A stretch of DNA of 64,000 nt from Enterocytospora artemiae (taxonomy: Eukaryota; Microsporidia). The notes beneath the pieces are model-generated. The model saw only the letters and a list, made by a program, of their open reading frames with translations, was not told where the DNA came from and ran no database searches. Shown piece after piece: positions 1 to 64,000 of the stretch. A program made the position numbers and the translations under genes. Position 1 is the first letter of the stretch. The number at the start of each line of letters is the position of its first letter. The DNA lies in the NCBI GenBank assembly GCA_038659295.1, contig JASNGC010000002.1:372001-436000 (forward strand). The letters run 5' to 3'.

Positions 1-410
1 ATATGGATGTCGAACCCATCAATCAAAGTCCAGCTGTATGAATTATAGTCTGTGGTATATTTTGTAGCTATTATTATGCATGTAAGAAACAACTCCACAA
101 ATTCTTCAAAGTCCGGGCTGCTACTGTCGACCAACAATTTGATGTAAGCAGAGGCGTATACAAGAGGAACAAGCCCGAACCTGCAAAACTTTTTTAGACA
201 CAAGCCTTTCTTTCTGTCTGGACTCCGATTAAATATGTACTTGTAAATTTTTTCCACTATTCTTAATTTTGAACCGTTTCTATCTGCATAATCTGTGCTC
301 CTGTCGAACACAGACTCTCCAATTTCTGATTGTTTAAGCACAGTAAAATGCATCATTTTGTCCTGCTGAGTGGCATGGTACACCCGATTCTGAATAGAAG
401 TTCTTTTCAT
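1..410 (-). CDS. PHO80/PCL-type cyclin, N-terminal part (cut by window edge)
   Basis: The reverse strand is open from an ATG at 410 to the left edge, giving about 136 residues. After a basic N-terminus, residues from about 50 read as a cyclin box: a helix with IVEKIYKYIF, then GLVPLVYASAYIKLLVD, then a helix containing LTCIIIATKYTTDYN. The VYASAYI and ATK spacing is that of PHO80/PCL cyclins, which bind a PHO85/CDK5-like kinase. The C-terminal part lies outside the window. Family-level call by eye; the exact cyclin type is not decided. Confidence 0.6.
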   Translation of the reverse strand, partial: MKRTSIQNRVYHATQQDKMMHFTVLKQSEIGESVFDRSTDYADRNGSKLRIVEKIYKYIFNRSPDRKKGLCLKKFCRFGLVPLVYASAYIKLLVDSSSPDFEEFVELFLTCIIIATKYTTDYNSYSWTLIDGFDIH

Positions 411-937
411 ACCTGATTTATTTTGTGAAAAATAAATTTAAAATGGTTGGTTCTGATCAGATTTGACGTTTGAGATGTAAAAATATTTCGAATCTTCTTC
501 TAAACAGCCAAATGCCAATAATAGAAGTTAAATATAGAAAGACTGTTCCTAGGATTCTGTAGCACAATATTAATCAATGACGAACAAAAAACATTCATTT
601 GTTTACTACAGATGATACAAAATCAAAGTTGTGATAATTAGCTTATCATTGATTCTTCCTTCAGTACGGATTATGATTGGGTGCAAAATACGCATGAAAC
701 ATGTGAATGACATGAAACATTCAAAATAAACAAAGAAACTCTGTTTTGTGAATCATCATGACTCGAATGCCATTATTTATTGTGGTGATTTAACACATCT
801 ATGGCAGACATTAAAAATTGATCTTTAATGATACTTTGTATGATGCATAACAATACAAGAACACCACAGGAAATCGTGTCTGCCAGTGGCCACATGTTTT
901 AGACAGTCCTCAAAATCTGGTTGCACAAAATACTTCT
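411..937. other. intergenic gap, no supported gene
   Basis: AT-rich spacer (31 G/C in 421-540, about 26%) between the cyclin start and the 3' end of the next gene. I see a small inverted repeat TGATAA/TTATCA near 631-648 and a local near-repeat of CATGAAACAT at 693-720. A short reverse-strand open stretch next to 937 has no start codon. No RNA gene recognised. Confidence 0.4.
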
Positions 938-2554
938 TTAATGAATAGTTTGCAGAAATTCATTCCTCTCTGGGGTGCTGTCGAATACCATTTTGATAAA
1001 CATTTTAAGCTCGTATTTATCGAGCTTTATATTACCATCTTCGTGGATCTTTCGAACCTCAGATATATTCGATTGAAGAATCCGTAGGACAGAGGCCACC
1101 TTGTGGTAATTTGATATCAAATCGCAATCTTCCTCAAACGACAAGTCCAGGAGGTATTGAGCAACCTCTGCTAATTTTACCTTCTCTTCTGATGTATATG
1201 CCTTGGCCCGAATCACAAAACTGATAAAGTTCCCGTACAAATTACTGAAGAACTGTATATTTACAAAATGAATCATTTTGGGACGTATAAACTTGTCAAC
1301 CATCTCAGAGAACTCAAAGTGGATTTGCTTGACCTGAACCTTCAGCATGAGATTTGTCTGTGACAAATCCAAGGAGAGTTTGGTTGATAAGTCAATAATC
1401 TTTACAATCAAATCCTCCTTTTGTTGGGTGAGTATGCCCATTTTCGAAACGGAAATTCTCAATGCTAAAAAGTGTGTCAGGTCGGAGTACAAAATGAAGT
1501 TCTCCTCGGCTGAAGAGTAGTTTGTTGTGAAAAACAGCAAGATGGTTGTTTCCAATGACCTTCTTGCCTTTTCCTTTCTTGCAGATTGGGCTTTTTCAAA
1601 CATCTTAAGACATTTCTTAATTATAGAAAACGGCTCGGAAATATATCTACTTTCTTTACCGTTGCCAGCGCCAACGATCCTATCTGGGGAGATTCTTTCT
1701 CTAGTTTCCTTTTTCAGCGTTTTCATAATAACATCCATGAGATATTCTTCTGGGCGAGGAATAGCATACTGACTGTTCCTGAGTGTCTTGTTGTTTTCTT
1801 CTATATCAACAATCCCAAGCTCATCTGTAACCACCCTATCAAACAGATGATCTTTTAGGAGGTGAAGAACAGAATCTGCAATCATGCTGTGGGTGCTGAT
1901 AATTTTGTCTGCAGACACGATACTCACAGAATCATCAATATGAGGTAACTCAACTGATTCATCCCACTGCTTGTTTGTGAGAGGACACAGGATGTAAATA
2001 AACTTTTCATCTTCCAACCAAGAAGTCTCCATCGGAACAGACATTCCCAGCTCAGCATCCACCCTATTCTTGAATTCGCTTCTTAATTCCAACCCAAACC
2101 CCCTTCCACTTGTACACTCTAACACAGACTCAATGGTTTTGTTTATTTTGATTACCCTGGAATAATCTTCCTCCACAACTTTCTTCATCCTGTCCGACAG
2201 CCGTTCCCGTTTGACAGTGTAGGAGACTAGCAAATTGCCAATATAGTTTAGGCACTTCTCAAGGCATAAGCGGTCGTCCTTGACTCTGTCCAAAATCGAG
2301 CAGAGATCCTCAAAGGAGCCGCATTCATTCTGCCGAACTTCATATATCTCTATTTCCTGCTCAAGCTCTGCCTTTTTTCTCTCCATCTCAAGAGTCTGGT
2401 TTCTTACCGAAACAACGTCAATCTCTGATAACTCCTGCTTCATCCTCTCAATTTCTGAAGCAAGCGCTTCCAGCTCCTTTTTGTACTTGGCGTAACTAAG
2501 TGCTTGCTGTTCCAAATCCTCTATCTCTTTAAAGCACTCTTTAATTTCTTCCAT
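938..2554 (-). CDS. ZW10/Dsl1-like ER vesicle-tethering subunit
   Basis: About 538 residues. I chose the ATG at 2554 because CCC directly precedes it (TTAATGCCCATGG); an open frame continues upstream but reads as non-coding. Residues 1-95 are a charged coiled coil, followed by long helices typical of multisubunit tethering (CATCHR) proteins. The last 30 residues (LKMFIKMVFDSTPERNEFL) fit the end of ZW10-family proteins, where a helix with (I/V)F-D-(S/T)-x-x-R follows the LRALF-type helix. Known role of the family: Dsl1/NRZ complex, capturing COPI vesicles at the ER. The call rests mainly on fold type and C-terminus; RINT1/Tip20 or another CATCHR subunit is possible. Confidence 0.45.
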   Translation of the reverse strand: MEEIKECFKEIEDLEQQALSYAKYKKELEALASEIERMKQELSEIDVVSVRNQTLEMERKKAELEQEIEIYEVRQNECGSFEDLCSILDRVKDDRLCLEKCLNYIGNLLVSYTVKRERLSDRMKKVVEEDYSRVIKINKTIESVLECTSGRGFGLELRSEFKNRVDAELGMSVPMETSWLEDEKFIYILCPLTNKQWDESVELPHIDDSVSIVSADKIISTHSMIADSVLHLLKDHLFDRVVTDELGIVDIEENNKTLRNSQYAIPRPEEYLMDVIMKTLKKETRERISPDRIVGAGNGKESRYISEPFSIIKKCLKMFEKAQSARKEKARRSLETTILLFFTTNYSSAEENFILYSDLTHFLALRISVSKMGILTQQKEDLIVKIIDLSTKLSLDLSQTNLMLKVQVKQIHFEFSEMVDKFIRPKMIHFVNIQFFSNLYGNFISFVIRAKAYTSEEKVKLAEVAQYLLDLSFEEDCDLISNYHKVASVLRILQSNISEVRKIHEDGNIKLDKYELKMFIKMVFDSTPERNEFLQTIH

Positions 2555-3466
2555 GGGCATTAAAAAAACAATTGTTAATGGGAAAACCTTGTAGAAAACA
2601 AAAATATTAGGATAAAAGAGTTGGGTACAGAGAGTAAGCCTCATTAAGTTAGGTAGATCGATACCCAACAGCATAGTTCTATCCGTAGGTGTAATTGCCC
2701 TACTATGGGTGCCTTTCAGCATCTTCCGAGGACTTTCCTTAGAGAAATCTCCAATGCTGTTCTTCTGCCCAACGGCTAAAAGTTTGCAAAAAATATTATG
2801 GCATCACAAATTGCTGTCGAGGTCGGTCTTTCGGATCTTCTTAAAGATACATTCGGCAAAATAAGCCATCCAATATTGAATAGTGGATATATAGTAGTAA
2901 ATAAACCTCGATTTCGGCGAAATAAGAATATTTGGATACTCTTTTGCAAATGTTACGAACAGCCAGCAATAGCTCTGTCCCTTGAAAAGGTATTCAACAG
3001 GTTTCTTTAACCCGCTCAAACAATCCGGATCTCTTCGTTTCCGATATTTATTGCTTATTAAAGAATTGGTTTTTCGGCCCCCGTTTTAATGATGAAACAA
3101 CCTCAAAAACGCTGGTCCAACTAAAACAAGTCTAACTCTGGAAATTTGTACATGATATTTCGTCCGTAAGCGTAATGGTCACATCAAAGGTTCGTCCTTG
3201 CCGTGTCATGGAGGTTTCTGAAAAACCATCTAGTAAAATTTTAACATTTTTAAAGCTTCGACCTGTGCCTAAATTAACCACAACCCTTGTCAAATCATGA
3301 TAACGATTCCCTCATTAAAAAAGGCTTTCTCCCCAATCAATATATTTTAAGGTACTTTTATGATAAAACAGTTACAACACAGATAGTCTTTAAATAAAGC
3401 ATTCAAAAGACGCTTGCCACGATTAATTTTTGTGCAGCCGGCATGTTATAATTGGATTATTTTTAT
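2555..3466. other. long gap with coding-like composition
   Basis: The 912-base gap between two reverse-strand genes is unusually long for this window. G+C is about 37-39% in 2821-3000 and 3061-3300 (hand count), close to the genes and above the 26% of 421-540. Long open frames occur on both strands in 2798-3315 but none has a convincing start and full frame; see the separate relic entry. Confidence 0.4.
2804..3315 (-). pseudogene. possible decayed reverse-strand gene
   Basis: A reverse-strand ATG at 3315 lies 6 bases after AGCC, like other starts here. One base of the GGG just after it would have to be absent to join it to a frame open to a TAG at 3132. That frame is open again to about 3050, and a neighbouring frame is open from 3085 to 2804 without an upstream ATG. 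Base composition is gene-like. I recognise no family. Alternatives are chance open frames, a forward-strand gene (an ATG frame spans 2798-3010), or unrecognised introns. Confidence 0.22.
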
Positions 3467-4222
3467 TTACAAGAAAAGGTATGTTACAAGTGTTACAAAT
3501 CCCGAACTAACGAACGTTGGAACACCACTCTTTGATTTTTTGAAATCGCTGTATCCTGATGAGGAGGTCAGTGTACCAGGCTGATAATCTTCTAAACATT
3601 CCGACAGTGGTGCAAACTTATATCCTTTCTTCTTGCAAACATCTATGATCTTCTGTAGCTCATCGTCTTCCCCCAGCATCTGGTCATACAACGAAATGAT
3701 ATATGAATCGAACTGTGGATTAGACGACTCTAGCCACTCTTGTAGATTGTCGGAGGGACTATTTTCCTGATTATCGTAGGGAGAGAAGGCATATGAGGTC
3801 TGGATGATCTTATTCTCTGTGAAGTATTGATATACATCCTGATGGACATCTGCGCCATCGGAGGGTGATCGTGCGAAGTGTATCTTGGTTCCGATAATCT
3901 TCTCTATATAGTCTATCTGGTTTTGAAGGTCCGACTCAATTGCTGATTTATCTTCGATTGAAAAGTAGTCTCTCTTCGGACTAGTCCTTAGGCCTACATC
4001 GTGTCCATCATTGTTTGCTCTCTCAATGACATCCTCAAGACCCTTGGAGTTCGTATTAAAGTGAAAACTACCGGCAATTTTGTTCTCTTCCAAGATGTCG
4101 AGAATAGTATCAGTATAGCCGGTAGGTCCCTCTTCAAATGTTAAAGATATATAGCCAGGCTTTTGGCACTCTGATGGAAGACCAGAACAATAAGCGCTTA
4201 ACACATGCAGCACAGATAACAT
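3467..4222 (-). CDS. polysaccharide (chitin) deacetylase-like spore-wall protein, catalytic residues lost
   Basis: 251 residues. A hydrophobic N-terminus (1-14) suggests a signal peptide, and a hydrophobic tail after an S/T-rich stretch suggests a membrane or GPI anchor. Residues 24-210 follow the NodB deacetylase fold: ISLTFEEGP replaces the usual TFDDGP, GHDVGLRTSP replaces the metal-binding GHxxxxHTxxH, and a RSPSDG motif follows (usually RPPYG). Microsporidia carry a known deacetylase-like endospore protein of this size. With the Asp pair changed to Glu and both metal histidines gone, it probably acts as a wall or plasma-membrane structural protein and not as an enzyme. The gap downstream is long and holds a possible relic. 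Confidence 0.8.
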   Translation of the reverse strand: MLSVLHVLSAYCSGLPSECQKPGYISLTFEEGPTGYTDTILDILEENKIAGSFHFNTNSKGLEDVIERANNDGHDVGLRTSPKRDYFSIEDKSAIESDLQNQIDYIEKIIGTKIHFARSPSDGADVHQDVYQYFTENKIIQTSYAFSPYDNQENSPSDNLQEWLESSNPQFDSYIISLYDQMLGEDDELQKIIDVCKKKGYKFAPLSECLEDYQPGTLTSSSGYSDFKKSKSGVPTFVSSGFVTLVTYLFL

Positions 4223-4965
4223 AGAATAAAAAATGTAGATAAATAAATACCTTAGCTGACATATTCCTCAATATTATTGCCTAATTTGGAATTTCCAGGT
4301 TTTGTTTATACCTCAAAAACAAACTTCCGATCGACTGCTGCTAAAAGCTGAGAAGAAAAGGAGTTGCATTTCGGAGCTAGAAATAATCTGATGCATAGCT
4401 GTAGATTGATCTGGCTTTATTTCGATAATTTGTTTGGCTGACTCAAAGAGTATATGATGTCAACCAAACAAACTGCAGAAATAACTATTCTAAAATTATC
4501 ATCCATTTGTCATTGGCGATCACTTCCACCGTACGATATACAGCAGCTTTACGCCACCATACCTTTTCTGGGTTTAAATGGTTTTTGTCTACTCAGACAT
4601 CAGGATTGTCAGAGGATGATCCCAACCATGCATGTACAGATATTAGCTGAAATTATCAATTTAGCCTTAAATACAAAACCCTCCCCTATGAACTCTCATC
4701 GATCTTGGCAATTTCATCTATTCTAATCAACTCCAATTTCTCCTTAATAAATAATATGTCTTTTCTCCCTCCAAAAAATACCTCGATAGCATCGTTAACT
4801 TTGCTGAGACATTTCACTCCCTTGGAGATCTACAGACACACGTCTCTCTTGTAAATAGACACTCTCACTACACAGCTTCATCGATTGCGATGGAAATTCA
4901 CTAACTCTTTTGTCGGCAGCAAATTAATCAAATTTTTTACAAAAATTATTATATTATTTACCCCT
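4223..4965. other. long divergent intergenic gap
   Basis: Between the deacetylase-like gene (reverse) and CTP synthase (forward). It holds an interrupted reverse-strand coding-like frame at 4686-4881, listed separately. A forward ATG frame at 4454-4726 shows no codon-position bias and no upstream CCC block, so I do not call it. The C-rich block ACCCCT at 4960-4965 belongs to the CTP synthase start. Confidence 0.4.
4686..4881 (-). pseudogene. small frame-interrupted gene or relic, faintly DASH Dad1-like
   Basis: A reverse-strand ATG at 4881 opens a 28-codon frame; a second frame, open from 4829 to the TAG at 4686, follows with a one-base shift. Dropping one G from the GGG near 4820 would fuse them into about 64 residues. 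In the second frame roughly 36 of 47 codons start with a purine, against about half at third positions, a strong coding sign. The stretch CLSKVNDAIEVFFGGRK resembles the L-N-x-L-N...E-x-V-x-x-V-G-R-E core of Dad1. Could be a decayed gene, a base-calling error or a chance frame. Confidence 0.28.
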
Positions 4966-6594
4966 ATGAAATATATTGTTGTATCTGGGGGAAGCATCTC
5001 TGGAATTGGAAAGGGAAGATTGTCGTGCTCAATAGGGCAGATTCTGCAGTCATATGGGCACAAGATCACATTCTTAAAGATAGATCCGTACTTGAACTTC
5101 AATGCAGGAAAGATGATGCCAAGCCAGCATGGAGAGACATTTGTATGTGAGGATGGCACCGAAGCAGATTTGGACCTTGGCTCTTACGAAAGATCATGTT
5201 CACTGATATTGTCATCGGCAAACTCAGTGACCACGGGAAAGATTTTGTATGAGATGATCAAGGAAGAAAAGGAGGGGCTTCATAACGGAACCACACTCCA
5301 GTTTTGCTCGACTTTTTACGAGCGCTCAGTGAAAGTTTTGGAAAACTTAGCCGTTACTCCGGTAAAATACATTCACAATGGAACAGTTATTGAATATTTG
5401 CCAGAAATAGCCATTATTGAGCTGGGAGGAACGGTCGGTGATCTTGAGGCACAGTTCTTTGTCAAGACCCTGGAGAGATTCCTCTCGGTTATTCCCATGA
5501 ACAATAAAGTTCTTGTCACAATCGAGTATCTTATTGATTTCCATGGAACCAAGAAGACGAGAATTATCCAAAACTCTCTGCACCAAATGAAAAACTGCGG
5601 GATGGAGAACAATATTTTAGTTTATCGCTCTAACACTGAAATGACTACGGAAAATAAAAGCAAAATTTCCCTAAACTGCGGAGTTGATATTGATAATATC
5701 ATTTGGGCCAAAGATTGTTCGTCTGTTTATGAAATTTCTAAAATGTTTTATGAAAATGGGTTGTTTAAGGCCGTTTGTCGTGAGTTAAATTTAAAAACCA
5801 CTATTTCCCAGCAGTTTAGTTTGATAGAAAAGTATGATCATTTGATACGGAAATACAATAGAACATGCAGGATTGGGCTTATTTCGAGATACAACCAGGT
5901 CGACGACCCATATTACTCCTTGGAAGAGATGATTTTCGTGGCTGCAAAACTCCATTTGTCTGAGGTTGAGATTGTCTATATCAATAGCATCAAGCTGGAG
6001 GAGAATGATGATGCAGCATTCGAGATGCTGAGATCGATAGATGGTTTGATATGCCCAGGTGGTTTTGGTGCCATTGGCTATGTTGGAAAAATGAATGCTA
6101 TTCGGTTTGCCAGAGAGAATGATATTCCTTTCCTGGGAATATGTCTTGGGTTCCAGCTTTCGTTAATTGAATTTAGCAGGAATGTCGTGGGTCTCGATGA
6201 GGCCAACTCATCAGAATTTGATCCAACAACAAAATACCCAGTGGTTGATAAGATTGAGAATATTGTGTGCAAAAACACGAAGGGCCCAGTCTTTCTGGGC
6301 AACTACCCGGTCAACTTTTGGAATGACTTTCAAAAAATATACTCCAAAGAGAGAGGCCAGTTTAGATTTAGACACTCCTATGGATTTAACATCAACTACC
6401 GCCAAAAAGTAGAACAGGCTGGGTTGATGTTCACTGGTGCATGCAATGAAAACCGCATGGTGGCCTTTAAGCTTGACAAGCTGAAGTTCTTTGTTGGTGT
6501 TCAATATCATCCAGAGTTGTCTTCAAAACCTGAATCTATTGATCCAATTATCACTTCGTTCATGAAGGCAGTCGTAGAGAATAAATTTTCATAA
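4966..6594 (+). CDS. URA7: CTP synthase
   Basis: 542 residues from the ATG at 4966, which follows ACCCCT; the open frame extends 27 codons further upstream without homology. It makes CTP from UTP, ATP and glutamine, in the cytosol. The N-terminal amidoligase domain begins with SGGSISGIGKGRL (P-loop region, residues 7-19) and contains KIDPYLNFNAGKM and the acidic ELGGTVGDLE loop. The C-terminal class I glutaminase has the nucleophile elbow GICLGFQ (Cys near residue 392) and the YHPE triad residues near 513. Full length for the family, with all catalytic motifs present. CTP supply matters for a parasite that makes its own phospholipids, but that link is an inference. Confidence 0.97.
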   Translation: MKYIVVSGGSISGIGKGRLSCSIGQILQSYGHKITFLKIDPYLNFNAGKMMPSQHGETFVCEDGTEADLDLGSYERSCSLILSSANSVTTGKILYEMIKEEKEGLHNGTTLQFCSTFYERSVKVLENLAVTPVKYIHNGTVIEYLPEIAIIELGGTVGDLEAQFFVKTLERFLSVIPMNNKVLVTIEYLIDFHGTKKTRIIQNSLHQMKNCGMENNILVYRSNTEMTTENKSKISLNCGVDIDNIIWAKDCSSVYEISKMFYENGLFKAVCRELNLKTTISQQFSLIEKYDHLIRKYNRTCRIGLISRYNQVDDPYYSLEEMIFVAAKLHLSEVEIVYINSIKLEENDDAAFEMLRSIDGLICPGGFGAIGYVGKMNAIRFARENDIPFLGICLGFQLSLIEFSRNVVGLDEANSSEFDPTTKYPVVDKIENIVCKNTKGPVFLGNYPVNFWNDFQKIYSKERGQFRFRHSYGFNINYRQKVEQAGLMFTGACNENRMVAFKLDKLKFFVGVQYHPELSSKPESIDPIITSFMKAVVENKFS

Positions 6595-6788
6595 AATTTA
6601 ACATAGCTTTTCTGTTTCCAAACTCTTGCAAATATCTTGTGTTGGCAAGCGGTCTACCTCTTCCCCAATGAGTAGTTGTTATCACTGTACTATCCTCATG
6701 AATAGCAGCAGCTAAGTGTTCCAATAAAAAGTCTCGTAAAGTTAGTAAGTGCCAGTTTATTTAATTTTAGAAAATTTTTTCCCACAAC

Positions 6789-7958
6789 ATGGGGCAGGAG
6801 TTTTTCAAACCGGTCAAAAAATTTATTTCTAGAACCGCATCTTTGGCTAAGTTGAAGCTTAACTACAAGCAGTTTGACCAACTCTGTATATTGCTAGGAG
6901 TGTATCCGGTTGTGGCGGAGAAAAGAAACTGCTTTGATAAATCACCCGGATGGTTCTACATGATCAACGATATTAGGCGTATTTATTATTCTGAGGCCTA
7001 TGATGTTGTAAAGATCAATGCAGGGAAGGACAGAAAAAGGAAGGAGCTGTGGGGGCATGGTCAGTTTAAGAGATGTGAAAGAGTTGTTGATGAGGAAATG
7101 AGCTTGATCCCGCTTGTGAAGAATAGATACTCATCTTTTGGGGAGTCATTGTGCGACATGGGCAATTCTGTGAGGGGTCTTTATTTTGTGCAGTTGTTTG
7201 GTATTTGTGATGTTAGCAAGACTTTGTCTGAGTTTGAGGACTTTGTGCTAGACAATAAATTTCTAAAAGCTGCTTTTATGGCTAGGAACGGAATTTATTA
7301 CCAGATGTCTTTTGAGGGTAAAATTGTTTTGTGGATGGTTCCATACCCAGGGAAAGATTTGGGTGATCTTGTTGAAGAGAAGGTGCTAATTGAGGAAAAA
7401 ATGAAGTTTTTGGGCCGCTTTGAGTTCGATAGTTCCGAGGAGTCTGCTGACGAAGAGAGTGAAGAGGTGGTTGATAAAAATGATGCAAATAAACAAGATA
7501 CTTCTCTACTAAAGTATTCTGCACCCTTGTTTGAAACACATGTGAAATTAGTTATTCACAAGTTATGTCTGCTCTATAAGGATTATCCGAAGAAGAAGGA
7601 GGGGATTTTTTCGGGAAAAAAGGTTTTTGTTGATATCAAATCAATAAAAAAGGATATTGAATTTGTTCTAAAGTCTGAATTTGCGGAGATTGTTCCGGTA
7701 CACGAGGCAGAGATCATCATTTCGGAAAAGGTTGATGCAATCAAGGATGGATGCATTTATCTTCAGCCACAATATGTTTTTGATTCCCTCAATTCAGCCC
7801 AGCTACTGGATTATTCACCCTACACAGTTGGTAAAAACCTTCCACCACACGAATCACCATTCCCGGATATTTTTAATTCGATTTCTCCTCAAATAATCAA
7901 AACTTTATCAAATAGGAAAAGAAATATGCTTCTTGACAAGGTTCAAGAGCTCAACTAG
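6789..7958 (+). CDS. NOP7: pescadillo homolog, 60S ribosome biogenesis factor
   Basis: 389 residues; ATG at 6789 follows TCCCACAAC. The N-terminal pescadillo domain shows FISRTASLAKLKLNYKQFDQL followed by LGVYP and KSPGWFYMINDI. The C-terminal BRCT domain ends in YLQPQYVFDSLNSAQLLDYSPY and then LPPHESPF, both typical of NOP7. An acidic stretch (residues 216-230) precedes the BRCT. NOP7 acts with ERB1 and YTM1 in the nucleolus in ITS2 processing and 60S assembly. It is shorter than yeast NOP7 (about 600 residues), mainly by loss of the C-terminal acidic and basic tail. Confidence 0.9.
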   Translation: MGQEFFKPVKKFISRTASLAKLKLNYKQFDQLCILLGVYPVVAEKRNCFDKSPGWFYMINDIRRIYYSEAYDVVKINAGKDRKRKELWGHGQFKRCERVVDEEMSLIPLVKNRYSSFGESLCDMGNSVRGLYFVQLFGICDVSKTLSEFEDFVLDNKFLKAAFMARNGIYYQMSFEGKIVLWMVPYPGKDLGDLVEEKVLIEEKMKFLGRFEFDSSEESADEESEEVVDKNDANKQDTSLLKYSAPLFETHVKLVIHKLCLLYKDYPKKKEGIFSGKKVFVDIKSIKKDIEFVLKSEFAEIVPVHEAEIIISEKVDAIKDGCIYLQPQYVFDSLNSAQLLDYSPYTVGKNLPPHESPFPDIFNSISPQIIKTLSNRKRNMLLDKVQELN

Positions 7959-8128
7959 AGAACCTGTAAGATTGATTCTTCAATATAGTTTGTCCTGTAT
8001 ATCTTGCCGGAAAGTTTATGATCCGATTGGTTATGGGGCTTTTAAGTTAAAGTTCTGTAAATACAGCCCATCAATCTATAGATTGGTGAAAGATGGATTT
8101 ACAACCTGTATGTTAAAAGTAAATAAAT

Positions 8129-9409
8129 TTAGGAACAAGATTTATTGGAGTTCTTATGTAGGAATCTGTTTGGTATCATAAAAGGGTCCTCGAAATAGGT
8201 TCCAAACTTCAGCCTTTTTGTAATCCAGTACTCATCAATAAGTGCTTTGAATCTTATGAATTCAGGTTCCAACAAAACACCAGAGTAACCCTCAGAAATA
8301 ATGAATGGCTTTAATTCGACAACATCCTGGTACACCGTTTTTACCAATTTTCCGTGAGGTTTCGACTCTCTTTCAAATATTTCATATTCTAGTGGAGAAT
8401 AATTCAACAGCTGCTCCATTCTGTTATTTCTACTTAAAATATCAGATTCTTCGTTGGTTGGATCATGGTCTCTACAATAAATCCTGCGATTATTAATATC
8501 ACAGTAACATTTTTCAATTGCGCACGAACAGTCAAAGTGTCTTCCACAGCTTTCATAGGAGCACTTGATCAAAGCTTTGCAGAAAACTTGGCAACAATCG
8601 CATTCTCCCTCAATGAATTCAAAGCCCTCCACTTCAACAGGGTCTCTTAGAATCTCATTCTTGAAGTTGATATTTGGATGGAGTAGGGCACATGTAACAT
8701 GGATCCATCCACCTGTTGTGGTTGGCTTAAGAAGACCCGAGGAATCATTGCAAAATCCACATTCCGAAACATCGAAATGATAAACACACTTGGTACATAG
8801 CCAACATGGGGAAGAGTCTTGGGTTTCACCAGACGAGTTGCTTCTTGTGGAGAGAATTATATTTTCTGCTTGAGAATCCTTGGTCATTGGTGATGAATTT
8901 CCAATTGTCGCGGTGTGTTTTGTTAATGAAGATCTGTCTTTTGCACCATCCAATTGACCAGTCTCAACAACACCATAGCATTCCATATGTGTTGCCACTC
9001 CACAGCCCTGACAAACTATTAATCTGTTGCTTGGCTCAGAATCAGAATAGGCACACACATCACAATAATGCGAGGTGTCTCCTTCTCCGGAATATTCATG
9101 TGTTAATCGGATTTCTTCCTTAATTCTATCTACTTTCTTCATCAAAAATCGGTTGAAATTGAAGTTTATCAGCTTTAAATAGTTTTCATATTCTTCTTTT
9201 TCGACTTCTGCAAGGTTGGTTTCGTAAAATCTCTCATCAAAAGCATCTGTTTGAAAAAATTCAACAGCGGAGTTCTCTCGGGAATTCTCTTCAATAATTT
9301 CAATATCTCTTTCCTCTACTATGGGCCAATTTATTCCCAACTCTTTATCCAAATCAAGACTTTTGTAAAATCTTCGGTAGCTTATCTCTTCTCTGGGAAA
9401 TTTTGCCAT
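8129..9409 (-). CDS. PHD - extended PHD finger chromatin protein, NTO1/BRPF-like
   Basis: 426 residues. The N-terminal segment is followed by a PHD finger from about residue 115 (YCDVCAYSD, IVCQGCGVATHMECYG, and WLCTKC after an insert), then a zinc knuckle (CGFCNDSSGLLKPTTTGGW) and an extended PHD (WIHVTCALLHP, CDCCQVFCKALIKCSYESCG, HFDCSCA, YCRDHD). This PHD-knuckle-ePHD order defines the BRPF/JADE/NTO1 family, which anchors MYST acetyltransferases to histone H3 in the nucleus. An insert of about 45 residues sits inside PHD1. It has no bromodomain or PWWP, as in yeast NTO1, the NuA3 subunit. The exact complex is inferred. Confidence 0.85.
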   Translation of the reverse strand: MAKFPREEISYRRFYKSLDLDKELGINWPIVEERDIEIIEENSRENSAVEFFQTDAFDERFYETNLAEVEKEEYENYLKLINFNFNRFLMKKVDRIKEEIRLTHEYSGEGDTSHYCDVCAYSDSEPSNRLIVCQGCGVATHMECYGVVETGQLDGAKDRSSLTKHTATIGNSSPMTKDSQAENIILSTRSNSSGETQDSSPCWLCTKCVYHFDVSECGFCNDSSGLLKPTTTGGWIHVTCALLHPNINFKNEILRDPVEVEGFEFIEGECDCCQVFCKALIKCSYESCGRHFDCSCAIEKCYCDINNRRIYCRDHDPTNEESDILSRNNRMEQLLNYSPLEYEIFERESKPHGKLVKTVYQDVVELKPFIISEGYSGVLLEPEFIRFKALIDEYWITKRLKFGTYFEDPFMIPNRFLHKNSNKSCS

Positions 9410-9641
9410 TTATGGTTCTCAAACATGTTCTTTCTTTATAATCCAATGGGATTCTTGACAACTATTCAAACTAGGTGAAACAGACACCTTATGGACAGAT
9501 CATATGTTCTGAATAAAAACATGCCTACTTGAGCTAGATTCTGGATAACAAATGGTGGGATTTGTATTTAGCAACTTTGCATAAGATGATCAAATTTATC
9601 ATGCTTTTCCTAAGTTGTTTTTATTAACCCCAATTGGCAAC

Positions 9642-10580
9642 ATGAATTCTGATCAGGATAGAATCATGCAGAATCTTATTCGTACGGTAGTAAGATGCTT
9701 TTATGAGAAGCATCACATCGTCATCTGTGACATTTTATTGGAAAATGTGATTTTAAGTGATGTGGAACTATGCCAGAAGATGAAGTTGCTGAATAGGGAG
9801 TTTAACAAGTTGGTCATCAAGCTTAAAGAAGATAAATTAATCAAGAGTGAGATAAAGGTGGATGTTGGTGAGGATAACAAGCAAATGCTAAGGACCATGT
9901 ACTTTTTTAACTATGCAGAAGTAAGAAATGTAATCAAATACAAGATATTCAAAATGACAAAGATCCTTGAGAGTAGAGTTAAAATAAAAGATGAGTGCTT
10001 CTATTGTCATCGTTGCGAGATTTCATTTACTTCTCTGGAGGCCCAAGCTTCAATGGACAACTTTGTGTTCACATGTATCTACTGTAAAAGTGAACTGGAT
10101 GAAAGCATAGCAAATTCCAACCAAAACGGAATCGACAATAGGGATCTAATGGCCAATTTGGAAAGGATTATAGAATTGTTAAAGAAATCCGAGGTGTTCA
10201 CAATCCAGTCCCTTGATTACTTTCAAGTTCTTGAACTCAAAAGGGAGAAAGAGTCCAAAACGACAGAGAATACCCTAGAGAATGGTTGCTTAGATGAGAA
10301 GTCTTTGGAAAAACAGGGCAACCTTCCTGATAGATCCTCACAGATTACAAACCCTCTGAAGAACGATCAAAATGCAGAGATTAGTGATTTTGAGTTTTTG
10401 CACAATAACGAACTAAATTTAGTCAAGAAAGTCCACCGCGATCCACCAGCCATAACTGAAGTGAAGGTCAGCGTGAATGGGGAGTTAAAGAACCTCTCTG
10501 CAATTACTGAGGATGATAAAGACAACATGACTGAAGATGAGTATATTGCATACTTTGATGCGTATTCCAAAAGCCAATGA
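9642..10580 (+). CDS. TFA1: transcription factor TFIIE alpha subunit
   Basis: 312 residues from the ATG at 9642, preceded by ACCCCAATT; the longer frame starts only at a TTG. The N-terminal 100 residues form the winged helix of TFIIE-alpha (LLENVILSDVELCQKMKLLNREFNKLVIKLKEDKLI in outline). A zinc ribbon follows: YCHRC at 121-125 and CIYC at 145-148. The C-terminal third is acidic and ends in MTEDEYIAYFDAY, like the acidic tail that contacts TFIIH. Acts in RNA polymerase II initiation, recruiting TFIIH. The reverse-strand neighbour downstream converges on it. Confidence 0.88.
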   Translation: MNSDQDRIMQNLIRTVVRCFYEKHHIVICDILLENVILSDVELCQKMKLLNREFNKLVIKLKEDKLIKSEIKVDVGEDNKQMLRTMYFFNYAEVRNVIKYKIFKMTKILESRVKIKDECFYCHRCEISFTSLEAQASMDNFVFTCIYCKSELDESIANSNQNGIDNRDLMANLERIIELLKKSEVFTIQSLDYFQVLELKREKESKTTENTLENGCLDEKSLEKQGNLPDRSSQITNPLKNDQNAEISDFEFLHNNELNLVKKVHRDPPAITEVKVSVNGELKNLSAITEDDKDNMTEDEYIAYFDAYSKSQ

Positions 10581-10699
10581 CGCTAGTTGTCATAATTTAA
10601 TGAAAAAATAATAAATTCTGATTTGGAGCCCTTAGTTTATTTATATATTAATAAAATTGGGGATTCTCAGATCGTGTTCTGTGTATGAAATTAATCAGT

Positions 10700-11098
10700 T
10701 TAGTTATTTTTATTAAAATAGTGTGACAGTCCAGAATATGCTCCAAAAACTGCAGATCCAGCAATTCTGTTATCTTTTGCTCCAATAGCCCCTGCAATAA
10801 TTCCAGAGTATACACTCGTGTATGTGTCATGCTTTCCTCTGATCTTCTCTGCTACCATTTCAGAAATAGAATATACTGCACTCATTTTAGCAAAGTTTTT
10901 TCCATTTCTATGCATGGATTTGGTGACACTCCTGCTCGATGGGGCAAAAACCCCGAAAATCGAGCCAAATAAATACCCTCTGGTTGTATCCATAGCAATC
11001 TTTTTGACAACAGGCTTCATTATTGCAGCCATGGTACAAGCACTCTCAGCTATTGGTGAAAAGAAAGAATCTGGAGCTTTTTCTATTTTTTTTGCCAT
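10700..11098 (-). CDS. Tim17/Tim22/Tim23-family mitosomal import protein
   Basis: 132 residues; the ATG at 11098 directly follows AGCCCCAA. Several glycine-rich hydrophobic segments are visible: DTTRGYLFGSIFGVF near 38-52, MSAVYSISEMVAEK, then YSGIIAGAIGAKDNRIAGSAVFGAYSGL. The RG-Y-x-F-G start and the GIxAGAxGAxxxR...GSAxxGAxxG pattern are typical of Tim17/22/23 translocase channels. Microsporidian mitosomes keep a minimal protein import machinery, so this is most likely its inner-membrane channel. It is closest in feel to Tim22, but I cannot separate the three subfamilies by eye. Confidence 0.68.
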   Translation of the reverse strand: MAKKIEKAPDSFFSPIAESACTMAAIMKPVVKKIAMDTTRGYLFGSIFGVFAPSSRSVTKSMHRNGKNFAKMSAVYSISEMVAEKIRGKHDTYTSVYSGIIAGAIGAKDNRIAGSAVFGAYSGLSHYFNKNN

Positions 11099-11285
11099 TT
11101 GGGGCTAAAATACCTTTGCAACTTATGAATTTCATTAATTTATGATATAGAGGGATGCCGACGTGTTTTCAAGATTTGATGTCTACAGCAGCCACACTTT
11201 CGTCAAAACGTAATTCAGCCTTTAGTGTATTTGATTCATGGCCCACTTTTCTGCTGCTCGATAATTAAAATTTTTCTCCCATGAA

Positions 11286-12344
11286 ATGCACGCATCTGGC
11301 AAGAAAGGTGGGCGTACAGAAGCTGATGAAGAAATGGCCATTGATGGACGTGAATGTTCGACACAGATTGAGGATTGTGCCAATAAGTGCGACTATTTCT
11401 ACATCTACTCTGCTAATGTAAAACAAAGATGGAAGAACAAGCCTATTATTGATGTACTATCGCAGGAATTTACGAGTAGAGGTAGGGATTATTACCTAAA
11501 AGCAATTGAAGCAGAGGTTATTACTGTGAATAACAAAGCAATACCCCCGGCATACAAATTAAAAGATCAAGATATTATTCGGCATATTATCCATGCTCAT
11601 GAGCCTCCACAGCCAGAGATTGAAATACTTGCAGAGGAAAAAGATTTTATTGTTGTCAATAAACCATCTGGAATCCCATGCCATCCTGTGGGATCGTATC
11701 ACTATTACTCGGTGACAGCAACCTTATTTCCAAACAATCGTGTTGGCTGTGTAAACAGACTAGATATGCCAGTTTCCGGAGTCCTTATTATAGCCGTAAA
11801 CAATCGTCTAAGAATTCACGAGCTGTTGGAGACGGCAACGAAAGTATATGTGGCTAAGGTGAAGGGCCAATTTCCAGAGTGTGTTGATGTTGATCAGCCA
11901 ATTGGAGAGGTTGGAACCAGGATATTAGACATATCTCCAAGTGGCAAGCCTAGCCGTACTAGTTTTAAGAGGATTTCGTATTCTGGTGGATACTCGTTGG
12001 TCCAGTGCATGCCAATCACAGGTAGAACTCACCAAATCCGAATACACATGAAATATTTAGGTTTTCCCATACTTAATGATATTCTATATGGTGAGGCCGA
12101 TGAAATATTAGAAACACCACTTTTCGATTGCTCGGCTAAAATCGATGACTTTTACAAATTAGTTCCTAGATCTGATGAAAAGTCGGACTTTGAAAAGTTT
12201 GATTTTGTGGTGAAAAATTGTAAAGGAAGGCAAAACAGGACATTTTTGATTAAAGATGCATTTATTTGCTTGCATGCATGGAAGTATATATTTGATGGCA
12301 GGGAATATGAGGCTCCACTTCCTGGGTGGGCATTAAACTTCTAA
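11286..12344 (+). CDS. tRNA pseudouridine synthase, RluA/PUS9-RIB2 type
   Basis: 352 residues. An S4-like region (residues 50-100) precedes the RluA catalytic domain: VVNKPSGIPCHPVGSY (123-138), CVNRLDMPVSGVLIIA with the catalytic Asp at 160, then YVAKVKGQFP and GRTHQIRIHMKYLGFPILND. The pattern NRLD-M-P-V-SG instead of RLD-xx-TSG and the N-terminal KNK-x-I-x-DVL region fit the fungal PUS8/PUS9 enzymes that modify U32 of tRNAs. A CCC block ends just before an overlapping out-of-frame ATG at 11281; the enzyme frame starts at 11286. Confidence 0.88.
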   Translation: MHASGKKGGRTEADEEMAIDGRECSTQIEDCANKCDYFYIYSANVKQRWKNKPIIDVLSQEFTSRGRDYYLKAIEAEVITVNNKAIPPAYKLKDQDIIRHIIHAHEPPQPEIEILAEEKDFIVVNKPSGIPCHPVGSYHYYSVTATLFPNNRVGCVNRLDMPVSGVLIIAVNNRLRIHELLETATKVYVAKVKGQFPECVDVDQPIGEVGTRILDISPSGKPSRTSFKRISYSGGYSLVQCMPITGRTHQIRIHMKYLGFPILNDILYGEADEILETPLFDCSAKIDDFYKLVPRSDEKSDFEKFDFVVKNCKGRQNRTFLIKDAFICLHAWKYIFDGREYEAPLPGWALNF

Positions 12345-12467
12345 AGGATATCCTGCAGAGTTTAACTGGATATTAAGGCATGTAATATGCTTAACGTTTA
12401 TTTCCGACTGGAATAATCAAGTTCTACAATTAATAGACTGAAAATTTTGTTGTTTTTGTTGGCCTTA

Positions 12468-13274
12468 ATGAGTCTAGAGGAGGATGAGGAAATCGTCTAT
12501 TACCTAGAGAAAGTGGACGATAAGTTCTCGATGATAAAGGGAGTTTTAAGAGAAATCAGAGCGAAGATTAAGATCATTGGCCAAACAAATAGGGTTTTGG
12601 TTGAAAATTGTAAGCCATGGATTGACTTTTTTGGGATAGAAAAGATGGAGCTGAGAGAGGATGACGACAGTATAGATGGAAATTCGGTAAGAATTTTGGA
12701 GGGAAAGGAACCGAACAATCCATTTGAAGTTTTGGATGAACAATCCAATTTTACTAACGGATCATTGATTAATGACAACAAGACACCTTTTTCGTCCTCT
12801 ATTATTCAGCTAAGTAAAGATCGATTTTCCAGGTACAATCTACCAGATTCATCAATGGATACTATTGGACAGAAGCAGGCTTCTGAAAACAATATGAATT
12901 TCAATGGCATGTTGTCAGATGGTAATTTCGGTGATAGAGATTTTCTAAAATATTTTTCCAGCAGTAGCTTGATAAAGCCGGACAATAGTATAATATTAGA
13001 TGAGAGCATCGTACGTTCGGACCACAACGGAAATATTGACGAGGAAAGTGCAACTAGAGAGTTCAAGTTGGAGGAAGTCCCAGAGATATTTCGTAAGGAA
13101 GAATGCTTATCTCAAATCTACAGATTTATAAAAAAGCAAGGTAAAGTATCGTTGGATGATATTTATAGGAATTTCAAGGATATCCCACCAGAAAAAATAG
13201 ATATTTTGCTGAATTTTCTTACAAGACGTATGTATATTCGTAGGAAGTTTAATCAGTTGCTAATCGATAGCTAG
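12468..13274 (+). CDS. ASK1-like DASH/Dam1 kinetochore subunit
   Basis: 268 residues from the ATG at 12468 (preceded by GGCCTTA). The first 60 residues, EIVYYLEKVDDKFSMIKGVL then ENCKPWIDFFG, match the conserved helix-loop-W-x-x-FF segment of Ask1, a DASH/Dam1 ring subunit that couples kinetochores to microtubules. The middle is low-complexity and Asp/Ser/Asn-rich. The last 60 residues look like a small winged helix (EECLSQIYRFIKKQGKVSLDD, then IDILLNFLTRRMYIRRK), which is unusual and not something I can tie to Ask1. The assignment rests on the N-terminus. Confidence 0.5.
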   Translation: MSLEEDEEIVYYLEKVDDKFSMIKGVLREIRAKIKIIGQTNRVLVENCKPWIDFFGIEKMELREDDDSIDGNSVRILEGKEPNNPFEVLDEQSNFTNGSLINDNKTPFSSSIIQLSKDRFSRYNLPDSSMDTIGQKQASENNMNFNGMLSDGNFGDRDFLKYFSSSSLIKPDNSIILDESIVRSDHNGNIDEESATREFKLEEVPEIFRKEECLSQIYRFIKKQGKVSLDDIYRNFKDIPPEKIDILLNFLTRRMYIRRKFNQLLIDS

Positions 13275-13488
13275 TTGATGGCTAAAGACGATTGAATAAA
13301 ATATGTTTATTTATGAAAAGAACATGCAAATGTGCTATTTTAATTCTGGAAAATCTTATGTCTAATATTCCAGCTGTTAGCAATGTTATATCCAGATTTC
13401 TGTGCCACTATCCCCACGATTCAGATAGAATTACTATTTTATTCAACTAAAATCCGAAAAACTAGTAGTATATTGGGTTGCATTTCAT

Positions 13489-14370
13489 CTATTTGATAGA
13501 TACAATACCACAACCAACGGTATTCTCAACTGCTGTCAAATATGCAAACATAGGCCCAAAGTCTGCTCTTACCTTGCATCCACCATATAAAGAAATTGCT
13601 GGATATAATTTCTTATAGTCACAATGGAGAAACTCCCCACATGTCTCCTGTCCATTTACATAAAATTTAATTATTGCAGATCTCTGGCCATAGGTAGACT
13701 TATCTACTGTCACTCCGCCAGAGCCTGCTGTTGATTCGTAAACAACCACAGGTGAAACGCTTTCGGAGAGTGGGCCAACGGTATGTCCTGTTGATGGACC
13801 AAAATCACTTTCAGGACTAAATTTGTAAATTCTGCAACTTACTACATCTCCTTTTCTCAATCTAGGACCACACAAATTCCTTACTGAGTTATGAAACTTG
13901 TAGCCATTTGCACTTCCATATGAAAATCCTTGTCTATCTACACCAAGCGGCCCATTTAATTCACATTCTTTGGTACCAAAGCCAACCCTACACGCTCCAG
14001 TACAACTCAAGAGCTGGACCTCAAAGTAATCTACATGTAAACTTGGTTCAATGATTACTGTTCTGTAACTATCTTCAATGCTCTCAAAACATCCCCTGGA
14101 CTTATCTATTCTAAATGCATTTTCGTTGATTATTGAAAAATGTTGGAGTAAGCTTTTTGGTCTTCCAGACATTTTGGGGCAGTCTAAAATATCGTAGCAA
14201 AATATAGATTTTGTGAGACCGTTGTTATTAAAAGAGGAGTTATAAGGATCATTTAGTGATTCGTGAGTCTTATCTTTATTGAAAACGGAGATTCCTGGAC
14301 ATTTTTGTTTCTTTGATAGGAAAAAACAAGTATCAAGCAGATGACAGTAATCTGACAATTGCAGTAGCAT
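13489..14370 (-). CDS. BRE2: BRE2/ASH2-like SPRY protein of the COMPASS H3K4 methyltransferase
   Basis: 293 residues. A SPRY domain covers about residues 85-285: YFEVQLLSCTGACRVGFGT, then ELNGPLGVDRQGFSYGSANG-YKFHNS, RKGDVVSCRIY, IIKFYVNGQETCGEF, and YPAISLYGGCKVRADFGP. The combination of PLG-x-D, FSY-x-S-x-x-G-x-KFH and the long loop between the two halves is specific to ASH2L/Bre2. The N-terminal Cys-containing stretch is not recognisable as a PHD. The family forms a heterodimer with the DPY30/SDC1 and RBBP5 partners and stimulates SET1 on histone H3K4. The loop at 195-230 is Ser/Gly-rich. Confidence 0.85.
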   Translation of the reverse strand: MLLQLSDYCHLLDTCFFLSKKQKCPGISVFNKDKTHESLNDPYNSSFNNNGLTKSIFCYDILDCPKMSGRPKSLLQHFSIINENAFRIDKSRGCFESIEDSYRTVIIEPSLHVDYFEVQLLSCTGACRVGFGTKECELNGPLGVDRQGFSYGSANGYKFHNSVRNLCGPRLRKGDVVSCRIYKFSPESDFGPSTGHTVGPLSESVSPVVVYESTAGSGGVTVDKSTYGQRSAIIKFYVNGQETCGEFLHCDYKKLYPAISLYGGCKVRADFGPMFAYLTAVENTVGCGIVSIK

Positions 14371-14413
14371 GAAATAATTTATAAAATTCCAATTGCGTTA
14401 AGCTGTATGATGG

Positions 14414-15277
14414 CTATATACTTCTGTTTTTATAGATCAGCTCTGCAATATGGTCAAAAACATCATGAAAAATCACTTTTCCATCATCACACGATTGTGC
14501 AATGCTCGATTGGAGAGGAATAGACCCCAAATAATCTATTCCGACTGAGTTACAGTAGTCTTCAACATGCGAATTTGAAAGGAAGGTATTGGTGTGGCCA
14601 CAGTAAATGCATTCGATATCCTTCATATTCTCTATCATTCCTAGTAAATTCAAATTTAGTTTGTTACAGAATGATATTTGTCTCTTTACATCATTCAGAG
14701 CTATAGATTGGGGTGTTGTAACTAGGATGCCAAACGTCGGTTTGATGAAATTTGCAAGTGCCAGGTGTTCATCTGTAATGTTTGGTGGTGTATCAATTAT
14801 CATTGTGGAAATATTATCCAAATTACAGTTTTTTAGAATTTTCTTGGCGTAGTGAGTTTTTGTGGAAGAATCAAACACCAAATTGTCCTGGAAATTATCC
14901 ACATGTGAAAGAGAGATGACCTTTAGATTAGGCTCAACTACAATAGGGTCGAACCTTGCTTCAGAGTTGTGAACAAATGCATCCATTGTATTTGTCAATC
15001 GAGGAATACTTGGACCAGAGAGATCAAAATCAACCAGAATCGTTTGGAGCCCAAGTTTTGCCACTGCAGATGCGATGTTTCTGGAGATTGTACTTTTCCC
15101 CACTCCTCCCTTTCCACTTAACACAGCTACGATAATGTCGAGATTCTTGAGATTGTTTTCAATGACAGGGATATCTTCATCAGGTTTAGAGCTTGCACAA
15201 ATACTAGCATTAGGACATCCTTTGCATGACTCAGCCTTTCCAGCTTCTCCACTGCTAACCCCTGGGCATTTCTCCAT
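14414..15277 (-). CDS. NBP35: cytosolic Fe-S cluster assembly P-loop ATPase
   Basis: 287 residues from the ATG at 15277, which follows CCCCAAA; the longer frame upstream is not conserved. Four N-terminal cysteines (4, 18, 21, 27; CPG...CKGCPNASIC) are the NBP35 N-terminal [4Fe-4S] site, absent from CFD1. The deviant Walker A GKGGVGKST is at 55-63, the MRP signature is present (VDFDLSGPSIPRL), and the C-terminal bridging CxxC appears as IYCGH near 220. NBP35 with CFD1 is the scaffold of the CIA pathway. Microsporidia keep this pathway because mitosomes exist chiefly to feed Fe-S assembly. Confidence 0.95.
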   Translation of the reverse strand: MEKCPGVSSGEAGKAESCKGCPNASICASSKPDEDIPVIENNLKNLDIIVAVLSGKGGVGKSTISRNIASAVAKLGLQTILVDFDLSGPSIPRLTNTMDAFVHNSEARFDPIVVEPNLKVISLSHVDNFQDNLVFDSSTKTHYAKKILKNCNLDNISTMIIDTPPNITDEHLALANFIKPTFGILVTTPQSIALNDVKRQISFCNKLNLNLLGMIENMKDIECIYCGHTNTFLSNSHVEDYCNSVGIDYLGSIPLQSSIAQSCDDGKVIFHDVFDHIAELIYKNRSI

Positions 15278-15581
15278 TTTGGGGAATGATTTTCCAAAAT
15301 AAATTATAGTGTGCATATATAATTCTATATCTCGTCTGAACATAATGTCTATGGTCTACATTAACCCATAGATGTGCTATTTAAATAGAACATACCGATC
15401 GTTTCCATAATATCGGGATCTCGCCACAAACTATAAATATTTTTAGTAAAAGTTAGTAAGGCTGTTCTGTAGGTAACCGCTGAATAAATAAGATTGGAGT
15501 AGCCTTCCAACTTTATTTGTTTAACAAACAAATGTTATAAATAAACTCCCTGTCGAAATCAACTCGAATGTTTATAAGCCC
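15278..15581. other. intergenic gap, divergent promoters
   Basis: Head-to-head spacer between NBP35 and phospholipase D. It carries the CCC blocks of both genes at its ends, a small inverted repeat CTATGG/CCATAG near 15351-15373 and another TTTGTTT/AACAAA near 15517-15533. No gene or RNA recognised. Confidence 0.4.
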
Positions 15582-18401
15582 ATGCCCAAAAAATCAATGG
15601 ATCAGTATTCTAAAATAATGAAGTCCTGTTTGTTAATTCCCTTCAAACACAACAGAATGTTTTCAAAATCTCCACCTATGCCTATTGTCTTGTCTAGGCT
15701 TTTGTTGTCTGTTGTTGAAACTGAATCGAATGTCTTATTTACAATTAGGCTGCAATATGGAGAATATACCTGGGAGATTATTAGGAATATTGTAACGATT
15801 TTCACATTAAAGGCTGCTATAGAGTTACTGGGAATCAGACTGAGACACATCAATAAACGCCGGCTCATTACAAACGATAGACACTCAGAGATCCAGCTAT
15901 TCCTAAATGACGTTTTGGATAAAGTTGAAAATGAAGAAATTCATGAGTTACATAAATTTCTGGAAATTTCAAGCATATCATTTATTGGACCTAAAATATT
16001 TGATTATCCCATGAATGTAAAAATACAAGAAATAGATGAGGCACATTGCTGTTGTGGGAGTGATGGGATTATCAGCTATGAGGAAAAGTTTATTTCGTTG
16101 AAGAGCAATTTCATAGCCATAATAGACTGTAAAACCAATAAGATTGAAAATATTTTGTTTATATCTTACGATTCTAGGCTTTCTGTTGAAAATATGGCAC
16201 TCTCCAGGAGGTTGGTTATATTTCTCTCTTCAAAGGTAATTAAGATCACATCCCATCATCTGAATCATATAGAAACCCTGCATGAGAAGCTAAAAGATTA
16301 CCTCAACAGTGTAAACACAAGTGAAATCAGTTCGTTTGCCCCTTCAAACTATCTCTCTACGGTCGATTTTATAGTTGATGCGAGATCATACTTTTCGGAA
16401 ATTTACAAATCATTCAAGGCAGCCACAGATGAAATATTCATAGCTGGGTGGTGGATCTATCCGAATCTGTATCTGAAAAGAAGATTCAAACATGGCAAGC
16501 TAAGAAAGAAATATCGGCTATCCAATATCTTAAGAACCAAGGCTAAGGAAGGTGTCAAGATCTATATATTAGTATTTAAAGAAAATACAATTGCCTTGCC
16601 CAACGATTCATCCTACACTGAGCAGGTGTTGGGGAATATTCATAAGAACATTACAGTCATAAGACACCCTCTATTTAAGGCTGTAGGGTTTACTTACTGG
16701 AGTCATCATGACAAGATTGTAGTTGTTGACCAGAGGATCTCCTACCTGGGGGGCTTGGACTTAGCACTTGGAAGGTACGATGACTTTGATCATAAGTTGT
16801 TCGACCAGCAAAAATCGCCGGGAAATGAGGAGAAGCACTCAAAAAATGAAAAAAGGAAAAGGGACGCAACGTCAAACAATACGTTTTCCGGGACAAACAG
16901 TATGGTGGGAAACAAAAGCAACTCTGATCTGCTTATTATGCCTGATATGTGGGATGTAGATAACCAGAAAACCGAATCTTCTGATACACATAGGCAGCCT
17001 GAAGAGCCTATTCATCATCAAAGTCCACCAGGAAATAAATCGAATAATCATATGTTAGTTGAAACACTTGTGGGGTCTACTTACCCTGGCGAAGTTCAAT
17101 ATGCTGATGGCTCATTCTGGCCCGGTATGGATTTTTCCAATCCTTTGAAGAGAGACTTTACAATAGACTTTGAGGATGAGATGGCAGAGATAATTGACAG
17201 GAAGGGTGTGCCCAGGATGCCATGGCACGATGTCCATTGTAAAATCACTGGCAGGTCATCTTACGATATCACATGCCATTTTATAGAAAGATGGAACTTT
17301 GCATTGAAAAATGTAGATATCAAAAAAGACCTTTTGGTACCCCGCTTGGAGCAACAAAACACAATAACACATCTTAAGACACAGGTCATCAGGTCTCTTA
17401 GCTATTGGTCTGGGGGCATTGGAACTGAAAATTCCATAGAAATAGCCTATATTTTCTTGATAACAAATGCGCAGAAGTTTATTTATATTGAAAATCAGTT
17501 TCTGATTACAAAAATAGATGAAGAGTCGACGGAAGGCCCTCGAAACCGAATAGGAAGAGCAATTGTAAATAGGATCAAGAGGGCATACCTAGAAAATGAG
17601 GAGTTCAAAGTGTATATTATTTTGCCACTCATGCCAGCGTTTGAAGCAAATTTTGAGAATAATTATGCTTCATCACTAAAAAGGGTAATTAAAATCCAGA
17701 ACGATTCTATTATTGGCAAACAACACTCGATGAGTGAGGTTCTGAAGAAAGACGGAATAAATCTATTTGATTACATGCTTTTTCTAAGTCTGAACAAATA
17801 CCAGCTGTATCAAGGCCAGGCATTTCAGGAAGAGATATACATTCATTCGAAGATATTGATTGCTGATGGTAAAAGGGCAGTGGTTGGAAGTGCAAACCTG
17901 AATGATCGAAGTCTTTTGGGCCATCGAGATTCAGAAATTTCCATTTTGGTTGATGAGACTCGCGATGGCGAAAAGGTTGAAAACTTGTTAAAGCAGCTGC
18001 TTCAGGAACATTGGAACATCGACACTAAAAATAAACTGGCGACCACAGACAGATATGTTGAATCTTTATGGAAGTTATTTCTAGAGAGAGAATGGATTTA
18101 CCTGGAAAGCAAAAGGGTATTTGATATTTTTAAAAATGTGGCATACAAAAATACCACTGCTTTTCGAAATGTGTTTAGAACAATTCCAGATAACTCTATT
18201 GAAAGTATTAGGGATTTAAACCGTTTCAAATGTATCAAGGGATTGGCCTTCCAAAAAGATTCTACTGAATTGGTTCAATCTGAATTAATGAAAATACAGG
18301 GCAGGGTAGTGATATATCCATACAATTTTCTTTGCAAAGAAGTGTTTATTAACAAAATTATCAGCACAGATAGTTTGGTATCGGATATAGTATATCATTA
18401 A
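15582..18401 (+). CDS. SPO14: phospholipase D (PX-PH-PLD type)
   Basis: 939 residues; ATG at 15582 follows AAGCCC. The N-terminus (about 45-85) has a PX-like strand-helix pattern (FTIRLQYGEYTWEIIR), then a PH-like region. Both catalytic motifs are intact: HHDKIVVVD near residue 374 with GGLDL after it, and IHSKILIADGKRAVVGSANLNDRS near 753. IYIENQFLI marks the region before motif 2. A hydrophilic insert of about 100 residues (410-500, rich in K/N/S) separates the domains. The enzyme hydrolyses phosphatidylcholine to phosphatidic acid on membranes; in yeast it is needed for sporulation membranes. A role in spore or polaroplast membranes here is only a guess. Confidence 0.93.
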   Translation: MPKKSMDQYSKIMKSCLLIPFKHNRMFSKSPPMPIVLSRLLLSVVETESNVLFTIRLQYGEYTWEIIRNIVTIFTLKAAIELLGIRLRHINKRRLITNDRHSEIQLFLNDVLDKVENEEIHELHKFLEISSISFIGPKIFDYPMNVKIQEIDEAHCCCGSDGIISYEEKFISLKSNFIAIIDCKTNKIENILFISYDSRLSVENMALSRRLVIFLSSKVIKITSHHLNHIETLHEKLKDYLNSVNTSEISSFAPSNYLSTVDFIVDARSYFSEIYKSFKAATDEIFIAGWWIYPNLYLKRRFKHGKLRKKYRLSNILRTKAKEGVKIYILVFKENTIALPNDSSYTEQVLGNIHKNITVIRHPLFKAVGFTYWSHHDKIVVVDQRISYLGGLDLALGRYDDFDHKLFDQQKSPGNEEKHSKNEKRKRDATSNNTFSGTNSMVGNKSNSDLLIMPDMWDVDNQKTESSDTHRQPEEPIHHQSPPGNKSNNHMLVETLVGSTYPGEVQYADGSFWPGMDFSNPLKRDFTIDFEDEMAEIIDRKGVPRMPWHDVHCKITGRSSYDITCHFIERWNFALKNVDIKKDLLVPRLEQQNTITHLKTQVIRSLSYWSGGIGTENSIEIAYIFLITNAQKFIYIENQFLITKIDEESTEGPRNRIGRAIVNRIKRAYLENEEFKVYIILPLMPAFEANFENNYASSLKRVIKIQNDSIIGKQHSMSEVLKKDGINLFDYMLFLSLNKYQLYQGQAFQEEIYIHSKILIADGKRAVVGSANLNDRSLLGHRDSEISILVDETRDGEKVENLLKQLLQEHWNIDTKNKLATTDRYVESLWKLFLEREWIYLESKRVFDIFKNVAYKNTTAFRNVFRTIPDNSIESIRDLNRFKCIKGLAFQKDSTELVQSELMKIQGRVVIYPYNFLCKEVFINKIISTDSLVSDIVYH

Positions 18402-18674
18402 AATGATACTAATATGGGATACACTAATAAACATGTTGCCAAGGTTTTGTATGACAGACACTATCTTATATGTCCCTAACTCTTGAGAATTCATAGTAGA
18501 TGTTTTGGATACTATACGTATACGTTGCAACCATAAACAGGTCTTAGATTCAGAATAAACACTAGAAGGCAGTAATTTTACAAACTTATTTTTTGATTAT
18601 AAAGGAACAACTTAAGAAACAGAATTTATTTCTTTTTACAATATATCCTGCTAATATAATCTACTTTTCTATGC

Positions 18675-19988
18675 TCAACTCAAAAATCCAATCGATTGGA
18701 TGAGCTTTTCATAAAAGGCAACATCCTCGTTAATCACCTCCGAAAACATATCTAATAAACCCCCCAGTTTCCTACTATTTCTAATCATGTAATCATAGAC
18801 CGTTGTAATTATTATCATGCACTCATTAAGAATTGTTGTAAACTCAGCAATTCTGTAATTATCGACAATAAACTCCATGAATATGGCCACTTCATCTTCA
18901 GATTGATCAAAAAGAAGTCTTTTTAGGCTTCTTTTCTCGTGTAGGTACTTTAGGACAGAGTAAACATGTTCCAGATCATCACAGGCCAAAGCATATCTGA
19001 AGGCCTTCTTATATTCATATCTACCAATCATTCTATCTAGCTTTGTACGTATATTGTTCTTGGGCTTGATTAGTTTGTACTCCAATTCTTCTTCATAATG
19101 GTTAAGTTTGATGTGCTTCGAACTTTCCTGGAGCTTGGGCTCAGATTTTTTTGGAACACTAAATATCTGGCCATTTGTTGATGTTATGAATGGCTGTTCA
19201 TTGAGGAATGTAAAGCTAGATAATGGGATGCTAAGCTTGTAACTATTAATGTTCGTCAGCTTCAGTGTCCATGATTTAAAATAGCCATCCAATGACGATG
19301 TATACAACAGGTTTTTAAATATACACATCTTGGTTATTGGTTTTGTGTGGCATATTTTAGTTATTAAATTCCATGTAGATAGATCCAAAATATTGATGGT
19401 ATTCTTCACAACATAAACAATACTAGACCCCTTACAGATCATATCCTCAATCCCACACTCATTGAACGGACTTCTGTAAATCTCCTCATAAGTTTCAAGA
19501 CAAATTCCAAAAATGGTATCTGAAGCCACATACAAGACATTCTCGATAATATCTGCAGCAACGATTGGGGATTTTACATTTATTTGTTTGAATGGAGATG
19601 ATTCTGCAGTATTGTAAAAGTAAATTAGGCCATCTAGCCCTGTCGTTATTAGTGAACCTTTCCAAAATTTTATTGATGTAACCGCACCCGAATGGTCAGA
19701 AAATTTACAAACACACGTTTTATTTGTTGTATATGCATTAACATCTCCAGAGTTCGTCCCCACATAAATCAAGCTGCTATCTACATGAACTTTTGTAATT
19801 TTTGATTCCAATGTGGCCAATCTGCGCAAAGCCCTATGTTTCATCAAAAACAGCTCATTCTTTGAGGTAAATACCATACGCTCATTCAACGAAGAGACCG
19901 TATCGATCTGAAACTCATGCTTGAAATGTTCTTGGAAAGTATGGTCAGTCGTGGATTTTAATTGATAATTCCGGCATTCCAAGAGCAT
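18675..19988 (-). CDS. UTP15: UTP15-like SSU processome WD40 protein
   Basis: 437 residues from the ATG at 19988, preceded by ACCCAAAA. Residues 30-300 are weak WD40 repeats (for example LIYVGTNSGDVNAYTT, AVTSIKFWKGSLITTGLDGLIYFYN). The C-terminal 110 residues match the UTP15 C-terminal domain: RTKLDRMIGRYEYKKAFRYAL, then VYSVLKYLHEKRSLKRLLF and the helix EVAIFMEFIVDNYR. UTP15 is in the t-UTP/UtpA complex and links rDNA transcription with 18S pre-rRNA processing in the nucleolus. It is shorter than yeast UTP15 (about 510). Confidence 0.85.
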   Translation of the reverse strand: MLLECRNYQLKSTTDHTFQEHFKHEFQIDTVSSLNERMVFTSKNELFLMKHRALRRLATLESKITKVHVDSSLIYVGTNSGDVNAYTTNKTCVCKFSDHSGAVTSIKFWKGSLITTGLDGLIYFYNTAESSPFKQINVKSPIVAADIIENVLYVASDTIFGICLETYEEIYRSPFNECGIEDMICKGSSIVYVVKNTINILDLSTWNLITKICHTKPITKMCIFKNLLYTSSLDGYFKSWTLKLTNINSYKLSIPLSSFTFLNEQPFITSTNGQIFSVPKKSEPKLQESSKHIKLNHYEEELEYKLIKPKNNIRTKLDRMIGRYEYKKAFRYALACDDLEHVYSVLKYLHEKRSLKRLLFDQSEDEVAIFMEFIVDNYRIAEFTTILNECMIIITTVYDYMIRNSRKLGGLLDMFSEVINEDVAFYEKLIQSIGFLS

Positions 19989-20308
19989 TTTTGGGTGAAA
20001 AATTTTATTGAAAAGAATTACAACAACCATATTTTAATGATGTTTAAAATATGTTATTCTGTGAGGCAAGGCAGACCAGTCTGCTCAAAAATCTTTACAG
20101 ACACAGGCTGTATGGTTAGTGGGTTATTTTGTTGCTCCTTCACAAAGATATCATAGGTAATTCCTTAATTTTATCTGCAGACCAAGCCATCTAGACTGAG
20201 TTTATAAAACATAATGGCATCAGATATTCTACCCAGCCTCAACATAATAATTTTTACTCAGCCGGCCCTTTTATTTTTTCAGTCATGCATCATTTCTAAC
20301 CCCAAGCT
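19989..20308. other. divergent intergenic gap with an interrupted short frame
   Basis: Between UTP15 and CDC27. The reverse strand has an ATG at 20190 and an open tail ending at a TAA at 20054; the two are in frames one base apart, joined if the GG pair at 20156-20157 were three bases. The predicted product would be about 45 residues, with a tail containing SVKIFEQTGLPCLTE. Codon-position bias is weak, so I do not call a gene. Confidence 0.25.
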
Positions 20309-21700
20309 ATGGAAACAATTCAAAAAATTGAAAAATGCTATAGATACCGCGACCTGGAAACTTCGATTTTTTTGAGTTCTTTTTATTTTCCACAATACAC
20401 TCTTTTGACGGGAATACTACTGTATGAAAATGGTGAATATACCAGGGCAATAAAGATTCTGTCCAGACTGAACACATTCACTTCTGTATTTTATGAGGTG
20501 TTATGCCTAAAAAAGCTTAAGAGGTACGCATTGGCTATGGAGCGATTATTAATAATCTATTCAAGTAACTGTTCGGTAGATATATCACCATTTCAATTCA
20601 TGGAGAGATTCATTGTCAATTGTGACGACGTTGAATATTTCGATGACTTAGCTGCCTCCCTCTCAGTCCACATGGGAAATATTGATGGGGCAATTCAGAA
20701 GTCCAGAAAATCATTCTTTAAGAGTCCATTGCTTAATTCTACAGAAATCCTATTTGGAGAGAAAGTCATTATTGAACCCATTAATGACTTGGCATTGGAT
20801 ATAGTTTACCAATACTACAGAGATTTGCTATCTCTCTATAGCTTTGATAGTTCTGTCGACCAGAAGTTGGTGTTGAAGTATTCTGAAAACACATCCGGGA
20901 TTTGGATGTATTTCATTTCGAAAATGGCATCGTTTAAAATTCGGTACAACTCTGAGGATACTGGGCTCGATATGTTTTCCCAACTGAGACAAAAGGACTC
21001 TTCGTTCATAAGAGAGATGGATGCTTATTCCTCGGGACTATGGAAGTCAAAAAAGACAAACATTTTAGGGCTTTTGGCAAGAGAGCTGTCTGAAAGCCAT
21101 CCGAACCATTTCCAAACTTGGATTGTTATAGGCAACTACTATTCAGCAAAAAATAAATCATCGATGTCCATAAAGTCACTCTTAAGGAGCAATGAAATAT
21201 TGGAAAATCCACATACATATACTCTACTGGGATTTGAGTTTAGCCTGAAGAGTCACTACAGGCAAGCTATGGCATTTTTCCAAACATCTATCAAGATGTC
21301 TAAAAACAATGATAAGGCATACTTGGGATTGGCACTCATTTCCACAGAGATTCAAAGATATACCGATGCAGAGTCCAACTTCCTCAAGGCTCTCCAGCTC
21401 AACCCCTACAACATGTCGATCAAGGCCCATCTGATCAGATTTTATGTAAGAAATAAAGAATTGGAAACTGCATTAAAGTACTTCAAAACATTTATGGGGA
21501 TGGAGTATGGTCTTCATAAGGTGGTTGAGTGTGTTATAAAACAGTCTGGGGGCTTCTCCGAATTGCAGGATTTGATGATAATTGAGTTTTCCGAGATTCT
21601 TTATTCTCTTGGGCTGAAAAGTGATGCAATGAAAATCCTAAGCTGTGTGGAAAGCAGAACAAGCTCTTACTTTGCCAAGAAATGTCTAATTGAACAGTAG
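20309..21700 (+). CDS. CDC27: anaphase-promoting complex subunit 3 (TPR scaffold)
   Basis: 463 residues; ATG at 20309 follows ACCCCAAGCT. The N-terminal TPR half begins METIQKIEKCYRYRDLETSIFLSSFY. The centre has the signature of APC3: REMDAYSSGLWKSKK, then ARELSESHPNHFQTWIVIGNYYS, ENPHTYTLLGFEFSLKSHYRQAM and AYLGLALISTEIQRYTDAE. At least six TPRs are visible. APC3 forms a homodimer that binds the IR tails of CDC20/CDH1 and APC10. The usual long disordered loop between the N- and C-terminal repeats is missing, explaining the short length (yeast 758). Confidence 0.9.
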   Translation: METIQKIEKCYRYRDLETSIFLSSFYFPQYTLLTGILLYENGEYTRAIKILSRLNTFTSVFYEVLCLKKLKRYALAMERLLIIYSSNCSVDISPFQFMERFIVNCDDVEYFDDLAASLSVHMGNIDGAIQKSRKSFFKSPLLNSTEILFGEKVIIEPINDLALDIVYQYYRDLLSLYSFDSSVDQKLVLKYSENTSGIWMYFISKMASFKIRYNSEDTGLDMFSQLRQKDSSFIREMDAYSSGLWKSKKTNILGLLARELSESHPNHFQTWIVIGNYYSAKNKSSMSIKSLLRSNEILENPHTYTLLGFEFSLKSHYRQAMAFFQTSIKMSKNNDKAYLGLALISTEIQRYTDAESNFLKALQLNPYNMSIKAHLIRFYVRNKELETALKYFKTFMGMEYGLHKVVECVIKQSGGFSELQDLMIIEFSEILYSLGLKSDAMKILSCVESRTSSYFAKKCLIEQ

Positions 21701-21837
21701 CCTATATTTGGCCATTTGTTCCATTGTCTCATCAGTGTCCTAAATAAATTACTTTGCGGTAAAAACTTGTTATGACAAATGCAGCACCAGGCAGGGCTTT
21801 TAATTAACTAAATACTCTTTTAAATTGTTTTGATTAT

Positions 21838-24800
21838 TTATTCAGGAAGTTTTAGGTGGGAATCTGGCTTCAACCATAACCTGTACATTTTTATACAGAT
21901 TTTTGGCAAAATCGCAACCATTATTACACATAAAATCATGATCGTATTACTTGAAGAAAAGAACCTGCGCTCAATCCTTAACTCACTAAAGAACGGTGAC
22001 ATCAGAATAAAGAAGACCATTGATCCCAGTATTATTGATATCCCTCTAAATGTTGGTCTTTCCAAGGTTAGAAAAACCATTAAAAACTCATTCAAAACAA
22101 GTGACACAAATGCACATACTGAAAAAAGATGGAATTCAGCCAAAAATAACTTTAGGATAATTACCATGGCAGCGCCCTGGAAAAAACTATTTAGGTTTGA
22201 ACTGACAAACTCCTTGATGCTTAAGAGCTTTCTTTCCCTCAACTCAAGGTATAACTCGGGATAGGCCTTCGCAGTCTTGTCATTAATGTCTTTAGAATTC
22301 ATTATTGATAGTAATGGTGCAAATGTAAAGCAAATAAATAAGCTGGGAAGTCGACGCTGAAGAATACTAATAGGAATATAGTAAATCAGTGCACAAAAAA
22401 CCCCTTGTACAACACACAGAATCGTCCCTCTGTGGATAATAATGTGGGCCAGGCTGGAACTATTCTTATAGCATTTTCTCCCGTGAACGAAAAGCAGATC
22501 TGTAAGAAGGCAGAATTTCTTCAACGAGAAATCTGCAGCCAGAGATGCCTGGTTGCCCTCTTTTCCTTCGATTCCCACACCAACATCTGCTTCTGTAATC
22601 ATGGACACATCGTTTCCACCATCTCCAATGCACAAGACAGTTTCTTTGGATATTCTCTTCAAAGTTTCGGCCATAGTGGCCTTCTGGGTTGGCGTATACC
22701 TACAACCAATCACAGCCACAAGATCCTTGGTGGCATCGACAAACTGATGGAGTAGTGAAAAATTCTGCAAGGGCATGTCATTCTGTAAAATAGTTGAAAT
22801 TGAGGCTCCATCAATCACCAAAGAATTGTAAGACTGCTTTTTAAGAATCTCCAACTCCCTCTCTACCTGGAATTTATTGGTGCACTCCTTAATAATCATA
22901 GTTTGATCCTCATTTTGTAGAAGTCTGCTACTTTTTGCAATGCTTATTGCTGTTTCAATTTTATCACCCGTCAGCATCCAGATTTTAATTCCAGAGACCC
23001 TTAGACTTTCAAGTGTTTCCCTCACATTATCCTGCAGCTTATCCTCGACACCTGTTAGTCCGAGAAGATCCAAGGGCTGCAAAGTGGCAGAATCACCTGA
23101 AGAGAAAATAGAGCCGTCCTCAAGTCTTTTTTGAACCTTCAATACATTCTCAGACCTGTTTTTAATTGAAAGTTTAGCAACGGAATACTCCTTGTCAAAC
23201 TGCTTGAACTGTGCCCTAGTAAGTACCTTTCTTCCAACAATAAGTGTTCTCAAACCATACCTGGCCATTTCGTCAGTTTCCTCTTCAACCCAGTCATTCT
23301 CATTAACAATTTGCTTCATAATGGAATCAGCCCCCTTCATAAAAAACAAATACTCTTTTTCTTTCTGCAGTGGAAGATCAACAAACTCCAAAGACTCGCT
23401 TTTAGATGTCAAATCCAGTAATTCCTCCTTTATCAGGGATATAATGATTCCCATTCTCTTTGTATCACTGCTAAATGGAAATATATGATGGATTTTGTAC
23501 GTCTTTCTCAGAAATCCATGAAACAAGGCGTATTGATCCTCTTCAAAATTAGAATCCGACCTCAAATCATATTCAATAGTCATTGTGTCCCTGTCCCTAA
23601 ATATCAGTTTGACGCCAGAATCCTCGGTATATTTGACAATTGCAATTTCATCCGGGGAAGACGCTTGGTATGAAATCCCATCTTCTGTATCGACGGGAGT
23701 GACATTATGGCAGGTGGAGAGAGCTTCCAGGGTATTAAACACCACTTTATCCAATTTATGTGCCAGGTTTGGCTTGTCGTTGCCACTGGGATCATTCGGC
23801 TTTGTTCTGCATCTAATTTTATGCCCTACACTATTCCTTATACTCGTCCTAATATCTCCGGAATTTGACTCGTCATACAGAACCATTCCCAAGTGCAACT
23901 TTTTTAATTCCATTTCATTCTTTGTAAGAGTCCCGGTCTTATCAGACAGCACATAGCTAATTCTCCCCAATTCTTCTTGGATTGATGAGGTTCTGATCAA
24001 AATGTCGGACTGCAAATTTCTTGTGTAAACAAACCTTGCGAAGTTAATCGTCACCTTCAAGCTTATAGGAATCACATAACTGAACAGAATCAGAAATCTC
24101 AGAAAAATTATTCCGGTATTTGGTTGAAAGGATTTAGAACGCAAAAAGGTAAACCCCAGGGAAAACATTGCGGAGAACATCGCAAGAATTACAACAAAAA
24201 AGTCAAGCTCCTTATCGATAATACCAAATTTGGATCTCGGTGCATAGGTGTTTTGCTTGGACTTAGTATTGTTTCCGGTGTATATCACGATAGCTAACAC
24301 ATCACAGGTTGATATGACTGTATCTGCCCAGATTGTATTTTCAACCTCCACGGGTGCAATAATAGTATTTGCTTTCGATACAGGTGGAGACAAATTAGCT
24401 GGCGTGTTGTTGTTGGACTCAACTTTATCTTCACATTCCCCTTTATACTCCAAAGTTCCTGTGAATTCGTATATCTCCTTATTTGGCTCCTCTACGCGAG
24501 CAACCAACTCATCCTCTACATCTATGTTCCTAGAAATTACTTCCCTACGCTTCCAATCAGTCTCCCCATCCAACTGGTCTGTCCTAATGAACACCTCACC
24601 AGAATTCTCAGTCGATTTTAATAGAATACAATCTGCCGGCACCCTCTCCCCTTTCTTAATTAAAATAACATCTCCTGCTTTTATGTTTGCCGATGTAACA
24701 GAGGTTGTGACATACGGAAATACCACAGATCCGACAGAAAGATTATTCATGGATGTGTTTGTAGAGGAGTTTACAGACATGGCCGATCCCATAGCATTTG

Positions 24801-25500
24801 GAAGATTTACAGCACTCCTCAACCCTGGCGGAGACCGAGGTCTCATGGAAGATACATCAGAGGGCCTAACTGCTTTGGCCTCCTCAGACATATCTACAAC
24901 AATGCTTTTGGAAGGGCTCAGCTCTGACGACATACACGTTTTCTTCATAGTCTTTGAAACCACAAGCTTTTGATATTCGCCAGAATTACATAAATTGTCT
25001 CTCTTGTGGCGATTGTAGTCGTCAACCCCCTCATTTATCATGGAAATGAATAGCACAAATAGGAAGGGGATTACACTGCTAGCTACAGAGGATACTGCCA
25101 ATTCTTTTTTGAACTGAAGGACCATGATAAAGAAAAAGTAAATTGACGATGCAAACTTAAATTGCTGGCACGTGACGTAGAACAAAAAGTTGTACTTTGT
25201 ATATTTTGTGTTTACAATCTTATTTGTGGTTGACTTGTCTGGCGAAAACGAAGAGATCGATATGGTCTTAACTCTGTTTTCTGCAAGTTCCTTTTCTCCA
25301 TTATCATATTCAGATATCTTCGGAACTATAGATATGTCTGGTTGAATATTAACTGCCTGAAGATTCTGTGTAAAAGATACGTCAATTCCATTCTCCTTGG
25401 TGTCTAATTCCTCATCGAAACCAGTGGCATCTCCACCTTGGGTGCCGCTATTGTTGCTGGCATCCGTTGAATTCTGCTTTTTAACTATGTTCTCACTCAT
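21838..25500 (-). CDS. NEO1: P4-type phospholipid-translocating ATPase, NEO1/ATP9 class
   Basis: 1220 residues from the ATG at 25500 (preceded by ACCCTCCA). Hallmarks: DQLDGETDWKRR in the actuator loop, PISL in TM4 (VIPISLKVTINF), phosphorylated Asp in SDKTGTLTKNEM near residue 518, then KLHLG as in Neo1/ATP9, nucleotide-binding KGAD, hinge MLTGDK and GDGGNDVSMI. Ten membrane spans fit the hydrophobic segments. N-terminal 110 residues and a Ser/Asn-rich insert (about 195-270) are extra. NEO1-class flippases act in Golgi and endosomes without a CDC50 partner. They move phosphatidylserine and phosphatidylethanolamine to the cytosolic face. Confidence 0.93.
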   Translation of the reverse strand: MSENIVKKQNSTDASNNSGTQGGDATGFDEELDTKENGIDVSFTQNLQAVNIQPDISIVPKISEYDNGEKELAENRVKTISISSFSPDKSTTNKIVNTKYTKYNFLFYVTCQQFKFASSIYFFFIMVLQFKKELAVSSVASSVIPFLFVLFISMINEGVDDYNRHKRDNLCNSGEYQKLVVSKTMKKTCMSSELSPSKSIVVDMSEEAKAVRPSDVSSMRPRSPPGLRSAVNLPNAMGSAMSVNSSTNTSMNNLSVGSVVFPYVTTSVTSANIKAGDVILIKKGERVPADCILLKSTENSGEVFIRTDQLDGETDWKRREVISRNIDVEDELVARVEEPNKEIYEFTGTLEYKGECEDKVESNNNTPANLSPPVSKANTIIAPVEVENTIWADTVISTCDVLAIVIYTGNNTKSKQNTYAPRSKFGIIDKELDFFVVILAMFSAMFSLGFTFLRSKSFQPNTGIIFLRFLILFSYVIPISLKVTINFARFVYTRNLQSDILIRTSSIQEELGRISYVLSDKTGTLTKNEMELKKLHLGMVLYDESNSGDIRTSIRNSVGHKIRCRTKPNDPSGNDKPNLAHKLDKVVFNTLEALSTCHNVTPVDTEDGISYQASSPDEIAIVKYTEDSGVKLIFRDRDTMTIEYDLRSDSNFEEDQYALFHGFLRKTYKIHHIFPFSSDTKRMGIIISLIKEELLDLTSKSESLEFVDLPLQKEKEYLFFMKGADSIMKQIVNENDWVEEETDEMARYGLRTLIVGRKVLTRAQFKQFDKEYSVAKLSIKNRSENVLKVQKRLEDGSIFSSGDSATLQPLDLLGLTGVEDKLQDNVRETLESLRVSGIKIWMLTGDKIETAISIAKSSRLLQNEDQTMIIKECTNKFQVERELEILKKQSYNSLVIDGASISTILQNDMPLQNFSLLHQFVDATKDLVAVIGCRYTPTQKATMAETLKRISKETVLCIGDGGNDVSMITEADVGVGIEGKEGNQASLAADFSLKKFCLLTDLLFVHGRKCYKNSSSLAHIIIHRGTILCVVQGVFCALIYYIPISILQRRLPSLFICFTFAPLLSIMNSKDINDKTAKAYPELYLELRERKLLSIKEFVSSNLNSFFQGAAMVIILKLFLAEFHLFSVCAFVSLVLNEFLMVFLTLERPTFRGISIILGSMVFFILMSPFFSELRIERRFFSSSNTIMILCVIMVAILPKICIKMYRLWLKPDSHLKLPE

Positions 25501-25958
25501 TGGAGGGTTACATTTCAAAACTGATTTATTTCTTTAAGGGGCACACAAAAACCGATGTTTCAAGGGAATGCTCAATAAACAAAAGGAGCATCCAAATTTG
25601 GAAAATCAAGCGATCAATATACTGTTAAATAGGAGATGGGTTGGGCACCTATTATTACGAAAAGTAAATAAATGTCTTAGCCATACATTTTTCTCTAAAC
25701 TAGATATTCTAAAGTTACAATCAGGTGGACTGAACATGAAACAATAGGTTTTGAATCGGATAAAACAGGTATTGTAGTTACTCGAGCTGGTTCATCAACA
25801 AACCAGACCTCTCTGTTATGGAAGGTTGGAGATGTCCTAGATAAAGAAATAAATGGGTGATTAAGTAAATGAATATGGGAATTATATCTTCTCTGTATCT
25901 CTCTGGTCTTAGGCCACAACTAAAACTGCTTTTATCAATTTTTTCTTTATTGTGCCCC
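25501..25958. other. divergent intergenic gap with an interrupted frame
   Basis: Head-to-head spacer between the flippase and the next forward gene. On the forward strand an ATG frame runs 25568-25747 (59 codons), and an adjacent frame is open 25699-25860 without a start; about 36 of 51 codons of the latter begin with a purine. One extra A in the AAA at 25711-25713 would fuse them into a product of about 97 residues. Its end, LLWKVGDVLDKEING, looks like the G-D-x-x-L-x-x-N-G edge of a PDZ fold. Could be a relic or chance. Confidence 0.25.
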
Positions 25959-28646
25959 ATGGAACAAGAAATGCTTGACAGGATTTCAAGCAAAGGGTAT
26001 AACAGAGCAACCCCGGTTTCGGAGGATGACATGAATGCAATAAAAAATATTCTTACACAGCAAACAGTAAGCTGCTCCAATGTTAAAATGTATAACCAGG
26101 AGGATAGTCAAATAGTTTATCTAGTAACTTTAAAGTCCTGTTGCCTTTCAATAATACAGCAGATGCTCATTAATGGAGTTAAGCTGCCTGACTACATCCT
26201 AGATGCTGTCACTGACTTACTCTTTGAGAACAGAAGATTACCCATAGGATTGAATGCTACTATAGAATCTCAGAGGATAGAAAATGATATTTTCGAGTCG
26301 GTTGTTGAAATACTATATTTTACAGAATTCATAAGTGATAAGCTGGTGAAGTTCCTGTCGAATGTGAGTGTTGCAAATGAAATTTCTGTCAACCTGGCTC
26401 CATTGGTTAACTGCCAATACAAATCGTATGAACTGAGTGTTTTACATTCCTTGGATTTGGGGCCTGTGCTAGTCAGCTTCATTGAATCCTACAAAACTAA
26501 AATCAATCGAATAGTAAAGCAGTTCATCATCAACAAACTAATTTCCAAGATCCAAACGGGAAACAAGCAGGCAATATACTCCATATTCTTTGCGATCAAT
26601 GAAGAGCCACACGACGAATTGCTAGAGTATGAGGAGTTTGAATGTGAGGAGTATGTGGGATTTATATGTTCTCTGATTCACGACCTACATTCTGCAGATT
26701 TGGGATTCTCAAGGCTACAGAAATATTTTGATCGGCTGGAGGTAGTTTTAAACAAGCTAATCAATTATTTCAGGATGGATCATAAAAACATCCGTCCAAA
26801 GGATGAACACACCATATTTTTTATTTTAGAGGCCATGAACAAACTGATTAGATACAAGCGCAAGTACTTTTACAAGTTTGTAGGGCTGTTGCAGAATATA
26901 TTAAGGTACAATGCAGGACGTTTTATTAAAGGGGTTGTGTATGAAATCTTGAGCCAATTTCTACACGATAACGAGGTATTTATCGAAAAAATAGTGGACT
27001 GCAAGAAGGAATTGGACTCAGAAATATCAAAAAAGGACTACTTCTTGATGCCAAGACTGATCAAGTTTCTGAATGCATACAGCCTACGGGTTGATAAGGA
27101 AAAAAGAATATTTAGAGTGGGAACCTCTTCGGGAAGTCCGTATTTATCTAACCTCGTAGAAAACGTGGATTACAAAATGTTGGGGCTGCGCTCAGAGGAT
27201 CCTCGGACTGTGATTGAATGCTTTGAAACAGAAGTCTCGATGGATACTATTAAGCTAAATTCAGCACATATTAGGGCTGCAATGATAAAAAATATTGAAG
27301 TTATAAATCAAATTGTCAGCTATCAGCTAAAGAGGAACATTGTGATAGATGATATCTCCATTATAAACATTATCATTTGCACTAAAAATCCGTTGTTTTT
27401 TGAATATGTTAGATTGTTTGATAACTTTTCAAACTTTCTAAATAGTGATGTTTTGGAGAGAATTTCAGACGACTTGCCAGCAGGCCTCAAATGGCTGATG
27501 GACGGCCTGAAGGGCTCCTCCTCCAATGATCAGATCGGCACATGTAGCAATGCTTCTCTAGCCCATTCACCAACCTGTGAAATGTCAGTAGATTTACAAG
27601 GACATATGGTGAACTCCTTGTCGAATACCAGTTTTGATTCTTCTAGTAGTCTTTTACTTTTAAAGAGAAAGCAAGGCTCCAAAGAGTTCGGAGAATTCAT
27701 AATAAGAAACTGCAATTTTTTCAACGAAATCTTGGACTCTAATAGATGGATTCAAAAGAAACTGTTGGAGATTTACAACCTTGTCTTGGACGAGCACATT
27801 GGAAGGTTTGAGATTAAAATAATTCCGGCATCTGGAATTCCAATAGCAGTAGACACTTTGTTTGTTGATGGCTCTGACGAATTTATTACAAACGATTTCT
27901 TTGTAATATTTTCAAAACAACTAATTTACACAAAGTTCTACAAAGATGTAGAAATAGATGATTTTGTGTTAAAAAACCAGTACATCCATAGTGGGTATAC
28001 GGACTATGTAAAGGCCAAGGCAGTTGTGGGCCTGGAGATAAAGGATGATATTCAGTTCTTGAGACGAAATTTAATGGATGTTGATGAGTTGGTTGGGTTT
28101 GTTAAGATTACAGAGGAGGATAAAAGTGTTGAGACTATGGTTACAAACTCAGACAACATTTATGCCAATTTTGGTAGGGAAGATGTGGATTACTTCATGA
28201 AAGTATTCCCACAGGCATCGAAATTGGAAAGATTTATTCTTTTTTTTGGGCTTCGCAAGACTACAAGAGAAATTGAAAATATGATCAAGGATGAAGTTTT
28301 AAAGAACCTAAAGAATGCAAACAAGTTATATTTGGAAATGTGTGTGCTCCAACTTTTCAGGTGTACCGATTTAGATAATATATTGAGAGTATTGGAGAGG
28401 AACTTTGAAGATAAGAGACTTTTAATGAAGCTGAGTCTTCATAATATTTTGAATGGTGGAAGATATTTTTCAAACTCCTTGTTAGAGTTTGCAGAAAAAG
28501 ATGAGAGAAACAAGGCAATATTTCTACTATATTATTTGGGCATTTTGGATAAGGAGGTTGTTTATCAGCTGATTGATAAGAAGTCTGCTATCGATTCACC
28601 AGATATTAAATATCTCGTTGATGATATACAGAACTCCAAATATTAA
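25959..28646 (+). CDS. large helical protein of unknown function
   Basis: 895 residues from the ATG at 25959, which follows GTGCCCC; the open frame extends 30 codons upstream without support. I do not recognise a family. The sequence is almost entirely amphipathic helices, suggesting an alpha-solenoid (HEAT or ARM-like), from about 30 to 560 and again from 760 to the end. A Ser/Asn-rich linker lies at about 535-590. A segment at about 640-720 is richer in beta-type residues. No membrane span, catalytic motif or zinc site is visible. Candidates to test include nucleoporins, UPF2/CNOT-type scaffolds and 90S processome HEAT proteins. Confidence 0.85.
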   Translation: MEQEMLDRISSKGYNRATPVSEDDMNAIKNILTQQTVSCSNVKMYNQEDSQIVYLVTLKSCCLSIIQQMLINGVKLPDYILDAVTDLLFENRRLPIGLNATIESQRIENDIFESVVEILYFTEFISDKLVKFLSNVSVANEISVNLAPLVNCQYKSYELSVLHSLDLGPVLVSFIESYKTKINRIVKQFIINKLISKIQTGNKQAIYSIFFAINEEPHDELLEYEEFECEEYVGFICSLIHDLHSADLGFSRLQKYFDRLEVVLNKLINYFRMDHKNIRPKDEHTIFFILEAMNKLIRYKRKYFYKFVGLLQNILRYNAGRFIKGVVYEILSQFLHDNEVFIEKIVDCKKELDSEISKKDYFLMPRLIKFLNAYSLRVDKEKRIFRVGTSSGSPYLSNLVENVDYKMLGLRSEDPRTVIECFETEVSMDTIKLNSAHIRAAMIKNIEVINQIVSYQLKRNIVIDDISIINIIICTKNPLFFEYVRLFDNFSNFLNSDVLERISDDLPAGLKWLMDGLKGSSSNDQIGTCSNASLAHSPTCEMSVDLQGHMVNSLSNTSFDSSSSLLLLKRKQGSKEFGEFIIRNCNFFNEILDSNRWIQKKLLEIYNLVLDEHIGRFEIKIIPASGIPIAVDTLFVDGSDEFITNDFFVIFSKQLIYTKFYKDVEIDDFVLKNQYIHSGYTDYVKAKAVVGLEIKDDIQFLRRNLMDVDELVGFVKITEEDKSVETMVTNSDNIYANFGREDVDYFMKVFPQASKLERFILFFGLRKTTREIENMIKDEVLKNLKNANKLYLEMCVLQLFRCTDLDNILRVLERNFEDKRLLMKLSLHNILNGGRYFSNSLLEFAEKDERNKAIFLLYYLGILDKEVVYQLIDKKSAIDSPDIKYLVDDIQNSKY

Positions 28647-29077
28647 ATAAATAAGTAATAATATTTGTGTTAAAGTTAGTAGTGCACTTATTAGGATGAA
28701 TTGTTTTACCAGAGTATTATTCATTGAATTCTATAGAGTCCAGATAAGGTTATGCAGTGAGATATACACTATTATTTGTGGTATTATTCCAAGCAAAAGT
28801 GATTTCTTTGTCACTGATTAAGCTTGATAAGATTAAGCTGCTAAAGTCATATTTGTAAGCAAGTATCTACTGGAAAGATCCATACTTGCATGCTAGTTTA
28901 TAATTGTATTGCTTGAAACTCCTCACAAGTTATTTATATCTTGCACTATTCTGAAAACTTCTTTTTTTGGCTAATTCCACATTTATCTTAATTTGCTTTG
29001 TTTTTCATACCTTATCAATGTTTTTATTATTTTCAATACTGGTTTTCACACAAACATTCACTGCAAAGACAGGCCAG
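28647..29077. other. intergenic gap, no supported gene
   Basis: AT-rich spacer before GNA1. It ends in an in-frame hydrophobic stretch that could be read as an N-terminal extension of GNA1 but lacks conservation. GATTAAGCTT and GATTAAGCTG occur as a short tandem near 28815-28840. Nothing else recognised. Confidence 0.35.
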
Positions 29078-29557
29078 ATGTTCACGGTTCAACCACTGGA
29101 AGACTCTGCCACGTATGCTATAGACTTGGCACAGTTATTAGATAGATTAAGTCCTGGTGCCCATTCAACTGATGAACGTCTCCTCCATAAGACAATCCAA
29201 GACAGATTTGACCAAGGATACTACATGCTGATAGTGTTAAATGATTCCAACCGTGTTGTTGGTACGGCCACAATTATTCTAGAGACCAAATTGACCCACA
29301 ATTGTATGAAGGTGGGGCATATTGAAGATGTTGTGGTTGATAAGGACCTTGATGGCTTAGGGTTGGGAGCGATGCTTGTAAAAAGTCTAGTGGAATACTC
29401 TAGAGAAAATGGATGCTACAAGGTCATACTGAACTGTAAACCAGAGTTAGAACCTTTTTATAGACGATGTGGGCTTAAAGATACAAAAAATATTGAGATG
29501 GAGCATAGATTCCATTGTCCATCTCAAAACAATCTCACTATGGAAACAAGCCATTAA
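29078..29557 (+). CDS. GNA1: glucosamine 6-phosphate N-acetyltransferase
   Basis: 159 residues from the ATG at 29078. GNAT fold with the GNA1 signature: GHIEDVVVDKDLDGLGLGAMLVKSLVEYSRE, then CYKVILNCKPELEPFYRRCGLK; the last motif (N-C-x-x-E-x-x-x-F-Y-x-x-C-G) is specific to GNA1. It acetylates GlcN-6-P with acetyl-CoA on the path to UDP-GlcNAc, the chitin precursor of the spore wall. The frame is open 37 codons further upstream from a TTG, and an ATG at 29018 would add a hydrophobic leader; cytosolic GNA1 proteins begin at the chosen site, so the leader is probably not used. Confidence 0.93.
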   Translation: MFTVQPLEDSATYAIDLAQLLDRLSPGAHSTDERLLHKTIQDRFDQGYYMLIVLNDSNRVVGTATIILETKLTHNCMKVGHIEDVVVDKDLDGLGLGAMLVKSLVEYSRENGCYKVILNCKPELEPFYRRCGLKDTKNIEMEHRFHCPSQNNLTMETSH

Positions 29558-29680
29558 AATAGTTCTTAGAAAGAGTTATTTTAGAATTGAATATATGCCA
29601 AGTTATGTATTTCAGAAAACTCGATGCGAAACCAATGGTTTGCTAGTAAGATTTATTGTTTTTCACTGATCCAAAGTCTA

Positions 29681-31450
29681 TCACACAATACTTACTCTTT
29701 TAATTAATTCTTGATTGGAATTTTTTATGTTCAATACAAATCCTATGGTGGTGTCCTTTGCGTAATATTTTCTTTCTATATTTCTGCCTATCACTTCAAA
29801 ACCAGACATTACAATCATCGTCCCATCGTTGTCCAGAAGCTCTATCCTTAGATGCTTTGGAGAGTTAATCGTTAGATACTCACTGTTTTTAGTGTAAAAA
29901 ATGAGCTCCTTGTCACAAACTGGAATATATTTCTTGTCCAGCACTAAATTAAATAATAGAAAACCCTCCGTAAGTTTTTTTAAAACCATTGGATGTTCCT
30001 CATTTTTGAATGCTTCAGAAACTATGGTTCTATTGTATTCAATATCGCCAAAAGATATCATGATATTAAATAGATCATCTAAAGTTGATATTTTTTCTTG
30101 ATTTACTGGACCGGTGGTCAGAATATTCAAATGTCTATAAATCATCGACCCAACAAAATCTACATCACTTAAGGTACTCGGAATGGTATCATATATCAGC
30201 TTGAAATGATCAATATCATTTGACTTGCTGATCTTGTTGAAAATATTTCTATCCTCGGAAATAATTCCCAGATGTCTTATTACATTGTACAGTGGTGGAT
30301 TATCAATCACCATTTGGGCGGTAAAGCTGTAGGTAGCAACCTCTGATATCCTACTTAAAACACGCAGTGAATATAGCTCTGACAGCCTGATGTTGTTTGT
30401 GGCCTTCATTGAGTAGTGAAATAGCTCTTCTTTTCTCAAGTATACGTCTCTACAATTTTCTTTGGAAATTAGAGAGTCCATGGTTTCTGATGAAAATTCA
30501 TCGCCTATTCCAAGAGTAATCAATCTATCGATTGCTATATCTGTGATAAACCTATGCGTCTTGATAAATTTGAAACCTATGTATCTAGAATTGATGTTTT
30601 CTGAGTTGATGAGTCGATAAATGAACACCTTTGCCTTTTCTACCATTTGGTTTGTTTCAAATAATAAATTGCATATTTCGATGGACAATCCTATTTCGAC
30701 TTGTCTCTGTGATTTTGTCGTGGGGCAGATCAGTTTTTGGATTAGCATGCCAATCAATTTGCTTGAAACCGATAATCTCCCAGATTTTACAAGTTTTGTG
30801 TACAACTGAAGAAGCTTAATGGATGTAAATTTACACTTTGTGGCCATAATTTGCGATTCGATGTAATACAGATCATTATCGGACAGTAAATGGTAATTTC
30901 CTTTGTTTAAGAGTATTTGTATTTTTGTCCAAAGATTTGTTTCTGTCCCAGAAACCAATGAAAAGGGGACATGCTTGCTATACTTTGATTTGGCTACGAT
31001 TATTTTGGTGTAGCATGGATGTGCTTCACTTACCACTTGGATTTTTTCACAAATATCTTCGATGCCTGAGTTGTCACAATTGAAGTTGCCAATAAACGAA
31101 ATGATTTCAGGCAACATATCTTTTGATTTAAGGTCTTTCAAGAGACAATTGCTCAATAAAAGTCCCTTTGAGGGAGATGCCAAACCCAACAAGCCCAAGT
31201 ATCCGATTGCTTTTGATTTTGGTAGAATAGAAGAAGCCGCTTTAACAAAGTCCATCTCCTCAATTTCAATACCTTGGAGCTGCATAAAAAACTTCTTACA
31301 CAAATTTACATGGTAAAATCCAGAACTTTTTTCATCCTCAGCCGCCATGTGTTTCAGTTCTGATTCTAATCTCAGTTTCCTTTCACTAGATTTGAGAGAC
31401 TTGATTTCATTTATAAGAATTGCCGTCAAGGGCTCTGAATCGACATTCAT
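29681..31450 (-). CDS. adaptor-complex large chain (gamma/alpha-adaptin type)
   Basis: 589 residues. The N-terminus reads as the adaptin trunk: LINEIKSLKSSERKLRLESEL, FYHVNLCKKFFMQLQGIEIEEMDF, then KSKAIGYLGLLGLA (usual D-K-R-I-G-Y-L-G) and LLSNCLLKDLKS. HEAT-like helices continue to about residue 480. The last 90 residues form a small beta-rich appendage-like piece (LRIELLDNDGTMIVM, FEVIGRNIERKYYAKD). Large adaptins recruit clathrin or cargo on Golgi or endosomal membranes. Gamma (AP-1) is most likely because it is the retained one in reduced fungi, but alpha or delta cannot be excluded. Shortened compared with about 800 in yeast. Confidence 0.75.
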   Translation of the reverse strand: MNVDSEPLTAILINEIKSLKSSERKLRLESELKHMAAEDEKSSGFYHVNLCKKFFMQLQGIEIEEMDFVKAASSILPKSKAIGYLGLLGLASPSKGLLLSNCLLKDLKSKDMLPEIISFIGNFNCDNSGIEDICEKIQVVSEAHPCYTKIIVAKSKYSKHVPFSLVSGTETNLWTKIQILLNKGNYHLLSDNDLYYIESQIMATKCKFTSIKLLQLYTKLVKSGRLSVSSKLIGMLIQKLICPTTKSQRQVEIGLSIEICNLLFETNQMVEKAKVFIYRLINSENINSRYIGFKFIKTHRFITDIAIDRLITLGIGDEFSSETMDSLISKENCRDVYLRKEELFHYSMKATNNIRLSELYSLRVLSRISEVATYSFTAQMVIDNPPLYNVIRHLGIISEDRNIFNKISKSNDIDHFKLIYDTIPSTLSDVDFVGSMIYRHLNILTTGPVNQEKISTLDDLFNIMISFGDIEYNRTIVSEAFKNEEHPMVLKKLTEGFLLFNLVLDKKYIPVCDKELIFYTKNSEYLTINSPKHLRIELLDNDGTMIVMSGFEVIGRNIERKYYAKDTTIGFVLNIKNSNQELIKRVSIV

Positions 31451-31667
31451 GTTTTTTTGTAAGCGCGAAAAAATATATTGGGTGTTTCAGAAAACAATAA
31501 ATATTATACTGTAAGTTTTGGCCTGGATATTGTAGCACGGAAATATGTGCGATTGGTGCTTTTGCTATATAAAAAAGAGACAGCCACCTGTGTAACCTGT
31601 TTAAATATCGTAATACTGAAGGGCCTTATCTGATTTTATTATTTTCCAAAAGCAAAAATAAACACCC

Positions 31668-33725
31668 ATGGAGGATCCAAAGGCAATTATCAAGGAGCTT
31701 ATTGTGGATTGGGACACTGTCTTAACAGGTGACTTCAATCCTTTACACATTGCACTGGCCATAAATAATGGCTCTATTCCGTCAAGTGATTTTAGAGACA
31801 TGTATCACAAACTAGAAAACGCCATGGAAAAAATCATTTCGATTAACTTCAAGGGATTTTCAGATTCTGTGATGAGCTACAATTTGTTCAACAAGAACAA
31901 CAAAGTTCTTCTGGAGCATTTACAGACTGCTTTTGAGATTTGCGGCAGAAACCTGGATTTCGACTTTCAAATAAAGAAGATTACGGAGGAAAGTGAGAAG
32001 GTAGAGTATTTTAAAAGCAAGTATGATATCTGTAAGAATCTGGTAGATATTAAAATGAACTTTGACGAGTTTCTTGCGACAAAAGATGTTCTCAAGAGGT
32101 GTAATCAGATTGTCAAATGCTTGGATAGTATCGATCAGCAGGACTTTTTCAAAATCAAGGGAGTGTGTGAGTATCGTAAGCTGATTGTAGAGGAGTATCA
32201 AAAGCTGGCAGAAGAGGTTAACATGAACGTATTTAGATTTATTTTTCACAATGAAATAAACAACTCGTTTAAGTGTGTGCTGTCCCTTGGAGGCCTCTAT
32301 GAGCTGGAAAATTTTATCAGAGTAAACTTTCAATCGTACCTGTTTAATACCATTGAGAGTATTATAATTTCCATGTACAAAGACAATATGGATTTGGATA
32401 GACTCTGCTGGAGCATAATGTCAATGGTAAATATGGTGATTAGAAATGTTGAGACGATAATCGAGCTGGTATTCAAAACCTTTAAGATCGAAAAGGACCA
32501 AAGGGACTTCTTTGGGAACAAAGACGAAACCTACAGGTTTGTAACGAAAATTGATTCTGTACTAGACATAATAAAGGAAGAGCTTGTCAGGTTTATCGAA
32601 AGATATTCAATGACTGCTGATGTTGATAGTAACTTTGACATAGACAATATAATTGACAATCTAGATTACAACAAAATTTATGAGCCGGAATTCAATATCT
32701 TTACACATATTGATCAGTCCAGAAAGACTGTTTCTGCAAAGGGCAGAGTGGTATTTAACTCTGCCAATACATATACGCTAATAACAACCCCGAAGACAGA
32801 GGTAGCATCTCTTTTGTTAAACTATTCTGAATCTATTGATTTGAAAAAATTCTTAAATCAGAAGGTAGAAACGGAGTACACGAAATTTAAGCTGGAGAAG
32901 AATAAGAAGAAAATAGATTATATATTCGAGGACGAAATAACCTGCAATCCCATGTCAAAAAGATTGAATATATTGTCTGACTTGGTCAAGATTGTTAAGA
33001 TAAGATCGGGTCAGACAAGCTGCGAGGGTCCGATTATAGATTATCTTAATAAAAAGGTGATAACGACGTTTGATAGACTATATGACGAAATTTTTAAGAG
33101 TAAATTGGTAAAATTGCCCAAGCCTCACTACCTTGATCCAAAGAACTATGGCACATCATTTGAAGATCCACTTGGGGTTGAATTTAGAGATTCGTTGGTG
33201 AAATCATACATTACTAGGGATGACTTGCTTCTGACAAATCAGTGTGCTAGGAAGGCCCTGTATGCTACAATGACCATAAAGGATTTGGATTCTATCATCT
33301 GCACAACAGAAACTGCCAAGCTATATGACTTGTATTTCAACACACTAAAGAGACAACTGAATTTGGCATTTATTTATTATTTCGACTTGTTCTATAGGGA
33401 TGGGCACTTCTCAAGTGGGTTCTATCTGAAAAAGATGGTTCAAATATTACAGTTTGTCTACGAAGAGTTCGGAAACACTCTTATTTTTGATGGTTTGTAT
33501 GAAACCATTGAGTACTACACAATTAACAATGTATCGGTCTTCAATGTAAAATCGGCCGAAGACATAAAGCAATTTGTTTCGCAGATTAGGATACTAGACG
33601 AGATTGTGGCAGAGGTTGAGTTTTATAACAGTTTACAAAATCTGTATGATTTTTTTGATAAGGTTCTCTCCTTTGAATCTAAAGATCCCATGGGGTTGCT
33701 ATTAGAGAGTAAAATAAGGCAATGA
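31668..33725 (+). CDS. SEC8: exocyst subunit SEC8
   Basis: 685 residues; ATG at 31668 follows CACCC. The N-terminus FNPLHIALAINNGSIPSSDF then YHKLENAMEKIISINFKGFSDSVMSYN matches Sec8/EXOC4, where D-F-N-P-V is followed by the helix ending in H-Y-x-G-F-N-x-S-I. The rest is CATCHR-type helical bundle. Exocyst tethers secretory vesicles to the plasma membrane. Much shorter than yeast Sec8 (1065), with loss in the C-terminal domains. Together with the ZW10-like and adaptin genes it shows that a trimmed but real secretory route is kept. Confidence 0.78.
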   Translation: MEDPKAIIKELIVDWDTVLTGDFNPLHIALAINNGSIPSSDFRDMYHKLENAMEKIISINFKGFSDSVMSYNLFNKNNKVLLEHLQTAFEICGRNLDFDFQIKKITEESEKVEYFKSKYDICKNLVDIKMNFDEFLATKDVLKRCNQIVKCLDSIDQQDFFKIKGVCEYRKLIVEEYQKLAEEVNMNVFRFIFHNEINNSFKCVLSLGGLYELENFIRVNFQSYLFNTIESIIISMYKDNMDLDRLCWSIMSMVNMVIRNVETIIELVFKTFKIEKDQRDFFGNKDETYRFVTKIDSVLDIIKEELVRFIERYSMTADVDSNFDIDNIIDNLDYNKIYEPEFNIFTHIDQSRKTVSAKGRVVFNSANTYTLITTPKTEVASLLLNYSESIDLKKFLNQKVETEYTKFKLEKNKKKIDYIFEDEITCNPMSKRLNILSDLVKIVKIRSGQTSCEGPIIDYLNKKVITTFDRLYDEIFKSKLVKLPKPHYLDPKNYGTSFEDPLGVEFRDSLVKSYITRDDLLLTNQCARKALYATMTIKDLDSIICTTETAKLYDLYFNTLKRQLNLAFIYYFDLFYRDGHFSSGFYLKKMVQILQFVYEEFGNTLIFDGLYETIEYYTINNVSVFNVKSAEDIKQFVSQIRILDEIVAEVEFYNSLQNLYDFFDKVLSFESKDPMGLLLESKIRQ

Positions 33726-33903
33726 CCACGATTAATAAAGAGAAGTAACAAATAGAAATAAAACCCTTTCAGCTTCCTTCCATGTGTTATTAACATCTAA
33801 ATAAAAATGGTTCAAAACTATTTATTGAGTTGCAATTTCTTGACAAGGAAGAAGTATCTTGGCTACATTCGTCGCAGACTAAGTGTGATATCCAAGTACC
33901 ATT

Positions 33904-34347
33904 TCAGTCGTATCTTTTCACTCCGAATAGGCGCTTCATATGCATAAAACTTAGCTTAGGTATTACTACCATTAATAACGAAATTAACGCAAGAACATAC
34001 AACTTCGTGTCCCAGGTGACCATTCTATTCACTACCATGAACAATATGACTGGATAGAGGGACATGAACAGTAATGTGGAGGATGTCTCCAGCTGTTCAG
34101 CCATTTGTTCCCAAAACGTAAATTCTCGGAAATTCTTGTCAAATGGATCTCCAACAATCCAATGGAAGAAGATAAATGTAGAGACGTTATAAACAATCAC
34201 AGTAATTTGGGCCCCTTTGTGTCTGCAGGTCATTTGTGAGAAAATTGCATAGAAAAGAATTGTCAATATGAAATGAATCATCCAGCTACCCTTTTGCAAT
34301 GTCCAGGAAATGTTGTTGGACAAGTACACGCTATTTCCTCGTACCAT
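33904..34347 (-). CDS. ORM1: ORMDL-family ER membrane regulator of sphingolipid synthesis
   Basis: 147 residues. It starts N-N-I-S-W-T-L-Q-K-G-SW-MIHF, the usual N-x-x-W-x-x-x-R-G-x-W-x-x-H segment. The ORMDL core follows: helix pair, IFFHWIVGDPFD (usual F-H-x-V-K-G-x-P-F-D), FTFWEQM then ETSSTLLFMSLYPVILF, and VIPKLSFMHMKRLFG (usual V-x-P-K-L-P-x-x-H-x-x-R-I). Four membrane segments fit. ORMDL proteins bind serine palmitoyltransferase in the ER and hold it in check. Size and all landmarks agree with the family. Confidence 0.92.
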   Translation of the reverse strand: MVRGNSVYLSNNISWTLQKGSWMIHFILTILFYAIFSQMTCRHKGAQITVIVYNVSTFIFFHWIVGDPFDKNFREFTFWEQMAEQLETSSTLLFMSLYPVILFMVVNRMVTWDTKLYVLALISLLMVVIPKLSFMHMKRLFGVKRYD

Positions 34348-34567
34348 GAAGAATGTACAAGTATTTTTTATAAATTTCTATTGGACCAATGAGTTAATTT
34401 ATTGGAAATGGCTCAGCATTAAATTCTAAAAAATAAGCAGAATAAGGTTGGAAATAAAAACTAATGGTGTTCTAAGCCTGAGTACTTTATTGGCACTGTT
34501 CCAATCATCTTGGGTGAAACATATCATCACACAAAAGATTCGGGGACTTATTAAATTTGTCATATAT

Positions 34568-35728
34568 CTACATATCTGATATTACCAATTCGCTAGATTC
34601 CTCTTCTGCATAATTCGCTTCGGTATATTCATCTGTATTGTGTGCAATAGCTGTCTTGGTTCTAAGCTGCTCTAGACTGAAATTTCCGAATTTTTTTGAT
34701 AAAATCATAAGAATATCAGTAGCATGCAAACGTGTTAAGGGGCTTATTCGTGGTAGCAAACTTGTAAACTGGCCGATCGTTTCAGGATTTCCCTCCAATA
34801 ACATCAATACATGCTCATCAGGTAATGTATACTGCAGCCCCTCGTCGTTTTCCAGCGATAAAAAGTCTCTGAAAGAGAGTAAGGCTTCAAGAGCTGGGTG
34901 GTTGATCCCGTATTTATCAATAAAGTCTAAAGTAGTATTCCTAGGATGAATGTCCCATACTTCGGTGGGACTATTTAGTTGTATTTTCTCTAACACTTTC
35001 CTCAAACTGTTGACCATAATCTCTATGAAAAGATCATTTATTGGGCGAATTCTGTAATCTATAAAAATATCCTTTTCTGTATCAATGTTATAGTTTCTAT
35101 AGCAGCCAATTTCTCCGAAGTCCTTGAATAACCTCTCCACACAACCTCTACAGTGGATTATTTTTTGGACTCCACAATTCAAGAGTCTCAATTTTGGAAT
35201 GTCGTGTCTAAACTTTATGGCATCAACAATATACAGCATTCCATTCCTGTCGAAAATAGTTATGAAGCACGTAAATCCTCTATAAGATCTATATTCGTGG
35301 TCAAAAACTTCCAAAACCACGCCCTCTAATCCCTTATCAAGCTCATACAATTTCTTAACAGAATCGATGTATGAAATACTCTTAAATGGTGAGAATTCAC
35401 TGCAGAATTCATTCAAGCAGTAGCATTTTCCCATAATTTTCTCAATATCCGAAATTTCGGGTTTTTTTATATCCTTCGATATAATTGCTTTGATCCGGCC
35501 ATTTTGTCTAAAATATGTTACATTTTTGTTGTTCATCTCCAGCCTTTGATTTCCTTCCATTAACTTTCTAATATTTGATTCGGATATTTTCAAATGACTC
35601 ATCAGTTCTATAATGCGATCTTTTAAAGATCTCACTTCGACTTGTGAAACAACACTGCCTTTTGAGTGATCTAGAATAAGCTTGTTGATTTCTTTGACAA
35701 ACTGTGCTACGATTTCTACGATTTTCAT
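34568..35728 (-). CDS. RRP6/EXOSC10-like protein with lost catalytic residues
   Basis: 386 residues from the ATG at 35728; the longer frame begins only with TTG. After an N-terminal helical part, residues 155-300 follow the DEDDy exonuclease core of RRP6: DHEYRSYRGFTCFITIFD, VQKIIHCRGCVERLFKDFG, and DYRIRPINDLFIEIM. The HRDC domain follows: HPALEALLSFRDFLSLENDEG-LQYTLPDEHVLMLL and IGQFTSLLPRISPLTRLHA. By eye, the Asp-x-Glu, the mid Asp after H-G-A and the Y-x-x-x-D are all replaced, and the core is shortened. Probably a structural nuclear-exosome factor; RRP6 works with RRP47 and MTR4 in rRNA and RNA decay. Confidence 0.75.
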   Translation of the reverse strand: MKIVEIVAQFVKEINKLILDHSKGSVVSQVEVRSLKDRIIELMSHLKISESNIRKLMEGNQRLEMNNKNVTYFRQNGRIKAIISKDIKKPEISDIEKIMGKCYCLNEFCSEFSPFKSISYIDSVKKLYELDKGLEGVVLEVFDHEYRSYRGFTCFITIFDRNGMLYIVDAIKFRHDIPKLRLLNCGVQKIIHCRGCVERLFKDFGEIGCYRNYNIDTEKDIFIDYRIRPINDLFIEIMVNSLRKVLEKIQLNSPTEVWDIHPRNTTLDFIDKYGINHPALEALLSFRDFLSLENDEGLQYTLPDEHVLMLLEGNPETIGQFTSLLPRISPLTRLHATDILMILSKKFGNFSLEQLRTKTAIAHNTDEYTEANYAEEESSELVISDM

Positions 35729-36041
35729 AAAATTTGACGGATTAAAAATCTGAAAAATATTAATTTCCAGAAAATACAAAAATTAAATATTTTTTACATA
35801 TCTCGAGACATATCAATGAAAAATTCAAAGGTGTGTACATACCTACGAATCTCGCCGTTTAGAATCTTATTGCTTGAAACTCCAGGAGTTACCTAAGCAT
35901 GTAAAGGACTTACTAAAGGTTTTAACCAGTAAGAACTTGGTTAATTAAGGATCAATGCTACAAAACATGGCTGGTTTCTCTTCTATTCGGACATTCACAT
36001 TTATTTAAAACCCAAAATACTTTTTGAAATTTCCCCCTGAT
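35729..36041. other. divergent intergenic gap
   Basis: Spacer between the RRP6-like gene (reverse) and CTF18 (forward). The C-rich block before the CTF18 ATG is at 36033-36037. No gene or RNA seen; the reverse strand has a GTAAGT near 35910 but no frame around it to support an intron. Confidence 0.35.
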
Positions 36042-37172
36042 ATGGACAATATTCCGTGGTTTATAAAGCACCGTCCAAAAAGATTTACAGAACTTGTTTT
36101 TTCAAGTGATGTCCACTTCAAATTCTTAAATTGGATGAAACGTAAGACGCCAGGCAATATTTTACACATAAGTGGTCCACCAGGGAGTGGTAAGACTCTC
36201 CTTGTCAGAATAACAGCAACCTCTCAAGGCTATGCTCCCCTGGAAATTGATAGTGACATGATACCTAATATTAACGACTATACTCGAAACCCAACAGGTA
36301 CTATTGGAAATAAACCAAACTTGTTAATTGTAGATGAATCAGTCGTTTTGAAAAACAATGGAGTCATTAAAACTCTTAAAAGATCTCATACACCTGTAAT
36401 AATCACTTCTACAGAAATGCATTTCAAAGATATGGAAACTCTGAAAATATCCAAGCCAACTCTTGAAAATGTATTACAAATTGCAAACAAGATATTGAAA
36501 GCAGAAGGTAAGAACCTCGATTCAAAGGCCATCATCAGAATTGCCTCTCAATGCGACAGAGACATTCGTTCTACAATAAACAATCTGCAGCTTATTGTTG
36601 GGTCGAATTCCAATGGAACAGAACTGTACAAAAACATAGCTCAGGGAAATATATTCACTAAGTGTCAAAATTTTTTCAGAAAAAGACTGAGAATGAAAGA
36701 GTTGGAAAGCTTCTTTTCGAATAAAGTGTCCGAACTATGTATGAGCTCAGCTTTGGAAAACGTAAGAGATCTCACACTGCTTACAAAGATGCTTTCTGGG
36801 GTTTCTGACTCAGATATAATACATCCAGATTACATGTTCTTGTCCCTAGCAGCCATTAATGAATACAGTGGGGAATTTACATACATGAAATCTGAGACCC
36901 AAGAGGTTAAACCCCCAATCAAGCATGATTCTCCGGTATTCTTTATAGACAAATGCATAAGGAATACCAAGTCAATGAGATCAGTTATTCATCTCCAGGA
37001 AATTTTTAAAAAGTACAAGATTACAAACTTAAACAAGTTGGATCTCGAAATTAGCAACACAAAGCATTTTAAGGCAATAACCAAAAAAGTATTTGGATAT
37101 AAGCACTTCCATGGGTCGTCAGCTGCTGTTCAAAGGGATACCACGCTTTCAGAGTTACTGGATTTTAATTAA
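36042..37172 (+). CDS. CTF18: CTF18, alternative clamp-loader large subunit
   Basis: 376 residues from the ATG at 36042 (CCCCC five bases before; the longer frame starts at a TTG). RFC-type AAA+ ATPase: PWFIKHRPKRFTELV, Walker A SGPPGSGKT at 44-52, Walker B LLIVDES with Asp 98 and Glu 99. The last 30 residues, YKHFHGSSAAVQRDTTLSELL, match the conserved CTF18 tail (F-x-E-G-x-S-N-A-V-R...L) that binds DCC1 and CTF8. CTF18-RFC loads PCNA on the leading strand and supports sister-chromatid cohesion. It lacks the long N-terminal extension of yeast CTF18 (741 residues). Confidence 0.82.
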   Translation: MDNIPWFIKHRPKRFTELVFSSDVHFKFLNWMKRKTPGNILHISGPPGSGKTLLVRITATSQGYAPLEIDSDMIPNINDYTRNPTGTIGNKPNLLIVDESVVLKNNGVIKTLKRSHTPVIITSTEMHFKDMETLKISKPTLENVLQIANKILKAEGKNLDSKAIIRIASQCDRDIRSTINNLQLIVGSNSNGTELYKNIAQGNIFTKCQNFFRKRLRMKELESFFSNKVSELCMSSALENVRDLTLLTKMLSGVSDSDIIHPDYMFLSLAAINEYSGEFTYMKSETQEVKPPIKHDSPVFFIDKCIRNTKSMRSVIHLQEIFKKYKITNLNKLDLEISNTKHFKAITKKVFGYKHFHGSSAAVQRDTTLSELLDFN

Positions 37173-37326
37173 TGATATGGAGATAAATAGGTGGATTTGG
37201 TTCATTTGCCATAAGAAGGCGGGTTATCTTGTCGTCAACTTATTAAATCTCATTATTCCTTATGTTTCAACAACTAAGGATATGATGTTTGGCGGGCATA
37301 TTTACATATGTCTCATATCCAGAACA

Positions 37327-37971
37327 TTAATCAGTTTGCATACATCGGATGCCCCGGACGATTGGTCCTTCATCTATAACAATAAATTTGTGCATTTTAA
37401 GCCATTGTTTGACATTCGGTCGGAGTTTAGAACTATTGAACGGCTGTCCTGTGGCTATTTCTATAGCCTTAAACTTTCTGTTCAAGTATAGATCTTCTAA
37501 AAACATTAAGCATTCTTTAACATAAAGGCCATGCACATCCAATGGCCCTGGTGATTCCATCGAAGTCCTCATGATAGTTATTGCTGCCTTTCTGTCTAAC
37601 CAATCAGCTCTTTCCTTAAGTCTGTCCGCTTCGCTGTTATATACTTCAGAACGCATTCTATCGATCAGAGCCTTTTGCCGCAAAGAAGATATTTGCTTGA
37701 AAATTAGACCAGACGCTTGCCTAGTCAGGGTGACATCAACAGTTTCATAGTAATCCTGGAATATCTCCGGATAATGGTAATCTTTCTGCAATTTCACCAG
37801 TCTAGCATGATTAAATGCTAAATCTTTAATGTCTAGTTTCAACGGTTCGATGTTGTTGTCTAGAACTCTGGTTATTATGATATTTATGTCTTCATTTAGG
37901 GAACTGAGATAGTCTACTTGTTCTTCAGTCAAGTGTGAAAACATTTCCATTAATAGTTCCTTTTTACGCAT
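37327..37971 (-). CDS. CUE/DUF1771-Smr domain protein (Cue2/N4BP2-like)
   Basis: 214 residues; the ATG at 37971 follows CCCCTT. Residues 8-40 resemble a CUE helix set (FSHLTEEQVDYLSSLNED). A DUF1771-like helix with ARLVKLQKDYHY and RADWLDRKAA is next. The Smr domain covers 140-214: LDVHGLYVKECLMFLEDLY, IEIATGQPFNSSKLRPNVKQWLK. The LDxH motif is kept, while the usual HGxG is changed (TGQPFNSSK). In yeast, the Smr protein Cue2 cleaves mRNA at collided ribosomes in no-go decay. A similar role is an inference; catalytic capacity is uncertain. Confidence 0.8.
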   Translation of the reverse strand: MRKKELLMEMFSHLTEEQVDYLSSLNEDINIIITRVLDNNIEPLKLDIKDLAFNHARLVKLQKDYHYPEIFQDYYETVDVTLTRQASGLIFKQISSLRQKALIDRMRSEVYNSEADRLKERADWLDRKAAITIMRTSMESPGPLDVHGLYVKECLMFLEDLYLNRKFKAIEIATGQPFNSSKLRPNVKQWLKMHKFIVIDEGPIVRGIRCMQTD

Positions 37972-38236
37972 AAGGGGAGTGCAGTAGTAAAAAATTATTG
38001 TAGAGTCTTTCTACTTGATTCAAAACAGATCATATCAATTATGCGATTTCGGTTGTTATTTATTGTTTTCTATATGACATCCAACACTTGTGTGACCAAT
38101 TGCACTAATATATATGGGCTGTATATGCCGTGCTAACTTCACAATCTCTTTCAACAGGAAAGCTTGGTAAGTTGTCTTTTAACTTTTGCCGAATAAATTA
38201 ATAGTGCCATTAATTTTTTATTTTTATTTTGCCGTG
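37972..38236. other. divergent intergenic spacer
   Basis: Spacer of 265 bases between the Smr gene (reverse) and the coiled-coil gene (forward), with the Smr CCCC block at its left end. No gene recognised. Confidence 0.3.
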
Positions 38237-39613
38237 ATGCCAGATGAAACTAACAATGACTTAGAAAGACTTAAAACCACGAATGCGTTTTTGAAACTAG
38301 GCAGTCACATTGACAACTCCAATGCATCTGTACAAGAAGACACGCCTGTATTTCCTCAGCTATTATTTGAAGATGACGTTGGTGGGGATTTAGCCGATGA
38401 AACTCAGCTGGCAGATTTTACTCAGAATGAAATTGTGATAAATCAAGATGGGAAAATAATTGAACCAGGCCATGACGACTCTCTTGAAGATATTCCAGAA
38501 GCATTACAAAAAACATCAGTATCTCATGAGCAACTGGAAGGCCATCTGTTTGAACTACCAGAGTTTTCATTTACCCAATCGGAGGAAAAGGATGGCGCTC
38601 AGATAGATTCTTCTCATGTCTATATGAACACTGTTGTGGACCTCTACAAAGATATCAGTCAAAAGGTTGCTAGTCTGACCATGGAAAGATCGTATGAGAA
38701 ACAATTGCTTGAGCGATGCTACAGAAGGTTGATAATGCATGATATTGAGGGAGTGAGGAATCTTTTGTCATCAGTTGTAGATGTCGAGATTTCCAAACCA
38801 GAACAGCTCGCAAGCTTTATAGGTTCAGTATGGCCTGACTTTACAAAGTTCTTCGCAAAGGAATCTTATTTGATGTCACAAAATATTCACAAGATTTCCA
38901 AAATGTTAAAATCAGCACTGGAGCTGAATTTAGACCTATCTGAAGAAAATGAAAGACTAAAGAACATGATTCACAGCCACCATGAAGAATACACAGCAAA
39001 TATGGATTCGTTGATGAGGGAAACCATGGCCTTAAAGGATGGATTACTGAAAGAACTAGAAAAGCATAAGCCAATCGATTCACAGCTAGAAAATGATCTG
39101 CTTGCAGAATGTAGAGATATTTTTGAACAAAAAGATAGAAACATTTCCAAGTTAAATGAAAGACTTCAGCAAAGTGAACTACGAATAGCAGAGTTGAAGG
39201 CTGCCATCGAGGCAAATGATGTCGTGGTGTTGAATCAGCAAATCTCTGACCTGAGAAAGACCCAAAAGCAGCTACAAAACGAGAATCTTTCCTTTTCCCA
39301 GTCGATTACTAAACTAACCGAGAAAAACATCAAATATCAAAAAGACCTGGTTTTATTTAACAATACAATTAAAAGGCTAATGTTGGCAGATAAGGTCAAG
39401 AGTGAGACGATACTGAGACAGAAAGCTCTTGTTGAAATGTTCCAAGCCAAGATTTGTACCAATAACTATCCAATTGATAGCTTAAAGAGGAAAAGGGACG
39501 AAATTGATGAGAAACTAAAGAGAGAAACGGATTACTTGCAAAAGCAGTATTTACTTAAGGAAAAGACAGATTGTGAAAAACGTCTATCAGATTTCATTAA
39601 TTTGAGAAAGTAG
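38237..39613 (+). CDS. coiled-coil protein of unknown function
   Basis: 458 residues from the ATG at 38237 (GCCGTG before it; the longer frame begins with TTG). The first 130 residues are acidic and low in structure. From about 140 to the end the sequence is heptad-rich coiled coil (for example LNERLQQSELRIAELKAAIE), with a helical, non-coiled stretch around 170-235 containing PEQLASFIGSVWPDFTKFF. No family recognised; a spindle-pole, kinetochore or nuclear-envelope structural role would fit, but nothing proves it. Confidence 0.8.
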   Translation: MPDETNNDLERLKTTNAFLKLGSHIDNSNASVQEDTPVFPQLLFEDDVGGDLADETQLADFTQNEIVINQDGKIIEPGHDDSLEDIPEALQKTSVSHEQLEGHLFELPEFSFTQSEEKDGAQIDSSHVYMNTVVDLYKDISQKVASLTMERSYEKQLLERCYRRLIMHDIEGVRNLLSSVVDVEISKPEQLASFIGSVWPDFTKFFAKESYLMSQNIHKISKMLKSALELNLDLSEENERLKNMIHSHHEEYTANMDSLMRETMALKDGLLKELEKHKPIDSQLENDLLAECRDIFEQKDRNISKLNERLQQSELRIAELKAAIEANDVVVLNQQISDLRKTQKQLQNENLSFSQSITKLTEKNIKYQKDLVLFNNTIKRLMLADKVKSETILRQKALVEMFQAKICTNNYPIDSLKRKRDEIDEKLKRETDYLQKQYLLKEKTDCEKRLSDFINLRK

Positions 39614-39725
39614 TGCCCTTCAAAATAAATTGTCTATTGGAATTGATAGCTACTGTTTTAAAATAAATTTTACTAAGCCGATGGACACATTACCTCATCC
39701 TTATATATGTTGCAACGCTATTTCA

Positions 39726-39798
39726 TCCCTCGTGGCACAATGGATAGCGCGCTTGACTTCTAATCAAGAGGCTGTGGGTTCGAGTCCCACCGTGGGAG
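39726..39798 (+). tRNA. tRNA-Arg (anticodon TCT)
   Basis: 73-base cloverleaf. Acceptor TCCCTCG pairs with CGTGGGA with one T-T mismatch at the fifth pair. The D arm is GCAC-loop AATGGATA-GCGC, with one A-C mismatch. The anticodon stem is CTTGA/TCAAG with loop CTTCTAA, giving anticodon TCT (reads AGA). The T arm is GTGGG-TTCGAGT-CCCAC. There is no intron and no encoded CCA. Confidence 0.93.
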
Positions 39799-39803
39799 TT
39801 TTT
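39799..39803 (+). terminator. RNA polymerase III terminator of tRNA-Arg
   Basis: A run of five T residues immediately follows the tRNA, as expected for Pol III termination. Confidence 0.75.
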
Positions 39804-40005
39804 ACTGTAGGTTGTATTTTTGCTGATCCCCTGATTTGAGAAGATTAATTATGGTTATCCAATCGACTTGTGCCACACAGCATACTCTTCATGTACACTG
39901 TTCTAGTTAGAAGATTATCTTAAACTGTCTGGATGTCACACTGAAAATATCATATGTAAAAACGCAGCGGCTATTTCCTTTACATTTTTTAAAAAATTAC
40001 CCCGT

Positions 40006-43000
40006 ATGTTTGAAAAGAATATTAACTTTCCAGATGCGGAAAACAAAATTATTAGTTTTTGGAATGATACAGATGCTTTTAACCGTGGAAATAAGTTGAG
40101 TGAAAACAGGCCAGAATATGTTTTTTATGATGGACCACCATTTGCCACTGGGTTGCCTCATTACGGACATATTTTGAGTGGAACCATTAAGGACACAGTG
40201 GGTCGGTATTACTACCAAAAGGGATTTCATGTGGAAAGACGTTTTGGTTGGGATTGCCATGGATTACCTGTAGAATATGAGATAGATAAGAAGTTGCAAA
40301 TCACAGATAGACAACAAATTCTAGACATGGGTATCGACAAGTACAATGAGGAGTGCAAATCAATTGTTATGAAATATTCAAGCGAGTGGGAGGAAACGGT
40401 TGTAAGAATGGGCAGGTGGGTGAAATTCGATGGAGGTTACAAAACAATGGATGCTGAGTTTATGGAATCAACTTGGTTTATCTTCAGTCAGTTATTCAAG
40501 AAGAACAAAATTTACCGAGGATTTAAGATTATGCCATTTAGTACTGCATGTAAAACACCACTCTCTAACTTTGAGGCAAACCAAAATTACAAGGATGTTT
40601 CTGATCCTTCAGTACTTATTGCATTTCCCCTGATATTAAATGGCAGTGCTATGTTCGATGGGCTTACTTTTGAGTCAGTTTCGCTTGTGGCGTGGACTAC
40701 AACACCCTGGACTCTACCATCCAATTGTGGATTGATAGTCAACCAAGACTTCATGTATTCTGTGTTCTATATTAACGATAATCCTAGTAAGCTATTTATA
40801 ATGCACCACAATCGCATAAGTTCATACTTTACAAAATTTAAGGTTCTAAGAGATATCAAGGGCAGCGATATAGTAGGAATGCAATATAAACAGCCCTTTG
40901 CCCTCTTTGAAGAGAAGAGAGCAAAAGGGTTTTTTAGAGTTTTATCGGCAGAATTTGTTTCAGACACCAATGGGACAGCTGTTGTACATTGTGCGCCAGC
41001 CTTTGGTGAGGAGGACTATAAAGTGTTTTTACAGCAAGGATTGGTGTCAAAGGATGAAGCAGTTCCATGTCCTGTTGACGAGAATGGGCTCTTTACCATG
41101 GAGCCCTATAAGGGTATATACATCAAAGATTTAGACAAGATTATTCTTCGGGATATTAAGGATAAGGTTCTAATGAATAGTCGAATTGTACACTCTTATC
41201 CATTCTGCTGGAGGAGTGATACTCCCCTCATTTACAAACTGGTTCCCAACTGGTTTGTGAGGGTTAAAGAGAGTAAGGAAGAGCTGTTGAAAAACAACGA
41301 AAAAATAAACTGGATCCCCGAGGATATTAAATACAAAAGATTTCACAACTGGCTGGCAAATGCAAGGGATTGGGCTATTTCAAGAAATAGATTCTGGGGT
41401 ACACCCATTCCCATTTGGGCACGTGTTAACGAAGATGGCAAATTGGACTATGATGACTTGCTCTGCATTGGAAGTGTTGAAGAGTTGGAGAGCCTGAGTG
41501 GTGAGAAGGATATTCGCGATCTACATAGGCAGTTTATTGATCAAATACTAATTGAACAAAATGGCAAGACATACCGGAGGATTGATGAGGTATTGGATTG
41601 CTGGTTTGAAAGTGGTTCAATGCCATATTCTCAGGATCATTGGCCATTTAAGAATGGCATCTCGAAATCTGTTGAAAAAGGAGACTTTCTACATAGAGAT
41701 AATTTTCCTGCTCAATTTATTGGTGAGGGGCTCGATCAAACAAGAGGTTGGTTTTATACTCTTCATGTTATCTCATCACTTTTGTTTGGAGAGCCAGCCT
41801 TTCAAAACGTTGTGGTGAATGGAATAGTCTTGGCCGAAGATGGTAAGAAGATGTCGAAGAGATTGAAGAACTACCCTTCTCCAGATCTTATTTTTGGTAA
41901 GTACGGGGCCGATGCATTAAGAATATACCTGATAAGCAGTCCTGTTGTGGAGGCAGACAACTTAAGATTCAACGAAGGTGGTGTTAAGGATATTCTTAAG
42001 TCTCTGCTAATTCCTTGGTACAACTCCCTACTCTTTTTTATGGAATGTGAAAACAAGGAGAAAGACTTATTTATGGATCAGTGGATCATGGACAGCTTTT
42101 CAAACCTTAACTTTAAAATTGATCAGGCTATGAAGGCGTATCATCTAAATGCTGTTTTGCCTGCAGCATTGTCTTTTTTGGATGATTTGTCCAATTGGTA
42201 CATTAGGATAAATAGGAAGGAACTGAAATCGGGAGGGAAACTACTAGGAAAGTTGCTCAAGGACTTCTCTATTGTGATGGGTGCATTTACACCGTTCTTT
42301 TCTGAATATTGTTACCAGTCAATTTCTGAAAAAACAGGTGATTGTGAAGAGCTCTCTGTTCACCATTGTTTACTTCAGGAGAGTACTGCTGTTAAAAATG
42401 AGTTTGAATACGCCAAGAATGTAATTGAAGGAATTCGTCAAATCAGAGAAGTGAATGCATTGAAGTTGAAGAGGCCACTAAAAAATGTAACGATCACTTG
42501 CGATGATAAAATTATGGCAATTTTAGAAACTTTTACCTCCGTAATTAAAAGTGAATGCAATGTTCTAAATATTTTGTTTAGGCCAGATTCCTCATATGCA
42601 TACAACATCACTGTTAAACCATGCTTTGCTAACCTTAGTAAAGATAAGGCATCGATGAAGGAAAAACTATCACTTATTAATAGTCTGAATGAAGATGATA
42701 TTAAAAAGGTAGCCTCTGGTGACAGCTCTTTTATCAATCAACTTTCTAGGCTATCTGTTTCTGACTTCATTCTGGAGAAGAAATTTGTAGATGTTCCAAA
42801 CTCTGGTATTTTTGACAACTTTGGTCTTATCTTGGATGTTTCTGAAGATGAAACCATCCGTAATATGACATTAGCTCGCGATTTTAATTCTTTTATTCAA
42901 AAGCTGAGGAAGACTAACTCCCTAAAGATTGAGGACTGTGTTGTGATAAAACTAAACAATCCAGAACTCCAGAGAATTGCAACGCAATACTATAATGATT

Positions 43001-43107
43001 TGGTTTTTGGGAGTAATATCAATGGTGAGTTGGTTTGCAAAGCTGAATATTCATTTGAGAGTGGTATTAGAGAAAAATTGGAGCTATACAAAGTTGTAGG
43101 ACAATAA
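40006..43107 (+). CDS. ILS1: cytosolic isoleucyl-tRNA synthetase
   Basis: 1033 residues; ATG at 40006 follows TACCCCGT. Class I synthetase: the HIGH motif is HYGH at 52-55 in FATGLPHYGHILSGT, and the signature GWDCHGLPVEYEID follows. The editing domain has TTPWTLPSNCGL, and WFVRVKES and the EGLDQTRGWFYTLH segment are present. KMSKR is near residue 615 (DGKKMSKRLKNYP). All are typical of eukaryotic IleRS. It charges tRNA-Ile with isoleucine. Length is close to the yeast enzyme (1072). Confidence 0.97.
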   Translation: MFEKNINFPDAENKIISFWNDTDAFNRGNKLSENRPEYVFYDGPPFATGLPHYGHILSGTIKDTVGRYYYQKGFHVERRFGWDCHGLPVEYEIDKKLQITDRQQILDMGIDKYNEECKSIVMKYSSEWEETVVRMGRWVKFDGGYKTMDAEFMESTWFIFSQLFKKNKIYRGFKIMPFSTACKTPLSNFEANQNYKDVSDPSVLIAFPLILNGSAMFDGLTFESVSLVAWTTTPWTLPSNCGLIVNQDFMYSVFYINDNPSKLFIMHHNRISSYFTKFKVLRDIKGSDIVGMQYKQPFALFEEKRAKGFFRVLSAEFVSDTNGTAVVHCAPAFGEEDYKVFLQQGLVSKDEAVPCPVDENGLFTMEPYKGIYIKDLDKIILRDIKDKVLMNSRIVHSYPFCWRSDTPLIYKLVPNWFVRVKESKEELLKNNEKINWIPEDIKYKRFHNWLANARDWAISRNRFWGTPIPIWARVNEDGKLDYDDLLCIGSVEELESLSGEKDIRDLHRQFIDQILIEQNGKTYRRIDEVLDCWFESGSMPYSQDHWPFKNGISKSVEKGDFLHRDNFPAQFIGEGLDQTRGWFYTLHVISSLLFGEPAFQNVVVNGIVLAEDGKKMSKRLKNYPSPDLIFGKYGADALRIYLISSPVVEADNLRFNEGGVKDILKSLLIPWYNSLLFFMECENKEKDLFMDQWIMDSFSNLNFKIDQAMKAYHLNAVLPAALSFLDDLSNWYIRINRKELKSGGKLLGKLLKDFSIVMGAFTPFFSEYCYQSISEKTGDCEELSVHHCLLQESTAVKNEFEYAKNVIEGIRQIREVNALKLKRPLKNVTITCDDKIMAILETFTSVIKSECNVLNILFRPDSSYAYNITVKPCFANLSKDKASMKEKLSLINSLNEDDIKKVASGDSSFINQLSRLSVSDFILEKKFVDVPNSGIFDNFGLILDVSEDETIRNMTLARDFNSFIQKLRKTNSLKIEDCVVIKLNNPELQRIATQYYNDLVFGSNINGELVCKAEYSFESGIREKLELYKVVGQ

Positions 43108-43288
43108 ACTGACTTCAAGCAGTGCATTTTCAATTTAAGTGTTCTTTGTAATCTTCATGAGAGGGTCAAAATATTCTCTAATAAACAAAAATTTTAGAGA
43201 TAGAAGAAGCACTGTTTACCACAAAATTAATGGGATTTGGAAAACCATTTCCTTGAGGTCCAAAAGAGCTTTTTTTGTGTTATTTTCC

Positions 43289-43292
43289 AAAA
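43289..43292 (-). terminator. Pol III terminator of tRNA-Ser
   Basis: Four T residues on the reverse strand directly follow the discriminator base of the tRNA-Ser gene. Confidence 0.6.
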
Positions 43293-43374
43293 CGATAGTG
43301 GTGGGATTCGAACCCACGCCTCCATAGGAGAATAGATTAGCAATCTACCGCGGTAACCACTTTGCTACACTACC
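43293..43374 (-). tRNA. tRNA-Ser (anticodon GCT)
   Basis: 82-base class II tRNA on the reverse strand. Acceptor GGTAGTG pairs with CACTATC through one G-T wobble, and the discriminator is G. The anticodon stem GTAGA/TCTAT encloses loop TTGCTAA, giving GCT (reads AGC/AGU). A long variable arm (TCTCCTATGGAG region) and a standard T arm with GGTTCGAATCC are present. No intron. Confidence 0.93.
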
Positions 43375-43446
43375 TCGGGGAGAAGGAATTCTACATTCAA
43401 ATTTTATATATGCATCTGGATAAAACAAAAATTATATCTCCTCTCC

Positions 43447-45762
43447 ATGGCCAAAGAAATCGTTGAAACCAGAATTGACACTAAATCAGAACTTTGTATA
43501 AGTAATACAAAGTGTCATAATCCAGAACACAATGCTTGTGGATCTATAGAAATAGAATCTATTCAAGAGCAAAAACCGACTTCGAACACTTCCGTGCCAG
43601 CGAAACCAAATGGATTTAGAATTACTGCTGTCATTGCACATATCGATCACGGAAAGACTACCCTTATAGACAGCCTGATTGCATTCTCAGGATTTATTTC
43701 AAAATCTCTCGCCGGAGATATACGTTATTTAGATTCGAGGAGTGATGAGCAGCAGAGAGGAATCACACTGAAATTAAGCCCTGTATTAATTGGAAATCAT
43801 TATATTTTGGATACGCCTGGACATGTTGACTTTGAATCACTAATATATTCGTCGGCAGTTCTTACAGATAATTTTTTGGTTTTGGTGGATGTCAATGAGG
43901 GGATTACGCCTAGGACCTACAGTTTAGTCAAATTTATAGATAGGAGACGATCTATTCTTGTTTTGAACAAGATAGATAAGTCTTTTGATTATGATCAGAT
44001 TCAATCAATAGTTTATCAGGTCAACAACCTGGTTGGAGAAGATGTATTTGCATGGGAAAAGAACAATGTGATTGTCTGTTGTGCGGTATTTTGTGCGGGG
44101 ACAAATTACAAGCAATTTACTGTTGGAAAGAAAAACTCTCTATCTGCTGCCATTAGAGCATTTGAAATACTAAATAAAAAAATAGCAAATAACGATACAG
44201 AGACTATTGTTAAGAAGTACAATATCAGGATTGTTTCAAAAAAGCACATTCTCAGTGCGGTATTTCCACTTTGTAATGCTGTATTTGATTCGATCGAAAG
44301 CTTTTACTTGAAGGATGAAGATCTGAATGAATCTGATAAATTAATTTGTTCGATGAAGGAGAAAGACATATATTTAGATAATAAGTACTCCAGAAATTGC
44401 ACTGGATTGGGATCAAACAATAATCCAACCTCTATTCATGAATATTCTATGGAGTTCAAAAATAGTTACTCTACACCATTCTATACGATCAAATATAACT
44501 CGCCTCCAAAATTTCTAGCTATCACTGTATATGCCTTATTGAACCAACCACTGAAATATCAGAAGAACAATCTTTTCTTTGTAACACGAGTCATCCATGG
44601 GACAATAGAAGTAAACGAATTGGTTTTGAATATTTCGAATGGGGGCTCTAGGTGGATTCGAATTGAAAGGATTTTTAATTTTTCAATAGGTAAATTTATT
44701 GAAATTAACCATGCCGAGAGCGGTACAATAGTATGCTTGGTTGGAGACTTCGAAAAAAATTCGATAATTGCTTCTGAGCCATGTGGCTTTTACATAAGTC
44801 CGTTTCTTAGTTCTTTCTACAAATCCAAGATTTCGTTGAGGGTTGATAGTAAAATCTACTTGCAAAATGACACAATTGAATCCCTTAAGGAAGTCTTCAG
44901 GACAATGTCGTTTACAGAGCCATCCTTGAAAGTAAGAAAAAACAGGTATGGGGAGTTTGAGATCGGATGCAGTGGCCAGGTACAGTTTGAAAAAATATGT
45001 TCTGATCTTTCCGATATTGGATTTGATTTCGAAATTAAGGATTCAGCAAAAAAATTTAGAGAATTTGCCACATCTATGGCAAGTGGAGGGCATAGCACTG
45101 AGAGTATGGAGCTGCATATTGTAATCCAGAAGAATACCTTTGGCTCTACTCATGGACTGGAATTCGGAGACTGTACGAACAAGAACTTGAGAAAATCACA
45201 GAAGTACAACAATGTATTTGAAATATATAGCGAAGATAATCGAGAAATAGTTGAGAGTGTTTTAGAAATGTTTTGCGAATCCGGTCCCTTGATTAAAGAA
45301 CCAATTATGGACACCCACTTTATAGTCAGGTTCAATGGTGCCTCCTCAGACTCTAAGATATTCAGTATGCTAAAAAACCAAATAGAGGCTATATTTCTAA
45401 AAACTAATCCTAGTATCTGTACATTATTTTATCAGACAAAAATCTCTCTGCAACAAGAGTATCTAGGTTCAGTCTATATGGTTTTGCAAAAATATTTCTA
45501 CAAAATGGAAAGGGAAGTTTATGACGAGGAGTTGGAATTTTTTATAATATTCTGTGGAATTCCGCAATTTCTATTCAAAAATCTTGTGGAAGACATTAGG
45601 GTGCATAGTAAGGGAACTGCATATCTGGAAGTTGAAGAGTCTGAGTATTTTTCTGATCAGCCCATGGGTGTATTTATTGATCCCATAAGACGAGAAAAGG
45701 GGATCTTTTTGGGAGATAAGATAGTAGAAAATCCAGAGAAACAGAGAACCCTGAAGAGATAA
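43447..45762 (+). CDS. EFL1: EF-2-like GTPase EFL1/RIA1, 60S maturation
   Basis: 771 residues. An N-terminal extension of about 55 polar residues precedes the G domain: AHIDHGKT at 64-71, DEQQRGITLKLSP, DTPGHVDF, and NKIDKS. An insert follows, then domain II and the EF-2-like domains III-V (VRKNRYGEFEIGCSGQVQFEKI, and near the end IRREKGIFLGDKI). No diphthamide-site His motif at the tip, and the G-domain insert is shortened. EFL1 with SBDS evicts eIF6/Tif6 from pre-60S particles in the cytoplasm. It differs from EF-2 by DEQQRGITLK(L/S) and the longer insertions. Confidence 0.92.
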   Translation: MAKEIVETRIDTKSELCISNTKCHNPEHNACGSIEIESIQEQKPTSNTSVPAKPNGFRITAVIAHIDHGKTTLIDSLIAFSGFISKSLAGDIRYLDSRSDEQQRGITLKLSPVLIGNHYILDTPGHVDFESLIYSSAVLTDNFLVLVDVNEGITPRTYSLVKFIDRRRSILVLNKIDKSFDYDQIQSIVYQVNNLVGEDVFAWEKNNVIVCCAVFCAGTNYKQFTVGKKNSLSAAIRAFEILNKKIANNDTETIVKKYNIRIVSKKHILSAVFPLCNAVFDSIESFYLKDEDLNESDKLICSMKEKDIYLDNKYSRNCTGLGSNNNPTSIHEYSMEFKNSYSTPFYTIKYNSPPKFLAITVYALLNQPLKYQKNNLFFVTRVIHGTIEVNELVLNISNGGSRWIRIERIFNFSIGKFIEINHAESGTIVCLVGDFEKNSIIASEPCGFYISPFLSSFYKSKISLRVDSKIYLQNDTIESLKEVFRTMSFTEPSLKVRKNRYGEFEIGCSGQVQFEKICSDLSDIGFDFEIKDSAKKFREFATSMASGGHSTESMELHIVIQKNTFGSTHGLEFGDCTNKNLRKSQKYNNVFEIYSEDNREIVESVLEMFCESGPLIKEPIMDTHFIVRFNGASSDSKIFSMLKNQIEAIFLKTNPSICTLFYQTKISLQQEYLGSVYMVLQKYFYKMEREVYDEELEFFIIFCGIPQFLFKNLVEDIRVHSKGTAYLEVEESEYFSDQPMGVFIDPIRREKGIFLGDKIVENPEKQRTLKR

Positions 45763-45829
45763 GGTACACTGGTAGTTTATATTTATTTAGAGGCTTATAA
45801 TATAATTTGATATAGAAGTACTAGACTTT

Positions 45830-46273
45830 TTATCCCAAGAGATAGCCAATGACTATGAAGGTCATGCAAATAAATAAAGATAGAGTTAAGGTTGTACTGA
45901 AATCCACGTGAGTAATTTTCTCTTCGTAAAGTAATATTGTTCCAAATTGTCTCTTGTGCTTGTTGATACTGAAATGGGATGTTAGGATCCGCTTGTTGCA
46001 TCTTAAGATCAATGGCTGGTGTCTTTGAACCTCAAAAACATCAAAAGGAAATCTGCAAAGCGGACATGTGTTCTTATAAAGTCCTTGAGAAACCCATTCA
46101 TTTAAACAGCTTGAGCAAAAAACATGGCCGCATGGAATTATTTGTTCGCGGCTTGGCATTCCAAGACAGATGCTACATGTGTCCCCAATCCAGGATCTAA
46201 GGCCAGTGTCCTCTTCTTCTATGTAAAATATTCCATTGTTGTTAATTTTGACTGTCGATTTTTTTTGAACCAT
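45830..46273 (-). CDS. C-terminally membrane-anchored RING finger E3 ligase (RNF5/185-like)
   Basis: 147 residues from the ATG at 46273; three upstream codons begin with a TTG. The RING is C3HC4: CSICLG near 34-39, CGHVFCSSCLNEW, then CPLCRFPFDV. The last 22 residues form one hydrophobic span (LTLSLFICMTFIVIGYLLG), so the RING faces the cytosol. Size, N-terminal RING and C-terminal membrane anchor agree with the RMA1/RNF5 type of ER-associated degradation ligases, although those have two spans. Substrates unknown. Confidence 0.82.
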   Translation of the reverse strand: MVQKKSTVKINNNGIFYIEEEDTGLRSWIGDTCSICLGMPSREQIIPCGHVFCSSCLNEWVSQGLYKNTCPLCRFPFDVFEVQRHQPLILRCNKRILTSHFSINKHKRQFGTILLYEEKITHVDFSTTLTLSLFICMTFIVIGYLLG

Positions 46274-46572
46274 CTCTATCAAAACTGAAGAGGTTGAAAA
46301 TGGGAGAATTTAAGAAAAATCAATTATAGAATCACAATCCTTGTATCTTCTTCAAAACAAGTAAACCTTTTCTATATAGAAAACATTTTAACCACTCCTT
46401 GAGTATAGCTGGACCACATTAGTGGTTGCTGCGATTCATCGATTGTAAGATTGGTTTTATATTGATTAATATTCCATATTCTCCATTCAAGTTTGTTGCT
46501 GAGTGGTTTTTAGTTGAAAAAGCTTTTGGCTTGTTAATCTTCTAAATTTATCAAATCTGTAGCCCTTATCTA
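46274..46572. other. divergent intergenic spacer
   Basis: Spacer of 299 bases between the RING gene (reverse) and the PDCD5-like gene (forward); the AGCCC block for the latter is at 46560-46564. Nothing else recognised. Confidence 0.3.
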
Positions 46573-46833
46573 ATGGACAATGATAATTTCCTCAGAAATA
46601 TTTGCGATAAAAAGTGTCTTGAGGCCATAAATCTGCTTGAAACTGTAAATCCACTAAAATGCTCTAGCTTGAAGCAAAAAGTTATAGATGATTTCAATTC
46701 GACCGGGCAAGTTGTAAATATCGACAGATATAAGCAGTTAGTTATCTCTATGGAGAATTCCTCCAGTGTTCGTGTTTGTCGTAAGAATACAGGTAGTATT
46801 TACGAATTGGATGACATAGAAGATGTTATGTAG
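46573..46833 (+). CDS. PDCD5/TFAR19-like small protein
   Basis: 86 residues; ATG at 46573 lies downstream of AGCCC. The layout matches PDCD5-family proteins: an N-terminal helix (CLEAINLLETVNPLK), helix LKQKVIDDFNSTGQVVNIDRYKQLVISM (usual V-E-x-x-L-I-x-M-A-x-x-G-Q-L...I-x-x-x-x-L), then a V-x-V-x-R-K-x-x strand and an acidic C-terminus. The family is archaeal-eukaryotic, binds DNA weakly in archaea and prefoldin/tubulin chaperones in eukaryotes. It is shorter than usual (about 125) because the basic N-terminal helix is missing. Moderate certainty. Confidence 0.55.
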   Translation: MDNDNFLRNICDKKCLEAINLLETVNPLKCSSLKQKVIDDFNSTGQVVNIDRYKQLVISMENSSSVRVCRKNTGSIYELDDIEDVM

Positions 46834-47123
46834 TGGGTATTTTGAATGGTTTACCAATAATAAACTGCATTTGGACTTTTTACAGGTTGTAATAACTGAC
46901 TCACAATGGATAAGGTTCTTGACTCCTATTCCTTCTGTTTTTATATATCTTTCTCTAATTATCAGCTGTGATCATCAATAAAATATTTTGAATCTGTTGT
47001 AAAATTTGCAGAATAAACGAGATAAACAACAATCCTATCGTGAGAATGAGTGGGCTGAGTTTGAAAATGACAATTCGTATGGAGGTTTCCCAAAACAAAA
47101 CACGCTTAATTAATCTTGATTTT

Positions 47124-50100
47124 TTATTTAAATATTATGAAATATTTTGCCTCAAACTCTTTGACCATTTCTCTGTGGGATCTACAAATTAAGTCGTAAG
47201 CCATCTTTATTCCATCTGGAGTGTCTTTTCCATAGTAACGAGTTAGAATCGACAGAATAAACTCTTTCATTTTTTCTCCATAATGCTTGTCATCAACAAG
47301 CGATTTAATTCTAGATCCACCGCCCTTAAGAGGCGTTAGAGCAATATGGTCCACAGCATCCATATAGGTAAAGTTCAGAATTGATTTCGAGAAAAACGAG
47401 TTACTGAAAATGGGCTTCCATGATGAGATGGCGGGGCTACTACATTCAATCAAGGTAGCACTGCCATTAAACTGCAATTCATCCTTATAGAATGAGAATA
47501 GATTCTTTAGATTCACACAGTAGTTTGGGCACAGATACATTAAGAAAATACTGTATTTTTTTACATAACCTTTTCGTTTAGAAAAATACTTGTAAACTGC
47601 AAATTCATAGCTTTCATTGTGTCTTAATATCCACAGCAACGACTTGGAAATGAATAACAGCTCATTGTCTGTGGTAGAATTCCAGTAAGGATGATCTACA
47701 ATTTCGATGAAATGGGTGGCAAAAGATGGAAATTTCTCGGGTGAAAGAATCTCCAAAATATTGAATAAAAACAATAGCGATGGAGAATTCATGCTGTCGC
47801 CTGCATCGCCACCATAGTTATTTGTCGTGAAGTTATCCAATATCCTTATGAAGAACCTACAGAAAAATACATTGTAAATGTATATTTTCTTTCTGTAGGC
47901 CTGTATTAAGAATTCTAAAGAATTGTACAGAAATACCAGTACATTATGCTTGCAAAGATAGGCTAATGTGTCAATCTTGTAAAATCTGTAATCTCCAGAA
48001 TGCCCAACAAAGTGCTGCCAGCTGCTTTTCAAAGCAGCCCTGAAATCAAATTGATGCAATTTGTATCTTTCTTTAAATTTATAGTGTAAAGAGGATGATG
48101 GTATCGAATAAGCCGTTGAAACAAATTCATCAAATATGCTGCCTTCCCGGCCATTACCTGGGTTAGATGTATCTGGACTGTTAGGCGGACTATTTACGTT
48201 TCTGCTAGAATCACCCATGCTGTTCAGACTGCCAAATCCCTTTATGCTGCTGCTCATATGAGTTTCACTAAAATCCATCATACTTGTTTCAATTTTCTTT
48301 AACAATTCACTACTTTGGTCCCTGTTAGATATTGCCTCAATTGTATGTATAAAGTCATATACAGAGCATAGTACATATTCGTCATATATTAGAGATTCTA
48401 ATAGCTCTACCGCAAATTCCAAGGATGTGGTTTTTTTACTATCAGCATCTTCTCTATCTGAAACTTCGGTCATATCGGCTTCTTCCTCAATTATTTGCCG
48501 ACCAAGAGATTTGTCCAGCTCTTCTATACAAATAAAATCATATTCGATAAACTTCTTTACGAGCTGAACTGATTTCCTCTGGGTATAAATCAGCCACAGT
48601 GCCGTTTCCTTCTTGGTTTTATAGGAAATGTTGAAGATTTTTTCGAGAAACTCAAATAAAAAATTATTTGATGTTACATTCCTGCCCGTGGTATCAGTAA
48701 AGTTGCACAAGTTATTATAGCTGGTAATACCAGCCTCATCCTTTTCTCTTTTCATTATCTCCCCAACCAAATACTTCGCCAATTCAAAGCACTCCTCATC
48801 CTTCGTTGTTATTCCCTCCAGGTACGAAATCATCTTTTTGAAATTTTGGAATTTGTTTGAGCCTAAAATTCCTGGAAACTCATCATAGATATAATTTCTT
48901 TTCTTCATTGGTGTGTGTCTACCCAGCGCCACTAAATACGAACGAATTTCTTGAAACTCATTGTTCTCGACCTTTCTGAGATATTTTCTCTGAGTGAATG
49001 GAGGCTTCAGCAACAGAATAGAATTGAAAGCTTTCGAAGGCCCATCTTTATCGCTGGAATCACTAATATTCCTTGTGGAAACATCGAATCCCATAGTATT
49101 ATCCATAGGCATCTCACTAATATTCTCTTTCATCCGTGTTATGGCCACAGATTCTATCATCCCTATACACATACCTATATTGCCATTCATTATTCTTATA
49201 ATTGAGCACTCGTCCATTTCAAGCTGAGCCAACTTTAAGAAATGGGTAATATTGCCAAAAATCGATGTTTTTAGCACCTCCTGAGAGTTTATATGGACCA
49301 GTGACCTGATGAGATTGATGGAGAGATACTTTGTATTGGTTCTGTTTCTAAAAGCACTATTGTTTAGGCGTGACTCTAGGAATTCAATAGTCCTCTTTAC
49401 GATCTCTACATAACCATCCACAATCACTGCAGACTCTCTAATGGAGAAATCTAAGGCTAAAGAAATAACTTTAACAATATTGCCAACAACACTGTTTGCC
49501 ATACTATTGGCAGTATCTATACTGTTTATTATATTGTACTGACATAGATTCTTCTTCTGATTTTTATTCCTAAAAGGTACGTCCAGTGATTTGTATAGCT
49601 TCAAGATACTCTCCCTGACTGGAAACAATGTGTAGCTGTGTATTTCGCTCAATAGGTCCAAAAGACTCATTAACCATGGATTATTGGGCGAATATATTGT
49701 GCTTCTACTGCAAGTACTCAGGAAACCACAAACAAACGAAACTGATACTTTTATTCTCCTATACTCTATACTTTTATACAAGTAATCATGAACATCGAAA
49801 GTACTCAACGATAAAACATTAGAAGGTAGTAAAATTAATTTCCCTAGGAATATTCCAAGAGCAGAGGCGAACTGATTCTCCATAGAAACTCTGTAGAAGA
49901 ATAGCCTATTCAGAATTTGAAAAACAAAACGTATCAAGGAATAGTATAATTCAGAATTGTGTAGGACAAAGTCAGCAATTTGATCAATAACATAGTTGGA
50001 GGATAATGAGCAATTGAACAAAAATAATGAATTTTGGTCTGCAGAGTGACTGTATGGGGTGTTTGGATCAAATGTATAGGAAGAATCATAATATTTTGTA

Positions 50101-52346
50101 TCATCGCCAATATTATTCACCTCTCGGTATATTTTTTCGACAATGAGTTTACTAATTTCTTCTTTTGTGTAGGAGTCCAATACACTTAACTCACTCATAT
50201 TTACACTTAGCTTAGAAACATACACCTTCTTGTCCCTGACCAAATTCTCTCTGACAATTTGATTGAAAACAATTGTTAGAAGATTTTCATTTCCAATGTT
50301 CCCATCACCATTGTCCATATCTCTGATATTAATTAGCCCACCTAGTTTCATAATCTTCAACGAATCATCGTCCACAACAATCAACTCCCTCTTAATCAAC
50401 CCTCCCTTAATTACTGACTCAATCTCTGTAAATTCCCCCGGAGCATCATTGTAGAACATCTCCAATATTATAAAGGCAAAGGCATACTCTCTATCGTTTT
50501 GAGAATTAACAAGCGATGCCTTTAACAAAGCCAGTGAGCTCAAACAGAACAATTTCAGGTGTGGAAGACAGCTGACATTGTATCCAATGGTGGAATTACA
50601 TGACACACCCGATGTGTAAGTATTTCTATTATTGGCTTGGTAATAACTCTTAATTATATTGCCATAAAATCGGCCTATCATATCGGAATTTGCCAGTTTA
50701 TACAATCCCCCATAATTATCAAGTAAAGTATTAAATATCTTCTTGCACAAACCCGGATCTTCTTTAGATAATCTCTGTAAAATCACAACCGATTCGTCAA
50801 TAGATCTGTTTGAATGAATAATTTCAGAAAGAAATGAGGTCGCTTTGTCGGTGGGAACTTCAATATTCGCACTACGGATTATGTTAATAAGTGAAACGGT
50901 AATGGGGTTGTTAATACTTCCCTCTTTCTTGTCGATGTGATTCAACAGTATTGTTATAATACCTTTGTTTAGTGGGAAGATTCCATTATTCACGCCGTTA
51001 CCGACGGTGTTTTTGTTCCCGCCATCATGTATTTTAATATTCATGTAACTTATGAGTGTATCTACATTTACTCCTCCATTCAACCAAAATTCTAAATTCA
51101 AATGATCTCTGCGGCATGCCAAAATAATAAGGTCATAGCAGAAATACATTGTAGAATTTTGTTCAATTCCGTTTAATACTTCTAAAACAAATGGGAGTAC
51201 TTTATGCTCCAGAACAATATCCAGACAGCGTGTCAGAGAAACTCCTCCATTCGCCATGCCATTGTTGCTGGATGCTGTACTACTGTATGGCACGTTATTG
51301 GAGCTCATAGTATTGTTGTTGCATATCTCACTTAAATATTTTATCATATTCTCCTTAGACCTACTAAAGAGAATATAAAATATAAAGTGTGATGTGGATC
51401 CTTCGGCAAAATAAGTCAATAAAGACAAAAACATAGACCTAACCAGGAGATTCGTCGGATTGCTGCAATTTCTTCCGATATTCTCACTCTCATCTCCAAC
51501 ACCATCCCCACTTTCATTCATGATTGTAGATAATCCCAATACACAATATTCGGGGCAAATACTCCTAATATACTCTATTAATTCCTTTAATGCACCTATG
51601 TCCTTTATCTCACTAATAGCCTCAAATAGTTCCCCACAATTTAAGTTATTATCATACTCTATGTTTCTTTTGTATTTTGACTTAAATTCCTCCTTGGTGA
51701 CAATTTTACGGAGCACACAATTAGAAAAAAGTGACAGATTCCCTGAAGAATTGTCAATTATCAACTTGTAAAAGTTAACAAGAATTCTTGAGGAATCTGC
51801 ACTTCCATCTGGCTCACAACCACAATCTACATTGCCCATTTCATTCATCTGCTGGAAAAATATTTCATAGGGCACTGTTATTGTACCGCAGAGAGCTATC
51901 CAAATTTCCACCAAATTTCTCAAAAATTCCTTTTCTGACAGTCGCTTGTTACGATATAGTGCTTTTTCATAGACCACTCTCCAATTGACACCCGGAAAAA
52001 TCGACTTCACCGAGTCCAAGATCAATTTCAAGTTCCAATGCTTAGAGTAGCCTGTGCTAATCAATGTGGCCGATGAGTCGTCAATATCATTGATGTGTGA
52101 AAACGAGTTGGTGGCTACTGTTGAATGATTGGAAATAATAGAACTGCTATTGTTTGTCATGGAATAGGTAGATGATAAAAAATCTATTAAGGCAGCAAGC
52201 TCATTTATAAACACTTCAGTTGTAGATGGGCATTTATCAGTTCTGTTTGCCTCCATATCACTCTTGAACACCTTTAACCTCTTCATTAAGTTTTCTTTCT
52301 CAATATTTGGATACAATGAATCTATTAATGAAGCCAGTGAACTCAT
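47124..52346 (-). CDS. NOT1: CCR4-NOT scaffold NOT1
   Basis: 1740 residues from the ATG at 52346. All helical. An early segment, HWNLKLILDSVKSIFPGVNW followed by VYEKALYRN and LVEIWIAL, fits the N-terminal HEAT part of NOT1. The C-terminus has ILSPEKFPSFATHFIEIVDHPYW (usual P-x-x-F-x-F-x-W-x-x-L-I-S-H-R) and AIALTPLK, as in the NOT1 domain that binds NOT2/NOT5. Asn/Ser/Gly-rich loops (about 60-100 and 345-375) are inserted. NOT1 holds the deadenylases and regulators of mRNA turnover together. Large size in a reduced genome suggests the scaffold is essential. Alternative: another giant HEAT scaffold. Confidence 0.68.
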   Translation of the reverse strand: MSSLASLIDSLYPNIEKENLMKRLKVFKSDMEANRTDKCPSTTEVFINELAALIDFLSSTYSMTNNSSSIISNHSTVATNSFSHINDIDDSSATLISTGYSKHWNLKLILDSVKSIFPGVNWRVVYEKALYRNKRLSEKEFLRNLVEIWIALCGTITVPYEIFFQQMNEMGNVDCGCEPDGSADSSRILVNFYKLIIDNSSGNLSLFSNCVLRKIVTKEEFKSKYKRNIEYDNNLNCGELFEAISEIKDIGALKELIEYIRSICPEYCVLGLSTIMNESGDGVGDESENIGRNCSNPTNLLVRSMFLSLLTYFAEGSTSHFIFYILFSRSKENMIKYLSEICNNNTMSSNNVPYSSTASSNNGMANGGVSLTRCLDIVLEHKVLPFVLEVLNGIEQNSTMYFCYDLIILACRRDHLNLEFWLNGGVNVDTLISYMNIKIHDGGNKNTVGNGVNNGIFPLNKGIITILLNHIDKKEGSINNPITVSLINIIRSANIEVPTDKATSFLSEIIHSNRSIDESVVILQRLSKEDPGLCKKIFNTLLDNYGGLYKLANSDMIGRFYGNIIKSYYQANNRNTYTSGVSCNSTIGYNVSCLPHLKLFCLSSLALLKASLVNSQNDREYAFAFIILEMFYNDAPGEFTEIESVIKGGLIKRELIVVDDDSLKIMKLGGLINIRDMDNGDGNIGNENLLTIVFNQIVRENLVRDKKVYVSKLSVNMSELSVLDSYTKEEISKLIVEKIYREVNNIGDDTKYYDSSYTFDPNTPYSHSADQNSLFLFNCSLSSNYVIDQIADFVLHNSELYYSLIRFVFQILNRLFFYRVSMENQFASALGIFLGKLILLPSNVLSLSTFDVHDYLYKSIEYRRIKVSVSFVCGFLSTCSRSTIYSPNNPWLMSLLDLLSEIHSYTLFPVRESILKLYKSLDVPFRNKNQKKNLCQYNIINSIDTANSMANSVVGNIVKVISLALDFSIRESAVIVDGYVEIVKRTIEFLESRLNNSAFRNRTNTKYLSINLIRSLVHINSQEVLKTSIFGNITHFLKLAQLEMDECSIIRIMNGNIGMCIGMIESVAITRMKENISEMPMDNTMGFDVSTRNISDSSDKDGPSKAFNSILLLKPPFTQRKYLRKVENNEFQEIRSYLVALGRHTPMKKRNYIYDEFPGILGSNKFQNFKKMISYLEGITTKDEECFELAKYLVGEIMKREKDEAGITSYNNLCNFTDTTGRNVTSNNFLFEFLEKIFNISYKTKKETALWLIYTQRKSVQLVKKFIEYDFICIEELDKSLGRQIIEEEADMTEVSDREDADSKKTTSLEFAVELLESLIYDEYVLCSVYDFIHTIEAISNRDQSSELLKKIETSMMDFSETHMSSSIKGFGSLNSMGDSSRNVNSPPNSPDTSNPGNGREGSIFDEFVSTAYSIPSSSLHYKFKERYKLHQFDFRAALKSSWQHFVGHSGDYRFYKIDTLAYLCKHNVLVFLYNSLEFLIQAYRKKIYIYNVFFCRFFIRILDNFTTNNYGGDAGDSMNSPSLLFLFNILEILSPEKFPSFATHFIEIVDHPYWNSTTDNELLFISKSLLWILRHNESYEFAVYKYFSKRKGYVKKYSIFLMYLCPNYCVNLKNLFSFYKDELQFNGSATLIECSSPAISSWKPIFSNSFFSKSILNFTYMDAVDHIALTPLKGGGSRIKSLVDDKHYGEKMKEFILSILTRYYGKDTPDGIKMAYDLICRSHREMVKEFEAKYFIIFK

Positions 52347-52498
52347 GGAATAAAAAAACAAAAAAATATAAATTTCAAATCTAGTAGTAAGTTAAACAAG
52401 ATCCATCCAAATAGTATTTAGATGTGTGTAAAGAGATATAACTTGTAGATGTGTTTATTATGGCTCCATTGACTACCTATCTGTTGAACAATAAAGCT

Positions 52499-53392
52499 TC
52501 AATCCTGGAATATTTCACCTATTATTTTTTTAGATAATATTTCTGCATCATTCTTCACATCATTAATACTACCGACAGAATTGGCACACCAACCAATGTC
52601 ATAGACAGACGCATTTGGTGGTATTTTAATAATGGGTTTGAATGGAATAAATCCGATGCTCGAAATTACCGTGTCTGAAACGAAGAAAAATATGTTTTTG
52701 TTAGAATTCCCTAGAAAAATTGTCGAATTAATGGGATATGTAGCACTATCACGTATGCCTTTCGAATCTTTATCCTGCAATGCAACATCTGAATCATGTA
52801 GCGTATTTGGTTGTATTTTCACCTTATACCTCTTGAATTCCGGGTCATATACTGCAGAAAAATCCGAATTAAAAAGAAGGTACAGCGAAGGTAAAGAATC
52901 TTTAGGATTTCTTTGTGATCTGCTATTAAGAATAAACTTACTTTGATCTTTTAGTATGCTACAAAAAAAATCTGCCTTTGAATTCTTCCCTGATGAGCAT
53001 ATTATGTCGCATAGCCCTGACAGCCCACTTTTACAAGTGTTGAAAACATCCAGAAACTTCTGCAAATATGATGTTTTGTGCCTTGAAAGTTGTGGGATCA
53101 CATTTTCTAGTGAATTATGTGAAATTAGCATTTTCCAGCGCCTTTTCTTGGCTCTATCATTAATAGCTTGACTATATAGTTTTGGTATATGCTCAATATT
53201 GGTGGAACTATTTCTCAATACACTATCAAATCCATTATGCGGCAGGTTGTGATAAATCTTGTACTCTTTTAATATATCTGCAAGTTTGTGGTTGTCAAAC
53301 TTTGCAACATCCCAGTTTGATCGAGACAGAACCACAATGTTCTTGACAGTTTTTTTTAAATAATTGAGCAAATCCATAGTTACATTTCCCAT
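52499..53392 (-). CDS. ARH1: ferredoxin-NADP(+) reductase (adrenodoxin reductase type), C-terminal part
   Basis: 297 residues by the first ATG, but the frame is open upstream to about 53504 with conserved sequence, so this ATG is not a true start. It holds the NADP-binding Rossmann core FGMGNVTMDLLNYLK followed by VVLSRSNWDV, a helical middle, and the FAD-closing C-terminus VYDIGWCANSVGSINDVKNDAEIL. The N-terminal FAD-binding half is encoded just upstream in the frame one base later. In mitosomes the enzyme passes electrons from NADPH to ferredoxin for Fe-S cluster assembly. Confidence 0.85.
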   Translation of the reverse strand: MGNVTMDLLNYLKKTVKNIVVLSRSNWDVAKFDNHKLADILKEYKIYHNLPHNGFDSVLRNSSTNIEHIPKLYSQAINDRAKKRRWKMLISHNSLENVIPQLSRHKTSYLQKFLDVFNTCKSGLSGLCDIICSSGKNSKADFFCSILKDQSKFILNSRSQRNPKDSLPSLYLLFNSDFSAVYDPEFKRYKVKIQPNTLHDSDVALQDKDSKGIRDSATYPINSTIFLGNSNKNIFFFVSDTVISSIGFIPFKPIIKIPPNASVYDIGWCANSVGSINDVKNDAEILSKKIIGEIFQD

Positions 53393-53487
53393 GCCAAATA
53401 TAAAGACTGTATCACCTAAGCTTCTAAATAAATCGGTTTTTTTATAATAAGAATCGATAACATCAAGAGCATTTAGATAGTTTTGAC

Positions 53488-53877
53488 CTAGGGCTTTGAA
53501 TCACTGGAAGAAACATTCTCGTTGATGTTGTTTGCACAGGAAATTATGCTTGTAGAGGTATTTTCACTTGGTAAATGCCCTCCATCGATAGGGTACTTTC
53601 TGGGGATTCCACCAGTTGCAAAAACATATGTATCATATCCTTCTGGTAGAGAAGTTCTAATTTCAGAATTTAGATGGACAGTGATGTTTTTGTCCTGCAA
53701 TATTTTGTTGAATAGCCCAGGTTTGAAATCAGTGGAGTAGTTATAATGTCCCAAAATCCTGTTTGACTTCTCAAAAATATCTACTTTCATTTGCTTAGCC
53801 AGAAATTTCGACAAAAATATCCCTGAGGGACCAGCTCCAATTATACAAGCCGATCTTGTGGATATTGGACTATTCAT
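53488..53877 (-). CDS. ARH1: ferredoxin-NADP(+) reductase, N-terminal part (frame broken)
   Basis: 129 residues; ATG at 53877 directly follows AGCCCCAA. It contains the FAD Rossmann motif IIGAGPSGIF (12-21), VDIFEKSNRILGHYNY (usual V-D-x-x-E-x-x-x-x-P-x-G-L-x-x-Y) and the YVFATGG segment. The frame stops at a TAG (53488-53490) while the conserved protein continues one frame earlier, in the C-terminal part. If the CCC just before the TAG were CCCC, the protein would read through as one chain of about 455 residues, the normal size. Either a real one-base loss (pseudogene), a base-calling error or frameshifting. Confidence 0.85.
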   Translation of the reverse strand: MNSPISTRSACIIGAGPSGIFLSKFLAKQMKVDIFEKSNRILGHYNYSTDFKPGLFNKILQDKNITVHLNSEIRTSLPEGYDTYVFATGGIPRKYPIDGGHLPSENTSTSIISCANNINENVSSSDSKP

Positions 53878-54322
53878 TTGGGGCTAATTTTCATCATCCT
53901 CTAGCATCCATGTTTTCATATATAAAATAGGATCAATTCAATCTCTACAAGGATTTATTAAACCTTGCTTAGCAAATGAGTGGGATATGAAGATTACTCC
54001 AATAGTGAGAGGTTTGTGCAGCTACAGAATGTTGTTTAATAGTGGATGCTGATGAGGTATAACTATTTTGTTACATATAGGATCCTAAAAGCTACTCTAG
54101 ACATAATAAAAGAGTCCATTTACCAAGCAATAGTATACACTATCGTACTTTCCTTGGAGCAGTATATCATTTATTTACATAATCAAAATTAGAAATATGT
54201 TTGGATAACACAATCCTGGAATGTATGGTGTGAATACCAGTCCAACTAACAACATTAATCCCAAATACCTACTAGTTTTACCTTACTACTCTTCAAAACC
54301 TGGAATCTTATCATTTTAAAAT
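53878..54322. other. intergenic gap between ARH1 and V-ATPase genes
   Basis: The gap of 445 bases holds no clear gene. On the reverse strand a hydrophobic frame (54175-54282; includes LLVGLVFTPYIPG) lacks a start and would need one added A to join an ATG at 54314. I treat it as unsupported. The AGCCCC block of ARH1 is at the left end. Confidence 0.3.
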
Positions 54323-56128
54323 TTATTCTGCACAATTATACTTGATGAATGCTATCTCTATATCTGTAAGAATCTCCGAGAGTGTTTCTACCATTGTGCT
54401 ATCGTTTAACACAAACTTCATTTGTGACAACTTGAATAAAATCTCCTCAGTTTGTTGCTTTAGCTCACTCCAGGAAATTTTCAATAAAGCTTGAACAGCA
54501 TTTTTATAAAAAGTAATTATGGCCTTGATCATCAACTGAGTCTTGGCAAATGGACAGTTTCTATCATATTCAGAATAGCCATTTTGCTGTAGGAAGTCCT
54601 CCTTGATAATTTTTGACATATCTAAAATCATCTTCTCTGTTTCAGATAGATTATTTCTTCCAACCAATTGAACAATCTCCTCAATTTCCCTGTCGAATTG
54701 TAAAATTTCTCGTATCATCTGTAAATTTGATTTGTATTCTGATTCATATTCCAGAGCATCCAGATATTTTGAGTATGATACAGTTGTATCAACAGATGGA
54801 AAGTGCTTCCTTTGTGCTAGCTTCTTGTCCAATCCCCAGAAAACCTGTACTATGCTTAATGTAGCAGATGTTACAGGATCACTAAAATCGCCACCTGGCG
54901 GAGATACTGCCCCAACGATGGAGACAGATCCAAGCGATCCACTAAGTGTTTTGACCAACCCTGCTCTCTCATAAAACAATGCTAGTCTTGCACTTAAGTA
55001 TGCTGGATATCCACTATCCGCCGGCATTTCTGCAAGTCTGCCCGAAATCTCTCTTAAAGCCTCAGCCCACCTACTTGTGCTGTCAGCCATCATGCTCACG
55101 TTGAGCCCCTGGTCACGAAAGTATTCCGAGATCGTAATTCCGGTATAAATGCTTGCTTCTCTGGCTGCAACAGGCATATTGCTAGTGTTTGCAATTAGAA
55201 CTGTTCTTTTCATGATATTGTCCTCTGTGTTTCCTATCTTCAACTTCGGAAAATCCATTAAAACCTCTGACATCTCATTTCCTCGCTCACCGCATCCAAC
55301 ATAGACAATGACATCAGAGTTTGAATATTTACTCAAGCTCTGAGAGATTACTGTCTTCCCACACCCAAAAGCACCTGGAATAGCAGCAGTTCCTCCCTGG
55401 ACCATTGGAAAGAGTGAATCTAGTATTCGCTGCCCAGTAAACAACTGTGTCTTTGCCTTGAGTTTTTCCTTTACTGGCCTGGGCGTCCTGACTGGCCAAC
55501 TATGATACATTTTTATCTGCTCTATCCTACCATTATTGTCAACCTCTGCAATGGTATCCTCAACAGTGTAATCACCAGGGGCTTCAACAAAGATTACTTT
55601 ACCCTTAACTCTTGGAGACACTAGTATTTTGATTTCCATTAAGGAATTTTCTTTGACAACTCCTACAACATCTCCCCCATAAATGTTATCACCTATTTTT
55701 ACCAAAGGTGTGAAGTAAAAACATCTTTTTCTATCTAAACTCTGAATGTTGATGCCTCTTGGAATAAAGATCGAATTGGTCAAGTTTCTGATTGCTCCAA
55801 GTGGTCTTTGGATTCCATCATAAAGATTTTCAAATAATCCGGGTCCTAGTTCAACGCAAAGTGGAGCTCCCGTTCTTGTTATGATATCGTTGACTTCTAG
55901 CCCACACGTGTCTTCATAGACCTGAATGGTGGCCATGTCACCCTCGATCTTTATAACTTCACCCATTAGGCCATTATGGCCGACACTTACCAATTCATAC
56001 ATAGAAACACCAGCCATATTTCTTCCAACGACCACAGGCCCACTTATCGAATGAATTCTTCCTTCTTCAGATTCCTTACCATCAAGCTGTAGATTCTTCA
56101 ACAATTCGTTCACTACTGAAATTGTCAT
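54323..56128 (-). CDS. VMA1: V-type H+-ATPase catalytic subunit A
   Basis: 601 residues; ATG at 56128 follows GCCCAA. N-terminal barrel ([18 protein letters not shown]), the non-homologous region, then Walker A GAFGCGKT at 252-259, GERGNEM, Walker B-like [20 protein letters not shown] and the [25 protein letters not shown] signature. C-terminal helices are complete. No intein insertion. It hydrolyses ATP in the V1 head to acidify compartments. Microsporidia are thought to use such pumps in vacuoles of germinating spores. Length agrees with the family (about 615). Confidence 0.97.
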
Positions 56129-56509
56129 TTGGGCATGTTTTCACCAAAACTAATTTATAGTTGTGTTTCAGGAATTTAAAAATAAACAATCAACAAAATC
56201 ATTATATACCTGGACGGGTTCTAGATTTGTATTCAATATAATTTAATATATCAATCACCCTTGCATCAAATATTTTTATTCATTCCTAGCATAACCAACT
56301 ACTCTACCACAATCAATAATATAGTTATATCTTTCATCATCCTTATAAATTCCCTTTGTTTGGCTAAATATCAATCCAATAGCTACTGAAATTGAGTTTC
56401 ACTTCCTAATATTGCATGTATTTTTAGTAGGTATTTGGCCACACTCATCCATTCATAAGAATTCAAATTCCCTCCAAAATGGTTTAAGAATTGATTAAAT
56501 ATCGTTGCC
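56129..56509. other. divergent gap between VMA1 and PMS1
   Basis: Holds a reverse-strand coding-like relic at 56202-56452, listed separately. The rest is AT-rich; the VMA1 start block GCCC is at 56131-56134. Confidence 0.35.
56202..56452 (-). pseudogene. possible decayed small gene with an in-frame stop and a frameshift
   Basis: A reverse-strand ATG at 56452 opens 17 codons to a TGA (56399-56401). The same frame continues to a TAA at 56276, and in this second part about 28 of 37 codons start with a purine, a coding-like bias (segments IFSQTKGIYKDDERYNYIID and RVVGYARNE). A frame offset by one base continues with IFDARVIDILNYIEYKSRTR to a TAA at 56202; one extra A near 56279 would connect them. 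Together about 84 codons with two lesions. No family recognised. It sits in the promoter space of VMA1. Confidence 0.27.
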
Positions 56510-58717
56510 ATGATTCAAAAATTGTCTTTGGAAGATTCAAACCACTTAAAGTCTCAACAATACATCCACAACTCTTTTATAATCATTAAGGAGCTTGTGG
56601 AAAATGCAATAGATGCAAAATGTAGCTTGATAAAGATCAAAATAGCCGATGATTTTATACTGGTCGAGGATGACGGGCATGGAATAGATTTGAGGGATCA
56701 GTCTAACTTGGAATTGCTTGGTGAGCATGGATGTACATCCAAGGAAAACAGTGCCTATAATATTTTAATGCTTAATAAACAGTCCGCATTTACTTTTGGC
56801 TATAGAGGAAGAGCACTTGCATCAATAAGAGAAATGTGTGATTTAGAAGTGCTATCCTCAGTTGATAACCAGGGTGTCGGGATCTGTAAGCTTTTTTCTT
56901 CAGGAGCACTAACTTCCATGGCAAAGAATAAAGGGACCACTGTCAAAGTGTCAAACCTATTCCATAATTGTCCAATACGAAAGAAAATCAATGTTGCAAA
57001 GCGAAACAAATACCTTGTTGATACATTGAAATACTTAAATTCTATTCTATATGTTTACAATATAGAAATTATTCTAAAAACAGACTTTGGAAGAAAAAAG
57101 GAAGAGTATGCGCTTTTGGGAAATTCAAATTTGGCCAGTCTTCAATCCTTAGACACCAATAATAGCACCTGGAAAGCATTTCATCAAGGAGTCAAGACAT
57201 ATGCGATTAGCATTCATGGATCATATCATCTTGAAATTAATCATTACTTATTTGATTTTGTTCTATTTCCAGAATGCATTCAGGGTATACAGAATATCTT
57301 TGTTGATAGAAGACCAGTAACATGTAGTTTAAAGTCATTCATCAACAAGATATTCAAGAAATTCTATAAATACCCACCTACATTTGTCTTATTGATCAAG
57401 GATGATGCAGATATCAATATTTCGAATGATAAAATGTCTGCAATTATTAAAAACACAAAGATTATAGAGATGAAACTGTCTGAGAGGATTGAGATATATC
57501 TCAGCAATAATAGAATTGTAGATTGTAGTCCATTAGACGATAAGAGGGTTCACTCTTACAATGAAATGCATCCAGACATTGAAGTATATGGAGAAACTCC
57601 AGAGATCAATACAGTAAGAATGAATTCATCCTTAGAAAGCCCCCGCAAAAAATTGAACAGTATAAAAGTTACCAATTCGATTTTTGAATTAAGCCCCTCT
57701 ACTGAAGATGTCCATCGACCGGATAAAAAGGAAAATGTTCCAAATTTATCCTTTGTGTCTGGAGAATCATCAAAATATGTTACTCTTGAAGAGGAGACAC
57801 CCATAGCTGAAGGTGGTCGTATAATTGTTGAACCTGAGACGGTAAATACCTTTGAAACAAAATATGAAAAGTATCTTGATTTTAAGCCCGAATGTCCATC
57901 GTTTTCGTCTAAGAAATGTTACAATGGAGTTAAAGCATATCAGGAAACTGAATCTGCAAATACCCTCTATCAGGATAAGAATCCAGCCACACCACCCAGC
58001 ACCAACTCCACAGAAGTTTATGCTGCTGTTGAACAGACCAACCAGATTCCAAATCAAACAAATTGCAACATAAACATTACAAAAAATGATTTTCTGAAAT
58101 TTGAGATAATCGGCCAGTTCAACCATGGCTTTATATGCTGTGTTCTCAGGAAGGAGGAGGGTCAATTCCTGATTCTAGTGGACCAGCATGCTGCAGACGA
58201 AATTTACAATTTTGAAAAACTGAAAAGAACCTTTATTTTACAAAAGCAGCTGCTCATTGTGCCCCAGGATATTCATGTAACCAAAGTTGAGGAGTTACTA
58301 ATTGATAGATTCAGAAGTACTTTTGAAAAGAATGGTTTTGTTGTTGAAAAGGTGATGGAACCCCCAGGTAAAACGATACTAGATAACCCAGGAATAACCA
58401 CATCTGAATCATCAAAAGAATCTCCACTTAAATACAGATTAACAACAGTCCCTTTCTACAAAAATATCATGTTCAATATTGAAGACTTCCAAAACCTACT
58501 CAATAATATAAGTCTCGATACCAATTTCGACTACGGCCATACATGTGATAAGTTCCGGGATATTATGGCTTCAAAGGCCTGTAGAACAAGTGTTATGATA
58601 GGAAGCGTCCTGAAATATAATAAAATGAGGGAAATCGTAGACAATCTTTCATACCTAAATGTGCCATGGGAATGTCCACATGGAAGACCAACATTCACGA
58701 TTGTGTCTAAGTTATAA
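56510..58717 (+). CDS. PMS1: MutL homolog PMS1 (PMS2-type endonuclease subunit)
   Basis: 735 residues. GHKL ATPase: IIKELVENAIDAKCS (Bergerat Asn), VEDDGHGI, and FGYRGRALASI (usual GFRGEAL). The C-terminal half begins with IIGQFNHGFICCVL; the endonuclease motif D-Q-H-A-x-x-E-x-x-x-x-E is present as DQHAADEIYNFE near residue 557, with ACRTSVMIG and CPHGRPT near the end. The DQHA, ACR and CPHGRP elements identify the PMS2/yeast PMS1 subfamily, the nicking subunit of MutL-alpha with MLH1 in mismatch repair. All metal-site motifs are kept. The usual GFRGEAL Glu is Arg here, a small oddity. Confidence 0.93.
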   Translation: MIQKLSLEDSNHLKSQQYIHNSFIIIKELVENAIDAKCSLIKIKIADDFILVEDDGHGIDLRDQSNLELLGEHGCTSKENSAYNILMLNKQSAFTFGYRGRALASIREMCDLEVLSSVDNQGVGICKLFSSGALTSMAKNKGTTVKVSNLFHNCPIRKKINVAKRNKYLVDTLKYLNSILYVYNIEIILKTDFGRKKEEYALLGNSNLASLQSLDTNNSTWKAFHQGVKTYAISIHGSYHLEINHYLFDFVLFPECIQGIQNIFVDRRPVTCSLKSFINKIFKKFYKYPPTFVLLIKDDADINISNDKMSAIIKNTKIIEMKLSERIEIYLSNNRIVDCSPLDDKRVHSYNEMHPDIEVYGETPEINTVRMNSSLESPRKKLNSIKVTNSIFELSPSTEDVHRPDKKENVPNLSFVSGESSKYVTLEEETPIAEGGRIIVEPETVNTFETKYEKYLDFKPECPSFSSKKCYNGVKAYQETESANTLYQDKNPATPPSTNSTEVYAAVEQTNQIPNQTNCNINITKNDFLKFEIIGQFNHGFICCVLRKEEGQFLILVDQHAADEIYNFEKLKRTFILQKQLLIVPQDIHVTKVEELLIDRFRSTFEKNGFVVEKVMEPPGKTILDNPGITTSESSKESPLKYRLTTVPFYKNIMFNIEDFQNLLNNISLDTNFDYGHTCDKFRDIMASKACRTSVMIGSVLKYNKMREIVDNLSYLNVPWECPHGRPTFTIVSKL

Positions 58718-58876
58718 GCACTGTACAATCTCACCAGCTGGCTATTTTAATTTCTAGATCGTAGCTCTGCTTATTGCAGTGGCAAGTAAATAAAAACATT
58801 ATATAAAATTTTATTTATTAAAAATTCTAAGCAAAGCAGGGATATACCACAGCTTTATCTTGTCATTTATTTTTAT

Positions 58877-60133
58877 TTATTGATTGCCGATAACTGTTTT
58901 CAGTGAATCGAGGGTGAACAACTTTGGAACTTCTCCAATGGATGAGTGAAGGTTGTTCATTCTCTCCAAATCATCAGCATTTGATATCAGATCGATTACA
59001 AACCCCGTTCTGTTGAATCTGCCAGATCTACCAATTCTATGAATATAGGTTTCTGTTGCATTTTCAAAATGATCACTAGGCAGATCAAAATTTATGATAA
59101 GGTTGACCTGAGGAATATCAATCCCTCTGGAAAACACATCAGTTGAAACCAGCACTTTTGTCTGGGCACTGGAAAATTTCTCAAATATAGTATCCCTGTT
59201 TTCGATTGGGATATCCCCATGAATGACAGATACTTTGAACCCGTCATTCTCTAAACTAGACCCGACAACCTCCGCCATCTTCTTAGAATTTACAAATATT
59301 ATGGATTGGGCAACAGTAATCAATTCAAACAAAGATATGATTGTTTCAATCTTCTTTTTTCTTTCAACTTCCATAAAGTACAGCTTTATGTTATTAGCCT
59401 TTTTATTCTCTGCAAAAAAATACTCCCCCTCATTAGCAATCTTACGAACAGCATTTTGACTTACCTCTGAATATGTAGCTGAAAAGAATATCTTTTGAAC
59501 ACCCTTTAATATATTTAGCAACTTGAGTGTCTGAGCACCAAATGCCCTACTTGCAATCATATGGTCGGCTTCGTCCAAAATTATCATATTAACATTTTCG
59601 ATTTTAATCACCTTATTGTTGATAAGAGTCAAGATCTTGCCTGGACACCCAATCACAATTTCCTCACTTATTGTTTCTTCTGAAAATTCACGTACTGCCA
59701 TAGAGACCCTAACGTTTATTTGGGTTGCAAGAGACAAAACTACATTTCCCACCTGGGAATTTAGTTCTCTTGTTGGAGTGATAATAATGACTTGTGTTCC
59801 TTCTCCTGGGGTGACCTTCGAAAGAATCCCTGTGGTGAATCCTAAAGTTTTGCCGGTGCCCGACTTGCTATGGAATGCACAGTTTTTGCCGCTCAAAATC
59901 ACAGGTATGGATTCCTGCTGAATTAATGATGGTTTGTTTATTCCCATCTTATAAAGTGCTGATACTAACTCTGGCTTTATACCCATTTCTTCAAATGTGT
60001 TTGAGGAAATCAACTCTGCACCAAGCTTACTGTTCTCTTCGTTGTCACCCATCTGCATTTTCGTAGTGTCGTTGTTTAGGGATTCATAGAACTCCTGCGC
60101 AACTTGAATTACAGTCTGAGTAGTATTTTCCAT
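58877..60133 (-). CDS. DBP5: DEAD-box mRNA export helicase DBP5/DDX19
   Basis: 418 residues from the ATG at 60133, with GCCCCAATTTT before it; the upstream frame is not conserved. The Q-motif region reads FEEMGIKPELVSALYKMGINKPSLIQ. SGTGKT is at 91-96, PTREL follows, then DEAD near 197 (IILDEADHM), SAT, and STDVFSRGIDIPQVNLIINFDLP with HRIGRSGR. The FEEMGIKPELVSALYKMG and ...DLPSDHFENATETYIHRIGR order fits DBP5 rather than eIF4A. DBP5 remodels mRNPs on the cytoplasmic face of the nuclear pore with GLE1. Nearly standard length. Confidence 0.9.
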   Translation of the reverse strand: MENTTQTVIQVAQEFYESLNNDTTKMQMGDNEENSKLGAELISSNTFEEMGIKPELVSALYKMGINKPSLIQQESIPVILSGKNCAFHSKSGTGKTLGFTTGILSKVTPGEGTQVIIITPTRELNSQVGNVVLSLATQINVRVSMAVREFSEETISEEIVIGCPGKILTLINNKVIKIENVNMIILDEADHMIASRAFGAQTLKLLNILKGVQKIFFSATYSEVSQNAVRKIANEGEYFFAENKKANNIKLYFMEVERKKKIETIISLFELITVAQSIIFVNSKKMAEVVGSSLENDGFKVSVIHGDIPIENRDTIFEKFSSAQTKVLVSTDVFSRGIDIPQVNLIINFDLPSDHFENATETYIHRIGRSGRFNRTGFVIDLISNADDLERMNNLHSSIGEVPKLFTLDSLKTVIGNQ

Positions 60134-60224
60134 AAAATTGGGGCAAAATATATCCATAAAAATAAGCATCAGACTTGCGGCGGAAGAAACTAGTTAAAAA
60201 TAAGTCACGAAAAGGTTGACTGAT

Positions 60225-61292
60225 TTATTTAGACTCAAATTTGGATATACTTTGCTCTAGTTTAGACAGCAGAACAGGCTCTGACGCTCTTCTGGAAACA
60301 TCCAATATGCTCAAAGCATATTGGATGTTTTTTTCTACTGCTATGCGACTTAACATCTCGATGCACTCTAAATCAGCAGTAATACTATTCGACTCAATAA
60401 AATTAGTTAGGATATCTACACAATCTTTTTCAGACGGCTTATCCACAGGGATTGTGAAGAGTTTTGTCGATGGAAGGAAAGTACTGGAATGGAGGATTAT
60501 TGAGTTGGAATCTAGAAATTTTAGATGTGATTTTGAATACTCAAAAATTGCATGTACCTGTTTCTCACTCAACAGATATCCATTCTCCATAACTATGGGT
60601 ATTTTCTTGATAGTTACCTTTTTTTCCTTGATCCAGCGAATAAGTTTACTATTGACCTCGTTCTGAATATCGTCATCAACATATAGGTTTGACATGATAT
60701 AATTCACGCCGTCTTCTTTAAAATTGATGATATCTATCTCATCAAGAGTCAGATTTGTCGTGGTTGATTCTATTTTTATACATTCACCATTGGGAATCTG
60801 CACCAAGTCCATGGAACTAATATTGCTGTTGTCAATACCTAATGCTCTTCCGATTCTTTTTACAAACCCATATTCCTTATAAATCTTTACAACATCCCCA
60901 ACAGATACCCTCTCCTTGAGCAACTCCTCATGAATTTTGGGTCCAATTTCAAAACGTGATTCCATATCTGTAGTCTTAAGTTGTATATGGCCTCCGCCAA
61001 TCTGTGTGATTTGTCCCTCGACAATCTTGAAATTTTCCAAGCATTTGACTACTATAGACCTCCTTAGTAGTTTTTTTAACTTCTTCATACATATTTCCCT
61101 ATCCTGAAATAACTCATCAGCGCTTATTTTAAGACATTCCGACTTTTCCAATTGTTTGATTATTAAATCTGAGTTATAATTTTGCCCAGTAATGATGACA
61201 TTCTCATTGTTGATGATTATCCGATTGATCACATCCATAACCTCTTTAATATATTCACCCACTATTGTTGTCCTATTTTCTTCAAAAAGCAT
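60225..61292 (-). CDS. RuvB-like 2 (RVB2)-type protein without Walker A and B motifs
   Basis: 355 residues from the ATG at 61292, preceded by ACCCAAA. It aligns with RVB2 along its whole length: IVEGQITQIGGGHIQLKTTDME and the DVVKIYKEYGFVKRIGRA segment (domain II, with a shortened insert), PNGECIKI, LTLDEIDIIN, then EVNSKLIRWIKEKK and PSEKDCVDIL...ALSILDVSRR. The P-loop GQPGTGKT is GQNYNSDL (36-43). The Walker B FIDEVHML position reads VMENGYLL (about 234-241). Arginine-finger and sensor 1 positions are also changed. So it cannot bind or hydrolyse ATP in the usual way. RVB proteins serve INO80, SWR1 and R2TP. Confidence 0.85.
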   Translation of the reverse strand: MLFEENRTTIVGEYIKEVMDVINRIIINNENVIITGQNYNSDLIIKQLEKSECLKISADELFQDREICMKKLKKLLRRSIVVKCLENFKIVEGQITQIGGGHIQLKTTDMESRFEIGPKIHEELLKERVSVGDVVKIYKEYGFVKRIGRALGIDNSNISSMDLVQIPNGECIKIESTTTNLTLDEIDIINFKEDGVNYIMSNLYVDDDIQNEVNSKLIRWIKEKKVTIKKIPIVMENGYLLSEKQVHAIFEYSKSHLKFLDSNSIILHSSTFLPSTKLFTIPVDKPSEKDCVDILTNFIESNSITADLECIEMLSRIAVEKNIQYALSILDVSRRASEPVLLSKLEQSISKFESK

Positions 61293-61705
61293 GTTTGGGT
61301 AGCAAAAATTTAGCAATTTATTTGAAATTAACCAACATAAAGCAAAAACAGGTAAATTCAAATTCAGATGTGGGGATACGTTTACAGAATAAAGACTTAT
61401 ACCATACGGGATTTATTATTGCTCGGTAATAAATCTAGTATTTCATCTACCTTTTGATATTAATATAATTGATCAGTGTCCTATGATATTCTATTGCATA
61501 ACCAGAATTTTTCTGCAAAAAAATCCAATATTGTCCTCTAATACCATTAACTAAAGTACCAACCAACAGTATCTTCTCCCACCACCCGAAAGCACTTCAT
61601 AACCTCATGAAATGATCATTAAGATTTCAGACAAATTTCAAGATCATCTTTTACAAACGATACACATAACTGACTACTTGTTATAGGCTTTTTCAAATGT
61701 ATTTA
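61293..61705. other. intergenic gap with an interrupted short frame
   Basis: Spacer of 413 bases between two same-strand genes, longer than typical here. It contains the coding-like short frame at 61447-61600 listed separately; the ACCC block of the RVB-like gene lies at its left end. Nothing else recognised. Confidence 0.3.
61447..61600 (-). pseudogene. possible small interrupted gene
   Basis: A reverse-strand ATG at 61600 opens a frame of 17 codons, ending at a TAA. The frame one base later is open from 61596 to a TAG at 61447, with about 33 of 49 codons starting with a purine. Removing one T from the TTT near 61555 would join them to about 50 residues, ending in a segment with YAIEYHRTLINYINIKR. 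No family recognised; chance is possible. Confidence 0.2.
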
Positions 61706-62551
61706 TTATTTTTTCAGTTTAAATAATTTTTCATTACTTTTACTATCATTCTCGAAAGTACACTTCCCGTGGATAAATTCTCTGATGAGATTTTTTTCAT
61801 ATTCATCCAGTTTGAAGTCTTGTTTTATACATTTTAGCAAGTCTTTGATGGATAGTTTTTTGCCTTTCAATACTCTAACTAAATCAGACTCCATAAGTGT
61901 ATGCTGAGTCTTCTTAACAGCCTCCTCCATTAAGCTATGTGCTTCCGGCTCTCTGACAGGCCTTCCTTCGTTAATTTCTCTTTCCTCAATCAAGTTTTGA
62001 AGACTTGAACCACTCTTAGACAGGGATTTTTGTTTTTTCTCCTTAACAACAATCTCTTCTCCGTCATCGTCATCAAATTCCGCAGCATAATCTATTTCGT
62101 CTTCACTCACCGATTCTTCACTCTCAGGATTATCTGTTAGTCGTGCTTCAAGCTGCTCAATCTTCTTCTGGAAAGATTCTGATTTGGAAGAAGAAATAGC
62201 TTTTACAAAACCGTACCATTTATCAATTGGGATTACCTGAATTTCATTGTTTAACGGAATAAATGCAAAATACATACTGTTATCCGAAACCTCCTGCAGC
62301 TTCCCCCTAAATATTCTTTGTCCTGAGTCTGTTACTATGTATGGATTCTGTTCTATTTCCTTTAGATTTACATACTTTTCATCCTCGTAATCAATAACTT
62401 CGCTCTTGGCCTTGCCAAATACTGCAGACTCTTCATCTACAGGACATTCCTCTCTATGGATTGTAACTGGCTCCTCAAGTTCGCCCATGTCAAGACTGTT
62501 AAAAAGAACCAAAGACCGTCCATTTTGCATTTTTAGTTTGAACTTAGTCAT
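61706..62551 (-). CDS. TFG1: TFIIF alpha subunit (RAP74/TFG1)
   Basis: 281 residues; the ATG at 62551 follows CAGCCCTGGA. The dimerisation domain ends with YIVTDSGQRIFRGKLQEVSDNSMYFAFIPL and IDKWYGF, matching the K-x-G-x-R-x-(Y/F)-x-G and W-Y-x-F landmarks of RAP74. An acidic stretch EIDYAAEFDDDDGEE (about 152-166) follows, then a linker and a C-terminal winged-helix-like region (LKGKKLSIKDLLKCIKQDF) that in other organisms binds FCP1. TFIIF stabilises RNA polymerase II initiation complexes. Much shorter than yeast TFG1 (735). Confidence 0.82.
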   Translation of the reverse strand: MTKFKLKMQNGRSLVLFNSLDMGELEEPVTIHREECPVDEESAVFGKAKSEVIDYEDEKYVNLKEIEQNPYIVTDSGQRIFRGKLQEVSDNSMYFAFIPLNNEIQVIPIDKWYGFVKAISSSKSESFQKKIEQLEARLTDNPESEESVSEDEIDYAAEFDDDDGEEIVVKEKKQKSLSKSGSSLQNLIEEREINEGRPVREPEAHSLMEEAVKKTQHTLMESDLVRVLKGKKLSIKDLLKCIKQDFKLDEYEKNLIREFIHGKCTFENDSKSNEKLFKLKK

Positions 62552-62723
62552 TCCAGGGCTGAATTTTGGAAATTTATTCAGTCTTTTAGCATCCGAATGG
62601 CAAAAAGATAATAAGAGCTTATCTCAACACCGAAATAATGTTGTTTAAAATAAAATTGATGCTGGGTACGAATAATTGTCTCTAATCTGGTTGTATGTTC
62701 GTTATTTTATTTAATAACATCGT

Positions 62724-63503
62724 TTATTTTGTATCTGCCATCTTCAATTCTTCCCTAACTGTTTTAATAAACTTATTAAAGCATTTTCCTTCGGTCAATA
62801 AAGTATTGTATCTCTCCAGATTAATCTTGGGCTCGACCTCTGTAATGGGCTCACTTTTACCAAAATCAATTGTAATGTAGCAGGGCTTATTCATGGAAAA
62901 GTTAATCCTTATACAATTTGCCTTTAGCTTTACAATATCGATTCCCATATACTTTTTATAATTCTCATTCAGTAGAATCTGCTCATTATTCATTTTCTCG
63001 TTTTTCTTGATTAGAGCCGACAACTTCTCATCCAATCTCATGAGCATGTCCTCCTTTTCCGATAATACACTGCGCAAGTATGAATTCGATCTCTCCACCT
63101 CCCTTTCATGTATCTTATACTTTTCATTTTCGAACTCAAACTCCTTTATCTGTTGGCTTTCCACACAGAGCTTCTTTTGAAGCTGCTCTTTCATGCTCAT
63201 CAAATCGGCCTGTCTTTGTTTCAATGTGTCCAATTTGGTTGTTATGCACAGATTTTCTTCCAATTTTTCCTTTTTGGATTTCTCTTTCCTGAACTTAACA
63301 GAATTTATCTCGCCTTTCAGTTTTTGGATTTTTCTGTTCAATCTACTGCCTATCTCATTAATTAACTTTCTAATGTCGTTGGCAAAAGAATTGGAAACAT
63401 TTCCATATGTTGTTGAAATACTTGAAGCAACACTTACATCATCTTCCAAGGGAGAAACTGACTCGACTTTACTATCGGACAATTCTTTATGTTTTTTTGC
63501 CAT
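62724..63503 (-). CDS. SPC25: SPC25-like NDC80-complex kinetochore protein
   Basis: 259 residues; the ATG at 63503 follows GTTTAGCCTAAA. Residues 40-180 are one long coiled coil. The last 75 residues form a small globular domain beginning KKYMGIDIV (usual K-Y-L-G-L-x-I), then CIRINFSMN, YITIDFG, and YNTLLTEGKCFNKFIKTVREEL (usual F-x-x-F-L-x-x-x-R-x-x-F). This matches the SPC25 C-terminal head, which with SPC24 docks onto CENP-T or MIS12. With the ASK1-like gene, a second kinetochore protein in the window. Confidence 0.8.
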   Translation of the reverse strand: MAKKHKELSDSKVESVSPLEDDVSVASSISTTYGNVSNSFANDIRKLINEIGSRLNRKIQKLKGEINSVKFRKEKSKKEKLEENLCITTKLDTLKQRQADLMSMKEQLQKKLCVESQQIKEFEFENEKYKIHEREVERSNSYLRSVLSEKEDMLMRLDEKLSALIKKNEKMNNEQILLNENYKKYMGIDIVKLKANCIRINFSMNKPCYITIDFGKSEPITEVEPKINLERYNTLLTEGKCFNKFIKTVREELKMADTK

Positions 63504-63917
63504 TTTAGGCTAAACTTCGGAGAAATATTATAAACAAGAGTAGATATAAAGAATAAAGCACTAAATACAGAATCAGTAAGTGTGCAGCATTCAGTACTTA
63601 CCAGCAACAAATTGCTATAGTCAAACCCTTATCTGTTCCATGTCGATCAACTTCATTTTATGTGTCATAACTAACTATAATAGCTATCTAATCCATGATT
63701 TATTTCTGCAGCAACTACTTACTTATAGCATATGAATAAGATTATTTGTTGGTTTATTAACATAGCCAAACTACCTCACTACCTATTTAGAAAGACTTTT
63801 CATTTATTCATCCTATTAATTTAAGTGATCCATATATCATTACCAAATTCGTGGACACCTTAACCAACTATGGTCATACAACACCAGAGTTTTGGTATTT
63901 TTAAATATTATGTTCGT
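63504..63917. other. intergenic region at right side, no supported gene
   Basis: AT-rich stretch upstream of SPC25. I see the repeat CACTACCT/TACCTCACTACCTA near 63770-63790, some in-frame ATGs with short frames, and no RNA gene. Confidence 0.3.
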
Positions 63918-64000
63918 CTAACAATTAACTTTCTGATTCCTTCCTTCTGTGGAGTCCACCTCCACTTTTTCAATGCACCCTGTACATTTTGTAATTTCAG
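63918..64000 (-). CDS. C-terminal end of an unidentified gene at the window edge
   Basis: One reverse-strand frame stays open from the right edge to a TAG at 63918, coding 26 residues with a CTGC (CxxC) pair and an acidic region. About 20 of 26 codons start with a purine. Another frame is open to a TAA at 63908. I cannot choose firmly or name a product from so short a piece. Confidence 0.3.
   Translation of the reverse strand, partial: EITKCTGCIEKVEVDSTEGRNQKVNC

Follow-up and report, generated by a model that had tools for sequence, protein, structure and literature searches.

An RVB1-RVB2 pair without ATP sites and its probable retention as a structural part of INO80 in an order of microsporidia

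The microsporidian genome containing the window (the whole 64,000-nucleotide stretch of DNA that was analysed) encodes both RVB1 and RVB2, and neither partner has an ATP site, whereas RuvBL1 and RuvBL2 of eukaryotes have intact catalytic residues. The sampled relatives, which by their named members belong to the order Enterocytozoonida, contained no RVB1 with a P-loop and no RVB2 with a complete site. In these relatives the pair is probably a pseudo-ATPase that has been kept as an ATP-independent structural part of the INO80 core; with slightly less confidence, the whole order has probably converted its AAA+ ring of RVB1 and RVB2 stepwise into a structural part that works without ATP, RVB1 changing first and the P-loop of RVB2 going last, with the INO80 core retained. 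RVB1-RVB2 forms part of INO80, SWR1, TIP60 and R2TP, and the available text of one study leaves the purpose of RVB ATP hydrolysis open and describes the enzymatic activities of the RVBs as "still very much questioned" (PMC4428354). A natural lineage that lacks both ATP sites but retains the fold, domain II and INO80 would allow scaffolding to be told apart from ATPase function, and would supply ATP-independent proteins for testing the two. If the reading is correct, INO80 can be assembled and can operate with no ATP hydrolysis by the RVBs, and the irreducible job of the ring is structural.

The RVB2 gene of the window and its former ATP site

The RVB2 gene (a RuvBL2/reptin homologue) occupies positions 60225..61292 of the reverse strand as an uninterrupted ATG open reading frame of 355 amino acids plus stop; the list of open reading frames starts it at an upstream TTG, which gives 378 amino acids. 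The trinucleotide CCC, presumably the microsporidian start signal found before ATG codons, lies 5 bases upstream of the ATG (61297..61299, reverse strand), and CCC or GGG occurs at most 18 bases upstream in 15 of the 32 ATG open reading frames of at least 200 amino acids in the window, RVB2 included, a raw count that carries no chance expectation. The protein matches the Pfam TIP49 profile with an E-value of 1.9e-25 (90.2 bits against a curated cut-off of 23.8), its best PDB matches are RuvB-like 2 chains (E 9.1e-20, compared with 8.2e-12 for the best RuvB-like 1), and it joins canonical RVB2 at 100/100 in a 48-row tree, nearer to RVB2 than to RVB1. Its best named relatives in the homologue search were Nucleospora and Hepatospora proteins, and in the tree it groups with P0001, Hepatospora, Nucleospora and P0060 at 100/99; because of these relatives and this placement the source is considered Enterocytozoonidae-like. 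Judged by its sequence, the gene is a true RVB2 of an Enterocytozoonidae-like microsporidian. The protein is shorter than canonical RVB2, which has 448-492 amino acids in four of five rows (the fifth is a 333-amino-acid fragment), and it has lost the N-terminal HxHI segment of RuvBL2/Rvb2/reptin. Its conserved part is domain II, the OB-fold insertion in the AAA+ core (residues 77-195, positions 60708..61064, reverse strand). Residues 196-355 (60228..60707, reverse strand) form the degenerate second half of the AAA+ core and the C-terminal helical domain, from which the sensor-1, arginine-finger and sensor-2 residues are absent.

In alignment with canonical RVB2, the former Walker A position reads GQNYNSDL (residues 36-43, 61164..61187, reverse strand) and the former Walker B position IVMENGYLL (residues 233-241, 60570..60596, reverse strand), and a pattern check found no GxxxxGK[ST] in the first 140 residues. 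Seven catalytic columns were defined from canonical RVB2 (K, S/T, D, E, N, R, R), at which the window protein has N, S, E, N, S, K and Q. The sole formal agreement is the S at the Walker A S/T column, which stands outside any loop; the Walker B DE columns are E-N, and the sensor-1 N, finger R and sensor-2 R columns are S, K and Q, the finger region being gapped in the alignment and the finger column the least certain. Canonical rows keep every catalytic residue that they cover (eight of eight RVB1 and five of five RVB2, but three of five RVB2 at Walker A, where P0006 and P0007 have no sequence). An earlier sequence-only reading had placed the chain in the RVB2 family and had described GQNYNSDL at Walker A, VMENGYLL at Walker B, and altered sensor and arginine-finger regions, and the searches, tree and alignment confirmed both the family and the lost site.

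The RVB1 partner and the relatives of both proteins

A TIP49 profile search of the 3,015,070-base assembly returned 10 matches, of which two span domain II, namely the window RVB2 and a match at C5:288814-289395. The latter lies in an open reading frame of 353 amino acids (L002:1324-2385) that has RuvB-like 1 as its best match and groups with RVB1-like relatives in the tree. This RVB1 has no P-loop, reads VVIKNADFL at Walker B, lacks the Walker B DE, the arginine finger and the sensor-2 R, and has N in the sensor-1 column. The sequence-only reading had proposed a dead RVB2 working beside an active RVB1. The loss in RVB2 stands; the view that only RVB2 is dead was rejected because the RVB1 site is also lost, and there are two dead partners, not one. 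The search for an intact RVB1 elsewhere in the genome thus ended at this ATPase-less gene, and none of its 16 short relatives has Walker A where the region is covered. The assembly also yielded no second, intact RVB2 (one match in the homologue search; two domain-II-spanning genes with the TIP49 profile). One further TIP49 match exceeded the cut-off (25.2 bits, profile positions 51-148) but was rejected as an RVB; it lies in an 815-amino-acid open reading frame that has two intact P-loops and looks CDC48-like by eye. The remaining seven matches were weaker and under the cut-off.

Relatives came from homologue searches that score a limited candidate set, the RVB2 search having scored the 7992 candidates sharing most words. 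Short RVB1 relatives numbered 16 (P0012-P0027, of 38 matches) and short RVB2 relatives 18 (P0001-P0005 and P0050-P0062, of 24 matches). Both of the RVB2 entries of Hepatospora belong to the short kind, and the second, near-identical one (P0004) was dropped from the tree and the motif counts, so that 18 of the 19 short RVB2 proteins, window included, were counted. The alignment and tree comprised 17 RVB1 and 18 RVB2 rows, including the two of the window genome, and 13 canonical rows; P0009, P0030-P0032, P0034-P0037, P0039, P0040, P0042, P0044 and P0046-P0049 were left out of the tree. Three RVB1 rows are short or partial; the Walker A region is missing from P0021 and P0025, and P0024 does not cover the Walker B acid, sensor and finger columns. 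Each short set forms one side of a 100/100 branch and the short RVB2 proteins join canonical RVB2 at 100/100, a placement in which the long branches warrant care. Open ATPase-less orthologues recur in many lineages at about 27-36% identity, so the relatives have the same loss, and because of this recurrence a decaying copy is unlikely and the loss in the window RVB2 is not put down to chance.

No short RVB1 has Walker A (0/17, 15 with sequence), and the arginine finger and the sensor-2 R are likewise absent (each 0/17, 16 with sequence). At Walker B, D was found in 4/17 and E in 1/17, with both in 0/17, and the sensor-1 column has N in 3/17. Among the short RVB2 rows, the full Walker A motif occurs once in 18 (P0057, GxxxxGKS) and Walker B DE once, in a different row (P0051); sensor-1 N is present in three rows, R at the finger column in two, and the sensor-2 R in none. 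Full Walker A and Walker B DE together were found in no short row, compared with 11 of 13 canonical rows (the other two lack the region). A pattern search recovered a P-loop remnant with GK in 7/18 and GR in 6/18 short RVB2 rows, so that 13/18 keep a glycine-rich loop, and the five rows of the window's family have neither GK nor GR and no recognisable loop. A bare column count at Walker A misleads, as it gives K in 8/18 rows (Nucleospora included) and S in the next column in 2/18 (the window included), both of these without the loop. P0057 and P0054 retain remnants of the N-terminal HxHI segment, and P0057, with its full Walker A, has decayed least among the forms seen.

From the motif table and the tree, the RVB1 site was probably lost in the common ancestor of the sampled relatives; RVB2 residues would then have been lost piecemeal, and the last P-loop remnant would have been erased in the window's family. 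Outside that family, nucleotide binding by RVB2 may survive, given the GK and GR loops. Glugoides, Vittaforma and Enterocytozoonidae are grouped in Enterocytozoonida in the available text of a 2026 genome paper (PMC13174016), and Glugoides stands under Glugeidae in NCBI taxonomy. Outside the order, PCR primers have been published for a Nosema ceranae "ruvb-like 1 DNA helicase" (PMC4320070, available text); one of them gives PKGCGKTA, a P-loop, when translated in one frame, and the reverse complement of the other encodes, also in one frame, the domain II motif VGDVVHI. Deduced from two primers and not from a full gene, the Nosema ceranae RVB1 appears to keep its P-loop, which makes a loss common to all microsporidia unlikely. 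The accessible part of the Nucleospora genome paper names RUVB1 once, on protein length (PMC12134460), and no report of an ATPase-less RVB pair in microsporidia was found in the literature searched, which excluded most subscription papers and bioRxiv preprints.

Domain II, predicted fold and the INO80 core

Mean pairwise identity among the short RVB1 rows is 25.8% before domain II, 53.6% in it and 26.1% after it; the corresponding values are 21.5%, 52.6% and 26.2% for the short RVB2 rows and 15.7%, 51.2% and 19.7% for the window's RVB2 family, whereas canonical rows have 57-74% identity across the three parts. Domain II stands well above the flanking AAA+ parts in the short rows, so constraint appears, by this comparison of proteins, to have shifted from the ATPase parts to domain II. 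A RuvBL fold was predicted over the whole window RVB2 chain from alignments that included canonical RVBs, with block pLDDT values of 82-94 in domain II except for 57 at residues 151-160, and the best structural matches of both RVB models are RuvBL chains inside INO80, SRCAP, SWR1 and TIP60 complexes. RVB1 and RVB2 thus keep a RuvBL-like predicted fold together with a strongly conserved domain II. It had been suggested that selection still keeps the fold, and the part concerning the fold held up, with confident predictions and a domain II more than 50% identical among relatives.

A search for the SNF2 family gave 11 matches in nine genes. One of these (L025) is INO80, with an E-value of 5.5e-178 to INO80 compared with 4e-128 to SRCAP and 1.2e-122 to SWR1, a DBINO domain (Pfam E 4.1e-27), and 165 residues at the insert position, where three other proteins encoded in this genome, ISWI-, CHD1- and CSB-like, have 17, 73 and 11. 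The names ISWI (SLIDE, L024), chromodomain CHD1-like (L026) and XPB (L035) are Pfam-backed; the CSB-, Mot1-, Rad16-like (two copies) and SMARCAL1-like genes were named by eye, and no SWR1-like gene was recognised among the nine. An Ies6-like protein of 106 amino acids (L031) was found with YL1_C (E 3.3e-9) and with Ies6 as best PDB match (E 2.6e-6). An Arp of 549 amino acids (L032) is called Arp5-like because human Arp5 aligns over residues 66-535, mid-protein insertion included (E 1.1e-9); the lowest PDB E-value belongs to Arp6 (4.5e-11, with the alignment in two pieces), Arp5 is ahead on coverage only, and the choice between the two is only moderately resolved. Arp8, Arp4 and Ies2 were not found in the genome, these nulls being weak (the PAPA-1 search for Ies2 was without any control match). 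Of eight histone-fold matches, one could be identified as H2A by eye. Candidates are therefore present for five of the six subunits of the INO80 C-module (Ino80 insert, Arp5, Ies6, Ies2, Rvb1, Rvb2), and the module differs from the known one in that its RVBs are ATPase-less. The available text of a paper on Encephalitozoon annotates an INO80 ATPase and mentions no RVB (PMC10158259).

In the available text of PMC4428354, incorporation of Arp5 into INO80 depends on the RVBs, and the cross-links of Arp5-Ies6-RVB to Ino80 apparently run through RVB only. In the proposed explanation both proteins would persist as a complete or partial ring that does not depend on ATP, clamps the Ino80 insert and serves as the docking site for Arp5-Ies6 in a reduced INO80 core, tasks that would need shape and domain II and not ATP turnover. 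ATP hydrolysis would have become dispensable after ATP-requiring jobs (R2TP-type chaperoning, SWR1 and others) dwindled. Clamp loaders and ORC contain inactive pseudo-AAA+ subunits beside active ones, and in them, as would be the case for the RVB pair, the AAA+ fold is kept for structure; those complexes keep other active subunits, whereas here neither RVB partner has a complete site.

Alternative explanations and further observations

The structural reading has to accommodate short rows that keep single catalytic residues, and RVB ATPase activity is tied to function elsewhere, for example in RAD51 foci (PMC5573869, available text). Rather unlikely is a role outside INO80, in which the pair would be an ATP-independent assembly chaperone or adaptor (for example in ATR maturation or snoRNP assembly) within a cut-down R2TP. 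An ATR-like PIKK with a FATC domain, with ATR as best match, is encoded at L046:1053-7427 on the reverse strand (2124 amino acids), and the accessible parts of two papers (PMC7290369, PMC6494491) describe PIKKs, ATR among them, as clients of R2TP in other eukaryotes, which makes the kinase a possible client. The genome retains INO80 and the Ies6-like and Arp5-like proteins, and PIH1, zf-HIT and TELO2 gave no profile match in it, both of which speak against this role; these nulls are weak, because FAT (PF02259) also had no match in spite of the ATR-like kinase and because the control genomes were all prokaryotes (0/14 over the cut-off). A first reading of the FAT null, that no PIKK clients were left, was dropped once the kinase was found. 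The kinase is thus kept while TELO2 and PIH1 go undetected. Cryptic nucleotide use, in which the ring would still bind ATP or ADP or would rely on other residues for hydrolysis, is unlikely: the glycine-rich loops, the full motif of P0057, the Walker B DE of P0051 and the scattered sensor-1 N residues of both proteins are what would be expected of it, but no short row combines Walker A with Walker B DE, the sensor-2 R is missing from every RVB2 row, no RVB1 row has Walker A, both Walker B acids, the finger R or the sensor-2 R, and the window's family has no recognisable loop.

It is very unlikely that an intact RVB1 or RVB2 exists and is missing from the assembly; a completeness figure for the assembly is not given, but two TIP49 matches across domain II are all that 3.0 Mb contain, and both Hepatospora RVB2 entries, from searches that score a limited candidate set, are short. 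That the genes are pseudogenes decaying under relaxed selection is scarcely credible. The AAA+ parts do evolve fast (15.7-26.2% identity) and the tree branches are long, but open ATPase-less orthologues recur in diverged lineages (17 RVB1 and 18 RVB2 rows), domain II is more than 50% identical and the predicted folds are confident. The reading of the pair as an ATP-independent structural part of INO80 is preferred.

Elsewhere in the window, a MutL/PMS-like open reading frame recognised by eye (56510-58717, forward strand) has the ATP-lid motif GYRGRAL where GFRGEAL is usual, and is possibly another altered ATPase; a Spc25-like kinetochore protein lies at 62724-63503 on the reverse strand (Pfam 6.6e-6). 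Two H3-like histones were seen by eye beside H3, a 141-amino-acid CenH3-like protein and a 306-amino-acid open reading frame with a long N-terminal part (L037, L038). The Rad16-like SNF2 gene and a 275-amino-acid neighbour occur twice in opposite orientation (L029:616-4043 and L030:388-3815, at about 170 kb and 332 kb of G000:C3), with coding stretches of 2490 and 825 bases that are identical base for base between the copies. The two copies, about 160 kb from each other, reflect either a recent inverted duplication or an artefact of the assembly.
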